Below are positions 1 through 64,000 of a DNA stretch of 64,000 nt, piece after piece. The first letter of the stretch is position 1. Each line of letters begins with the position of its first letter. A program made the translations under genes and the position numbers. This stretch comes from Syncephalis fuscata. Lineage: Eukaryota; Zoopagomycota; Zoopagomycetes; Zoopagales; Piptocephalidaceae. The notes under the pieces were generated by a model. It made no database searches. It worked only from the letters and a program-made list of their open reading frames with translations, and was not told the DNA's origin. Location of the stretch: assembly GCA_025786725.1 (NCBI GenBank), contig JAHLTZ010000020.1, forward strand, positions 62,001 through 126,000. The letters run 5' to 3'.

Positions 1-1767
1 AAAATCTACTTCATTCTTACAATGCGATCAATTTGAGATTTTGTATTCGTAATTTGTCCAATCTTTGGCTTAATTTTCATTCTTCCTTCAAAACAAAGCT
101 TTTTAAATGCCGGATTATTATCTGTTTCTGGCTTAATACGTTGGTTAAAATCCTAATAAATACCCATTAATATTGTACACATCTCTATATCACTGCTTAC
201 TTACCATAATAGAGGCTAGCATATCGGTGGTAGCACTACGGGTGCGTTTAGACTTTTCGTCAGCAATTGCCGCTTCCTATAGCAATTTATAAGTTATATA
301 TTTAAAATATAGCTGTAGTTACCCACTTTACGTTCTGCTTCATGCTTTGCTTGTTGTTTCGCTTCCTTTTCACGACGTTGCTGTTCTTGTTGTTCCTGTT
401 CTTTTAAACGTAACTCTTCTTCTGCTTTTTTCTTACGCATTTCTTCTTCCCTTTCCTTTTCCAGTTGTGCCAACGCACCATCCAATTTCTGTTGCTCATT
501 TTATTAATAAACACTTAAATAGCCTATAAACACTTACTGAAAATGCTGCTTGTTTACGCATTGCTAAAGAGGATTCGGCTTGTTTCTCCTTTTCATCACT
601 ATAATTTGTAAGTATTTATTTAAATAGCTATTTAATACATATACTAACTTGGATAATAGCAATCGATCCAGCGCCTTTGTTGCTTCCTCAGTAGCTTGGT
701 GTATTTGATATAAATAATTTTCTTGGTTTTTAATACTTTCCTCTCGTATACGTGACTTTTCCAATCGGACTTGAATTGCTTTATCGGCAGCAGCAGCCTA
801 TTTAACTTTTTTATTATGCTGTAATAGTATATCAATCTATTACTTACTTGACCGGCCTTTTTGGCTTCCTTAATAATAATTTCTTGGGTGTCAACGTAAT
901 TGACATATTTCATTAAAACTGCTTCTGGTTCATCAGTTGGATCTTTTGGTGTAGCAATTTTATTGTGCTGTTTCTGATATGATCGTGGTGTTGAGCGTGT
1001 TGATGCCATAGATGGCGAACCGATTAACTGTGGACTATTGGCATTTTCATTAATACTATTGCTATATTGACGGTGGGGTGTATTCCATCGAGGACTAAAT
1101 ACCGCTAATAGTTAGATTCACTATAGGTGGTTCATCACTATACTATAATAGCTACCTATTATTGATTGGTATAGGATTTGTATTATTTATACGTGCAATA
1201 ACCGGTGATGCGTACTGTGGATGACTGGTGGAGATAGTTGGCTCATACGACAGCTCCACCGGTAAATAGGTACCCGTATGTGATTCATTTGATGGCTGTG
1301 TATTTAAAAATGTAGCATCTGAATGGATATAACCTTTAGTGCCAATTACACTTGACTTGGCAATAAAATCATCGTCACTACTGTCATCGTCTTCAGAACT
1401 TGGGCAGCGAAACGAGTTAAACGAGTGAGGAGAATGCCACTGGCTAATATAATAGCGAAATATAAATTGTTAATAAAGTATATCGTTTAAATTATTTATA
1501 CTAATAGCTTTATCTGTTACAGACTTATTACTTGACCTACTTTGCCAAATTGCTTGTATAGCCAGCAGAAGGTGACAAGGCTGTAGAGGTAGACGCGGCC
1601 AATTCAGACCTTCTACCTGGAATTGGCTGCGGCTTACTAGGCGTCAATGATAATGACGGCAATTTGTGTGGACTATTGTCTGTCGTTTGATTATTAGCAA
1701 TCCAAGCGTCGCTTAGTCCTTTTAAATCGTCTTCGTCCTCATTGTCGTCAATAAGACCAAACCGCAT
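1..1767 (-). CDS. GLE1: Gle1-like mRNA export factor (partial; 3' part runs off the left edge)
   Basis: Gle1 sits at the cytoplasmic face of the nuclear pore and, with inositol hexakisphosphate, activates the DEAD-box helicase Dbp5 to release exported mRNA. I chose the start at 1767 (MRFGLIDDNEDED), which recalls the MRF start of yeast Gle1. A low-complexity Ser/Pro/Thr N-terminus is followed by charged coiled-coil exons, including the Glu/Lys/Gln-rich exon near 294-490. The leftmost exon (about 21-152) reads KIKPKIGQITNTKSQIDRI, which aligns with the KINPKFGQLTNSNQQLFKI block at the start of the yeast Gle1 C-terminal domain. At least seven exons with GTAAGT-type donors are visible. The helical domain that binds IP6 and Dbp5 lies outside the window. 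Exon limits between 500 and 1500 are approximate. Confidence 0.8.
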
Positions 1768-2019
1768 AGCTTTAGTATAGTGGTATTTCTACAAAAACAA
1801 GGGATCACGAAACGGGTAATATAGAGGAGGGATAAGGAAAAGACTACCAGCAAGTAAACGATACAGTGCTTATTATTTCCAAATAACAAGTTTTATTATT
1901 ATTGTTGTTGTTATGGTTAATACATTTATTAATAAAATAGATATTCCTATTGATACAATGTGCCGTATTTATTTTACCTCATCCTTTACTTCAATCGGTG
2001 CTAGTTATTAGTCATCATT

Positions 2020-2511
2020 ATGTCTGCTCTTGCCGTGACAACAGCATCGTCTGCTTCTATAAAGGAATGCCGTATCAAGGCACTCCGTCTTTATCGCCAA
2101 TGGCAACTAGCGGTAAGTAGATCATAGCTTGGCTATTAATGTAGAACGCCAGGAGTAGCCGGGTGGATGCCACGTTCCTTTACGTGAATCTACGTTTCTA
2201 TGGCACTAGCAAATGAACAATAGCTATACTTGTTCTAATACAACGATTAGGCACCTACCATTGTCGGTTCCTATCAGTTAGATGTGCCTGTGCCTGTTCT
2301 TCGCGCTAAAATTCGTCAAGAATTTGAACGCCATCGCGAAGTGACTGATCCACGCGTTGCAGATATTCTCATCCATAAAGGCAACGTCGAGTTGGAAGAA
2401 ACGATGAATATGTGGAAACAGCCTGCTCAATTGTTATATGCGCTGTGGCGCGAAGAACAAGAGCCGAAGCCACAAGACTTTCTTTCACGTTTCTATGAAG
2501 GACGCTCATAA
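2020..2511 (+). CDS. NDUFA6: NADH:ubiquinone oxidoreductase subunit NDUFA6/B14 (LYR protein)
   Basis: This is an accessory subunit of mitochondrial complex I that binds acyl carrier protein through an LYR motif. There are two exons, 2020-2112 and 2251-2511, joined in phase 0 to give 117 residues. The LYR motif (ALRLYRQW) is at residues 21-28. It is followed by the family blocks DPRVADILIHKGNVELEET, MWKQ and DFLSRFYEG, which match NDUFA6 across its length, and the size is normal. The intron starts GTAAGTAG and ends GATTAG. The gene diverges from the Gle1 gene, leaving about 250 bp for both promoters. Its presence implies a functional complex I, which excludes lineages such as Saccharomyces, microsporidia and Rozella. 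Confidence 0.93.
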
Positions 2512-2532
2512 GTTGTAGTTGTTAGTATCTAC

Positions 2533-2550
2533 GCACACACACACACACAC
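2533..2550. repeat. (CA)n microsatellite
   Basis: About nine CA dinucleotides lie in the 3' flank of the NDUFA6 gene. Confidence 0.95.
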
Positions 2551-2654
2551 TTATAGGATATAGCGACGACATAGGACAAGCAATAAAGTAACATTTTAAT
2601 AATAATAACATTGTATAAAATCGGTACTATTTATTTCTACTTGTATAGCTGTAT

Positions 2655-3378
2655 TTATTTACTGTCTTCGGCAGCTTGTTGTTTACGACCTAATCGATCT
2701 GCTTCCATAGCTATTTCTAAATCTTCTTCTGGTGTACTATTTTCACGAGCAGCATAATTGAGCTCACGTAAAAGAGTCTATTATTATTATTATTAAATTA
2801 TTAGTAAATTATTGTTATTAAATTATTAGTATATTTGTTAATAAATCGTTGTAATATTTATATCTTACTTCTTGACGGCCAACGCAGTTCCAAAATGCAC
2901 TACGGCGAAATTCGCACATAGTTAACCAGTCGCTCCAGCTGCCATTACGGAAGCATTCACGTAAATCAGCATGTACATCAGCGCAATTATCAATAGCTCG
3001 TTCTTTAATTAATCTTGTTTGGCGATGTGATACCTGTGCTTGAGCAAGCATAATAGCTTGTTCTTCGCGTGCTGGCGCGCCAAACCGTTCAAAAAAGTTA
3101 CTCCAGCTTTGTTCCTGGCCTAATCCCGCTTCTGAATCTTCAGAATCATTAGATTTAGTAGTTGAATCATCGTTATCATTGCTACTATGGCTATTTTGGT
3201 TTGTCGGTTCAGCTGTTGGTTGACCATACAGCACTTGGTCAAGATTGGAGTGAGCTGTCGCGCGTGTACGATTTAAAAAGTCTTTTAACGATGCATCACT
3301 CTCCGTTGACGCCGTAGTCGTATTATCGCTGCGGTTATTACTCGGCTGGTCGGTGTGGCGTGACTGGCTGGCACCCAT
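2655..3378 (-). CDS. Twin CX9C (CHCH) protein, possibly N-myristoylated
   Basis: There are two exons, 3378-2869 (170 codons) and 2777-2655 (40 codons plus stop), joined in phase 0 for 210 residues. The N-terminus MGASQS has Gly2 and Ser6 as in N-myristoylation sites. Residues about 20-110 are low-complexity Ser/Asn/Asp. Near residues 140-170 lie two CX9C pairs, CADVHADLREC and CEFRRSAFWNC, the helix-loop-helix signature of proteins oxidised by Mia40 in the mitochondrial intermembrane space. The second exon is a short charged helix. A myristoylated CHCH protein recalls Mic19-type MICOS subunits, but the sequence does not let me assign it to that family, and a cytochrome oxidase assembly factor is equally possible. 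Neighbouring mitochondrial genes (NDUFA6, Pam17) give no operon-type support. Confidence 0.75.
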
Positions 3379-3499
3379 AGTGAATCCGACGTTCTGTACG
3401 TAAACTAAAGAGCAAGTGACGAAATAGTAGCGGTTTAAGATTGAAATTTATAATTATTTTTCTTTCTCTAAACCCATCACTCCATAGTATTTATTAACT

Positions 3500-5117
3500 A
3501 TGGCGTCACTCAATGACAGTGAACTGGTAACCGCGTCTAATAAGGCAGTTACGGTAAATGACAGCGCAAATACCAATGAAGACTATAAAGACTCGGACGA
3601 TGACTTGGAACTTGAGCAAGATAACGAGGCTCAATCCGAAGAGAATAGTGCCCAGGACAATGAAGACGATGGTAGATATTTAGCAGCAAGTTAAAGTTCT
3701 ATCGCTAAAGTGTGCTATATAACAGAGTCGTATCTAGATGAGTTTGAAGACGATACGCTGGTAAATATACTTATAATTAAATAGCTTTAAATAACACTAT
3801 ATAGGATTTGCCACTGACTCAAATGCGTATAAGAAGTATACCCAAAGAAGCGTTTAAGCGATTTACACAGCTAGAGGTAATTATTGTACATTAAATAATG
3901 ATAACGATATAGATTATGAATATAAAATACAAATATAATTGATTTGGTTTATCAATATCAACTAATATTGTTACTAATTTATTTTATTATTGGCTGTGTT
4001 GTTTTGTAGAATCTTTGTCTACGACAGAATTTGATTCCTGAGATTTGTGGGCTTGACACATTAACCAATTTAACAGAATTGGATTTGTATGATAATCGTA
4101 TTTCTTACGTGGAAAACATTGACACACTCACCAATCTCGAGTAAGTAAAGTGCTGGTAGGATTAGTAGTAGGATTATTATTAATAGCACTATTTTAGATC
4201 GCTTGATTTGTCATTTAACAAAATTAAACACATTGAAGGAGTGGATAAATTAACACGTTTAAAGGATTTGTATTTCGTCAGTAATAAAATATCACACATT
4301 CAAGGACTGGATACATTGGTCAATCTACGTAATTTGGAATTGGGTGCAAATCGAGTTCGTGTAAGTTAAAAATATGGCGGATTGTTATGAGTTTATGGAT
4401 AATAATTGTATTTGTAGATTATTGAAAACCTAGATTGCTTGGTAAATTTGGACCAGCTTTGGTTGGGCAAGAATAAGATTAGTCAATTCCAGGCAAGTAT
4501 TACAAATATTAATTACCTGACATCTACTTACTTTGATTGCCATAGAATCTTGGTGCGCTGCGTAATTTAAAAATACTTAGTATACAGGTAAATATTAATG
4601 ATTAAATTATGGCTATATTTTTATCAATCATAATACTTGATTATCAGAGTAATCGAATTACGAAACTTGAAGGATTAGAAGGATTAGAGCAGTTAGAAGA
4701 ACTTTATCTTAGTCATAATGGAATTGAAAAAATTGAAGGACTGGAGAAGAATGTAAGTATTATTATTTAATTTGTCACAGCTTGTTAATTATTTATAGCT
4801 TAATTTGCGTATTTTGGATATTGCTTCCAATCGAGTGGCCAAGCTTGAAAATCTTTCTCATTTAATCAATTTAGAAGAGTTATGGGTCAGTTTATTTAAC
4901 TATACCTAATAGTATAAGCTGATGAGCAATCTAGGCAAATCACAACACGCTAGATTCGTTTGTCGATGTTGAGGAAGAGCTTGGCAAGCTTTCTCATTTG
5001 GAAACCGTCTATTTTGAGGGCAATCCATTGCAAACACAACAGCCAACGCATTATCGCCTAAAGGTCAAACTAGCTTTACCACAGATAAAGCAAATTGACG
5101 CCACTATGGCACGGTAA
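3500..5117 (+). CDS. SDS22: Sds22 / PP1 regulatory subunit 7 (leucine-rich repeat)
   Basis: This is the conserved nuclear regulator of type 1 protein phosphatase. It has an acidic N-terminus (exon 1, 3500-3671), then short exons encoding SDS22-type 22-residue leucine-rich repeats: LCLRQNLI, LDLYDNRI, LDLSFNKIKHIEGVDKL, NKISHIQGLD, LGKNKISQFQ, LYLSHNGIEKIEGLEKN, LDIASNRVAKLEN. The LRR cap ends VYFEGNPL...LALPQIKQIDATMAR. These blocks match human PPP1R7 nearly residue for residue. About ten exons are needed. The joins I checked (3671/3726, 3760/3805, 3876 onwards) keep frame. The product is close to the usual 340-350 residues. I see no missing repeat. Confidence 0.92.
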
Positions 5118-5447
5118 TGATAATGCTGCTAATAGCAATGTTATACCGCTCATGTCGTAGACTGTCTTAATCAAGAGTAATCGATATAGGAATAAAGCAG
5201 TAGCATTTGTTTCGATAGCTAATCTTTTATTGATTGCATTGTTATTATATTAAATGATTGATATTTAAAGGTGTTTAACATAGTTTACATTACACATACA
5301 AATAAAATTATTTGCATTTCATTACAGTTCAACATTATATTGTGCTAATTACATTTTTAAAAAATAACAACTGCTAAATGATAAATTTGTAGTTATATTG
5401 TTTAAAATTAAACAAAAGTTTAAATGATGTTCACAGCTGGAATAACA

Positions 5448-6195
5448 TTATTCGACCTCTTCGCCCAACTGAAACGTACCCTTTCTGCGATGTTCCAATT
5501 GGCGACGTAGCCAGCGGCGATAATCACGCAATGAGCGGATCTTTTCGCCATAGTAATCGGGAACAGGATTACGTACACTGCTCAGCGATGGATCAGAGCG
5601 ATATTTTACTATGTGTCGGTAAAGTTCACGGTCCATCTAATCAATAGAAACAATGATTAAATAACTAGCTAGCTAAAAAAGTGTAGCTTTTACTTACTTC
5701 GTCTATTGTGCCGGCCAAGCGCCGGTTCGACATACGCCATGTCGTGCTAGCCACTACTGGGCCTAGTAAAAAGCCAATAATACCGCAGGCAAATGCACCA
5801 AGGCCATACATCAGAAATGGGTCCATGCCCATAAAATTGGCGGTGACATCGATCGAGCGTGTACCAAAGAAGCCAATACCGCCGATAAGACCCACCAATG
5901 TAGTTGGGACTGTAGTTATACGTTCTTGGAGAATACGTTTACGACGAATCTCAAAATACTCAGTCCAACTAATTGGAAAACGATAGTGGGCCGGTAAAGA
6001 TCCTGGCGCGTTGGCTGTAGTCGACCTGTTTTCGGTAGAGTTGGTAGTATCTGACTTAGAATAAAAGCTATGACGCATTGGAAGCAAAGAGCGTGACAAG
6101 GCCAAATTACTCGCTGCCGGGTATGATCTTATCGTTAGTAAGCGTTTTGCGGACAACTGCGCGCGTGCGCATAGCGCCGTGTGCCGAAGTAACAT
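5448..6195 (-). CDS. PAM17: Pam17, TIM23 presequence translocase motor subunit
   Basis: Pam17 is an inner-membrane subunit of the import motor at the TIM23 channel. Exons 6195-5698 (166 codons) and 5636-5448 join in phase 0 for 228 residues. The first 40 residues form a basic, Ser/Ala/Leu-rich presequence. The mature part begins [13 protein letters not shown] and has two membrane segments ([18 protein letters not shown] and [20 protein letters not shown]). It ends with the hallmark block [20 protein letters not shown]. These match fungal Pam17 throughout, and the family is essentially fungal, which helps place the organism. The gene is intact and of normal length. Confidence 0.93.
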
Positions 6196-8202
6196 TGTGC
6201 CAGTATTTCAGAATAGGAATTCTAATCAAAAGCGCGAGTTTACAAAAAAAAAGATTTGTTAACTGATAATATTTGTTAATTTATATACTGACAGATTAAT
6301 AATTCAACACTCTAAGCTATTCTACTTTAAGCCCCTTACTTTTTTGAAAATAAAAACAAATTGTAGATTGTTTCTTTAATCAAATTTGTGTACATCGTTG
6401 TAATAAATCTAGACTTGTTAAAACGGATGCATTTTTTTATTTATATAGTTAATAATCCATCACTTTATCTTTTTAAATGTACTGATGTCACATTTTTATG
6501 TATGTTGACTTAGAAACATTATACATCGATACTTTTTAGATAGTAACCTATTTAGAATACTCTTTTTGGCAATGTTGTCATTATTCTACTGATAATATTG
6601 TTTTTTATCTATTCTTCTTATTACAACCATTGTTTTACTGATGGCGTATTTTATAATTGTATTTGCTTTTATGCTATTGATTTTTATTCTTTCTTTTATT
6701 CTACCACTTAAACAATTACCTCATCTGTATTTCAATTTTTTTATAATATTTATATGCACAATGTTGTTCGATTTATAGCTTGTATATATTACATTATTTA
6801 TTAATTAAATAAAAAATACTATTTTTACATTAAACAATCTATTAGTTATTTATTGTGTTTTAATGGTCAAATGACTATATTGAACAAATGTTTATATATC
6901 TAAACTAACTTTCTTTCCATTGAGTATGATGATAGGTGGTAAATGACATCAAGCTTAAAATACTTATTATTATAGATTTATTATCCAGTATGCATATTTC
7001 CTTAATCGTTTATATTATTTCTATACTATTTCATACTGCTATATATCATTCTACGATACACTAAATACATTCTATTGTTTATTTGTCCCAACACACTTTA
7101 CAATCTCCACTCATTACGCTATACGCGCCGTACTTTTAATATCATTTTTTATAATTTCTTACCGTACATTTATCATTCTATATATCATTCTATACTTACT
7201 TAGCCTTCCTTTATCAAAAACTGTTTTTTATTTTGTTTTAAATTTATTATTAAAGAAGTCCGACTAATGTCGGTCAGCTGCTCATGCATATATGCTTAAT
7301 AAATTCTTCATCGCTAATCGGCACTTTATATCACATATTCTTTATATTATATACTGTTTTATTGTCTAATAACTATTGGCCATCTATTAATGTTGTTTTT
7401 TGTTTTAGTTCTATTATTAACAAAGTTCGACTAATCTTGCTTAGCTTGTTTATTAGACTATATATATATTTACTTAAAACTTATAGTAAATAAAATGTAT
7501 TCAATATGTCATTATATGACATATAATAGTATAGAATAGAGTGGTGAGAATATAATTGAGTAAAGGGTATGCGTATACTGAATATATGCATACTGTATAA
7601 TAAATATACAATAATGAATACTTTAATGGCTGATGTCATTCACCATCCGCCATCATGTTTGCTAGAAAGAATGTTAGTTCAATAAAATAAAATATAATTA
7701 AACATAGTCATTTGTTCTTCAAATAACCATAAATAGCTAATATATTGCTTAATATTAATGCCGCTACCATCCTGATATGATAAGCAATAAGTAAATAATT
7801 GTTCATTGTGGGCATATGAATAGTTATGTGAATTGATGTATTACACTAGTAGTAAACTAATATAAAGTTTTTATTTATTATTAGCCATGGTTGCTATAAA
7901 TAATAAGCTTATTTAATATCAATAAAAAGACAATCGCCTCTAGTCTCATTTCATTTTAGTTAGTGTTATATAGTTTATTATATTTGAATTACAATAATTA
8001 ATGATTAATAGAATTAGTTTTATTGTCAAACAGTATTAACCAACCAATAAATTTTAGTACACATCAAATACTAACATTATCCTATAATGTTAGGATAAAA
8101 TGTAGCCTGGCCATCTAGGTTGTAGTTTTCTTAATCAAAATTTAATAATGTGGTAAAATGCAATGAAATGCGAATTAAATAAAAATAATTTACTTAATAA
8201 AA
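6196..8202. other. Gene-free AT-rich spacer
   Basis: No credible coding sequence is present. The few open stretches are short, rich in Ile/Tyr/Leu from A+T bias and lack splice-supported extensions. The spacer leads into the inverted repeat that begins near 8203. Confidence 0.6.
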
Positions 8203-9689
8203 CGTTACTAAAATTATGTATAACTTTTTGTGAAATAAAGTAAATTGTCTGCTGTTTTGCACAAGTATACATATGGCATACAAGTGACTATTAGCAAAGT
8301 ATACCGTTATTATAGTGCATGATGGTGTAATGGTTGCAATAATACGCTGATAAATGTGCAAAAATAGCAGTTTTTAGTCATTCATGACTTGTATAACTAA
8401 AATACAGCAAAATGATTGCTAGATTCGAGTTTTCCATGCTTCGCTGATCAGATTGATATAAAATATAGAACAATGATTTTTGTAAAAATAATTAGTCAAA
8501 AATGCAATTTACGTATTTTTAATCCACTCAATAAATATTGATAATAATACGTATAACTTAATGTATAATAAAGCAAATGGCATAATATTTTGCACAAGTA
8601 TGTATATGATATACAGATAGCTACTGGCAAAGTATACCGTTATTGTATTGCGTGATGGTGTATTTATCATGGCAATACGCTAATAAATGTGTAAAAATAG
8701 TGGTTTTTGGTCATTCATGGCTTGTATAAACAAAATACAGCAAAATGATTGCTAGATTCGAGTTTTCCATGCTTCGCTGATCAGATTGATATAAAATATA
8801 GAACAATGATTTTTGTAAAAATAACTAGTCAAAAATGCAATTTGCGCGTATTTAGTTGTTAACAAAACCTTAGTTATATGTATATTTGTGGCATAAATTG
8901 CTGCCATGTATCGGTATTTCTGCATAGCGACTTTTATTGTATTTGTTTGGCGCTATATAACACTTTGAATTTACTATGGACCAAACTTTATTTTTGCATT
9001 AAAATTCTAAAATTTTAAAATTAAATCACTTTTTATTAACTAAATACGCGCAAATTGAATATTGGTTAACCTTTGTTGCAAAAATCATTGTTCTATATTT
9101 TATATCAATCTGATCAGCGAAGCATGGAGAACTCGAATCTAGCAATCATTTTGCTTTATTTTGTTTATACAAGCCATGAATGACCAAAAACCACTATTTT
9201 TACACATTTATTAGCGTATTGCCATGATAAATACACCATCACGCAATACAATAACGGTATACTTTGCCAGTAGCTATCTGTATATCATATACATACTTGT
9301 GCAAAATATTATGCCATTTGCTTTATTATACATTAAGTTATACGTATTATTATCAATATTTATTGAGTGGATTAAAAATACGTAAATTGCATTTTTGACT
9401 AATTATTTTTACAAAAATCATTGTTCTATATTTTATATCAATCTGATCAGCGAAGCATGGAAAACTCGAATCTAGCAATCATTTTGCTGTATTTTAGTTA
9501 TACAAGTCATGAATGACTAAAAACTGCTATTTTGCACATTTATCAGCGTATTATTGCAACCATTACACCATCATGCACTATAATAACGGTATACTTTGCT
9601 AATAGTCACTTGTATGCCATATGTATACTTGTGCAAAACAGCAGACAATTTGCTTTATTTTACGAAAAGTTATACATAATTTTAACAAC
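8203..9689. repeat. Large near-perfect inverted repeat built from tandem ~330-bp units
   Basis: The left arm (about 8203-8858) and right arm (about 9036-9689) are reverse complements over roughly 650 bp with only scattered differences. They are separated by about 177 bp of unrelated sequence. Each arm contains two related units in tandem (starts near 8210 and 8550 on the left), so the same motif occurs four times. A core block containing TAGATTCGAGTTTTCCATGC followed by TCAGATTGATATAAAATATA ends every unit. The inner ends diverge near 8820-8858 and 9036-9075. I see no open reading frame and no target-site duplication that I can state with confidence. It could be a foldback or MITE-like element, or a palindromic duplication. 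If transcribed, it would form a very long hairpin. Confidence 0.92.
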
Positions 9690-10383
9690 GCTATACCAAT
9701 TAGCTAATCGCTATTATTTTTTAATTCACATTCCATTAATTTTTACCACATAATTACGTTAAAAACATTTTTTAAGCCGGCCATGATTATTACAAATAAA
9801 AAATAATTAATTTTAGAATAGTTATAGCTATTGGAATAACAAATATCATATTTTTATGATGGGTACATCTATAACAATAGCGGATCATGCCACTTTACAA
9901 TGTTCATAACTATTGCACGTTGTATCAAAATATTAGTATTACTAAATAGTTAATAAGCCTATAACATACAAGCATGGTGGGCAAATTATAACAATACAAT
10001 GTACAAAGATACTGTTTGATGACAATGAAATAGCCGGCTTATTACTTGTAACTTTAAAGTCTGGGCCACTAAGAACAATCATGTTTCAGCATGGTGCAAC
10101 TAAGTATGTTTGTCTTTTACACCACTTAGGACCTAAACAATGAAAATGGTTTTGTTCATGGGTATTATTATAAAACATATCTTAAAAGCAGTAGATACAA
10201 AATTGAATATAAATATACGTCGGTTTATTTGGTCAATAATTGATTCAACATCCCAACAAAGCTACAGCTTCTATAACGACCTATACACCAGCACTTTTTA
10301 CATCATTTATACAGCTAGTCTGATAGATCGACTAAACGCACCAACTGCTACGCACGACTTTTGAACCTACAACGACTATCATT
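9690..10383. other. Spacer between inverted repeat and CAP gene
   Basis: This is AT-rich. The only open stretch (about 10140-10364) shows no domain or signal and overlaps the likely CAP-gene promoter. Nothing else is recognised. Confidence 0.5.
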
Positions 10384-10869
10384 ATGAAATTTCTCATCAC
10401 TCTCGTCGCAATTACCGTATTTGCCGCTAGCACAATTGAAGTGACTGCCGGTCCAGTTAGCTTTGATCCGACAAAGATGCTTTGTCTGGTCAACAAATTC
10501 CGCGGTGAACGAAAGCTTCCACCACTTGCAATTGATGCCGGTTTAAACAAAGCTGCACAGACCCATAGTGCACTTCAAGCTCGTAATAACCAAATGAGCC
10601 ATTCTTTTGCTGGTGAACCTGCTTTAATGGAACGCTGCTCTATCAGCGGTGGCGGATGGAACAGCGTAAGAGAAAATGTTGCGGGCGGACAGACATCTAT
10701 TGAGCAAGTTATGGACAGCTGGATTCGCTCGCCTCTTCATCTCCAAAACTTAGTAAGCGATGCCACGCATTTCGGCAGTGGCATGGCTGTAGGCAGTGGA
10801 GGCAAAGCTTACTGGACACAGGACTTTGGCCGTAACGATAAACTGCCAAAGAACTTCCCAAAATGCTAA
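10384..10869 (+). CDS. Secreted CAP/SCP-PR1 family protein
   Basis: This is a single-exon gene of 161 residues. The first about 22 residues (MKFLITLVAITVFAASTIEVTA) are a clear signal peptide. The rest is a compact CAP domain: an N-terminal helix with LVNKFRGERKLPPL, then H56 (TQTHSALQ in family terms, here AAQTHSALQ), MSHS, the RENVAGG signature, SPLHLQNLVSDATHFGSGMA and YWTQDFG. CAP proteins bind sterols or lipids or act as defence and virulence-related secreted proteins in fungi. Which applies here cannot be read from the sequence. Three cysteines are visible. The ATG follows a pyrimidine-poor leader, and no intron is needed. Confidence 0.9.
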   Translation: MKFLITLVAITVFAASTIEVTAGPVSFDPTKMLCLVNKFRGERKLPPLAIDAGLNKAAQTHSALQARNNQMSHSFAGEPALMERCSISGGGWNSVRENVAGGQTSIEQVMDSWIRSPLHLQNLVSDATHFGSGMAVGSGGKAYWTQDFGRNDKLPKNFPKC

Positions 10870-13369
10870 ACAAGCAGCGACGTACGACTAAGATAGAATA
10901 ACGAACAACGCTAGAACCGAATCAGCGCTAAAGTGCTAATTAATAAAACTTATTACAATTTATTGTCTTTGATTTACTGATTTGCCTATGTGCTAGATCG
11001 GATTAAGCAGTTTGTATCTAACAAATTGCCACTGCTAGTATCGATACAAGCAGGCTATTTAATATGTTTTAAAAGAGTTTGCCGTTGATGTTGGCAATAT
11101 TGGCGTGTATTGTTTGTTTGTATGCTTAACGATTTTAGCATGTTATAAGCAATTAATCTAGGTAAAGTTTAAAAACATTATAAACTTAACAAAGCTGTAT
11201 TTGATTTATTGCTTTTGGTGAATAAATTAAATGCGGACCAGCAACGAACTATCATTTGCAATAAGCATCACAAATAGCTATTAATAATAGTGACACATAT
11301 ATACATGGCTGTTTGATTCAAATGCTAAAAGTATTAATGCGATGTCATTAGTGCTATAGCTTTAGTTTTAGAAGCCGTGGATTAAACGAGCAAACAGCAC
11401 TCTATCTTGATGCTGTGCTATCATGTTAGCCTCTGGTGTTCTCTATGCTTTAATGTTTAACATATAAATGTTAATTGATTAATATTTAACTTATCTTTTT
11501 TTTTAGTTGCATTATCATAGCAATATAAACATAATATCGAAATGGTTTTATTACCATGGTATACAGAACATAAAGTATAATTATAATGATTATATGATAT
11601 TGGTTATTAGTTATATTTAGTATTATTGAGTTTGATTTATTTTAAAAGCTTTTATTGCTTGAATCAAAGTATAATAATATAATATAGCGACAGTATAAAT
11701 AGTTATCTTTGGATTTATACGACCAAAATGCCGTAAAGATAAAAGCTGAGCAATGAGTAGTAGAATGAGACAAAAATAAATGTTTATAATCTAATAGTTA
11801 TGAATATGAAAAATAGCAATTTAATACTAGCCACCAATGATATCAACAAACAATTAAATAAGAAAAGACAACAACTCATTCAATAATAAATGTAAAATAG
11901 TCTTCTTGGATTGTAGGCTATAAACACACGGCAATTTGTATGTTCATGTATATGCTTGTTGACAACATGTTTTATTGAATAAAATATAACAACATTTGTC
12001 TATTAAATAGAAAATGACGCGTTTTAAGCACATATTAGTAAGATAGTTTGCAAAAATGCAATGCAACAACCCATCATAAACGCCACTGCTTAGAATTAAT
12101 TACTGATGAGTGAGGTTGTTTAGATGGTAAATAGAGCAAAGAATGGAACAATTGGTGAAGATATAATGGTGTATATAACTGGTATAGTTATTGTGCTGGC
12201 AGCTATGCACATACAGAGTAGCAACAGTAGCAAACTGCGCTGCTATATTAACGCTGAATGATTGCTCAGTACCAGTATAGTAAAGCTTTCTATACTATTA
12301 TCGGTGTATGCGTACAACTGCTGTACACGATGAATGTGGTGGTTATATGTTGTTAAAGTCACTGCATGCTTTGTTTTACTATAGATCTTTGCTGTAGACC
12401 GTACCGACAGCAGACTGTACAGTCTTTGCAGTAGTAGATCGTATTATCGCTGTTGAGATTGCAAAGTTGCTATTAGATGAACTGCAATTGCATTCCATAG
12501 TACAGATAAAGCATGCAACGATATTTTCGTAGCACTGCTCGACATGACATAAAGCAAGCCAGGAATGCACTTAACGTGCCAATAAAGCTGTCAATACCAA
12601 TGATCAGAATAATGAAGGTCAGTTTATAAAATAGTAATGCAAGGACATAGTGTAAATAGTGTGTGTACCTAACTAGTAAGCAGTCAACTACTAACACTAT
12701 CTATGTAGCATATATGGAGTGTACAAGTATATGCAATGGATATATGTTGTCAAGTGTAAAGAAAGAGAAAGAAAAGTGTGATGACGTAGATTGTGAGATG
12801 TGAGCCTGAGTCAATATTTATAAACAGCCAAGTTAATTTATTAATAAATGCAATGTGAAATAATAAAAGTCAATCTACCCAATATGTTGGTAGATCATAG
12901 AACAAGTGAAGCAATAGTGCATCAAGAATAAAAACTATTTAAAAGCAAAATCAGTGTACCATAAGACATATTAGCTTTAGTACGTTTAGTACACATTTTA
13001 ATTTGATGATATGTAGCATGTTGCATGTAATGATTTCAGCACAATATATAATAAAATGTAATTTAAACAACGATGTCTTTATTATTATATAAATAGACCA
13101 TGCATTTATATTAGTCTATTCGTCATTATATTTGATGGCTAATTTTGGATACAACAATAAAAGAATAACGATAAAAGATAGATTTAAACTGGATAATAGC
13201 AACCATGCTATACTACAAATTGTAAGTGTCCCATTTAACGGTGGTTGAATTATCAACGCTAGATGCGGCAGAGCTGTATAAAACGGCCATCCATGGTCAT
13301 CGTGTTACACGCATGTCCTAGCATGAAACTTAACCACACTCTATAAAGTCACAATTGTCTCTCTTCATC
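10870..13369. other. 2.5-kb intergenic region without a supported gene
   Basis: Both strands contain only short A+T-biased open stretches, for example Cys-containing ones near 12379-12697 on the minus strand that lack a start context and splice support. No RNA gene is recognised. Confidence 0.5.
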
Positions 13370-15316
13370 ATGACATTCGGTCCACCTTTTAAGCGAGATG
13401 ACTACGAGCAGCCGGGCAAGCCATTGGAACAAATGCTGTTTAGTCAACTACCAGCTGACGTGAACCGCTTATGGCTACTTACCTTGGAGCCACGGGACGT
13501 TTCTCAGCTCATGCGTACCTCTACACGCTGCTATACCGCAATTGCCAACAATAGTGTTTTATGGCGTATATTTTATTTAAAAAGATTTATGAATAAGCCT
13601 TTTATCGAAAATGGCGAAGGTTTAGACCATAAAGAAGAGGAGTGGCTAATGTGGGCACTTAAAAGCTTAGCGGAGAAAGCTGCATTATCAAGCCATGACG
13701 GCTTCTCTGCCCAGCAAGCAACTCAATCCCAGCTTATTTGGGCGCTACTTTACCAACAACGTATGATTGTTGAGCGACGTTTGGCATCCGCCGAACCAAA
13801 TGTACATCATGTGGCGATGCCGCAAGTGATCATGCCAGCTTCTACGCCCAAGACAAAGCTAAGCCAAAAACCAACTTTACTGGCCAGTGGCGCCAATGGC
13901 GGTTTACTTACAATAGGCGGTCAATGGTTCTGGATTTCATTACAGCCGGATGCATCAGTGAAATCCATGCTATTACGCAAGAAAAAACCAGCTATTACGA
14001 CTAATGTAGTAGAAAATCAAAATGCTTCGCTGTCTAAAATCATTTTTTCTTCAATTACACCTGAATGGATTGTTGTTGTGGAAGAGTCGTCTGTAGTACG
14101 TAAAGGTTCGGTAGCACGGCGAAATTCAACCGAGTATACGCTTATTGCTTGGTCGCTGTCCATTAGCACAGCTGTGCACAAGGAACCAGTTCGAGCAGAG
14201 TGTGGAGAAGAAGACGGGTTGTCATACATACTTTCGCACCAAACAGCTATTTTAGAACCTTACGACAATGTACAGCAAATCCTTGGTCCTTGGGTGCTAC
14301 TTAGCCGACCGCAAGGAAAGCAGGGCGGCAGTATACCCATGCTATTCCATCTACCATCTGGAAAGTTAATAGTAGAAACGAAACGAAAGCCTGGTGCGTC
14401 TTATCACACAATCCAGACATTCTCAGACTCTCTAGTATACTCTTTGACGCAGTCTGGCAATCATGCCAATAGGCAAAATGAGCAGCCCTCTGCCACTATC
14501 CTTAGTATATTTATGCATCGTGATGTCAGTGAGATTGAAGATAATATGGAACTTTCAAAAGATTTTCTACACTGGAATTTAACAAAATATTATTTACCAA
14601 AAGACAATCTAGAAGGACAGTATAGCACAGAAACAAAAATGTACAGCAGTGGGGAGCTGGCCAAGAATCGCGTCAATTCTAAATCGATCTGGCTTGAACG
14701 GGTTGATCATCAGCGTGCTCTTGTACGTTTTCGTCTATTGGGCCCGTCGGCACCGCAAATAATGCTCATTCAATCGGCCAATAGTAGCCATGATGAAACA
14801 GAAGACACAGTTAACACCAGCATACTCTGGACACAAACATTCGATCCCAAGTCTATTCATGCCTGTGCCAGCCGTAGCATCGTATTGGCCATTTCAAAGA
14901 CCGATATGCTAAACGTATACTCTCTTGCTACTGGCGAACAGCTCTATAGCGTGGATTGTTTTCAACGATCGTATGGCGAAGCAGGTCTTGCGGCGCATAT
15001 TTTCCATCTTCAGCCTGGATCCCGCCATGACTTATTTAATAAAGGCAGCGGGCCACAACGCGGCCTATTGGGGATTGTAGCTTTTAATGCAAGCAATCAA
15101 GATCCGCAACCACGCCCATTATCTGTACAACCATTGGGCATTAATGGCACAGAAATTGCTAAATCATTAGGCGAACCTTTTATTCCAGCTAAAGCACATC
15201 ATGGCCAGATCCATGTTTCTGCTGCCTGTATTGTATGGATTGAGAACCCTCCAAGACGCTCGGGCGAGGAAGCTGACAAATCCAAGGAAAGTATTGTGAT
15301 TGCTAGTTTTGTTTAA
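13370..15316 (+). CDS. F-box protein with a C-terminal beta-propeller-like region
   Basis: This is an intronless gene of 648 residues. The ATG at 13370 is the first in frame; the upstream in-frame codons include no ATG. Residues about 24-70 are an F-box: LPADVNRLWLLTLEPRDVSQ followed by Leu-Met-Arg and SVLWRIFYLKRF. This would dock Skp1 in an SCF ubiquitin ligase. After the F-box comes a Trp-containing linker helix (QLIWALLYQQRMIVERRL). A long beta-rich region with repeated hydrophobic-Ser/Thr strands and WILV/IW motifs follows, consistent with a degenerate propeller used for substrate binding. I do not recognise a specific orthologue. The absence of introns contrasts with most neighbours. 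Confidence 0.8.
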   Translation: MTFGPPFKRDDYEQPGKPLEQMLFSQLPADVNRLWLLTLEPRDVSQLMRTSTRCYTAIANNSVLWRIFYLKRFMNKPFIENGEGLDHKEEEWLMWALKSLAEKAALSSHDGFSAQQATQSQLIWALLYQQRMIVERRLASAEPNVHHVAMPQVIMPASTPKTKLSQKPTLLASGANGGLLTIGGQWFWISLQPDASVKSMLLRKKKPAITTNVVENQNASLSKIIFSSITPEWIVVVEESSVVRKGSVARRNSTEYTLIAWSLSISTAVHKEPVRAECGEEDGLSYILSHQTAILEPYDNVQQILGPWVLLSRPQGKQGGSIPMLFHLPSGKLIVETKRKPGASYHTIQTFSDSLVYSLTQSGNHANRQNEQPSATILSIFMHRDVSEIEDNMELSKDFLHWNLTKYYLPKDNLEGQYSTETKMYSSGELAKNRVNSKSIWLERVDHQRALVRFRLLGPSAPQIMLIQSANSSHDETEDTVNTSILWTQTFDPKSIHACASRSIVLAISKTDMLNVYSLATGEQLYSVDCFQRSYGEAGLAAHIFHLQPGSRHDLFNKGSGPQRGLLGIVAFNASNQDPQPRPLSVQPLGINGTEIAKSLGEPFIPAKAHHGQIHVSAACIVWIENPPRRSGEEADKSKESIVIASFV

Positions 15317-16217
15317 TAAATTATATAGTTGTAATGATATACATTAGCCAAATAATAACTTTACCAAATATGCTATTATTACAGTGTGTTAAATTAAATA
15401 TAACCACCAGCTAATCATTCATTTCTACATCTATTCATGCTGATTTTGCGTAACATGCCCATGGGGTCAATCGGCCTGTCTTCGCTGTTACACAGTCGTA
15501 CATTGAACCCCAACTGTAGCCATGTTTATTAAATAGATACTTCAGTACTCAATATGAAGCCGGAGCAGTTCGGCAAAATTTGGTTACACATTATCAGGCA
15601 TGCTGTGTTTTGATATTATACATCTTACCGTTTGGCTTGTGCCGCACCTTAGCCGCTTGAATTTGATTGGCATTTTAAAATATACTGCGCGTAATGACGT
15701 ATAAGCTTGAAAACAATGGGCCACTATGACTGTTGAGATTTAATTTAATTGTACTATGGCGTAACCACATGTTTGCTAGATCAAGTGATGATTTCATTGT
15801 CTTGTATCATCGTTAGAGATAAACTTGATCTATACTAATTAGTTTTATAATGGATAATGTAAAAGCGCTTGAACAAAAACATATAAATATGCTTATTAAA
15901 GACATACTATTTTAAGAGTAACCAATGTTTTTAGCTTCTATTACCTATTAGGTATTGCAATAACGTGTCATTTGCAACGATCCAGTAACCATCTGCCAAT
16001 CTTCCCCAATTTATTACGATTTTCGTATATTTTCAATCACAGATATACCCGGAAAAAACCTTCGCGGTCTTTGGTATTCAATTGTAAATTGCTTTACTGC
16101 TATTTATTTGCAATAGCACTGGCGTGCTTAGTCACCTGTTTAGTCACCGCCACCACTATTTTATATCGTCCTACAAAAATTTCAACACTGCTAGCATAGC
16201 AAAAAAAAGCCTACAAC
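15317..16217. other. Intergenic spacer upstream of the phosphoesterase gene
   Basis: I see no supported gene. A 75-codon open stretch near 15972-16199 lacks an ATG start and runs into the promoter of the next gene. It is probably chance. Confidence 0.5.
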
Positions 16218-17981
16218 ATGTCGAAAGCTAGCACATCCGTTTTGCTTAAAATCGGACTAGCGGCATTGTGTTGCCATGTTACTGTGGTTTCTGGGGCAGT
16301 TTTAGCTGATCGTAATATCAATCTTGACTCTTTAAACAAATTGATCCGTGATCGTATTGAGCACGTCGTAGTAATGGTGCTAGAAAACCGTTCTTTCGAT
16401 CATGTTTTAGGCACACTTGGCAGTGTCAATTCCAATATCGATGGCCTTTCAGGTCATGAGCGCAACTATTGGAATGTTACCGACAAGGCAAAGGGCTATC
16501 AAGGTGTTATCACCAACACTACCTATTGGCAGGCCCCACTTGATCCCGAGCACATTCTTCCTGGTGTTACCGAGCAAATATTTGGATCAAAGAAAGAGCC
16601 AAATCCATATCCCAAGGTTGCTCCAATGGATGGATTTGCACAAAATGCCATGAGCTTTGTAACTAAAGGTGATCATATTGCAGAACGTCGTCAACATGCC
16701 ATGTCTGCCTGGCCTGTAGGATCGCTGCCGATTACTCATGCACTTGCCCAAGAATTTGCTGTCTTCGATCGTTGGTTTTCTTCCGTACCCGGCCCAACAA
16801 TGCCAAATCGCCAGTTTATCTATTCTGCCACCAGTAATGGATATACCACAAACAATGTTGGCAATACTGCGCTTGGCTATCCACAGCGCACCGTTTACAG
16901 CTCGCTTAATGATAAAAGCGTTAATTGGCATATTTATTTTCATGATGTGCCTACTGCTTTAGCCATGCGTGAACTCCGCTCACCAAAAAACCTACTAAAA
17001 CTTCGCTTAATCAACCGATTCTACCAACATGCAAGAGAAGGTCGTCTTCCTGCCCTCTCTATGATAGAGCCAAGATATCTTGACACCAAGCTATTTCCAG
17101 CCAACGACAATCATCCACCGGTAAGAATTGGATGCAGGACTGCTGTAGACTGCTAAAATACCCAACTATATCCATATATTGACTAATGTAAACAATATTA
17201 CACGTAGCATGACTCGCGGTATAGTGAAAAGCTTATCAAAGATGTATATGAAGCACTTCGTGCATCTCCAACCTGGAACAAAACACTGTTGATCTTTACT
17301 TATGATGAGCATGGTGGATATTATGATCATGTTCCCACTCCATTGGCTAATGTGCCATCTCCTGATGGAAAAACCGGCGTCAAAGGAGAGTCGGGCGAAG
17401 GTTTCCGCTTTGACCGTTTAGGCATTCGTGTTCCAACGTAAGTTGTTATTTAATCAAATAATATTTATTAATAAGTAATTATTTTAGTATTTTAATTTCA
17501 CCATGGATCCGTCGTGGTTCAGGTAAGTGTACCAAATAGCTGATAATATTGGTACTAAACTAATTTTTATTTAATTTATAGTATATCATGAGCCACAAGG
17601 CCCGCAGCCAACATCACAATTTGAACATCGTCAATACCAGGATTTCTTAAACGTCATTTCCAATTGAATAACTATCTTACAAAGCGAGATGAATGGGCGG
17701 GCGCCATCGAGCCAGTGCTAGCTGAGCTTACTAAAATGCGTACCGACTGTCCGATGAAGTTGCCTGACATAAGTTTACCATCCCTGTGGCAGCCATTTTC
17801 TCCATTAGGTGGACAAGGAGAAGAAGACGAGGCTGACATTCCATTCACGAAAAATATACCCGATGATGAGAGTAAAGAGACGGGCTACTTTACCGATGAA
17901 GCACACGCTGTTAACAATAATATTGATTCGCTCATAAAGCAAGTTAAACAACGTGACATCTCAAGTGAAGCTGGATTATAG
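16218..17981 (+). CDS. Secreted phospholipase C-type phosphoesterase (PF04185-like), with a 1-nt frame break near 17628
   Basis: The product resembles the bacterial/plant non-specific phospholipase C and acid phosphatase family. Residues 1-27 are a signal peptide. Exon 1 (16218-17120) carries the metal-binding ENRSFDH motif (residue 56 on) and GPTMPNRQF. Exon 2 (17208-17437) carries [13 protein letters not shown]. Exon 3 (17488-17522) is 35 nt, and exon 4 starts at 17582. All joins keep frame up to QFEH. There the open frame would continue with unrelated residues and stop at 17665. The -1 frame (a base added near 17628) continues as [20 protein letters not shown] and then DEWAG, exactly the family's next conserved block, to the stop at 17981. 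So either one base is missing in this sequence or the gene has just been broken. With the correction the protein is of ordinary length. Confidence 0.85.
17628..17667 (+). other. Apparent single-base deletion in the phosphoesterase gene
   Basis: The upstream frame reads ...SQFEH and then stops at 17665-17667. The conserved continuation is in the -1 frame from about 17628. The -1 frame is closed upstream by a stop overlapping the QFE codons, so the change of frame must fall within about 40 nt. No intron with acceptable borders fits. Confidence 0.75.
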
Positions 17982-19191
17982 GCGTTAGCATTATAGCAAT
18001 ATTAGGTACATCATCTCCATTGCACTTCTATAAATAACATTAGTATGTGACTGATGGCACCTGACGAGTCCTGACAAGCTCTAAAAGTACCTTAACTATT
18101 TTTAATATAAAATGACAATTTAGCATTGTTAACAAAATACGTTTATTAACAAATATTTAGCTAAAAATATCCTAACAATTCACACACTTTAATAAACATT
18201 ATTTGTTCATACTCCACGCTATTCTCTCCAATGCCACTTAAATTAAAAATAAGTTAATATATATTGCATTATAGCATAATAAATAATGTCGTACCACTCA
18301 ATTTATAAATGTCATTTAACGCTTTTTTATGTTATAAAGACAAATTTATTAATAATCTGTTAATAATCTATTAATAATTTATTAACACTTGTACAGTACC
18401 ATGATTGTTGTGGAAGACATGTCGCGATGTAGGCTATACAGTTGATGTTGATTCTATTTATTTATTTTTAATTTATACTAAATATATAAACGTAAACTAG
18501 ATATACATGATAGAATTATATTCAGATTAACATAATATATTAATAATACTAGCAATAAAAATTCATTAAATTAAATACTAAAAATTATTTATGTAATTAA
18601 TATGACTTGTATTTAATCATGACTATCTTTCTAAACTTTTCTTACTTTATACATGACTTTTATAATTTATTTTAATTTATAACTATTGTCACCTTCAGGA
18701 AAAAGTGTTAAAATGTCTTAGTATTAAGAACTAAGCATACAAACAAATTGGACATTAATACCTATACTAAGCCTCATGGTATTTTTAGTTTGTTTGGTAA
18801 CACAGATACAAGACAATGTACCATCGTCGCAAAATACTAGCAGTGTTTACTGCTAGAATAACAAAACAACATACATTTATCAAAGGCGGCTTCTCCGCAC
18901 TTTTACAAGTCATCTGACATTTAAACAGAGTAACTAGCAATGCTATTTGTTCCATCGTTTCAAGTGTTGACTGTACTGTGCATACCAAGTTCTGTATATA
19001 TAAAATAAATACCTGTTTGAAATGCCGGTTTAACCAAACGCATGTCAATAAACAGAACAGGATATTGTAACATGTGCTTTACACTGAAGACATCGTAAAT
19101 AGTTGGCAATGACGGGATACGACTCTTGTTCAGTATCTACTCTATATCGTCTATTAATCCTAATATTTGTCTAAATATTCAACTATCAACC
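17982..19191. other. Intergenic spacer between phosphoesterase and subtilisin genes
   Basis: This is A+T-rich with no supported coding region. A minus-strand open stretch at 18785-19048 has no homology that I recognise. Confidence 0.5.
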
Positions 19192-21593
19192 ATGCTACCT
19201 ATATACATCAGTTTACTTGCAACATGTAACGTGCTGTCTGCGATAGCCGGTACACTACCAACATCAACCAACAGTGAACAAACAGTAAATTCTTTATTAA
19301 ATAACAACAGAGCAATACCAAACTCAAGCGAGCCCACTCTAGAATTGGGCTCGGTTGCTCTTCGTCGACGTCAATCAAATAATCAGCTATCTGGCCGCGG
19401 AATAAAGATCGGCATCATTGATAGTGGTATTGACTATAAACATCCGGCACTTGGTGGCTGCTTCGGTCCTGGCTGCAAAGTCGCCTACGGCTATGACTTT
19501 GTTGGAGATGCCTACGATGGTAAAAATAATCCTATTTCCGACGAGGACCCAATGGACGAGTGCAACGGCCATGGAACTCACGTTGCTGGTATTATTGCAG
19601 GAAGATCTAAGGAAATTACGGGTATGGCTCCTGATGCTACACTCGGTGCCTATCGTATATTTAGTTGCAATAATAAAGCGCCACCAGGTATTGTTATGAA
19701 AGCGTTGGATCGGGCAGCAAACGAAATGGATATTATCAATCTTTCGCTCAATCAAGACCAATTCTTCAGTGCGTATGGGGACGCAAAGAAGGCACAGGAG
19801 CTCGTCGATCGAGGCATTATTGTTGTAGCGTCAGCTGGCAATATTGAAAATGGCCATTTAGGAGGCATACTAAGCCCGGCTACCGCACCCGGCGTCATTG
19901 CCGTTGCTTCTTCGGACACGTCGCTTAGACAAACATTTTATTTCATGGTAGGAAATTATCCTGCAAAGTTTTATTATATAGCCGGCACTGGCGTGTCGAT
20001 GCCACAAACAATGCCAAATACTATTATGCGTGTCAAGTCGGGTGACTCTAAAGGTTGCGACCGACTTGGATCAGGATTTGAAAATGCCATTGTACTTTTA
20101 CAGTATGGCGGCTGTTTATCCACACAAAAGGCCAAACGAGCTCACGATGCCAATGCTGCTGGCATTATTATTATCAACGAGAATAGCAATCTTGTATACT
20201 TTACTGTCGATCCAGCTGAGGTTAAAATACCCGTGCTACTAATGACCGATAAACAAGGCGACAGTTTAACTGAATTGATGGATAAATCGTCGCAAGATGA
20301 TCGCGCTGATGTTCGCTGGTATTCGACGCCATCACAGAAGCCAGTCGGCAAATCTGGCTTTGCTTCATTCTTTTCCGCCTACGGTCCATCCGATAATATC
20401 ACCAATATAAAGCCGGATATCTCATGGCAGGGCAATCAAGTCTACAGCACTATTCCGCGTAAAATGGGCAGTTACGCCATTCAGCCAGGTACCAGTATGG
20501 CTGCACCGGGCATCACAGGTCTTGCCGCACTAGCATTGCAAAAATACAAAGCAAGCATACCAGTGGTGGATAGGCCAGCGACTATACGTCGGCTATTATA
20601 CAGACGGCCAAAACAATGATCTGGCCAAAATGGCAAGAAGCCGAGGACGTTGCAGGCAAGCGAGGAGTTCCTGTGGCCTACTGTGGATCTGGTATGGCAC
20701 GTGTCAGTGCCATAAACGAGCTAGGCTGGGGAACTGAGCCGCAAACAATCGGCTTTAGCCCCAAGAGTGTAGGCGCGAATAGTGTTTATGAGGTCGAACT
20801 GACACTTACCGGCCAATTGCCACCCGGTACAATTACATTCGAACACCGTCCATCGGCATCAGTCGCCGACTGGGGGCCAGGTGCTGAATGGGACGATGAT
20901 CTGGCCTCAAAGAAAAGTGTTGAAGTTACAATATCACCAGAAAGACTTGACGTAGGCAGTCCTCCACCCAATGCAAACATCAATACACTTCGAAATGAAA
21001 AGTTCAACGTAAAGCTTACCGTTCCACAATGGAACAAAGATGAATTGTGGGTATTGTCCGGTATCATTGAGGTAACGCATCGCAATGCCGCCACAGGAGC
21101 CATCATGGTACGCAATGTCCCCTATCAAACATTGGCCGGTACTGGTAGAAATATCAAAATGCTCGATCGTAAAAACAACTATCCTCGTTTAGAAAATGTC
21201 GACGCCAATGGCGAAGTAATTCCAGAAAAATCGAATGGCACCCCTCTTACAAACAAGCATGCAATTAGAATCAGCTTTCGTTTACGTTTGCCATCACAAA
21301 GAGTATTTGGCGTTATAGAAGATGTAAAGTCAAAACGACAACTAGGGTTTGCCCAGGACGTTAAAGCTGACCATCTTAATGCTTCGCCTGAAGGCCCGAA
21401 TAAAAACTACAACACTATATGGGGGGGACTGGTAATGTCCATGCCAAAGTTTAGAAAACTTGAAGGTAAACCTTACCCAGTACCACGCGGTACCTATCGC
21501 ATGCGGCTCTATGTTTCCAAACCTTTTGGCGATCCATTAAATGAAAGAGATTATGAGTCTTGGCTATCAGAGAAGGAGATTAAGATTGACTAA
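19192..21593 (+). CDS. Secreted subtilisin-like serine protease (S8) with PA insert, frame break near 20601
   Basis: The ATG at 19192 gives a signal peptide (MLPIYISLLATCNVLSAIA). A prodomain-sized segment precedes the S8 domain. The catalytic triad is complete: Asp77 in GIIDSGIDYKHP, His127 in NGHGTHVAGIIAG and Ser435 in GTSMAAPGITG. A protease-associated (PA) domain is inserted between His and Ser (GCDRLGSGFENAIVLLQYGG and AAGIIIINEN). This layout is that of secreted PA-subtilases such as Vpr/C5a-peptidase-like enzymes. At 20601 the frame must move by -1: the first frame reads IRRLLY and soon stops at 20617, while the other frame reads QTAKT and then GSGMARVSAINELGWGTEPQ, followed by a long Fn3-like C-terminus to 21593. 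The C-terminal frame is open for 325 codons, so the two halves are one gene of about 800 residues. No introns are needed. Confidence 0.85.
20595..20619 (+). other. Apparent single-base deletion in the subtilisin gene
   Basis: The two long frames overlap here. Adding one base at about 20601 joins LLY to QTAK, which is the usual helix after the catalytic serine of subtilases. There is no intron candidate, because removing any GT-AG pair nearby would delete the serine motif. Confidence 0.75.
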
Positions 21594-21941
21594 GTACTGC
21601 ATAGTTCAGTAGTGGTCCAACAGCTTGGTAATACTAATAATATTTTGCTACAAAGCAATAATCTATTGCTTGTAAACAGAAATTATATATATTAATTCAA
21701 CAATAATAAATTGTTAATTAAAATTTAGAAACTACTGTACTTTGACCCCCACATTTTATGTACTCATTTCACCATCTTTTTCTTATTACTATCTTATTAC
21801 TTTATTCAGTAATATATTATACGATAATGTTGAATATAACAATATAAATAGCATGCATATTTAAACATTAATAAAAAACACTATTTAATCCCTAGTCTTT
21901 ATTTCTCTTATTTTACATCAACACCTGTTCAAGTAACCTCA
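21594..21941. other. Spacer between subtilisin gene and transposase-like relic
   Basis: It is A+T-rich and I see no gene in it. Confidence 0.4.
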
Positions 21942-22180
21942 ACAGCATGCCGTATATTCTGGTTACAACCGTCGTCACAAGATCTTCCTGGTGAAGACAC
22001 TCATCCTATTATTATTGCATATGGTAAAAGTTATTTTTTTTTGTCACCATAGACGAGTATCCTACATCGCAAATATGCCCAAAATGCAACGGTAGAAGAT
22101 TGGAAAATAGAAGAAATCATTCAGATGCAAGAAACCACACTGTACATAGCAACAGTAACAACAACTGCGGAACGATATGA
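21942..22180 (+). pseudogene. Possible relic of a Fanzor/TnpB-like or related transposon protein C-terminus
   Basis: A short piece reading PSSQDLPGEDTHPIIIAYG is interrupted by a T-rich gap. It is followed in a second open piece (22052-22180) by DEYPTSQICPKCNGRRLEN. The pattern IIxAYG ... DEYxTSQxCPKC resembles the C-terminal nuclease/zinc-finger region of TnpB-like proteins carried by eukaryotic mobile elements, where an Asp-Glu-x-x-Thr-Ser segment precedes a CxxC pair. Only one CxxC pair remains and no upstream domain is visible, so this would be a dead fragment. The gap could also be a small GT-AG intron. The resemblance is from memory of the motif only. Confidence 0.3.
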
Positions 22181-22573
22181 AATCGCAATCATATAGCTTT
22201 TATTAATAATTAATCAATTTTTCTACGCATAACCAACAACAATAATGATCGGCCTCGTGAATTGCAAAGTAGTCAAATGAAAACATTATACTTGTGTTTT
22301 GTTATGCATAACAGCATGAATTCAATTGGAACGAATTTTGCTTTGAGGACTTCAAATGTGGGAGTCAAAGTACAATTTAGCCAAGCTTTATTAATATGAG
22401 ATACTTTCAAATTTATAAATGCAATTATATATATATATATAATTTGCTAATATATTGGCACAATGTAAGTAATCTGCTAATATATAAATGTATTTAATGT
22501 TCGAGAAAAAACACCCGGTCTCCTAGATAGTCTTGAATGCTATGATAATCTATAATAAATCATTCACATCTAA
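22181..22573. other. Spacer downstream of the CABLES-like gene
   Basis: It contains a (TA)n tract near 22425-22440 and no supported gene. Confidence 0.5.
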
Positions 22574-24770
22574 TTAATAAATGGCCATATTAACTAATAA
22601 CGGCTTACTTAGTTGGGAGAAAATACGCTCAAAGTGAGGCATAAATTCTCGAGGAGAAATATACAAATTAAATCCCAAAGCTGCATAAATGGAGAATTCC
22701 TGTTCTCGTAACTGTTTTACCGTCACTTCCATAAAACGGGCAATAGCCTAAGTGATCGCTATTAGTATTGCTAGTAGCATTGTATTAAACGCTTTTACTT
22801 ACAGCATATACATTTGGTACACGATGTTCTTTAATCTCATTGATTTTTACCGCCAATAACATACAAACACCTATTGTAATATATTAATTAAATTGTACAT
22901 TTATACACTATAATATACAGTGCTTACCGGCTACAAGTTTTCGATTTGATTTTGTTATTACACGCTGTATATACATTAATACCGTATTTATTTAAATAGT
23001 ATCTTTAATAATATTATTACTTACCGATAGCACTAGTTTCTCGAAATAAGCATATGACAATGCTACCGTAGCCAATTCAAGATCCTATACACTGATTGGC
23101 ATATTATAATTAATTGTCTTAATAAACTATACCTGTTCAGTAGCAATAGATAACAATCGTGTTTTTAAACCTCGAATTTTGCTTAATGTCATTTTCTCGT
23201 TTAAATACGGATGTGTTTGACAAAATTGCTCATTGAGTTCTCGCTTTAGATCAGACGGTTTAACAAATTGAACAGTTGAACTCTGCATTGTGCATTAGAA
23301 CACACACACACACATATATATATATGTAATTATATACATAGAGCTATACCACAACTTACCATCATTGACGGTAAACTAATCACCGTTCGACGTTTACCCG
23401 TACGTAACTCTGGATCATCCAAATATCGTGGATCATATCCAGTATCCGATACGGCCATGCTGTCTGGATGTAAGCTACCACTAGGTACTATTAATTGCTC
23501 AAATGATTCAGCTCGTTGCTTCTTAAGTGCATCCAATCGACGTAATCGATCTATTGGTTCAATTTTCGCTTTAGATTTGGCCCGTGTTCGCGTGTCCGTC
23601 ATACGAATAATCGAGGATATAGTCAATGGCGTGCCCTTGTATATAACATGTTAATAATTAATGTATATAACATATAAATAATTACCTTTAAAGCTGTAAA
23701 CACAAATCTAAGTCGATTATCCTCTTCCATCTCACTACCACGCTGAGAAGGCTGGCTTAAACGCGAATTTGTACTATTGCTATCCAGACCAAGTAACATT
23801 CGTTCTCGCTCGACTTGCTTCGTATTCAATCCCTGTTTCATTTCAAAATATCTATCATGATCAACTGACGACGCTCTATTCAATATTTGTGGCGATATTA
23901 AAGATAGTGATTCTAATATTGTATAGATTATCATTATTATTATTAATATTAACAATAGAAAGTAAATTACTGACCGTGCATCTCTATCATCTCTTGTGGC
24001 ATTAATGTATCATTTGGCATATCATCTGTAAAATGGCCGTTCGACTGAATATCATCGTCTTGCAATATCATATTGTTGTACAAATGATGCTGGCGTCGTG
24101 GTGGTGATTTTCGAGACTGTCGAGGATCAATATCCTGTGACTGTTTCCGACCTGATATGCTAATATTGGTTAAGAAATCCACAGCAGCCAAATCCCGTGA
24201 ACTATAAGCACGTCTGCTAGACCGGTTTGATTCGGGTGGCAATGCAGTTTCCCGTGTCTCTTGATCTTGTTCTATCGACACACTTTCTTTTACCGAATTA
24301 TGTGCTGATTGATGACGATCTGATACATTATCTGCAGACAAAGTAGACATTGTATCTATTGTTTCCCCTTTATGTTGACCGGTAGGCATTGTTTTTAAAA
24401 TAGTCGTTGAAACATGTTCTATACTATTTTCTAGTACTGGTTCTGAAAAAGTATTGCTCGTGGTTAGACAGCTATTGCCGGTGGATATAGGCACGTCTGC
24501 TGTAATTTGGCTAAGAAACGATACTGCAGCCTCATTTCTCGCTGCTGTTGTTGTTATGGCTGCCGCTACTGCGTTTGTTGTTGGCAGTGCAGCTGAGTTG
24601 CCAAAGCAATTGTGCTGTGGTTCAGCAGTTTGCAAGCAATCGTTAGTAGCCAAAACGCCATTGCATAACTCTGGCCCATTAATCTGGCTGTCTAGGGCAA
24701 TATGCGGCGTATAGTCGCTCGAAGGTATTGAAGTTTGACATGGTAGTAAAGGTGATATAGGAACTTCCAT
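22574..24770 (-). CDS. CABLES: CABLES-like protein with C-terminal cyclin-box domain
   Basis: CABLES proteins link Cdk kinases to other kinases and end in a cyclin-like fold. The start at 24770 opens a long Ser/Thr/Asn-rich exon. Later exons encode SLISPQILNRASSVDHDRYF, then RMLLGLDS, and RLRFVFTALKGTPLTISSIIR. The segment LDDPELRTGKRRTVISLPSM leads into the cyclin domain (VQFVKPSDLKRELNEQF, LTLSKIRGLKTRLLSIATEQ, ELATVALSYAYFEKLVLS, KSNRKLVAGVCMLLAVKIN, REQEFSIYAALGFNLYISP). These blocks follow the order of metazoan CABLES1/2, including the conserved SPQILNRASS and RTVISLPS segments. About eight exons are used, and the last exon boundary near 22610 is uncertain. It diverges from BUB3 with 312 bp between the two starts. 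Confidence 0.85.
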
Positions 24771-25082
24771 AAACTATAAAGTGGCAAACAAGAATAGATA
24801 GATTGTACAGCACTTGGCGGTAAGGATAGCACGATAGTATAGTTTAGTATTACTTGTCGTCAAAGGTTGGACAGTAAGTGTGATTTGCCAGCTAAAATAA
24901 TGGAAAAAAGGAAAGACTCGTGTGAAGTTGAGTATTTGAAACGGTTACCATAAAATAAGTGTATATCAATTTGACTAATCAATAATAACAATAACAATAA
25001 TAGATAACAATAATAATATTTTTTGTTAAGGCCATTGCTTTTATTCCGTCTATTATAATAACGCCAATAAACCCGTCCAACG
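24771..25082. promoter_or_regulatory. Shared divergent promoter region, CABLES-like / BUB3
   Basis: About 312 bp separate the two ATGs of these divergent cell-cycle genes. It is A+T-rich with runs of AAT/ACA. No specific site is recognised. Confidence 0.5.
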
Positions 25083-26409
25083 ATGAATCCGCTCAAGGAG
25101 TTTGAACTTGTTGGGCCACCTACTGATGGTATAACACGCGTTGCATTTGATCGTACTGAACCACTTCTACTTGCCTCGTCTTGGGATAAGGTAAGGTGTC
25201 GCGATTCTTGTCACTAACTTGAAACTAAGTTTGACCGATCACTATAGCATGTACGCCTGTATGATGTGGCGGCCAATCATGAACTGGCTCGTTTCGAGCA
25301 TCAAGCAGCCGTGTTGGACTGCTGCTTCGGTAAAGATAGCCAGACAGCGTATAGCGGTAGTTTAGATCAGCGGGTACGCTTGTAAGTAATGTGACTGATC
25401 TACCGCTTGAATCCAGACACTTACTAAACTGACGCGTAGATTGGATCTTCAAACAAAAACAGAACAGATACTTGGTAAACAAGAGGCTGCTGTACGCTGC
25501 ATTGCTTACATGCCAGAAGTTCGTAAGTCATATAACTAGCTACAGTATTTATTTGATTATTTATATCACGCTAGAGTTACTGGCCACGGGTGGCTGGGAC
25601 ACTTCGGTACGTCTCTATGATTCACGCAGCTCTACACCTGAGACAAAGCGCATCGATCAGCCGACAAAAGTGTATGCGGCCGATGCTGTCGGCCATACAT
25701 TGGTAGTTGCCATGGCTGAACGACATGTTCACGTTTATGACGCGCGTTACATGGATGAGCCATTACAGCGCCGTGAAAGTTCTTTAAAGTTCCAGACACG
25801 GGCGATTGCTTGTATGCCTGACGGTGAAGGTAAGTGACAGCTAGTCTAACGGATAGTCTTGTATATTTACTATATATCCAGGCTATTTATCTAGCTCGAT
25901 TGAAGGCCGGGTGGCTGTGGAATTCTTTGATCCATCGCCTAGATCACAGGCTCGTAAATATGCGTTCAAATGTCACCGATCTACAAACAATGGCGTCGAT
26001 GTGGTGTATCCGGTTAATGCATTGGCCTTTCATCCTATGTAAGTTTTATTGTATTTTAATAGCAATGATGACTTATGTTATGGTGTGCACATTAGTCATG
26101 GTACATTTGCCACTGGCGGTGGTGATGGCGGTATTAGCATTTGGGATGGTAAAAATAAGAAGCGAATTACTATGTGGAATACATTCCCTACCTCGGTGGC
26201 TTCATTGTCATTCAGTGGCGATGGACAGTATTTGGCTGTGGCCGCTTCTTATACATTTGAGGAGGGAGAGAAAGAGTAAGTACTATTAGATATATAGCTA
26301 GCATATGCGATAGTAGCTAATTTAATCTAGTCATCCACCGGATACTATTATCATTCGCAATTTGGAGGAGGCAGATACACGTCCAAAGAGACCAGCTCCA
26401 GACAAATAG
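25083..26409 (+). CDS. BUB3: Bub3 spindle-checkpoint WD40 protein
   Basis: Bub3 is the seven-bladed propeller that recruits Bub1/BubR1 to phosphorylated kinetochores. Exon joins at 25190/25248 (DK-HVRLYD), near 25382 ([15 protein letters not shown]) and near 25520 ([19 protein letters not shown]) all keep frame. Diagnostic blocks are [86 protein letters not shown] and EHPPDT-type C-terminal [12 protein letters not shown]. The order and spacing match human and yeast Bub3. The product is about 330 residues. Six short introns with GTAAG donors are present. I see no defect. Confidence 0.93.
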
Positions 26410-26749
26410 TTGTAAGAAATATACAGATACCGACATTTTATTGCAATAAATATAAAATAACAATGCTTTTTATGGAATTTCCTTTCAAACTATAATTTTG
26501 AATTTATTTAGTAGTCAATGATGTCATCAAAATTGCTACTTTTGAGTATTGTAGTTAAATAATAAAAGTATGTGAAGATGGATAAAAAGCTACACTAATA
26601 AACAATTACCAAACTAAGTAATGTGGTAATAATAAGCAAACAAATACACTTAATGAATGAATATTTACACTAAAACAATAAACGATTAAGCTTTCTATTC
26701 ATATATTTCTCAATGGTAATACTACTAATAATAATATTTTTATAGATGC
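26410..26749. other. Convergent 3' spacer, BUB3 and receptor-like gene 1
   Basis: It is A+T-rich and holds several AATAAA-like motifs (for example near 26444) that could serve as poly(A) signals on either strand. No gene is seen. Confidence 0.5.
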
Positions 26750-29020
26750 TTAATGATGAGGAGTTACAGAAACGTCGGTGACTGTGTTCGAGTGGCTAAA
26801 AGTACCAGGCATGATTTCCACAGTCTCTGCCTCTGATAGAATAATGCTTGCATGTCTTTGAGGTGGATTCGACCTTGGTTGAGGCTGATTATCCGTGCTA
26901 ACAATGGTTTGTACATACATTGTCTCGCCCATATGCTCAACATCGAATGATGACTGCTCTTGTGCGCTTGTATCGTTGGTCGATAGACCCATGTGAGCAT
27001 TTTTATAATGATTATTGGCCATCTTTGCACCGTTGTTATTGACCGCGACTTTAGCCGTGTTAGGAGTGGCATCGGATGAGTTGAAATAAGCGCGTATCTG
27101 TTGCCAGAATCGTGAACTCCAGCCCGACTCTATAGCATCAATGTCGTCATCATGCATTGCATTATTGTCGCTTAGCACTGCGCGAGGTCTTTGCGTCGAT
27201 TTGGGCATTGGCCAATTAAGACCCAGCACGCATAGACAAACGATAACGCGTATTAAAGGTATAGTGTAGTTAAAAGCGTAGAACACTGCCGTTAGTTCAA
27301 GTGAAACAGATGCCTCTCGTGGTGCTGAAAAAGTACCATAATAACTTTGTACTGTAACCAGCGTATAGGTTACAGCGGCAAGGGCCGAAAATATGCTTAG
27401 CTAAAATACAATGTTATAGCAATAATTATATTGGATACAGTTGTAAAATGTTTATTTACCTGAATAAATCGATAGCAAGCTTTGCTATGCTTTTTAACTC
27501 GGTATGCGCACCAAGCAAACCAAATAGCTATTATTTAATTAAATAAACAACGATTAGTATTATGTTGTTGCATTGTTGCTATACCCGTTACTTACCAAAT
27601 ATACCGAAAATAATGGTGCTTACAAGTGCTACATGAGGCATTACATACTTTGCCACATTGGCGGCAACATTATCATCATCTAACTGCCAACTGAGACTTA
27701 GTTTGAATAGAAACACCGTACAGATAGCAAGTCCAATCATATGAATAATAAGTATGGCACGGAAAATAATTACGGTCACAAAAGAAAACATGGCTCGTCC
27801 ACGAACAGACCTATAATAGTATAAGTATACTATCTAATATCTATGTAAATTACATACCAATAAACAAGAATCAAATCAAAGTTGATGACCGCTATAGTTG
27901 ATACAATAAGCTGTATCAATTTTCCAGCAAATGATTCAGCTCCCATTACAATATTTACAAGTAGGACTAGCAATAAACATTTGTACGGTTAGTCGAATAT
28001 TCATTGGTCAATTAGTTATGTAATGACTTACAAATAGCGTTTATATTTGCTATTATGAATACGGCTAGTCGAAAGCTTTTAGGTGTCATTTTCAATTTTA
28101 CAAGGCGACCAAAACGAACCGATGTGTATGTCATTAGAGCCAGGATCTGTATGTATGGCATTATAAGAACAGTGTATTTAGAAATAAACATATTAAATTA
28201 CTATAGCAAAATATATCCATTGATAGGCAACATATCCTGTCGATAAAAATAGCTCATTCCAAGGGCCCGGTTCTATTTAAATATATCGCAGACTAGTTAG
28301 CAGTAGAATACTGTTAATTGCCAATCTCCTACCATTCTTTTCCATAAAACGAAAAGTAAGCTGTGATGCTGGTTTGTATGTCTGGAAGAACTGAAGGCTT
28401 GCCCATTGGTCCAATAATACTAGGGGAATTTCAGGTGGACCTTCGGGTATTTTGGATGGCTCAACAGTCCGATACACAAGTGTACCTGGGCCCCATAATG
28501 GAGCAGTGTTATTTGAAAAATTCATAATGACAATAAGATTGACAGCTGGAAGGTTGGCCAATTCTAGTTCACGTGAAGTTTGTTCAATTGCCTTGCCAAC
28601 CTATAACATCAGATACAGTGTATTTGGTTAGAGCTACATTGCCGGCGATCTTAACAACAGCAACGACAACAAACAAACCTGTGCAATGGTGTAGCATCCA
28701 GCCTTGCTTGCTACCGACCAGTATACAAACAGTGCAAGGTCCGGATATGGCGCTGCTTGACGCGCTGCTGTTTGAACGGCTTTGTTTGTCGGATCCACCG
28801 TACGAAATACACAGTCGGTTGTGTTTGTCGCAAAGGGCCAAAGGATACCTGTCCCATTTCGCGTGTAGTACGGCTCGTGGTGGAGAAAATAATCAGAAGT
28901 TGGCAATACTAGTGTCTGATTGGCAACATAGGCAATAAGCCGGGCATCGACAATATTGTTACGCGTTAAAGTTGAAATAATCACAGACAATAAAATATAT
29001 ACGGATGCAGAGAAATTCAT
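26750..29020 (-). CDS. Receptor-like seven-helix membrane protein 1 (paralogue of 31700-33927)
   Basis: I do not recognise a named family. A signal peptide (MNFSASVYILLSVIISTL) precedes an extracellular domain of about 240 residues with several N-glycosylation sequons and cysteines (SKAGCYTIAQ, IVIMNFSNNTAPLWGPG). The juxtamembrane motif GPWNE follows. Then come about seven hydrophobic segments in successive exons (YVAYQWIYFAI, LAVFIIANINAI, LIVSTIAVINFDLILVYW, VTVIIFRAILIIHMIGLA, HVALVSTIIFGIFG, LSIFSALAAVTYTLVTV, IPLIRVIVCLCVLGLNWP) and a Ser/Asn/Gln-rich cytoplasmic tail to 26750. An extracellular N-terminus, seven helices and a long tail suggest a GPCR-like receptor. The join TIAQ-VGKA uses donor GTTTGT. 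It converges with BUB3. Its nearest relative is the next minus-strand gene. Confidence 0.7.
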
Positions 29021-29805
29021 TGTAAAAACAACGGCAGAACAGAATATTGAAAACGCTATAAAACGGGCTAGAGATGTGGCATGGTTCGTTTAAAAGTTTG
29101 GCTATAGCATGTTTGCGTATTAAAGGAATCACACGCCTTTGCGCATGTAAAGATGGGTTCCACATGCATGCGTACATAAGTTGTCACAGTTACAAAGGTG
29201 GCGAATACGTCAGTACCTTTAAAAAACTACAAATACTGCTTTAATCTATTTTTACCAGGTTTTGTGGCTTTGGAGTGTTATAATAAACCGATAATCAGTG
29301 TTGCGTACAGCTATGCTTTTTAACATAGTCATAAATTACATTGCCATCTAAGCTATAACAATATACTATCGAATTAGCTAAACATTATAGTTATTATAGT
29401 TGTAAATTATAGGCTCGAGCACAAGAATTATTTATTTTATTAGTAGACGCTTTGTTTATGATTTAATATCATTAATATAGTAATTATAGATATTTATTAA
29501 TTTAATTTAAAGTTGGATATATTTTACTTAATTTCAATTGTTAAATATTAATTGCTATGTTGCTAAAATATTTTTAGTATTAATGATGTATGTTACAGTT
29601 TAATCAAACAATATTTTATAGTAGAAAGCATTGGATTTAGCTAGTTCAATAAGTGGTACTCATTAATTTAAATTACATATTCCGCTATATAATAAAAACT
29701 AATAGTCATTTTACAAAGTAATTGTTTGTAATAGTTCAAATACGTGTTTATTCAGGACATGTTACAAACACGATATTCGCCATTATTGCCACATGTTCCC
29801 ATTTG
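29021..29805. other. Spacer upstream of receptor-like gene 1
   Basis: It is A+T-rich, and no supported gene or RNA is seen. Confidence 0.5.
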
Positions 29806-30237
29806 TTATCCAACAAAGTTATGATTAGCGCTATTGACATAGTTGTTGTCGGCACAAACGTTGTTTGCAGTGGTGTAGGCATTCACATCCGAGTTGGCAA
29901 TGTGATCAGCCTCATTTTGATGGCTATTGAATGCATTGGTAAATGTATTCGCATTAAGCGCATTGTTATTTGCATTAAAGTTATTGCTATTTGATGAAAA
30001 CCAAGGAAAGTAGCCACAATTGCCGTAGCCACAATTACCATAGCCACAGTTGCCATAGCCGCCGTAGCAATCATTATAGCAATATGGATTCCATGGAGCA
30101 TATGAGCCGGGATAACCGTCAATGCAGAATGATCTACGCTCAACTGGAGCTATTGGTTGGGCAGCTACATGCTCATGGTCTAGAGCAATAATAGCAACAA
30201 CGGCAGCAGTTGAAATAGCTGAGCGGAGAGTAAGCAT
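29806..30237 (-). CDS. Small secreted Gly/Tyr/Cys- and Asn-rich protein
   Basis: This is a single exon of 143 residues. A signal peptide (MLTLRSAISTAAVVAIIALD) is followed by a short acidic/proline segment and a dibasic ERRS that could be cut by a Kex2-type protease. The mature part begins CIDGYPGSYAPWNPYCYNDC and contains three tandem copies of GYGNC ending CGYFPWF. The second half is Asn/Ala-rich with few charged residues. No domain family is recognised. The layout (signal, APV..RR, then a Tyr/Cys-rich YAP segment) is shared with the gene at 34762-35031, which suggests a common origin. It sits between the two receptor-like genes. Confidence 0.7.
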   Translation of the reverse strand: MLTLRSAISTAAVVAIIALDHEHVAAQPIAPVERRSFCIDGYPGSYAPWNPYCYNDCYGGYGNCGYGNCGYGNCGYFPWFSSNSNNFNANNNALNANTFTNAFNSHQNEADHIANSDVNAYTTANNVCADNNYVNSANHNFVG

Positions 30238-31165
30238 CTTGTAATTGGATAGTCGGTTGATATCAATTGAATGAGCAGGTTAGTATCTATTGCGGATGTA
30301 ACAGTTCTATAGTGTAGTGAGTAGAGTCAAAGTAGGTAATCAAGCTTGAATGGTTGTTGTGATGATGAACTAACTAGTCGGTAGCAATATTTGTTGCACA
30401 TTATATACTAGTGGATTAAATAATGACATGGTGGTGTCAATCATAATAAATACTAACTGTCATTAAGATTAAGAGATGATGCTGTTAACCATCATGTAAT
30501 AAACAGTTATGTAATTGTACTGCATCGCTCTGCATTACTAATATGTATTTTCAAGCATAATTTATTTCCGAAAGGCGCATTCAACCGCATATTGGCATTG
30601 CTAAATCAAACAAGTAGTTTCTATAACCTGATGAGTTACTGTTCTGCTGAATTGCGACTTGTTTAACAAATCCTGATGACGATGTACAGTTTCTCAGACC
30701 ATTCGTCTTGCCCTTTGCTAGTCCAGCAATACTTTTGACATAAACAGGAAATTGAAGTAATAGCATGATAGCAAAACCATCCACATTCTGCTAATTATCT
30801 GTGCATGCTGATTCATTTGATCAATCAACGACACTGTACATTTAGTATTTGGTGAGCACATGGTCATTTTGCACCAATAAAAGGGAATCATTGCAGATCC
30901 CATTCAGTAGCACTGCAGTCTAGCATTGAATCCAATCAGTCATGCCAATTGTGACTGTGCTTTCATGCAGAGCAGTTCTCTCTCAACTGCTCTCCACATC
31001 CATCTAAATGTCCCAACTAAGCATAACTGGATATTAACTATAAAATCGACGAACTCAATGGTCGATGGCCCGTCTGTCATTAGCTTTATTCTATTCCTTT
31101 TTAAACATTATCCCTTTTACAGTCTAAATTCTTTATTTGCGTTGGTAGTTTACATACAAGTCAAC
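30238..31165. other. Spacer between two small secreted-protein genes
   Basis: It is about 0.9 kb and shared by the divergent promoters of the minus-strand Gly/Cys-rich and plus-strand Thr/Pro-rich secreted genes. Short open stretches near 30581-30903 show no support. Confidence 0.5.
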
Positions 31166-31450
31166 ATGCGGTACAATCTAGCTAGCCTAATTAAGGTCGT
31201 CGCCGCTTTGGCCCTGTTTGTTACTGTCGTTCAAGCTGCACCCACTCCTCAAGAAACCGATCAAACACCCGCCAAGCAAACTAATCCTACAGGTCAGGAG
31301 GACAACCCTACAAACCAAGAAACTACTACTACAACCGAAACAACTACACCACCACCACCCAAGAAACCAGAAAGCGGTGGCACAGCATGGACCTCCGAAA
31401 AAGGCGTACTGAACGATGATGAGCTTAGAAAGGCCGAACAAGCTAAATAG
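31166..31450 (+). CDS. Small secreted Thr/Gln/Pro-rich protein
   Basis: This gene has 94 residues and no intron. The ATG at 31166 was chosen because it begins a textbook signal peptide (MRYNLASLIKVVAALALFVT, cleavage after VVQA). The in-frame extension upstream lacks an ATG. The mature chain starts APTPQETDQTPAKQ and is low in hydrophobic residues. It has a run of Thr/Glu then Pro (TTTTTETTTPPPPKKPE), then a short charged tail (WTSEKGVLNDDELRKAEQAK). It has no cysteines and no known domain. The start of the mature chain (A-[AM]-PTP) resembles that of the microexon gene at 45743. It is probably an extracellular or effector-like protein, but no function can be assigned. Confidence 0.7.
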   Translation: MRYNLASLIKVVAALALFVTVVQAAPTPQETDQTPAKQTNPTGQEDNPTNQETTTTTETTTPPPPKKPESGGTAWTSEKGVLNDDELRKAEQAK

Positions 31451-31699
31451 CTATTGTAATAAATCTAGACATTCCTAGTCTGTAGCAAGTTGCATTAAAC
31501 TGCATTATATATAACTATTACACAGACCAGCTCTAATTAATAAATAATCTAGTACTTTTCTGTGTTTATAAAATTTTAATTGGTGCCAAATTAATTTATT
31601 GCAGTTATTAATCATTTGGTGTTATACATGTTAAATAATCTAACGTACGCCTTGGTCGACATAATCAAATCATATGGTAATTTTGTTTATTTTGCCATA
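31451..31699. other. Short convergent spacer
   Basis: This is the 3' flank of the Thr/Pro-rich gene and of receptor-like gene 2. AATAAA-like motifs are present and no gene is seen. Confidence 0.4.
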
Positions 31700-33927
31700 C
31701 TATGTATCTTTGTAATGACGGACTATTGGATCTTTTTGAGTAGCGTAAAAATACATGTCATCCGATACTGGCGACAGAACCAGCGGAGCACCTGGTATAG
31801 TACGGCTAGAATGGTAGTTGGAGTGTGCCGTAGGATTTGGCATTCCGTCTCCATTGGCATTATTAAAGTGAGCGGCGCTGGGTGGCGTTATCGAAACAGG
31901 CACTGCATTCGGCACTGTGGCGTTTGGCCGATGATTAGGATGCAGCGTTGGACAGATAACTGCATCTTCATTCGCGTTACTAAAATGTGCAATCTCGGGT
32001 CGTGCCATAGGTGGCGGTACGGTTCGGGGTGCTGTCATTCGTAAATTGTTTTGCTGTCGTGCCAAATTGTGCCGCAAATAACCAGACGGCACATTTGGAT
32101 GTGGGTCGTATAATATCATTCTGCCTCTAACTGGAATAGCTTTGGGCCATTCCAGGCCTAGAATTAGCAATCCCATTATTGCGTTGACCATTAAGATTGC
32201 TCGTCTCATAGTATAGATAAAGTAAATGCCGTAAACATCAATTTTTGAATTAATTGTACTGGCAAAGACATATTCTATTCCTTGAATAGATGAAAATACA
32301 AACACTAAAAATGCAAATGCAAAAACAACAGCTGTCTAACACAAAACTTGCTTAGCACTAATCATGCTGTACTAGACCGTATAGTTACCCCAACAAAGTT
32401 CAGCTGTGCATATCTATCTCCAGTAGCTCGCCAGCCCTTCCATATGAATAAAAATGCTATTGAAATTAAGCGTCATTAGCTGAAATATATAAATACGCCA
32501 TGCCGCTTACCAAATAGTCCAAAAATGCAGCCGATACTTAGCGAGCATATATACATAATACCTCGCCAATAAAAAAGCCCAATATCATTATCAATAGTGT
32601 ATCCTATGGTATACAACAAGATAGTGGAGTTTACAAATATTACTACACAAGACAAAATGCTACAACCAAAAATGCCTAAGAAAAATAAATACACTGGTCG
32701 GCGAAGTAACATTTTAACGCGCCTCAACCTTTAAAAAATATAGATTAGTCGATGTATACTAGCTTGTATCTATCAATGTGCAGAACCGTACCAATACAAA
32801 ATTAGCAATAAAATCAGTATTTCTCCCAAAAATTCTGTGATAAAACTAAGTATATCTTCTTGATAATAAAATATTAGCCTGCTTAGATAAATCCCCAGCA
32901 CTAGAAGACAAATATACAATAAATTATGAATAACGCATTACTATGCATAGATATGACTGCTCACCTATAGTATATATAATTGCGATAATAAAAATAGGCC
33001 GCTGAATACCATGAGGTAGTCTGTCAAACACCTTAAGCCTAAAGGCGCGAGCAACAAGATAAAATAGGAATAGTACCGTCTACAATGATACAAATACACT
33101 GGTTAAAAGGTGCTTATCTAAGACGATTCATGCGACATACCAGTCCGGTAAATCCCCAGCCTACTCCTTTTGTTTGCCTTGAGTTAAAACGCTCATTCCA
33201 TGGGCCGTATTCTAGTTTAATATTATATGATCAGTAGTGAGCAAATTATTCAGTAGGACAAACCTTGTGCAGCAGCAAAGCGGAAAGAGAAGTTACGCGA
33301 TGCTTCTGTTTCATAGAATCTTTTGCTTTCATACTGATCCATTAAAGCTACACGCATTGATGGTGGGCCAGCAGGCACATCAGATGATCCTACTGCTTGG
33401 TATCCGTAAGAGTTGGGTCCCCAATGCAGCAGTGTATTGTCAGTGAGGACCGTTAAAATAAACAGACTAATCTTTGGATAATCAATAGCTTCAAACTGTT
33501 CCGATAACTCTTTCATGGCCGTACCAATCTACAACGGCCCATTAGTTAGTCTGCTTTTACCTAAAATTGTTTGTATAAATTTTACCTGTGCAACTGTTTT
33601 GCATCCGGCCTTTTTAGCTTCGTTGATAGAGGTAAATACTGCCAAATTAGACGAAGTATTCGCAGTAGGTGCAATGCTTTGAATCCTTGGATCTGTAGTA
33701 TTAAGACTTTTTAATATGCAGTTGGACTGTTCTTTATCCCAGTGCCAATTAAGTGCATTTCCTGAAAACTTATACCCATTACCATTGCTGAGAAAATAAT
33801 CCATTGTTGAAAAGACAGTTTTCTTGCTGCCATTATTCACCGCAAGTTCTGCGGTGCCAAATGATACTTGACATATTAAAAAACATATTGCAAGTAATAA
33901 CGAATGCCGATAGGTGAAATGCTGCAT
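31700..33927 (-). CDS. Receptor-like seven-helix membrane protein 2 (paralogue of 26750-29020)
   Basis: This gene has the same architecture and intron positions as receptor-like gene 1. The ATG at 33927 starts a signal peptide (MQHFTYRHSLLLAICFLICQ). The extracellular domain carries AKKAGCKTVAQ at an intron exactly where gene 1 has SKAGCYTIAQ, then IGTAMKELSEQ, DNTLLHWGPN (gene 1: NNTAPLWGPG) and GPWNERF. Hydrophobic segments follow through 32300. The last helix reads MRRAILMVNAIMGLLILGLE before a Pro/Asn-rich tail that contains two imperfect copies of a segment like AHFNNANGDGM / AHFSNANEDAV. No catalytic motif is visible. Divergence from gene 1 is high outside the landmarks. Internal exon limits between 32300 and 33250 are approximate. 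Confidence 0.7.
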
Positions 33928-34761
33928 GGTATAGAAATGCTGTAACAATAATCAAATGCTGAATGAATATGCAATAAATACAAAATGCTAACAATGCCAA
34001 AATAGTATCACGAAATGTTCTGTTAAACGACGTTCCTTTTTATCATAAACCATTGTCGCCAAAGCCGTTGAATCATTGTCGCATGACTGGCAAGGGCCAG
34101 TATCACCGCCATAAATAGTAAAGCTGTCTTTGTCTAGCCCATTGCAAATATAAATAGATGCATTGAATACAATTTATTGTAACGTTCTTCAATAGATATT
34201 AGCATGACATTACTGTTACTATTGTTATTATTATAAGGATAGTCTACTAGTATTGTTTTATAATTTAGATTTATATTTATTTTATAACCATTTAATGATT
34301 TCAATATTTATAAATGCAAGTCGAATGCCAGTCTTGAACATGTCATACCAAAGGCGTGCACAAATGGATACTAACAAAGACTTTTGTTCAATGTCGTACA
34401 AGAATTCATTCACCATTGCAGCTACATGCGAAATATACACTTGGACACTAAGAATAAACGTGCTAATCCATAATGGAAATTAATCGTTTTGTGTAATAAT
34501 GGCAATACTACCCATTAAGTTGACATCAGTAAATGATTGCTATCATGTAGCTATTAAGATCAACTGTCAAATGTTTATCAATAACTTGCTTGCATAAAAA
34601 ACATGTATAAAAGCGTGAATAGTTTCAGTAAGCTATACAACTACAATCACTACAACAGCAATAACAGCGTCTTTCAACCTGCACATTCTACTGATCTCCC
34701 ATTCCTACTCTCTATTTGGCCACTTACCAGCTTTAGATTAGCCAATTTATAAATTTTAGCC
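33928..34761. other. Spacer between receptor-like gene 2 and a small secreted-protein gene
   Basis: It acts as a divergent promoter region. The open stretch at 34253-34483 has no signal peptide or homology that I recognise. Confidence 0.5.
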
Positions 34762-35031
34762 ATGGTTTCCATCAGCTCATTGATATTGGCTGCAACCATC
34801 ATTAGTGCCGCGTCTCTTGTACCAACGGTTCTTTCCAGTCCTATGCCGGCACCGGTTCAATTATTGGTACGTCGGGGCGGCCCCTATGCTCCATACCACT
34901 GCCCATATAGTAACGGATGCTATCCCGACTATCCACGATGCACCAACTGCTATATAGGCAATGGCTATCGATGCAACTATCCCTATAGCCTTGATTGTTA
35001 TCCATCGGACAATTGCTATCATTATTGTTAA
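34762..35031 (+). CDS. Small secreted Tyr/Cys-rich protein with dibasic site
   Basis: This gene has 89 residues and no intron. A signal peptide (MVSISSLILAATIISAASL) is followed by SSPMPAPVQLLV and a dibasic RR that fits Kex2-type processing. The predicted mature peptide is about 52 residues with ten cysteines and many tyrosines. It starts GGPYAPYHCPYSNGC and ends SDNCYHYC. The APV...RR-G-x-YAP arrangement parallels the protein at 29806-30237. Dense cysteines suggest an oxidised extracellular peptide, either structural or ligand-like. No toxin family or other known family is recognised. Confidence 0.75.
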   Translation: MVSISSLILAATIISAASLVPTVLSSPMPAPVQLLVRRGGPYAPYHCPYSNGCYPDYPRCTNCYIGNGYRCNYPYSLDCYPSDNCYHYC

Positions 35032-35891
35032 TTGTTTAGCAAAACATTAGTCAATAAATGAATTATTGTCTGAATTCATTATTACAATTGTCGGAATATG
35101 AATTTTATTTGACCGATATTCTTATTACACACTCAATTGGTTGATCACAGTAATTAATTGTCTATCGATTTAGCACAACTATTCGTATGAGTAATGACGA
35201 TGTAAATTGCCATCGTCAACATCATAGAAATATTAACATTATTATTAACATTATTATTATTAACTAATCAAATAAATATTGGCATGAATTTAATTGCCAC
35301 CTTAATATGTACTTCAAAAAATGCTTTTATTGTTTAAATTCACCATCATATCCAAACATAATGACTGATAGCCATAGTAAATGATCGGCCAATGACATCA
35401 TTAAAACTGTGATATTAATAAGTAACAAATCACCAATGATACACAAATCACCGTTTAATATGTTTGAATCAGTACAGCGACGACTAATCTATTTACATTA
35501 CAAGAATACATATTACTATGACAAGCCATTCATCTATTTATTTGTTATGATTATTGTAATTATTATTTGTTCATCCTTGAGCAGTACTCGGCGCAACAAT
35601 AACAATAGCTATGAACATTCATTGAGTACCTTTCATTTTATTTATACCACACATCCATCCACTCATAAAACAGGATGGTTGGTTAAAACAGCAGACACTA
35701 ATTAAAAGACAAGTTTATGACTTGTATGTGTGTGTGTGTGGTGTATCAATTTCACTTCACATTATTACACTTATACGCCACTTGCTTCATACGTTGTTTG
35801 CCATTACTCATGCCGAACTGCGTATTTAACTTTTATATTCCACTAGTATATAAAGAGATAAATACACGCGCCCTACACGTAGACTGCTAGC
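35032..35891. other. Spacer upstream of the DMT transporter
   Basis: It is A+T-rich with a short (TG)n near 35728-35740. An open stretch at 35409-35705 has one hydrophobic segment but no start or homology support. Confidence 0.5.
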
Positions 35892-36211
35892 ATGTCGCTT
35901 AAACCGCATTCCAAGTCACCATTATTGGGAGAACGAAGTAATGGCGAGGCCGAGGTGACACGGTCTCCGCGCTATCACCACAATACAACAACCAGTGGTG
36001 ACTTGTCAAAGCGTCGCTCCACCGAACCCGATATCGTACCAGCTATACCTATACCTGTTGAAGATGATACCTGGGTGGGTGGTCGACGGCCAGAGAAGCG
36101 ACGACGAGATACTATTGTTGGTTACTTTTTACTGATTGCGGCCTTGGCCATGTTTACTGCACAAACGGTAAGTTATGCTATCCACATGGCACAGTGCACT
36201 AATAATTAACT

Positions 36212-36252
<41 letters not shown>

Positions 36253-37579
36253 ATTTGCTTATAGGAAGCAACAAGTGTTTTAGAGACACGGGCCTATCGC
36301 AAACCTTACTTTATTTTGTAAGTCTAATAATTATCTAATGATTTAGTGATTTAACGATTTAATTATTACTAAATTATTACGCTTTATAACTAGGTGGATT
36401 GTCCATTCATCCTTGGTAGTTATTCTACCAGTGCAACTAGCACTAGAATACTGGTCATTTGGCTCGTTAAATCGTTATTTTTCACGTATGCAGCGTGGTG
36501 CTACTAATCTGCAAGGGTTCTCCTCTTTATCACCGGTGGCTGCACCTGTAACAGCTACAGAAGTAGCATCCTCATCATCAACGACAGCGACAACATCCGC
36601 CTATCCCTATGCTTTGTCGCCTCAATGTCCACCCTCAACGCTAAATGGTCGTTGTGAAAATCATTATTCATTAATCTATAGACTAAGCGTACGCTGTCTC
36701 TGGCTAAGTGTAATACTGGCTGCTGGTGCTTACATGTGGTATGTGGCAGCCGGCATGACATCATCGGCTACATTGACGGCTATCTATAACGCTTCCTGCT
36801 GTTTTGTCTACGTGTTTTCTGTTCTGCTCTTTGGTGAGGCAGTCCGACTTATTAAAGTACTGGCCGTGCTACTTAGTATCGGTGGTGTGGCCTATATGTC
36901 GTTTGCCGATCATATCCAGCCAAATAAGACCAATCCAAATAGCGTGACTGCCACAACACATACCGATACATTTGTTGGTGATTTAGTTGCTTTAGGCTCG
37001 GCAGTCGTTGTAGGATTATATCAAGTGCTTTACCGTCATTACGCAGTACCACATCGTCATAACTCGCTCCATTTCGTCAATACTATGGTTGGCCTTATGG
37101 GTGTATTCACTCTACTCGCCTGTTGGATTCCTATCCCTATACTTCATTTTATCGGATGGGAACGCTTTGAATGGCCTGATGCCGTATCATGGGGCTGGAT
37201 TGCCGTTATTAGCCTTTCGGGCATTCTCTACAACGTCTGCTACACCTTTGTTATTGCATTAATTTCACCTCTATTTGCCTCTGTAGGCATCATGCTTACT
37301 ATTCCTGTTGTTGCTCTGACTGATTGGCTTATCCAAGGAAAGCCAGTGACACTAGCTATGGCATTGGGCAGTGCAGGTATTTTAGTTGGCTTCGGTTTAT
37401 TGGTAGGTGCCAGCTGGAAAGAAGAGGCGGCCTCTATGGCCAAGTCTTCATCTGAGCTATCTAACGATACGGAAGAGGAAGAAGAAGATGACGACGATGA
37501 CGTTGAGACCGGCCACAAGAACGGTGAAGAGAGTAGCCAAAAACACTATGGCTCTCCTTATATAACCTCTTTTGTTTAA
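35892..37579 (+). CDS. DMT/EamA-type transporter, SLC35F/Thi74-like
   Basis: This is a multi-pass transporter of the drug/metabolite superfamily. Exon 1 (35892-36167) has a polar N-terminus ending in the first helix (TIVGYFLLIAALAMFTAQT). A short exon 2 (EATSVLETRAYRKPYFIL) and exon 3 complete ten predicted helices. Exon 3 includes AGAYMWYVAAGMTSSATLTA and IYNASCCFVYVFSVLLFGE. It also has the second EamA half (DLVALGSAVVVGLYQVLYRH ... ISPLFASVGIMLTIPVVALT). The C-terminus is a strongly acidic Glu/Asp run, then HYGSPYITSFV. The pairing of EATSVLETRAYRKPYF-type and IYNASCCFVYVFSVL blocks resembles fungal vacuolar Thi74/YML018c and human SLC35F5. The substrate cannot be inferred. Intron 1 carries an (AAT)n repeat. 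Confidence 0.85.
36212..36249. repeat. (TAA)n microsatellite in intron 1 of the transporter gene
   Basis: About 12 TAA/AAT units lie inside the 36168-36264 intron, so they do not alter the protein. Confidence 0.95.
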
Positions 37580-37711
37580 TAGTTTTAATATTCATTAATA
37601 TTCAGAGTTTGATTGATAAACAAATGCACATTGATATTCACAAACACACGTTTTATTTCTTATCGCCATTTTACTTGACTATTTGGATAGATAAACATAT
37701 AATTGTTCATT

Positions 37712-38738
37712 CTACTTTGTTGTTGATCTACCTAATGAGGCCGGTGTCACGGTAATATCGGGCCTTGCTGAAGCTGATAAAGTAGATGCTGTGGACGACC
37801 GTGGTAGTGGTGATTTGCGCTTTTCATCCAAGCTTATTCCATCAACTCCACTTGAACTGTTGCCAGTTGTTCCAGGTACTGGCGTTGTTGTTATCACAGG
37901 CACAGGATTGGATTCAGGTTGAATTACACGATAAGCTCGTAAACATAAATCCACAACTTGTGTGCAAACTAGAAGCCATACTGCTACACTGACTGAACCT
38001 ATCCCCATTAACATCGTTATTATTATAATATTCCATTAGTAGTAGTCACCATTGTTCAAGTAGTTAGTTATCATATTAATAAACATTAGATTTATACAAC
38101 TACACTTACCAGAAGGTGCCATAGGCAATGATAATAGTGGCACAATAGGATCGAGCCAGCCCGTAGGTGGATAAAATACGGGCTCTGATCGATACCATAC
38201 AAGAACAAAGATGCGCGCCACCCATAGTAGGACGCGTAGCCCGATCGCTGCTCTGATTTGAAATCCGGTCCTTTCATAGGCCAGTGACGAGGCTATCACG
38301 CTGTATTAGCAACTATACGCATATACACGCCCTCACGACAACTGCTTACATAATTCATCGTATTCACCAACGGTTTTATCAAGTCGTCGTCGAATCTTGG
38401 CCCATTTGGCAAATTCATCCTAAATAGCCCACGCGTATATGCACATGATGTAAGTAAAGATGGATCGCGCCATTGCAAGCTATATGCTTACATGAGGGCT
38501 TGTTTGGCGTAGCTGGTTCTTCAGCTTAAGCACGTTCCGTTTACATTGCCGCTGCTGATCATATTTGTTATCCTTTAAGAATTGTCGACGCCATTCATAT
38601 AGCTAGCCTCAGCGGTTAGTACGTCTTGTTGTCATCAGCGCTGCCTCTAAATACCTTGGTGCCCAGTCTTCCATAACCGATAATGTGTATCCAGGTCGAG
38701 GTAATGACAAGCAGTAAAATCAGAGTTGCCAGGTGCAT
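37712..38738 (-). CDS. GET1: Get1/WRB, receptor subunit for tail-anchored protein insertion
   Basis: Get1 and Get2 form the ER insertase that receives tail-anchored proteins from Get3. The start at 38738 (MHLATLILLLVITSTWIHII) gives the first membrane segment. Exon 1 ends at 38655 (GTK). The next exon begins LYEWRRQFLKDNKYDQQRQC and forms the cytosolic coiled coil, continuing DEFAKWAKIRRRLDKTVGEY, the most conserved Get1 block. Helices two and three follow (GLRVLLWVARIFVLVWY with EPVFYPPTGWLDPIVPLLSL; SVSVAVWLLVCTQVVDLCLR). The C-terminal tail is Ser/Pro/Thr-rich. The first intron has a textbook TACTAAC branch site near its 3' end. The gene is intact, of about 240 residues, and divergent from CCDC47 with only about 156 bp between starts. 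Both are ER membrane-protein biogenesis genes. Confidence 0.9.
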
Positions 38739-38894
38739 TGCGATTAATGAAAAGAAAGACCGAATAACCAATATACATGAACAGAAATACAAGAAAGAGA
38801 ACGGGAAAAGAAAGTGAAAGTTTACAAATAGCACCAATAAGGTGAAGCAACGTTGCAGTGTTTAATACAAATGCGATGATAGTAATTCATATTT

Positions 38895-40822
38895 ATGATG
38901 GCAATTATTACCACCACGCTGGAACTTGGTCCTTTTTCCGCTATTTTTCCACTTCTTTTTATTACAGTCAGTCTTTATATCTCTATCTCTGGTAGTGTTG
39001 CTAGAATGACTAGCCAGATAATGCCTCAACTGCGCCATTATCTGGCCTGTAGCCTTGTTCTACTTGGTTTTAGCGGTGGTAGTTTATGGGTGGTCGGTGG
39101 TAAGTAACAATGGTGTCTAGTTTATTTAAAGACGCAGAGCTGTATTTATTTACATATTTCAACGTGTAGATGTCTTTGACGAGCCGGAAGAGACACGGGC
39201 TCACACGGTGTTACTGCAAGACTCGTTGGCAAAGAACAGCGTTCCATTGCATAACCAAGACGGCACAACTGCTTTCCCCTCCTCTTCAACATTGCTAGGT
39301 AAGAGAGCGAATAGACGTATTCATATATTAATATCTAACTTATTAAATGTAAAATAGCGAAACCATTACGTATAGAGGATTTTTATATAGAGCTAGTTCT
39401 GTGCAGTCTTTTAGTTCTCTACGTGTTTATTTATCAATGGGGCAAGCATAAAAACGAACAAATTGCCAAAACATGGTAAGAAATAAAGATATTACGTAGA
39501 ATGATCGTTTATAACAACGAAATTAGGATCAAGTATCATTTGGACTTATTTGCCAGTCATTTTGCACACGTTGGTAACGATAAGGGCCACATTCTTGTTA
39601 AAGATGGGCCGGCCGACTTTTTATTCTATGCCAGTGGCCGTATTCATTGTCAGTATTTACGTGCTCGTCTTCAAATGATACCACGCCATGATCCGGTAGC
39701 ACTTTTAATTGGATTTATTCGTCCGCAATATGATCGTATTGTATGTAGCCAATTAAAGAATTGATGCCTTTATGATATAATAACGATAACAACTAATAAC
39801 AACTAATAATAACTAATAGAGCATTGAAGTATGTATGAATGAAGATGAATATGACCCAGTTGTATTTGGTGTAGCCACCGCAAGTAAAGTAACTGCTGCC
39901 TACAAATATCGATATGATTTGGTAAGTAATAGATGTATATATGTATATGTATATATATATGTAAAATGAATAATTAACAAGAGTTATTAGGCCAGTTTTA
40001 CTCGTCAGGTCCGCACACCTCTTTTGCCAGATAACTTTTACGCACTTACAGAACACGGTGATATTACAACAACCATCTTAGATGATAATATTTCCGAAGT
40101 AATTAAATCTCATCGAGACTACTTTGAAGAGATGTATATTACAGATCAACCAAGTAAAAAGCCAGAAACGTAAGTAATTATTAAATATTGTTATTATTAT
40201 TATTATTATTATAACTTTATTAATATATATATGTATATATATATATTAGAGTAACAGAAATCCCGCCTAAACTATTCTTTAACTTCCGCCTACCTTCACC
40301 AGCTCATATGGAAACTATTATCGGTCTACATGAACTTGTGCTCTATATGATTGACCATTTACCACAAGTAGCTCATTTCCGTGGACCTGTAAGTAATATA
40401 AGCTTATTGATAATTATAAGCTTTATTAATAGTAATCCATCATTTATTATTATTATTATTATTAGGTAAAGACTAAATTGCTGAATACACGAGAAGTACT
40501 TACAGAGAATATCCGTAAAGCATCAGAACCATCTACTGAAGAGGTATGAATTATCAACACGCATATATATATATCTATGTAAATACAATATTAATAAACT
40601 ATTTGTTATGTTATTTAGGCGGCTAGTAAGAAACGACAAGAACAGCGCCAGCTTGAACAGGAACGTCTAGGCAAAATGACACCGGAACAACAGCGCAAGG
40701 TAATTAGTATTCTTTATTAATATTGATATCATTATTAATACTATTGAATTTATTAGTGGGAAGAAAAAGAACATAAACGCCAGTTAAAGAAACGTCAAAG
40801 CAAGATGATCAAACGACGATAA
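38895..40822 (+). CDS. CCDC47: CCDC47-like ER membrane protein (PAT complex subunit)
   Basis: CCDC47 partners Asterix in the PAT chaperone complex that assists multipass membrane proteins at the ER translocon. An N-terminal hydrophobic segment is followed by an acidic lumenal stretch (DVFDEPEETRAHTVLLQDSL). A transmembrane helix (ELVLCSLLVLYVFIYQWGKH) comes next, then a cytosolic domain in about nine exons (NEQIAKTWIKYHLDLFASHF; ARLQMIPRHDPVALLIGFIR; EDEYDPVVFGVATASKVTAA). The C-terminus is highly basic with EQRQLEQERLGKMTPEQQRK, then KRQLKKRQSKMIKRR. Exon joins such as AKT-WIKYHL and DRI-SIEVCMNEDEYDP keep frame. The terminal coiled coil is typical of this family. The product is about 440 residues. 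Neighbouring Get1 acts in the same compartment. Confidence 0.88.
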
Positions 40823-41608
40823 TTTAAACTACATACAAACCATAAATATCTACACTCATACCACAGGTGTTTGTGTGAATGTGGTGGATGTATTTGTGTA
40901 TTTGTGTGTGTATCAGAGTGTCTGCGTATTTGTGTGTGGTGTATTTGAGAGAATGTGTGTTGAGTGTGCACGCACCAATGTGCAGGCATCTGTTTTATAT
41001 GATTAAAAGTTTTCGCTTTTTATTATTATTAGTTTTTACGTTCCCTTTTTTTCCTATTGACTGTAACCAACCACATTTACGTGTACGTGGCTATCTCTAC
41101 GTATTTACGACAACAATACACGTGTCATTCGCGTTCTAGTGGTAAGTGTTGGATGGTAGAGAGGGTATCTACGCAGGGATCCAGCCTTTTATACGCGTAC
41201 ACGCGACTGTATACGTACGATTTCAGTGTGACGCCTTTCAATATATCGATTGGATACGTCATGATTTTGTGGCATGCTTCGTCCTAGTGAACGATTTTCC
41301 CCTTGCGTATATACACGTTGATTCTAACGATATGTATCCGATCGGTGTTTGTTTCGTGTAGCAGCACATTGCCTAGACGTAGTTGTATCTCCGAAGTGGT
41401 TACAACCGACATTATTGTCTCTATTACTAGCACGATTATCCGCCTGACGATAATAGCAGTACTATTATTATTAGTATTATTTGTAGCAGTAGCAGTAGCA
41501 GTAGCAGTAACAGCAATAATAATAGTACTAGCAATAGCAGTGTAGCAGTCATAATTGTTGCAGCGATTATTTCGTGTTTACTAGGACGCGTATTAAAATC
41601 GCTTTATC
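40823..41608. other. TG-rich and CAG-like low-complexity spacer
   Basis: The (TG)n-rich tract 40868-40975 and a (GCAGTA)n stretch near 41487-41514 create open stretches on both strands that I regard as artefacts of repeats. The region likely holds the 5' leader of the Myb-MPN gene. Confidence 0.6.
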
Positions 41609-44600
41609 ATGTCACCATCACCACCGGTCAGTGCCCAGGAAGAGGAGGCCATGTCGAGTGCCTATATTGCACAGCTATTGGCCCAGGAAGAAGCTTATGC
41701 AATGACAGCTGATGCCTACGATCTCTACGGCGACTATGACGACTATCGGCCATCAAAAGCACATCAGGACGATGACCGAACAAGTGCAGGCCGAAAACGA
41801 CGACCCAAACGCGCCGACTCTGACTGGGAAGGAGAAGATGCTGAGGAAGAAGAGGATTATCAACCAAAACCAGGTCGGCGTCGTCGTGGTGGAGGTAAGT
41901 AAGATAGATAGATTATTGATAGATTGTCTATCAATTGAATATATAAATGTACTAATTAAATAATTAAATAATTAAATATAATATGTGATTAGGCACAGTA
42001 CGAGGCCGTCGACCAGTCACAACACCAACACGTCGATTAGCCGGATCTGTTGTCCAATCTCCATCTAATGATCAAAAAGAAAATAATAGTAACGATACGC
42101 CTACTATTGGCATAGAGCGTAGTGCCACAAACGATAGTTTAGGCTCAGCTGTAGCTATTGATGGAGAGAATGTAGACACCACTGCTATCGACTCGATGCA
42201 AGAGCCATCGGCAAAGAAAGCACGCCGTGTCCGACCCAAGATAGAAGGTATGAATCAAGGAGCATATACACCCGAGGAAGAAGAACGCTTTCTTAACGGT
42301 CTTGAAACATATGGGCGAGGCTGGAATGATGTGAGCTTACCGGGATTGGCCATAGTAATATAATAATGACAATCAATTAGATATCGCAATATATTGGTAC
42401 ACGCGATAGTCACTCAGTGCGTAGTCATGCACAAAAGTATTTTATTCGACTATTCCGTGACAATAAACAGCTACCCGAGAAGGTAAGTGAATGATATTAG
42501 TACAGTATCAAAACAATCAATAGCGACTAGATACTATAGTAAATATAAATTATGGTTAAATTATTATAGGTACGTGAATCGGGCCAAGGCTATACTTTAT
42601 CTGGACTATCGTTGGATCCAGAATCAGCAGCGGCCCGTACTTATCTGGCCCGTTATGACCCACTAAAGAAGACAGCAGCATCTGAAGCGAATGCTTTGGG
42701 TATTTCACTTGTACCAGTTCGGGTAGAGAAGGTCGTGTGGTCACTACTCCATTAGCACCGCTTTCTGAGACACCTAACCATTTAGCAGATGATAATCAAG
42801 TGGATAGTAATAGCAAAAACAATAACAGTACAGTAGCTAATGAAGAGAATAAACCATTGCCAGAAGTAATGGCATTTGGACAAACACCAACACCATTAAA
42901 GACGCGTATCAATCAAGCACGTCTACGTGATTCAAACGAAGAAAATACCGAACCAATAATGCAAGAACCAAATGCTATGAAAGATAATGATTTAACAACA
43001 ATAACACCACGTAAAATAGCGATGCCAAAACCATTAATGTACATATCCATATTGATATAAAGCTTTAACTACTAATGCTAAATATAAATATCTTATTATT
43101 GTAGGGGTAGTGGTCGACGAGTAGGTAGACCTTCATCTACGGCATCATTGGAGCCTGCAGTTCCTGTAGGAGCTGATGGTCGTACCGATTATTCACGTAA
43201 TCGACCACAACGTCGTGTAAAGCCATCAGTTAACTTTTCACAATTGGCGGTGGGAGCGTAAGTTTTATTAAACAATTAACTAGTTATAATTATACTTACA
43301 TTAACATTAACATTAATATCAATAGTGATCCACTTACTATGGTGAAGTGCGATGACTTTTCTGGTCCACCTGGTTCGGGTGTTGCTGGTGCACAGCCTTT
43401 TTCTGTTACGGTACGACCAAGTGTACTAGTAGGCATGGACTTTCATGCTCATTTAATGCATACGGAGATTATTGGCTTCCTGGCAGGACGATGGATTCCT
43501 GAAAAGAAAGGTTAGCTAATCATTAGATAATAGAATATTGTTTTAATATATATATTATATTATACTATATTATAGTACTTGAAATACATGACTGTTTCCC
43601 TTGTCGATCACTTCCCATTGACCAAGAGCATATGAATGTCGAGATGGATCCAACAAGTGAATGTGAAGTACGTCAAGAGATTGCCAGTCGTCAACTTCAA
43701 GTCGTTGGATGGTATCACTCGCATCCAACCTTCTTGCCAGATCCATCACTGGTTGATCTAGAGAATCAACGCAATTACCAGCAACTATTCCGCGATGTGG
43801 AATGTGATGAAGAACCCTTTGTTGGCGCTATTGTTGGTAAGTAGCATGATAGATGCTATAGATACTGTTTATAGCATTAATGGATATTATTGATTAGGTC
43901 CTTATGATACACGGCTACCCGGATCTGCTTCGGTAATTAATTGGTTCTATGTAAGCCGTACAGCCGATGAACGTGGTCATCCCAAACGGCTTCGATACGA
44001 TCTATCTGATGTCAAGGATTTAAGTGAAGATCGAATGGATGCCTTGGTAAGTTGGTAGTTTTTTATTTATTCTAAATATACTAATTCTATGCCATAGCTA
44101 CGATTGACAGATGAATATCAATTTTCACCGGATCGTGTTCGTTTACAAGAACGCTGGCGACAAGATCGTGATGACTCTCGTATGGATAAGATGTTTGTAT
44201 CGCTGCTATCACGTACACCACGTGAAGATACATCTACTGAAGATCCATCGGTTCAAACCGATCATCAATCTATTAAAGATAGTGAAGAGACGACTATACC
44301 GTTACCATCACCGCCGACAGAAGAAACTACGTCAAAGATGGATACTGAAATGCTCACGACGACCACAGCAGCAATGACGATAGATACAAAGCCAGAGGAG
44401 CAATTGGAAGAGTGTAATACAACGATGGATACTAGTTTAACTGAACAACCGATGGGTGTATCTACTAGTGAGGAGGAGATAGCAATTCCATCGGATACAG
44501 TTAAGGAAATAGTCATGGCTGATGAATTAACTACACCAACTGTAACGAATACAACGGATACTACAGATGCCACTACAACACCCATAGTAACCGAGACAAC

Positions 44601-44688
44601 GACAACGAATAATAATAATAATGCTATTCCTTTAGCTTATCAAACATTTTTTGATCGGGCACGAACCAAGTTATTAAATTGGTGTTAG
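41609..44688 (+). CDS. Myb-MPN (MYSM1-like) JAMM deubiquitinase, frame break near 42720
   Basis: The domain pairing is that of MYSM1, the histone H2A deubiquitinase. The acidic and basic N-terminus (exon 1 from 41609) is followed by a SANT/Myb repeat of the SHAQKYF class (YTPEEEERFLNGLETYGRGW, then SVRSHAQKYFIRLFRD). After a long linker comes an MPN+ domain. Glu is in HTEIIGFLAGRW, and the complete JAMM signature HSHPTFLPDPSLVD is near 43712-43755, so metal binding and catalysis should be intact. No SWIRM domain is visible between them, unlike human MYSM1. The C-terminus is Thr-rich. In the linker, the frame after LGISLVPV runs to a stop at 42747. The continuing frame (GREGRVVTTPLAPL) lies in -1, so one base seems missing between about 42700 and 42737. 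Eight or nine introns are present. Confidence 0.82.
42700..42747 (+). other. Apparent single-base deletion in the Myb-MPN gene
   Basis: The incoming frame is open from the acceptor near 42570 and closes at 42745-42747. The frame that reaches the MPN exons is -1 and open from before 42720. No GT-AG intron of workable length joins the two. Confidence 0.65.
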
Positions 44689-45742
44689 TTTAATTTTTAA
44701 ATAAATTATGATTTTTATTACTATTATATTTAGTATATAAATCTGTCTATTTTATTAAATTGAAGAATATACTTTTTATTGTTTAAATTGTATTAGCATA
44801 CTTAATAGTCATGCTTTATTACCCACAGACTATTAACAATAAAAGAAAAGATTTTGTAATAGAGGATTACAACTAGAGAGGAGTTTTATTTAGCAGCTAT
44901 TAAATATATCGTGATAGAGTTTGTTAAATGCCCGTAAAATAATGCTGGCTACAACGGCCAATGCTTGCTTAAAGGATAAACATTGTGCGAGTATTATATT
45001 GAGCGTAGGCTATCTGTGTGATAATTTCTGCACACAATTACAAAAATATTGAATACAAAAGGCGATAGCCCTGCTGGGAAAGTCTTATCCTTTGAAGCTG
45101 TGAAAGTGTGTTACCATTGATTTGTGAACTGGCGAAGATGTAGATGGAATTCACCACCACTAATTATCGAAAATACTGCTATGCAAAGTTAGAAAATATT
45201 ATTTTAAAATAGAAACTGTATTAAAATGACAGCATTCTCATTTCTGTAGACAAGCTACAATGTCAAAATTTAATAAATTCGTGAAACAGTTAATGTGTTT
45301 TTATAACATAAAAATTGCAGCTAGTTTATGCATAGCAGCAGATGTCCTTAAAAAGCACAAGTTCAGTGCGTCGGCGTTCTGTTGCTTCGGCGTTACACGC
45401 TGTTTGAAATGCATGCTGATATTGGGAATTTTCTTTACTCTTAGAAAACCAATCAGTATATTTCGTTGGTGTCACGGCCTAGTTGTGTAACAGTATAGTA
45501 CACATTGATAAATGCGCTGTTATTGGTTTACATTGCACATTAATGGTATACTCCATACAATACATCATGCTGATGCCTCAGCATGGTCATGGCCTTAAAT
45601 AGCTCTCAAAATACACACAACTAACCACCAGTGGTATCATTGTCGCCCTCTACTTTCTGCCAAATACTCACTGCTACCTATTTTATATCAATTACACTCT
45701 AGTGTCTATTCTACTTGTTTGTTTTAACAAATCAGCATCAAT
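44689..45742. other. Spacer upstream of the microexon gene
   Basis: It is A+T-rich. An open stretch at 45260-45490 has no recognised similarity and no splice support. The last 200 bp are presumably the promoter and leader of the microexon gene. No TATA box can be assigned with confidence. Confidence 0.5.
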
Positions 45743-48700
45743 ATGCAACTTTCTATTGCCGCTGTCTGCACCTTCATCGTGGCCCTTGTAGCCAGTACAG
45801 CCATGGTAGATGCTATGCCAACTCCAGCCCATATTGGTAGGTTGTAATTACAATAAATATGTCAATTGATATACTCATAAACACTATGAATGATCAATAA
45901 CGATATTAGCCGGTAAGTTGTGATTAAGGACCAATGATACTGTACTCACCGTATGTCATAATGTGCATTGTAAACATGATAAACATTACTGTGTTAATTA
46001 AATTAAATTAGATCCACCAAAGCAAAGTAAGTTTAGCATAAAATAGAAAACTAAAGTCTAAGTCGAAAATGCCGATATACTGAACTTACAACAATAGCTG
46101 GTAAGTGACATTATATGTTAGTTAGCAATGCACTAAACAAACATTGTATATTGTGCGTTTAAAAACGTGTTAATAGAGGGTAAGTGACATTTTATAGCAA
46201 TCAGCTATGCACTAGAAATGTATCATGCATCGTGTGTTTAATCATTTTTCTTAATAGATGGTAAGTGGCATTAAATAGCAACCATACACTAAACATATGC
46301 CATATACTTAATAACCATGTTAATAGAAAGTAAGTAGAATTGCATTTTTTTTATTTTGAAGAGCTTGTGAGCCCCTTGCACATAATTAAAGAATTTGCGC
46401 TGTTTTCCACTATTTCTGGACTTTTCCAAAGTATTGGGTGGACTGCCACGTTATTGCGCAAAATTCGATCCATATAGCTTTTATGCGGGGGCATCTTCTT
46501 TTTGAATGGTGCTTTACGCAGCGCTATTCTCTTAAAGTTGGTTTCAATTGGTTTTTTCTCGGCTATTGTGGCCAAAGTCTTGTTTCAGGCCTACTTGTTT
46601 AAACTGATTGCTGGTATAGCATATTAACCAGCTATGCACTAACCATATGCCATAAACCGTATGTTTACTAATTATGTTAATAGATCGTAAGTGTTATTGT
46701 ATGTTAATCGGCTATGCACTAAACATATATTGTGTACTATATGATTAATAATTACGTTAACAGAGTGTAAGTGACATTGTGTAGCGATCGAATATTTACT
46801 AAACATACATCATATACCATGTGCTTAATGATTTGTGTTAATAGATGGTAAGTGGCATTCCGCATTAATTAAATATGCACTAAACATCTAACATACGCTG
46901 TGTACCTAATAACTTGTTAATAGAATGTAATTGACATTTGTATTAAATAACTATTCACTAAACATATCCCATACATTGCTTGTTTAATACCTTGTGTTAA
47001 TAGCGCGTAAGTAGCATTGTATATCAATTAACTATTTACTAAATATATACCTTGTATTGTTTATTTAATAATTTGTATTGATAGTTTGTAAGTAGTATTG
47101 CATATTAATCAGCTATGCGCTAAGCATATATATACTCTGCATGCTTAATAATCTGTGTTAATAGGGAGTAAGTGACATTTTGTGTTAATAGTGTGTAAGT
47201 GATATTTTGTGTTAGTCAGCTATGCACTAAATATATGACATGCACTGTATGTTTAATAATTTATGTTAATAGGGAGTAGATGACATTGTATATTAATCAA
47301 ATCTTCACTAAACACATTTCCCGCAACTTTTATTTTAAAACTTGTGTTAACAGTTGGTAAGTGGAATTTCATATCAATTAACTATGCACTAAGCCCATAT
47401 TACATAATATCCAATTACCAAATTATGTTAATAGTCTGTAAGTAACACTAATTATTAGCCAATTATTAACTAATTATGTATCATGTACTCTGTGCTTAAT
47501 AAGTTTTGGCGTTACTTAGTAAGTGAGATTACATATCAATCAGCCATGCGTTAAACATATAGCATAAATTGCGTGCATAATACTTGTGTTATTAGTTTGT
47601 AAGTATTATTACGTGTTAATTGGATATGCACTAAACATATACCATGCACTGTATGTTTAATAACATGTGTTATTAGTGCGTAAGTGATATTTCGTATTAG
47701 TCAGTTATGTATTGAATATATAACGTGCACTGTGTGTTTGATAATTTGCGTTAATAGAGGGTAAGTAACATCGCATATCAATTAACTATGCATTAAATAT
47801 TTCCATACATCACATGTTTAATAATATGTATTAATAGCTGGTAAGTGAGATTATATATCAATCAGTTATATACTAAATACATACCATGCACTATGTGTTT
47901 AATAACACGTTAATAGGAAGTAAGTAATACCGCATACTAATCAGCTATGCACTAACTATATACCATGTACTATTTGTTTAATGATTTGCAATAATAGATC
48001 GTAAGTGGCATTTTATATCAATCAGCTATTTGCTAAACATATACCATATACCATATTTTAATAACACGTTAATAGAAAGTAAGTGATACCACATACTAAT
48101 CAGCTATGCACTAAATGTATGCCATGAAATGTATGTTTAATGATTTGTGTTAATAGACCGTAAGTGGTATTGTGTATCAATTAGCTATGCACTAAACATA
48201 TGTTGCGTACTGTGTGCTCAACAACTTGTGTTAATAGGTCGTAAGTAGTATTGTGCTCTAACTAACTATGCACTAAATATATATCATACGCTGTGTGTTT
48301 AATAACCTTTGTTAATAGAATGTAAGTAGCCTTTTCTATCAATCAACTGTACGCTAAATATATGCCATACACTGTGTGTTCAATAATTTGTATTAATAGC
48401 CGGTAAGTAGCATCTTATATCAATCATTTATGTACTAAATATATAATATGCATTATTTGTTTAACAACTTGCATTAATAGAATGTAAGTGACGTTACTAT
48501 TAGCCAAATATTTACTAAACATATATTATGTACTGTATGCCTACTAACATGCCTTAATAGCTAGTAAGTGGCGTTGTATACTAATCAACTATACACTAAT
48601 ATATACATTGCGTTGCTAATTTAATAACATGTATTAATAGCTCGTAAGTTACATTGCATATTAATTAGCTATACATTAAATATATACGTGTGCTTTGTGT

Positions 48701-50553
48701 TTAATAACCTTTGTTAATAGAATGTAAGTAGCCTTTTCTATCAATCAACTGTACGCTAAATATATCCATACACTGTGTGTTCAATAATTTGTATTAATAG
48801 CCGGTAAGTAGCATCTTATATCAATCATTATGTACTAAACATATAATATGCACTATTTGTTTAACAACTTGCGTTAATAGAATGTAAGTGACGTTACTAT
48901 TAGCCAAATATTTACTAAACATATATTATGTACTGTATGCCTACTAACATGCCTTAATAGCTAGTAAGTGGCGTTGTATACTAATCAACTATACACTAAT
49001 ATATACATTGCGTTGCTAATTTAATAACATGTATTAATAGCTCGTAAGTTACATTGCATATTAATTAGCTATACATTAAATATATACCGTGTGCTTTGTG
49101 TTTAATAACTTTGTTAATAGAATGTAAGTAGTTTTTTATCAATCAACTGTACGCTAAATATATGCCATATACTGTGTGTTTAATAATTTGCAGTATTAAA
49201 TAGTAAGTAACATTGCATATCAACTAGCTATGCGTTAAACATTTCCATACATCGCCTGTTTAATAATTTGTAATAATAGGAGGCAAGTAATGTTATATTT
49301 TAATTGGCTATGTATTAAGCATATCTCATGCATTATTTGTTTGACAATTTGTAAAAATAGGTCGTAAGTGACATTGTCTATTAAAGGACTATTCACTAAC
49401 TATATAACATGCACTATTTGGTTAATAATTTGCGGTAATAGGTGGTAAGTAGTATTTTATATCGATCAGTTCTATGTTAAACATATACCATATACCATAT
49501 TTTAATAACACGTTAATAGGACGTAAGTGATACCGCATACTAATCACTATGCACTAAATGTATGCATGAACTGTATGTTTAATGATTTGTGTTAATAGGC
49601 CGTAAGTGTTATTGTGTATCAATCAGCTATGCACTAAACATATGTTGCGTACTGTGTGCTCAACAACTTGTGTTAATAGGTCGTAAGTAGTACTGTGTTC
49701 TAACCAACTATGCACTAAATATATATCATACGCTGTGTGTTTAATAACTTGTGATAATAGGTCGTAAGTAGTACTGTGTTCTAACTAACTATGCATTAAA
49801 TATACATCATACGCTGTGCGTTTAATAATTTGTGATAATAGGAGGTAAGTGACATTGTATATTAATCAACTCTATGTTAAGCATATATTATATACTGTAA
49901 ATTTAATAACTTGTGATAATAGGAGGTAAGTAGCATCTTATAACAATCATTTATATACTAAATATATAATATGCACTATTTGTTTAATAACTTGCATTAA
50001 TAGAATGTAAGTGACGTTGTCTACTGGCCAAATATTTACTAAACATACACCATGAATCGTGTTTAACCTGTAATAATAGATCGTAAGTGGCATTGTATAT
50101 TATTAGCTATGTACTAAATATATGCCATGCACTATGTACTTAATAACTCGAATTAATAGATGGTAAGTAGAATTGTACACTATCCAGTTATGCACTAAAA
50201 TATGCCATGCACTTTATGTTTAATAATCCATGTTAATAGCAAGTGAGTAATATTATATGCTAATTAGTTGTGCATTAAACCACATCATGTGCTATGCGTG
50301 TTTTATAATCTGTATTTATAGTTTGTAAGTAATATTGTGTATTGCTACTTTATAAACTAATTATATGACATGTATTGTATATTTATAAGCATAAATTAAT
50401 TGGCACCTTCAAGGCATTGGCGCTGGCTGTATAACTGGGCTATCATTTCTATACACTTTAAGTATAAATTTGGTAAAAAGATCATTTGACAACTACCGTT
50501 TAGTCCATGCATTTACCAAGTTTCAGCCAGTGTCCGGTCTATCCAATTTCTAA
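45743..50553 (+). CDS. Secreted protein encoded by a 54-exon gene with 50 three-nucleotide microexons
   Basis: Exon 1 (45743-45836) encodes MQLSIAAVCTFIVALVASTA plus MVDAMPTPAHI, a clear signal peptide, and ends one base into a codon. Fifty-two tiny exons follow: fifty of 3 nt, one of 15 nt (46012-46026) and one of 9 nt (49194-49202). Each is bounded by AG and GT (one GC). The last exon is 50414-50553. Every intron is phase 1, so each array codon takes its first base from one exon and its other two from the next. The total is 408 nt, or 135 residues and a stop. No stop codon arises across more than 50 junctions; in phase 0 the 9-nt exon, and in phase 2 joins such as atg-aaa, would create stops. 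The peptide includes PPKQTEDENQYESL, a duplicated QSEST, and NRGRGRRRRGEY. The final exon reads CIGAGCITGLSFLYTLSINL and ends GLSNF. No family is recognised. Direct splicing of exon 1 to the last exon would also be in frame. Confidence 0.8.
46345..46600. mobile_element. Non-repeat insertion inside one array intron
   Basis: The intron 46330-46683 is 354 nt instead of about 77, because about 260 bp unlike the repeat interrupts it. The minus strand of the insert is open for 74 codons (basic, with KKPIETNFKRIALRKAPFKK), but I recognise no family. It may be a fragment of a mobile element or captured DNA. The flanking splice sites remain intact, so the insertion need not change the mRNA. Confidence 0.45.
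47438..47595 (+). other. Defective unit (no acceptor) giving a double-length intron
   Basis: At 47516-47518 the triplet tta precedes GTAAGT, but the usual TTAATAG is replaced by a sequence ending GTTAC, with no AG. This unit should be skipped, leaving a 158-nt intron. Loss of one 3-nt exon does not shift frame. Confidence 0.7.
48302..49103 (+). repeat. Recent duplication of a five-unit block within the array
   Basis: Positions 48302-48703 and 48704-49103 are nearly identical copies of about 400 bp, each carrying the triplets aat, ccg, aat, cta, ctc. In the predicted protein this doubles the pentapeptide QSEST. A diverged start of a third copy follows at 49121. Confidence 0.93.
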
Positions 50554-50746
50554 TCAACAGTGTTATTATATTACCAACAAGTTTGATTTATTTGGGGCTA
50601 TTTAGCTATGCAAGCTTGTAGTAATAAACACATTGGTTTTATTTTAATTATATGTAATCAATTAATTATTTAATAAAATAGACAAGTTTATTTACCAACT
50701 ATTATTATTATTATTATTACCATTAGTAAAGCTTCATTTTATTAGT
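50554..50746. other. Short convergent 3' spacer
   Basis: It contains AATAAA-like motifs and an (ATT)n run at 50700-50720. No gene is seen. Confidence 0.5.
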
Positions 50747-52185
50747 TTACTCGTATTCTTGATCTAGTAAATCACGCTCAGCAATACGATTGGCACGACG
50801 TTCATGGGCTGTTGACGCAAAGTATCGCTCCTCATCCGTTTCCGGACGTAGATCGGGCACTTTAAGTCCTTCACCAAGATGATCGACCGCAACAAACGTC
50901 ATATACGCTTCATTCGACATGCGACGCACCGTTCTGTCACACGTATTATGACTCTCAACCGTCATATAAATCTCAAGACTGCTACGGAATGTTTGACTAA
51001 CTACCGAGCGTAGTGTAATAATATCGCCCACCAACACTGAATTAACAAACTGTAGCCGATCAATCGACGCCAGCAATAAATGGCGTCGACAATGACGATG
51101 GGCCGTAATACTGGCACAGAAATGCATCCAATGCATAATGTTACCACCAAAACAGATATTCAATGGATTAACATGCTGGGTAAATACCCATTCAAAAGTA
51201 CGCGTATAACAGTCACCAGGTGATAGACTGGCCGGTGTACCGTTAGCCACCATATAAGCAGGTGGCTGTGAAAGTCTATTGTCATAGGGTATTAAACTAC
51301 GTAGTGGATAGCCATGTTGTTGCTGGGTTATACGTTGCTGTTCACGTCGCTGTTCACGTCGACTATCGGCAAGTTCCCAACGACGTATTTCAGCACGTGT
51401 TGTTGGCGTTAATTGAGGCACCACCATGGGTTTTCCATCTTTCATGGCTACAAAGGTCGTCGTTGCTAATTAAAATAGTATAAATAGTATAAATAGTATT
51501 AGCGGTATGAACAAAATTATAGCTAATCATTTACCATAACTGCATAATCGCCTTTTACCCGTAAATACATCTTCTGCTTCTATTTGAATACCCAACTACG
51601 TCACCAATTAGTTAAAGATACTAATTTCCATTTCTCAATACTTACTTCAAACGAAGTGTTCCAACTACGATTGACCACGGCTGTCAATATAGCAACATCG
51701 CTAATCCTTATTGGACTTACAAAATGCACTGCATCGACTGAGGCGGTCACACAAGGCACACCAGAGAATTGATTAGCACTTGTACCGGCGCAGGCATCCA
51801 TCCATGCAAGAATAACACCGCCATACGCAAATCCTCGATCATCAACATCATTTTGCGATATTTTCTGGGTTTTAATCGATCTATTTATCAATAATTATTA
51901 TACGTACCATTAGCTATAGTACTATCCACCAATTTATACTATTCATTTACTTTGTAGCCTCAGGACCGAGTACTATTAGCCAATTTAATAATACGAATAG
52001 AATAGAATAGAATTGGTTATATGACTATTAAATATCTATTACTTACCTAGTCGCTCTGTCGTTGAGTGGGCACGTATTTGTTGGTTTATAGCAATAATAG
52101 GATTTGACATACCACGTACTAGTCCCACAGATACTAGTGACTGACAGTATGTCTTTCTGGCCGAGAATAAACCAAACCGAAACAT
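50747..52185 (-). CDS. Double-hotdog acyl-CoA thioesterase (ACOT7-like), probably mitochondrial
   Basis: This enzyme hydrolyses acyl-CoA to free fatty acid and CoA. The start at 52185 gives a basic N-terminus (MFRFGLFSARKTYCQSLVSV) suited to mitochondrial import. Short exons follow (VLGPEATK, then SIKTQKISQNDVDDRGFAYG). Hotdog 1 has GGVILAWMDACAGTSANQFS, TASVDAVHFVSPIRISDVAI and RSWNTSFEVGIQIEAEDVFT. A charged linker (VPQLTPTTRAEIRRWELADS) resembles that of the ACOT7 family. Hotdog 2 follows with NICFGGNIMHWMHFCASITA, SIDRLQFVNSVLVGDIITLR and SNEAYMTFVAVDHLGEGLKV. In hotdog 2 the usual Asp/Glu in the helix is replaced by Trp-Met-His-Phe, so only one half may be catalytic, as is common in double-hotdog enzymes. 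The C-terminus is charged. Confidence 0.82.
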
Positions 52186-53041
52186 GTCAACTGGAATGTA
52201 ACCAATTACTTATGTAAAAAGAAGAGTAGCAATTGTGGTACAAAGAATACAACGTTCAATCACATTCATATAATAAACACACACACACTTATATCATAAA
52301 ATGTGTCCCATTCCTTTTACTTTCATTATACAAAAATTCAACATGTATATTACCCCTTTTCATTTAATTAGTATACCATTATTGATACAGAATACATTTA
52401 TAATCAATAAACATTAACAATAGATTAATAGTTAGGGTGTAGTTTTAATGATTCAGTTTCTATCAACGCATAGGATAATATCGCATGGTAGTAAATTGCC
52501 AAGTTGAATGATAAAAGCAAACATGCAAGTTATCAAGCCATAAACTATTAAATAGCTATAATGGTCATAAAGGCAGTGGAGTGGTAAGTAGAGAGTAGAG
52601 AGAGATAGAGAAAGAGAGTAGAGAGTAGATTAAATGTATAGAGTAAATCAATCAATTAATCAATCAATATAAGCGGCAAGGTTGAAATGGTAGCAAAATA
52701 AATGAAATATAACGCAATAATAATAATACGAAACAAAACTAGCAAGGGAGTAAAAGGAATAGAGAATGTAGTGGTCATAGTAGTAGTAGTAGTAGTAGTA
52801 ATCGATTCAACTATCCAACTAACTATAAATGATAATTAATAAACGGAAATGAAATAAGAGTATAGATTTAAAGAAATAGATTAAATTTTATAATAATAAT
52901 AATAATTAATTTCATATAGAACATTATTATTATTATTATTATTAAGTGTGTTAATCTAAACAAAAATACATAAAATAACAGACAAGCAATGTTACGCGCG
53001 TTTGCTTCATTGAAAACAAGTACCTAATGGATTCTTTTTTG
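52186..53041. other. Simple-repeat-rich spacer
   Basis: It contains (GTA)n at about 52779-52800, AATC repeats near 52645-52665, GAGA-rich sequence near 52590-52625 and (ATT)n near 52922-52944. No gene is recognised. Confidence 0.6.
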
Positions 53042-56000
53042 CTATGAACGAGTTACAGGCAACCAGGAACGTAACAGATTAGTAAGACCCGGTAGATTAA
53101 TCGGTTTAATAAGTACATCATCCATACCACAACGGGTCACTTGAGAACGACCTTCACCTGTCGATAATTGTCGATCAGCTGTTAAGGCTACAATGGTCGT
53201 TCTTGGTGGTGGTGATGATACTGTTGTTGTTGATTCATGATTTAATACTTCATTCATATTAGTGTTAATATGACAACGATGACCATTTAAATGATTCATT
53301 GAACTGCATTTGCAAGTTGAGTAGGATTGTTGTTGATAATGATGAAGTATACTAGGACTAGAAGTAGATACGGTTGTACTTGATGTAGCCGTTGTTGTTG
53401 TTGTTGTTGTGGTCGGTGAAGATGAAAGGGCCGCTGAGACTGAATCGTGCATAAAAGACGATTCTTTCTCTCTCATAACACGGGCTGCCGTGTATCCATC
53501 CATACGAGGCATACGTACATCCATGAGTACTAGATGGTAATAGCCTGGTTGGAATTTGGCACATGCTTCTTCACCATTAGCAGCTGAATCAATGGTTTGT
53601 ACGCCTAGTAACTCGAGTTGTCGAGTTAATAATGATCTATAATAAACAAATATATTAATATATGTATAATATATGGTAAAGCGTTACTTACCGATTAATA
53701 CTGTTATCATCAACAACAAGAACACGTCCATAGTAGCGGATAGACCATTGGGAAACTATAGGAGATGTATATTTTGGCAGTTGATGTGTCGATAACTGAG
53801 CACTAGATTGCCAATCCGCCGGTTTAGAATGTACTACATTGGAGGAATCCTCTTGCTGTTGCTGTTGTTGTTCAAAGAAATTTGAATGATGCATTTGATT
53901 TGACTTGCCCTTTCTATCACGCTTATTAGTGGTTGTTAACGAATAACGACCTTTTGCTGTCTTAATAGTCGCTGTACTGGTGCTACCATCACTATAATCG
54001 CTATTACTGCCACTATGACCGGCACCGTGTTCATCATCACCAGGTGGTGTAGGCGGTGGCTCTACTAGATCTGCCATCCATGCCACTACATCCTTAAACG
54101 AGTCAGATGATGAGCGATGATCATTATCAGGTGTATCGACAAGTATTTGCTGTTGTAATCTTGTACGTAATTCGTCAAAATGTGGCTGTTCCAATGTTTT
54201 ACGTAATGTAAATTCATTGGCAATATCCTCTTCATTGGTAGTAATGGTATCGGCCAGTGTATCAGTCATTGAGTCACCGGCACTATTGTCGTTGTTTGGA
54301 CTATTATCGTGTGTTTCACCAGAAATGGCCGTTTTTGTATTAATGGATAATGACGATGTATTGATTAGAGGCATCGATTCTAGAACGGCCATTCGATCAG
54401 CAATGCCACCATCATCACAAACACCACCTGCTGAACTAGAAATGGTATTAGCGCCATTGTTTGAGTTGGCATTGGCTTGGCGGTTCTCAAATCGGCTACG
54501 TAGTCGATCAACAGGAAGTTGAAGTCGACTGGGTGATAGTGTACGTTTAGGGATATTTCTAAAAAATCCCTCGGCGTGTCGACGTGCATACGATGATGAA
54601 CGACGAACTAGGAGTAGAAGTTCGCGTTCAGTTACTGGTTTGCGACAGACGCTTACGTCATAGGCCGCTGCCAATTGTGGTGGTACTACAACACGGCTAG
54701 CTTGGCCGAATGAATATAGTAATACAACTGTATCACGTTCTTCAAACGGTACTTCAGCCTGGTCATTTGGTCGGGATGTAGAAGTGGTTAATCGTTGTAG
54801 TAAAGCACGTTGAACGGCATCAAGTAGATCGTCAGTATCAAGTTCTGTATCGATAGAATGAACTGAAAGACCGCATGCTGCATTAGAAGAGGTCGGCGTA
54901 CACGTGCCGCAGCAATGTTGTCGTTCATGGCGCATACCCGGACTACCACCAAGATCAATAAGGAAGATGGATCGTTTAGAGCGGCGATCTGTTCGGCCAC
55001 GTCGTTCGTTAATAATAACCGTGCCAGTAGTAGTAATCTCGTCTATGTCATCGGCGGTGGTTTCATTTTCTATTGATTCGCCAAATGTAATTATTGGTGA
55101 TAATGACGGTATAGTAACCTGTAGTTGTCCTAGATTATTACGCGTTTCTTGTAATGCCACACAACTGTCAGCGTGCCATGATTTGGTACATAATGTTTCA
55201 AGATATTGAAGGAAATGCTTTCCCCTTGAAAACACATAGAATGAACATTGTTGTATACTTGCGTCAATACAGGTATAAGTACGTGTACCGCCTGGTGTTA
55301 AACAGTCTTGCAAGAAAGCAGGAAGGAATCCCAATGGACCCGGTGCAGATGTTGCTGTATGAAAGCTTGATATAGAGTCAGGATGTTGTTGATTAGGTGA
55401 CAATAACTGTGGATTACGCTGTTCCAATGGAAGTCGAAAGCCAAACGTTGATCCAACAGCGGCTTTTGATCGAAAACTAACACTGCCGCCCATTAATTCG
55501 GTAAGTTGTTTAACCTATAGTAATATTAACTAAATTAATATGTATAATTATATATTAGACATCAATATTTACCAAAAATAGGCCCAATCCAGTGCCGGTA
55601 GGCGTGGGTCCTTCACCATTAAAGCCGCATTGACTAAACTCGGCAAATAGTTTGTTTTGTAAGCTTTCAGGAATACCAACACCTATAGTAACAATAGGGT
55701 AAATATTCGTTATTAATATATAAATGACGCTATTAATGGTTTATATCGTTAAACTTGCCTGAATCATCTACTTCACATAGCATGCGTGTCAGTCCGTTTT
55801 CAGTATATCCTTCTTCACGAATGGTGACACGAATATAGCCTTGTTCTGTATATTTGATGGCATTTGAAATAAGATTTGAAAGTATTTGACGAATTCGACC
55901 TGCGTCACCATGGAATAAAGTAGGCACATTGCGTGGATATTCAAGAATCATTTCAAGCCCTTTCTTTGCACTTAGACCACTCATAATATGGCAGGTGTCA

Positions 56001-57205
56001 ACGGCCAATGAGTGCAGATCAAAATCTTCATATACAAGTGACATTTTGCCTGCACCTAATTTGCCAACATCTAGAATGTCATTAAGAATGCACATCAAAT
56101 GACGAGAAGCAGTATGAACCAAACGAAGACTATTTGCACGCGAAGCTTCAAAGCTAATATGTGGTGCAGTAGTACTTGCTCGATCTACATCATCTAAAAT
56201 AGCTTGATGAATAAACTGTGGCTGTTGTTGCAATGGCTGTTGCTGTGGCTGTGGTTGTTGCAATGGCTGCTGTGGCTGTGGCTGTGGTTGTTGTTGACTA
56301 GATACAGTGCGTCGTGGCCAACTTGCAGGTGGCTTTGCTTCTTCTTGTTGAATACGCGATAATGAATGCATTGCATCGTTGCTGGTGGGTGGTGCATGCG
56401 TATGCATACCCAGTGCATCTAAATGCTCTGAATTCTGTCGAAATTTCTCAGCTATTTGTGCTTCATGTAGTGAGCCTGACTCAATACCGATGCCAATACC
56501 GCTAAGGTCGGAATCTGCTTCCGTCAGTAATAGTTCTGTCCAGCCTAGAACAGCAGAAAGTGGTGTACGCAATTCGTGGGCTACTTGCGATACTAAACGA
56601 GACTTTTCACGAGCTGTATCCCTTGCTTGTCGATAGGCCCGCAATAATCGACGATAACAACGCCGGTGAGTGAATAGAACAATGGCCGATAAGGCCCAAG
56701 CAAGAAATAGTGTCCATAGGGACCGATACAGCAATACGTCGCTAAGTTTGTAAAATACAAGATCGCTCGATATCAAAGGAAATGTTGATGAAATAACATG
56801 CGGTCGAAGAGGATTTGGACAGCCATTCATTCTACCATTAGACATTAGTAGCATGGTGGCACCATATTGGGCATTCATGGTCTTTAAATCGACAAATTCA
56901 ACACTGTGACTTATATCCGACTGTGTACGTTGATAAAACCAAATAACTTCAACGGCCAATGCACCCGTTATAGTTAGACTTGCCAGTGGTCCAATAAGGG
57001 TCATTGTCATAGGTGCAACTAGCATGGATATCATGCCAAATCCAATGGGATCACGTTGCACTTCAAGCATCCATATAGTCAAAGTAAAAATAAACACAAC
57101 CGGTATAATTTCATTGGATGTTGGCATAATACGAAATGGATACCATTTTGTCCAATTAAAAAGATAATACACCCATTGATAATAGTTTATATGGGATAGT
57201 GGAGT

Positions 57206-57240
<35 letters not shown>

Positions 57241-58447
57241 GCGATGTTGGTGATCGGTATTGATCATTTACATTTGCTTTAGATTGTCGTCGTTTAGATG
57301 GCGATGATAGCATCCGCATAGATGGTTGTGAGTTTTGCCGTCCCATAGCACTACCATGATGTGCAGAATAAGCCCGATTATAGATACTGCGACACCGTCG
57401 AAGAAGATAGATACTGCATGCCACTACTGTACAGGCTAAAAGCTCCCATAGTACAAGATAAAATGAATTGGCGAATAGTACACTATGTATAACGGCCATA
57501 GGTGGCAGACAAAGCGTTAAACTTCGCACTACTTGTTGGCGTACAAACTTTGTCGGTCCAATCTCCAGTGGATCAGGTCCGATGAGAAATCGTTGTGTGC
57601 GCAAATACAGCCGACGCCGAAATTGACGAAAATACGACTCGGTTGTCCAGTAACAACGTGCTGCAGGTGTAGACTCATCAGATATCGGTGTAAACGATGG
57701 TTCGTCTGCACCATCAACTAGCCAAGGTGAGCCAGTAATTTCCGGTACTTGCTCAGCCTCAAACTCTGAATCATCTGTATAATCGTCATTCATAACTGTT
57801 TTTGTCGATCGATTTAATTCTGCTTCTGTAATCGGCATTTTTGCTAAATTGGCTTTAGTTGGAAAAGTGCTTTTTGGCGTGTTTACTATGGTTGCAGTAG
57901 CCGTTTCAAGTGCTTTGGCTGTTTGTGCCGGTGTCTGTACACTATAATCAAATGTATGGCTTTTTCGACTAGTTATAGGCAAAATAGAATTCACTTCGTT
58001 TTGTGGTAATGATGGCCGAATAGACGATGCAGTCATGGCAGTGCCATTTATTTGTCGATCATCATTCGTTGCCGTGTCATTTACCATGGGATCAGTCGGT
58101 GATTTGGCTGAAGTAGCATTGACATCTGATGGAGTAACAATGGTGGCTAAAGATAAAGCGCATAACTTGGACGAGTGTTGTGATACACGATCAACTATTG
58201 CTGTTCTGGTTGATTTAAAAGGCTTTGGCATTGCTTTAGATGGTCGACTACGATTGCCGTATAATTGACGAAGCTGCTCTGCGGTAAACATATTCGATGA
58301 GTTGTCGGCTATAATAGATGATGATGGTGGTAATGATGATGATGCAGACATAACGTTGTTTTCATCGTTATTTCGTTTGAATTGCTGTCGATATGACTCG
58401 GCCAAAACGTCTAACGAACCCGATGTCGATATAACTGTTTCATCCAT
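53042..58447 (-). CDS. Hybrid histidine kinase with membrane N-terminus and receiver domain
   Basis: This is a two-component phosphorelay sensor. Exons 58447-55759, 55682-55573, 55514-53692 and 53636-53042 sum to 5217 nt, giving 1738 residues with every junction in frame. The ATG at 58447 is the first in frame. Residues about 310-610 contain several hydrophobic segments, consistent with a membrane sensor, interrupted by a polyglutamine run. The HisKA phosphoacceptor is His624 in SQVAHELRTPLSAVLGWTEL. The HATPase shows the N box (GRIRQILSNLISNAIKYTEQ), G1 (DDSGVGIP) and G2 (GTGLGLFLVKQL). A long Ser/Thr/Asn-rich linker precedes the receiver domain, with VLVVDDNSINR, phosphoacceptor Asp1580 in LMDVRMPRMDGYTA and Lys in DDVLIKPI. 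The receiver carries a low-complexity insert after MREKESSF. Intron 1 has a GC donor (GCAAGT). The signal sensed is unknown. Confidence 0.92.
57207..57242 (-). repeat. Polyglutamine-coding CAA tract in the histidine kinase
   Basis: Twelve or so CAA codons (GTT on the + strand) encode an uninterrupted Gln run in the N-terminal half. A second Gln/Pro-rich stretch is encoded at 56220-56300, between the HisKA motif and the H-box-following helix. Confidence 0.9.
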
Positions 58448-59260
58448 AACTAGGCCTGTCAATCGCTTGACCGTTACTACTACTACTAGTATTGCTATTG
58501 TTTAGAATGCGCCAGTGCTACGAATGATTTAACGATTACACCGTAAAATGCTGCCTACTACGAGGTAAAAGACTTGATAATGCGTTGTCTAAATAGTTGA
58601 ATCACTGTATCAGTCAATGTATGCGTGTGATGTCAATGCGGTAATGGCGGTAATGGCGAATATTGTTCTAGCGTTGATCAAAAATAACATAAACACTAAC
58701 AAATCGAGTAATCCACAGACAAATAGATACTGGACAAATAATAAGCACGATAGCTATATCTATCATCTACGAATATTGGCACTTAAAAATTGCAAAGCAA
58801 TAAGAAAAAACCGGTATTTCCCTGCAAAGACAAGTAATAATAACACCGCGGTTGTATATAACCATAGATAGTATATAGGTGGTTGAAAGAACACTGCTCT
58901 AGTGAATATTCTCGGGCCAACTGCCAATTATAGTGCAGTTACAAGGCCGACAAGTACTATTTCGTTGAAGCAACCGTAACAATAATAGTAAGTGGTAGTA
59001 GTGGTAGTAGTGGTAGTAGTAGTAGTGGTAGAAGAAATAGTAAAAGTGATGCCGTGATGAACAACACTATGTAAAAGATGAATCCAAGCAACAAATAACT
59101 ACCGCCAACTAGATTCTTAACCTTAAGAAGTAGGAAGGGGAAGGATTAAGCGCTGGATGGAAAGAGAACGTAACAGATGCGTAGAAAAAGAATCACCACT
59201 ACACCAGGGAAAAGGGATAAATTACCAAAGAACATGGGCACGCACGTATGTTGTTTTGTT

Positions 59261-59294
<34 letters not shown>

Positions 59295-62266
59295 GGGAAG
59301 ACGAAGAAAAGAAATATGTTTGAGTGGATAATAGTGTACGAAGAACAAGAGTAGAGGGGAAAAGCAATAAAGTCAATATAATAACTATAGTATTATAACT
59401 ACTATGGCTATAAACAAATAGTAAGTATTGAAAGTCCAGAATAATAATAAGAAGAAGAAAAGAAAAGAAACTATATAGTTATTATAGAATATAATAAATA
59501 GATCGATCCACACTAATAGTAAAATAGTAACAAATCGATCTTTTTACTTATACGAAAGCCTTTTCAGTACAATTATAATGGTTACCCAATAGGCCCACAT
59601 ACTAGTGTGTAACCGAGATTGATCCAATAAATAGTAAAAGATTATTCAATTATTACGTCTACTTTTACTACTATAGCTATTACTATAGCTATTATATACA
59701 ACTATAATCATCATATCCATTATTAAAAGTAATAAACCAGCCCATCAATCCATCTTACTCAGTACAACGTGGGATTTTATGATGGATGTGGTGGTAAAGG
59801 AATGGCGTGTTATTGTTTTGTCACCATTATTTATAACTGAAAGGGGCAAAGGAGAAATGATGAAAAATACTATAGAAAAGGATAGGGAAAATAGTCAACC
59901 CACCCATTACATCACACTTTGTAAAAATACCGAATATATTGATAATAGTTGTTGTTATCAACACATACAATACTATTAAATACACGCTAAATACTTGTGA
60001 TTCATCTACCATGTGGTTATTCTATAAGCATGACACTACTACTACTACTACCACCACTACTATCTCAATATCATGGTATTTCAATAGAATATCCAAAAGT
60101 GCATGTGGTAAAGCAATGTTTGATGAGGCCTTACAATGCATTATCTTTTGATTGACGCTTATCCTATCAATGGATAGAATGTAAATGGGGAATGTGTTTC
60201 GCTGTCTATAGCTCAAAACAAAGATGGCTCATATCATTTGTTTCAGTGGTGAACGGGCCTTCCCTGCTTCTACTAGTTCAATAGAAATGTAGTATGCATT
60301 ATCGGCATATTATCACCAAATATCCGAGACACTTACTCATTGAATAGATATACTTTAGCAATAGACACTATTCAGGCAATAATAGTAGAAATAATAAATA
60401 TAGAATAGAGCTATACTAATAGATACAATCAAGGTATCAATCCTACTAATGACTGTGCCAGTAATGACGACAATAATGTACCATTAGTAGTAACAATCTA
60501 CAATGGCGTGGTTATAGAATAATAAAAGTCCAATTCATTCTATACTAAAATGGTATCCATTCTTATCACTCAAAGAAGTGCCATTAATTTAACCATCTAT
60601 TCAATTTAATCCATTCACTTCCATGCTATGTCGTCATATTATAACCAGTCCACCATTGAATGGATTCATACACACACATATACACACACATATACATACG
60701 CACACACATATATACATATATATACATATATACACACATCTATTGATGCCAAGTCTAATAGAAAGCATGCAACTACACATGCTATTTGCTATAACATATT
60801 GTGTAAACTAATAAACTAGAACAAGACGCGTACAAATCTATATATGTATAGACACTCTACGAGTTGCGCTTATATCATTTCAAATCATATTCTATTGACC
60901 CGAAATAGATATAAACACTAGCCAAACCAGGGCAATTACTTACAATGAATGCGGTCCAATAGTAACTAAATGTACTTTAAGTAATAGATTGCAGAGTTAA
61001 TCGAATGAACAATTGGAAACAAACAACGAAAAAGAATAAGTGAGCGTGGGATACGAGAATAAACGTGCTATAAAACTACGGATAAACTACGTCTATGCGG
61101 AGCAATTAGTGACTAGTTCACGTACAAACCACCACCACAACAACACTATAAAAGTGAAAGAGTAAGTGAGTGAGTGAGTGAGTAGTGTGTGTGTATGGGT
61201 AGGTGCGTTAACAGACTGCCTAGCTTGTTTGCTCGTTTGCTTGTTCGTTAACCGACAAGTTTACTAAGCCAACTATTGAATAACAAGGCAACAACAGCTC
61301 AAAAGAACACTGCTAACGCGTGCAGCCTCTCTTAGTGGCTTAACAAAACAGTACTCGTTGTATCGATTATTGATGAATAATATCAATAAAGAAAAAAGAA
61401 AACTACTTTTACTGCGTAACAACAGACAGCGCGCAATCTTACTACAGATGTTCAGCCGTCCCCATTGGACAAATGTCAACGGTAGCGAATCAAGTAGTGG
61501 GAGAGAAAGTGTTGATAGAATTGCACATACAAATTGTAGAATAGATGGTAGGAAAGACCAAAAGGGATTGTCGTACTAGAGTTTAGTGGATGTAGTAGTA
61601 GAGTAATGAGGGTCGAGTAGTAATAGAAAAGAAGAATATAGGCCCACAGTGACTACGAGTGAAGGTAAAAGAAAAACTCAAAACGATAGTTGCGCTCAGA
61701 TCTTTTACTCTCCTTAAACCGACTACCAGTTACCGATCAATGGTGACCTACATAGTTACTGAGTCTCAAGCATAATAGTCATTATTATTATTATTATTAT
61801 GTAGTTAATTCGTTTATTAATGATAGAATAGTGGTAATGGTGTATAATGGTAATGTGGCCATCTATCCATGTATCCATCCAGTACCTTACAGATCAATGG
61901 ATAGATGGATGAACTCACGCATTGATATATCTACATAGACATATACACACAAACCACATGCTATAAGTACAGCTATGGCATCAACGCGTGGCCATGGCTA
62001 TTATGATGGCCATCTACCATTTGTAAGATGAAACTTCAGGAGAACCATAGAATGACATCATACATGTTCCATGACCATCCTCGTACATGACGTCATTAAT
62101 CATAATAATTTAGTGTGACAAAAATATGACGTTGATCATGCCACCGTTTACACTAATGCTCATCATGTTACGCATACTTTATACAATTGATTCCTCACAT
62201 CAATCGATAAGTATCACAAATTTATTAGTCTTGTTCCAAGTATGCATTTGTGTAAAGGTGACAACT
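58448..62266. other. 3.8-kb gene-poor spacer with many simple repeats
   Basis: Repeats seen are (GTA)n near 58987-59032, (TG)n at 59262-59292, (ACT)n near 60030-60060, a mixed (CACATATA)n near 60670-60738, GAGT repeats near 61162-61184 and (ATT)n near 61781-61800. Open stretches over these are repeat artefacts. No RNA gene is recognised. The region upstream of 58447 probably holds the leader of the kinase gene. Confidence 0.6.
59262..59292. repeat. (TG)n microsatellite
   Basis: About 15 uninterrupted TG units in non-coding DNA. Confidence 0.95.
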
Positions 62267-63587
62267 CTATAAAAGAGTTTCACCAAGTGCACATCGTACT
62301 AAAGAACAGCCAATTTTGACCGTTTGTTCCAACGCTTTCATATCACCTAGGGATGGATTGACTTCAACCATATCCATAGCCACTAGTTGACCGGTGGCAG
62401 CGATCTCTTCGCAGATATAATGGCCTTCTCTAAAGGTAAGACCACCACGTACTGGTGTGCCTACAAAGAATAGCAGATCAAATAGATACCACGTGTTTGG
62501 CAATAAAGGCATGGGTATGTGTAAGTATAGGCCATATTGTTACAATGCTTAATTATAGCAGTAACTTACCTGTACTAGGTGCTACAGTTGGATCAAGGGC
62601 ATCAACATCAAAACTAAGATGGATTGGTAGGTTACGTTCGGGATTGACATGATCTAATGCCATTTCTACAACTTTGCCAATACCGTATTTATCTGAAATA
62701 GGCAATAGTAAATAAATAGCAATAAATAAATAGTCATATATTATTAGTTACAGAATAAATCATTATAATTGTATTGCCATGTTGTAATACTTACCAACAT
62801 CATGCATGCTAAAAGCACGAATGTTATTATCGCGTAAATCTTTTTCTCGCCTGCGTCGACATCACGCAGTCCAATGTAGACTAGACGCTCCTTTTTCAAA
62901 ATAGGCTTGACCCATTCAAATCCAGGCAATGTTTTATCGCTGAATATACCAAGAAGGAAGGCCAATGGACAGCCGTGTAAATTGCCAGAATCGGTCGATT
63001 CATACGAGTTAATATCCTAGTTGATAGTGCAGTCTATTAGTACAGATGCTCTTTATAATACGCGTGTATATAGCAACTTATTTTGCTTACCGCATGAGCA
63101 TCAATCCACAGAACGCATAGGTCATCGCCATAGACGGCAGTACTACCAGCAATTGTACCAATAGCCAAACTATGGTCACCACCAAGTGTAAGGGCCAGTT
63201 CGCCTCGTTCACAATGCTGGCGTACTTGATCGGCAAGTGTTTGGTTAACGGCGGCAACAAAACGTGGCGCTTTAATCAAACCAATATCTGGATCATCGGC
63301 CGGCTTTAGCTTATCGCAATCGTTTAGCGTGTCGTTAATGGTAACCTTCCAACCAAGTTCCTTTAGTTGGTCTGGTAAGCCATACTGGTTAAGGAGAATA
63401 GGCGCGGTGTCTACACCTTCCTTTCGCTATACACCACAAGTATATACATAATATGTAAGTATGGTAATCTATTTGCTACAGCTCTACTGCTTACCTGACC
63501 AGCACTAAAGGCCGCGCCAATAATGCCGACTGTTTTAGGTTCGGCTATACGCTTATAGCTAGGCTGTGGGTTCGAGTACTGTGTCAT
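62267..63587 (-). CDS. Arginase, with a 1-nt deletion in an A5 run near 62841
   Basis: Arginase converts L-arginine to ornithine and urea with a binuclear manganese centre. The ATG at 63587 ([20 protein letters not shown]) precedes [12 protein letters not shown]. Later exons carry RKEGVDTAP, the manganese ligands in [21 protein letters not shown] and SFDVDALDP, and then [20 protein letters not shown] and [13 protein letters not shown]. All four ligand motifs are intact. In the exon around 62800-62960 the frame passes from LRDVDAGEK into unrelated residues. The -1 frame gives [15 protein letters not shown], the expected continuation, so one base is missing within the five-T run at 62841-62845 (A5 on the coding strand). 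Because the rest is well conserved, an assembly error is the simplest reading. It has about six exons and is of normal length once corrected. Confidence 0.88.
62840..62846 (-). other. Apparent single-base deletion in the arginase gene
   Basis: The break falls in a homopolymer of five. One more A on the coding strand restores GEKK-DLRDNN. The coding context (gag aaa aag) is not a classical X-XXY-YYZ slippery heptamer. Confidence 0.75.
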
Positions 63588-64000
63588 CGCTAATGAATGA
63601 ATAAACAAATGAGCAAATGAGCAAATGAGCAAGTAAGAAGGTGATAGTAAAGAGTATAGGGAAGCTAATAAGAAGGAGCGGCAAGGCTCTTGTACTGCTA
63701 CTGTATTTATATTAAACTGCTTTTCTATCTACTGCGATTGACCACTGTTACTCCTACTATTATTACAGCTGCAACTGCTGTTAAAGACTATACGTCATAG
63801 GCGCTTTCGTCATGTATATGCCCCACACCAAATATTCCTCCCTTTCTTTTTTCTATTCTTCCTTCTACTTTATATTCTATGGAAATTCATATTAAAGCAG
63901 ACAAGAGCAAGCATACCAATACAACTACTGTACATGTAAAACAGAGCACTGTAGCTATGAAGCTCTTATCTCCGTTCCGAGTATTTCCTTATATGGATTC
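63588..64000. other. Region upstream of arginase
   Basis: It is short, pyrimidine/purine-patterned DNA with a GAGCAAAT repeat near 63611-63630. No gene is supported before the window ends. Confidence 0.5.

Follow-up and report, generated by a model that had tools for sequence, protein, structure and literature searches.

Can consecutive exons shrink to a single codon each, and can the body of a gene be built from them? This question is raised by a locus in a 64,000-nucleotide stretch of DNA (the window) from Syncephalis fuscata, a mycoparasite, that is, a fungus parasitising other fungi. An earlier note on this sequence proposed that a secreted-protein gene here consists mainly of some 50 one-codon exons, with AG-NNN-GT recurring about every 80 bp. 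The array is indeed present: 49 AG-NNN-GT sites lie between 45910 and 50324, and most are spaced 76-82 bp apart. Two candidates are not counted, a spurious hit on the exon-1 donor and a very poor one at 47520; the sites 47165 and 47192, which are 27 bp apart and not usable together, are both counted. The locus very probably belongs to a large and fast-diverging family of S. fuscata genes for secreted prepropeptides that are built as codon-payload arrays.

All features described here lie on the + strand. Exon 1 (45743-45836) is 94 nt long, appears by eye to encode a signal-peptide-like sequence and a short pro-region, and ends in intron phase 1. The first triplet exon, CCG (45910-45912), is followed by a 15-nt exon (46012-46026), ATCCACCAAAGCAAA between TTAG and GTAAGT, that the earlier note does not mention. 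Its positional counterpart in loci L009 and L012 is contiguous coding sequence in the intronless paralog L058. Four triplet exons (46098, 46177, 46258 and 46327) and their introns occupy 46098-46329, and a 354-nt intron (46330-46683) then holds a dispersed insertion of ~262 bp (about 46345-46606). Seven further triplets (46684, 46764, 46845, 46924, 47004, 47085 and 47165) span 46684-47167. A 27-bp partial duplication has given rise to an extra AG-TGT-GT site at 47192-47194, but this lies only 24 nt from the previous donor and is therefore an alternative to 47165, not an additional exon.

The array continues with a GGA triplet (47273-47275; acceptor TTAATAG, weak donor GTAGAT), two triplet exons within 47354-47437 (TTG at 47354 and TCT at 47435), and a degenerate unit (47516-47522) that has lost the usual acceptor AG and whose inclusion is uncertain. 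Twenty triplet exons starting at 47596 through 49121 (47596-49123) contain an internal duplication of ~400 bp, comprising five codon-plus-intron units. In the unit at about 49200, a possible 9-nt exon (49194-49202), TATTAAATA between CAG and GTAAGT, replaces a lost triplet acceptor; skipping it, so that 49121 is joined straight to 49280, creates an in-frame TGA. Fourteen triplet exons starting at 49280 through 50322 (49280-50324) complete the array. A dynamic-programming model of the window contains 49 triplets and the 15-nt exon, so that each of the 50 internal exons has a length divisible by three and 49 of them are 3 nt long. The proposed set of 50 three-nucleotide exons thus stands for 49 modelled triplets, with one exon of 15 nt and another possibly of 9 nt. 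In this model exon 1 contributes 31 codons and the internal exons ~54.

If the triplets are joined and translated, their order should matter to the reading frame. Stops were counted at 499 junctions in 39 of 49 runs from 25 sources (the window and 24 loci); the other 10 runs were near-duplicates and were dropped ahead of both the stop and the cysteine counts, and loci L001-L008 were left out before runs were made because they overlap with other loci. In phase 1 there is a single stop, in L030, compared to 20.6 ± 3.4 when triplet order is shuffled, and none of 5000 shuffles gave a count as low. No depletion is seen in phase 2 (48 stops, 49.6 expected), in reverse order (20, 20.6 expected), or at junctions that skip one triplet (24 of 460, 19.2 expected) or two (22 of 421, 17.8 expected). 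Ranked by enrichment, the 64 junction codons have the three stops at the bottom and TGT and TGC at the top. The window alone has no stops in 44 junctions, with 3.44 expected under shuffling of triplet order (P = 0.0087); the poor 47520 site and the two copies of the internal duplication are counted here. The claim that the frame fixed by exon 1 remains open is thus borne out. Phase 0 is ruled out because three triplets would be stops (TAA in the window, TAG in L036 and TGA in L042), and phase 2 was rejected with its 48 stops.

Internal exons, which with few doubtful exceptions are multiples of three, begin at codon position 2. This frame is backed by the stop test and by the length of exon 1: 29 of 38 family rows have 94 or 97 nt and hence a phase-1 end. 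Every codon of the array is consequently split by an intron.

The junction codons also carry a signature of the encoded peptide. Cys codons that span junctions number 47, compared to 26.7 ± 3.6 under triplet order shuffles, and C-x3-C pairs across junctions number 13, compared to 1.56; neither count was reached in any of 2000 shuffles. C-x3-C is the most common Cys spacing in 19 intronless mature regions as well. Of the 33 array models, 19 were matched against intronless mature regions; 7 of these outperformed shuffled orders (P < 0.05) and 12 did not. The L047 and L032 peptides were also sought in contiguous form in the S. fuscata genome, and neither was found. For one intronless member, structure prediction gave a mean pLDDT of 60 and a pTM of 0.33.

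Prepropeptides of this kind are also encoded without interruption, in intronless paralogs. For example, L058 aligns without gaps to L009 across the junctions that connect exon 1, ATG, ATG, the 15-nt exon and GA. Loci L050-L069 were chosen for long open frames, and the intronless share among them is therefore uninformative about the family. In addition, the deposited gene model P0007 (BDF19DRAFT_453770), placed by the exact alignment with the fewest introns, has exons of 94, 3 (CCA), 3 (AAG) and 83 nt at the predicted sites. The array gene models that were placed, P0002, P0003, P0007 and P0008, all end after at most two triplets and run into intron sequence. P0009, P0012 and P0013 are outside the loci examined, and P0001, P0004 and P0005 were read gapped from an alignment and so fall outside this comparison. 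Together, the order-specific stop avoidance, the Cys codons and their spacing, the contiguous paralogs and the deposited model with two 3-nt exons support the proposed body of about 50 one-codon exons, and they argue strongly that the array is spliced and translated.

The window copy is not a lone gene: its family comprises 150 matching places or more. A genome search with the exon-1 peptide returned 341 candidates, and all 150 that were scored match. Exon 1 and the 3' block of the window copy are conserved across this prepropeptide family, whose members also have a promoter in common. Arg-Arg is a Kex2-like dibasic site, and exon 1 ends with this pair in many paralogs. The window copy ends ..PAHI without it, and its sisters L014 and L015 end AAHV. 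Exon 1 is frameshifted in L010, L021, L022 and L026, so some copies are broken or misassembled.

Array units are ~68-70% alike, with mutually similar introns of ~77 nt, near-invariant GTAAGT donors and acceptors that are mostly TTAATAG. The exact pattern TAATAG-NNN-GTAAGT occurs at 2716 sites in the S. fuscata genome, compared to 5 for a reversed control. The 20 other spacings between zero and 20 nt together account for 338 sites genome-wide, and all 21 spacings for 3054, compared to 281 in the control. Across the window array and those of 20 loci, an AG lies 3 nt upstream of a strong donor 360 times, and no other distance from 0 to 40 is found more than 27 times. GTAAGT introns, 97 and 76 nt long, are also present in an ordinary gene of the window.

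The 3' end of the gene probably needs redrawing. A 46-codon terminal exon had been placed at 50414-50553, and this stretch is open in the phase that was given, but the terminal coding exon is probably elsewhere. When DNA of the intronless locus L046 is compared with other family places (40 of 445 candidates scored), 37 of 41 rows start at query positions 228-233, at the two bases that precede the L046 TAA. Aligned 3' ends have AG, two bases and a stop 65-84 nt past the last donor in 21 of 32 cases, and 5 more of the 32 have a stop within five codons there; no such AG-stop is present in the aligned 3' ends of L017, L019, L022, L023 and L036. In the window, the preferred last exon probably starts at 50390, where TTATAAG is followed by CA TAA (50390-50394), such that two bases complete the last codon and the stop is at 50392-50394. 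The block at 50414-50553, which is conserved in the family, is reread as probable 3' UTR of the same transcript. A start at 50414 and a further-downstream acceptor, TTTAG before GTATAT, were both dropped because intronless paralogs place the stop upstream. Automated models reach the preferred stop in only 15 of 33 cases, with several chains ending early, and 4 of the 33 contain an exon of 1, 2 or 7 nt.

Comparisons between paralogs indicate which parts of the arrays change. In eleven pairs, which share members and are not independent, 106 of 522 triplet bases differ, as do 1288 of 14672 other intron bases and 21 of 1108 donor bases. Triplets thus differ about twice as often as introns. On a family tree that leaves out L026 and L037 (no 3' block) and the second hits L013+ and L045-, transitions between intronless and array forms require at fewest seven changes, three of them forced by well-supported branches.

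A strong acceptor paired with a strong donor every ~80 bp resembles a series of recursive splice sites, and the array might instead be one long intron in which the triplets are removed or transient and exon 1 is joined to the last exon. However, AG adjoins GT in recursive splice sites and no exon is kept; the arrays surveyed at 20 loci and in the window have TAG or CAG directly before a strong donor once, and three bases away 359 times. Recursive splicing would also leave stop avoidance, Cys codons and C-x3-C spacing confined to one frame without selection, and its product of 31 codons and a stop would omit the mature region present in intronless paralogs. This explanation is very improbable. 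Even less credible is a tandem satellite, unexpressed or non-coding, that carries splice-like motifs by chance. The units are tandem repeats, as such a satellite would have, but stop avoidance and Cys enrichment depend on triplet order, the family has its promoter and 3' block in common, most of its exon 1 rows (29 of 38) end in phase 1, and intronless coding paralogs exist.

Two other possibilities accept that the family is spliced. Exons might be alternatively included to yield many peptide variants per gene, and protein variants made by alternative splicing have been proposed for schistosome microexon genes. Symmetric internal exons would keep the register when skipped, and duplicated sites such as 47165 and 47192 offer choices. 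Against this, stops are not depleted at junctions where one or two triplets are skipped, so selection acts on complete inclusion, although a minor alternative fraction is possible; extensive alternative inclusion is unlikely. It is similarly doubtful that the window copy is decaying as a pseudogene within a family that otherwise works. Two of its units have lost acceptors, it lacks Arg-Arg, one intron carries an insertion, and a protein search with the window peptide found no deposited protein for it. On the other hand, its 44 junctions are free of stops, the 9-nt alternative exon avoids the only one that would arise, the same inserted element is present in six other array loci, and the two sisters also lack Arg-Arg.

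If the locus is a codon-payload array, exon 1 would encode the signal peptide and a short pro-region, usually ending Arg-Arg, and the mature peptide would derive almost wholly from 3-nt exons set between similar ~77-nt introns. The terminal exon would finish the last codon, supply the stop and carry the 3' UTR. The transcript would be made and fully spliced, with the introns probably removed in succession, because two splicing complexes do not fit on a 3-nt exon simultaneously. Arrays may lengthen by duplication of codon-plus-intron units. The peptides would presumably be released by a dibasic protease and may act at the host-fungus interface under diversifying selection. Near-perfect intronic splice signals may relieve the exon of constraint, leaving each codon free to diversify.

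Kex2-processed secreted peptides and C-x3-C helical-hairpin peptides have a signal peptide, a dibasic site and a short cysteine-rich mature peptide. The predicted S. fuscata prepropeptides resemble them in layout. Stwintrons and recursive splicing likewise involve packed splice sites that need sequential use, as the arrays probably do. In contrast to stwintrons, where an internal intron interrupts an external splice sequence, each S. fuscata intron has its own complete acceptor and donor, and a 3-nt exon stays between them. Aphid bicycle genes, whose exons are longer than one codon, are similar in that internal exons begin at codon position 2. Passages on these putative secreted effectors describe many small internal exons, almost all starting at that position, with ~17 exons on average and more than 100 microexons in megacycle, but no tandem intron array like that of S. 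fuscata (PMC9168663).

In the passages available on Schistosoma microexon genes, ~80% of the coding region resides in short symmetric exons of 6-36 bp, and the products are secreted or exposed (PMC5825161). Most of the coding region in the window model is also in short symmetric exons, but these are 3 nt long in 49 of 50 cases and 15 nt in the other. Moreover, the S. fuscata introns repeat one another with the codon as variable payload, the window array bears signs of growth by unit duplication, intronless paralogs occur, and the organism belongs to another kingdom. The lipS genes of the fungus Dactylellina haptotyla include, in the portions seen of their description, two 3-nt exons per gene (PMC5639578), whereas members of a large S. 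fuscata family string dozens of them together. Among the literature matches listed, which comprise titles and abstract openings and do not extend to preprints beyond PubMed Central or to most subscription papers, neither a gene of consecutive 3-nt exons nor this family is described. Within that scope, the earlier note's view that single-codon exons on such a scale lack precedent holds.

It is likely that in this architecture, which would be previously undescribed, the repeat is the intron and the payload a single codon, that genes grow and shrink codon by codon through tandem unit duplication, and that they switch repeatedly between intronless and array forms, perhaps by copying back from spliced mRNA. 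With thousands of these exons in a single genome, a fungal spliceosome would be able to join consecutive 3-nt exons faithfully by the dozen. If this is true, consecutive exons can shrink to one codon, and exon recognition needs rethinking, as 3 nt leave almost no room for exonic signals. The arrays would be a natural test bed for sequential intron-defined splicing. Annotation could miss such families, as the four truncated gene models illustrate. Because intronless paralogs coexist in this genome with others of one codon per exon, the gain and loss of introns could be tested directly, and S. fuscata would have a new route to hypervariable secreted peptides.

In the window, a tandem array of ~80-bp units, mostly of the form TTAATAG-NNN-GTAAGT, extends from a signal-peptide-like exon of 94 nt (45743-45836) to 50324. 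Pooling the arrays from the window with those from 20 paralogous loci shows 360 strong donors that have an AG exactly 3 nt upstream, and the next most common distance within 0-40 nt occurs 27 times. In the site-aligned units, information content is lowest of all 90 columns at bases 1 and 3 of the triplet (0.06 and 0.03 bits); the middle base, with 0.52 bits, is T-rich. The adjoining AG and donor reach 1.7-2.0 bits, in part forced by the search pattern, and the TTAATA ahead of the AG has 0.6-1.5 bits, to which the pattern contributes only slightly. The window array has grown by addition of whole codon-plus-intron units, because a tandem duplication of ~400 bp (48259-49190, 95% match) repeats five of them. 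One array intron houses a dispersed element of ~262 bp (46345-46606) that begins with a run of T and looks SINE-like by eye. Its relatives, with 83-85% identity, occur in the family loci L009, L011, L027, L028, L041 and L042.

The earlier note had proposed that the triplets, joined in the phase set by exon 1, yield an open frame. This prediction holds. The window array by itself has no stops at 44 junctions, compared to 3.44 expected (P = 0.0087). All runs of four or more consecutive units were collected from both strands of the loci examined, and 10 near-duplicates were dropped from the resulting 49 runs. Only one of 499 junctions between adjacent triplets is a stop in the exon-1 frame, whereas 20.6 +- 3.4 stops arise when the triplets of each run are put in shuffled order, and not one of 5000 such shuffles has as few. 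The other junction frame carries 48 stops (49.6 expected). Controls that skip one, two or three triplets give 24/460, 22/421 and 15/382 stops (19.2, 17.8 and 16.4 expected), and reversed triplet order gives 20 (20.6 expected). We see no explanation for this avoidance other than the joining of neighboring triplets, in order, in the frame of exon 1.

Of all 64 codons that a junction can form, the three stops show the strongest depletion and the cysteine codons TGT and TGC the strongest enrichment. There are 47 junction cysteines compared to 26.7 +- 3.6 expected, and 13 C-x3-C pairs across triplets compared to 1.56; none of 2000 shuffles is as high in either case. C-x4-C pairs are slightly elevated (5 versus 1.45, P = 0.016), and no other cysteine spacing at array junctions rises above shuffled order. 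These cysteine codons come into being only through splicing, and the C-x3-C spacing crosses four introns.

Some paralogs lack introns. In L035, L040 and L046, the exon-1 homolog continues directly into a cysteine-rich mature region, a stop, and then the family 3' block. Array copies also resemble these three loci over the ~100 bp upstream, where the best scores are 154, 117 and 150 against a shuffled maximum of 35, and thus both kinds of gene have promoters in common. The donor at the end of exon 1 is absent from 16 of 20 further loci selected for long open frames. C-x3-C is also the most common cysteine spacing in these 19 intronless loci (38; next 18). The alignment of intronless L058 with L009 is free of gaps and extends over exon 1, two triplets, a 15-nt exon and on to the second base of the triplet that follows. 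For 7 of 19 array genes, similarity to intronless mature regions exceeds that of shuffled triplet order (P < 0.05), and for the other 12 it does not; family peptides diverge fast. Three members without the exon-1 donor (L056, L065 and L066) have a different, longer mature region, and the deposited L056 model (P0006) has a single 66-nt intron close to its end. Two deposited proteins are single-exon family members: the cysteine-rich P0011 (L071) and P0010 (L072), which is long, lysine- and alanine-rich and has EPLAKR after Arg-Arg.

The deposited protein P0007 (BDF19DRAFT_453770), aligned exactly to L059 with as few introns as possible, divides into exons of 94, 3 (CCA), 3 (AAG) and 83 nt, the last running from the third triplet into the intron after it. 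This is an independent, putative gene model with 3-nt exons; other deposited array-gene models (P0002, P0003 and P0008) have none. Triplet order and frame, junction cysteines, intronless paralogs and this deposited model all indicate that the triplets are probably spliced together and translated.

The terminal exon that the earlier note began at 50414 is better assigned differently. The last exon would start at 50390 (TTATAAG, CA, TAA), and we read 50392-50394 as the probable stop and 50414-50553 as 3' UTR because of 32 aligned 3' ends and the match starts of L046. An AG, two bases and a stop lie 65-84 nt past the last donor in 21 of these ends; 5 more have the AG followed by a stop no more than five codons on, and neither arrangement is present in 6, among them L037, which is not a 3' end. 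DNA matches of L046 to other family places start at query 228-233, at the two bases ahead of its TAA, in 37/41 rows. However, the AG-stop is missing from the aligned ends of L017, L019, L022, L023 and L036, and the preferred site is present in just 15/33 automated models, several of which miss it for technical reasons; both observations count against this stop.

In 11 paralog pairs, some with a shared member, differences affect 106/522 triplet bases, 1288/14672 intron-interior bases, 21/1108 donor-site bases and 18/1038 exon 1 bases. Divergence at the three triplet positions is 0.39, 0.36 and 0.50 in four pairs that are less closely related, compared to 0.16 for their introns. Triplets therefore evolve faster than the surrounding intron, although misregistered units could inflate the difference, and this suggests diversifying selection. 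A tree of exon 1 plus the 3' block (31 array and 19 intronless rows) needs seven changes between array and intronless states, at least three forced by well-supported branches.

Across the genome (28.95 Mb, 299 contigs), TAATAG-NNN-GTAAGT has 2716 exact matches compared to 5 for the reversed control. With spacers of 0 to 20 bases the totals are 3054 and 281, and the 20 lengths other than 3 sum to 338, near control level. Strict-form units make up 367/625 of those in the array runs examined; if this share applies elsewhere, extrapolation gives ~4600 units. An exon-1 peptide search produced 341 candidates, and since all 150 scored had matches, the family occupies at least 150 places, some broken. 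Exon 1 is frameshifted in L010, L021, L022 and L026, which are either decayed genes or assembly errors. Another exon-1 match lies on the other strand 1.0 kb past the window end (G000:C113:127042-127134). Contig C2 carries two near-identical inverted array genes of ~40 exons each, ~13 kb apart on opposite strands (L014 and L015), and an array of >70 triplets (L030 plus L043, C2:653240-659900) with a coiled-coil-like predicted product and a likely exon 1 at C2:660557-660649. An alignment search with 83 candidates gave 13 family proteins, every one from S. fuscata. Outside the array, a reading frame of the window (36413-37579) is identical from end to end with part of the S. fuscata protein BDF19DRAFT_423500, and its further matches include S. 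pseudoplumigaleata and S. plumigaleata.

The exons of schistosome microexon genes (MEGs) are symmetric and 6-36 bp long [PMC5825161], and those of aphid bicycle genes are numerous, small and begin at codon position 2 [PMC9168663]. The S. fuscata arrays have the same exon phase as the latter and work similarly to both, but their 3-nt exons are shorter than the MEG range. As far as these two sources show, the intron is the repeated unit only in S. fuscata. A literature search found no description of this architecture among the matches listed. We rate it as categorically new, and on a stricter view it could be classed as an extreme form of microexon gene.

Array structure, unit number and selection on order and frame are observed features of these genes. 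Their introns would be recognized one at a time via near-perfect intronic signals, because three bases carry hardly any exonic signal, and would be removed stepwise, because adjacent introns cannot be spliced simultaneously. The product would be a secreted precursor cleaved at a dibasic site; by eye, predicted products sort into cysteine-rich, coiled-coil-like and proline-rich kinds. S. fuscata is a mycoparasite, and from this life style we would guess that the family peptides act against or within host fungi.
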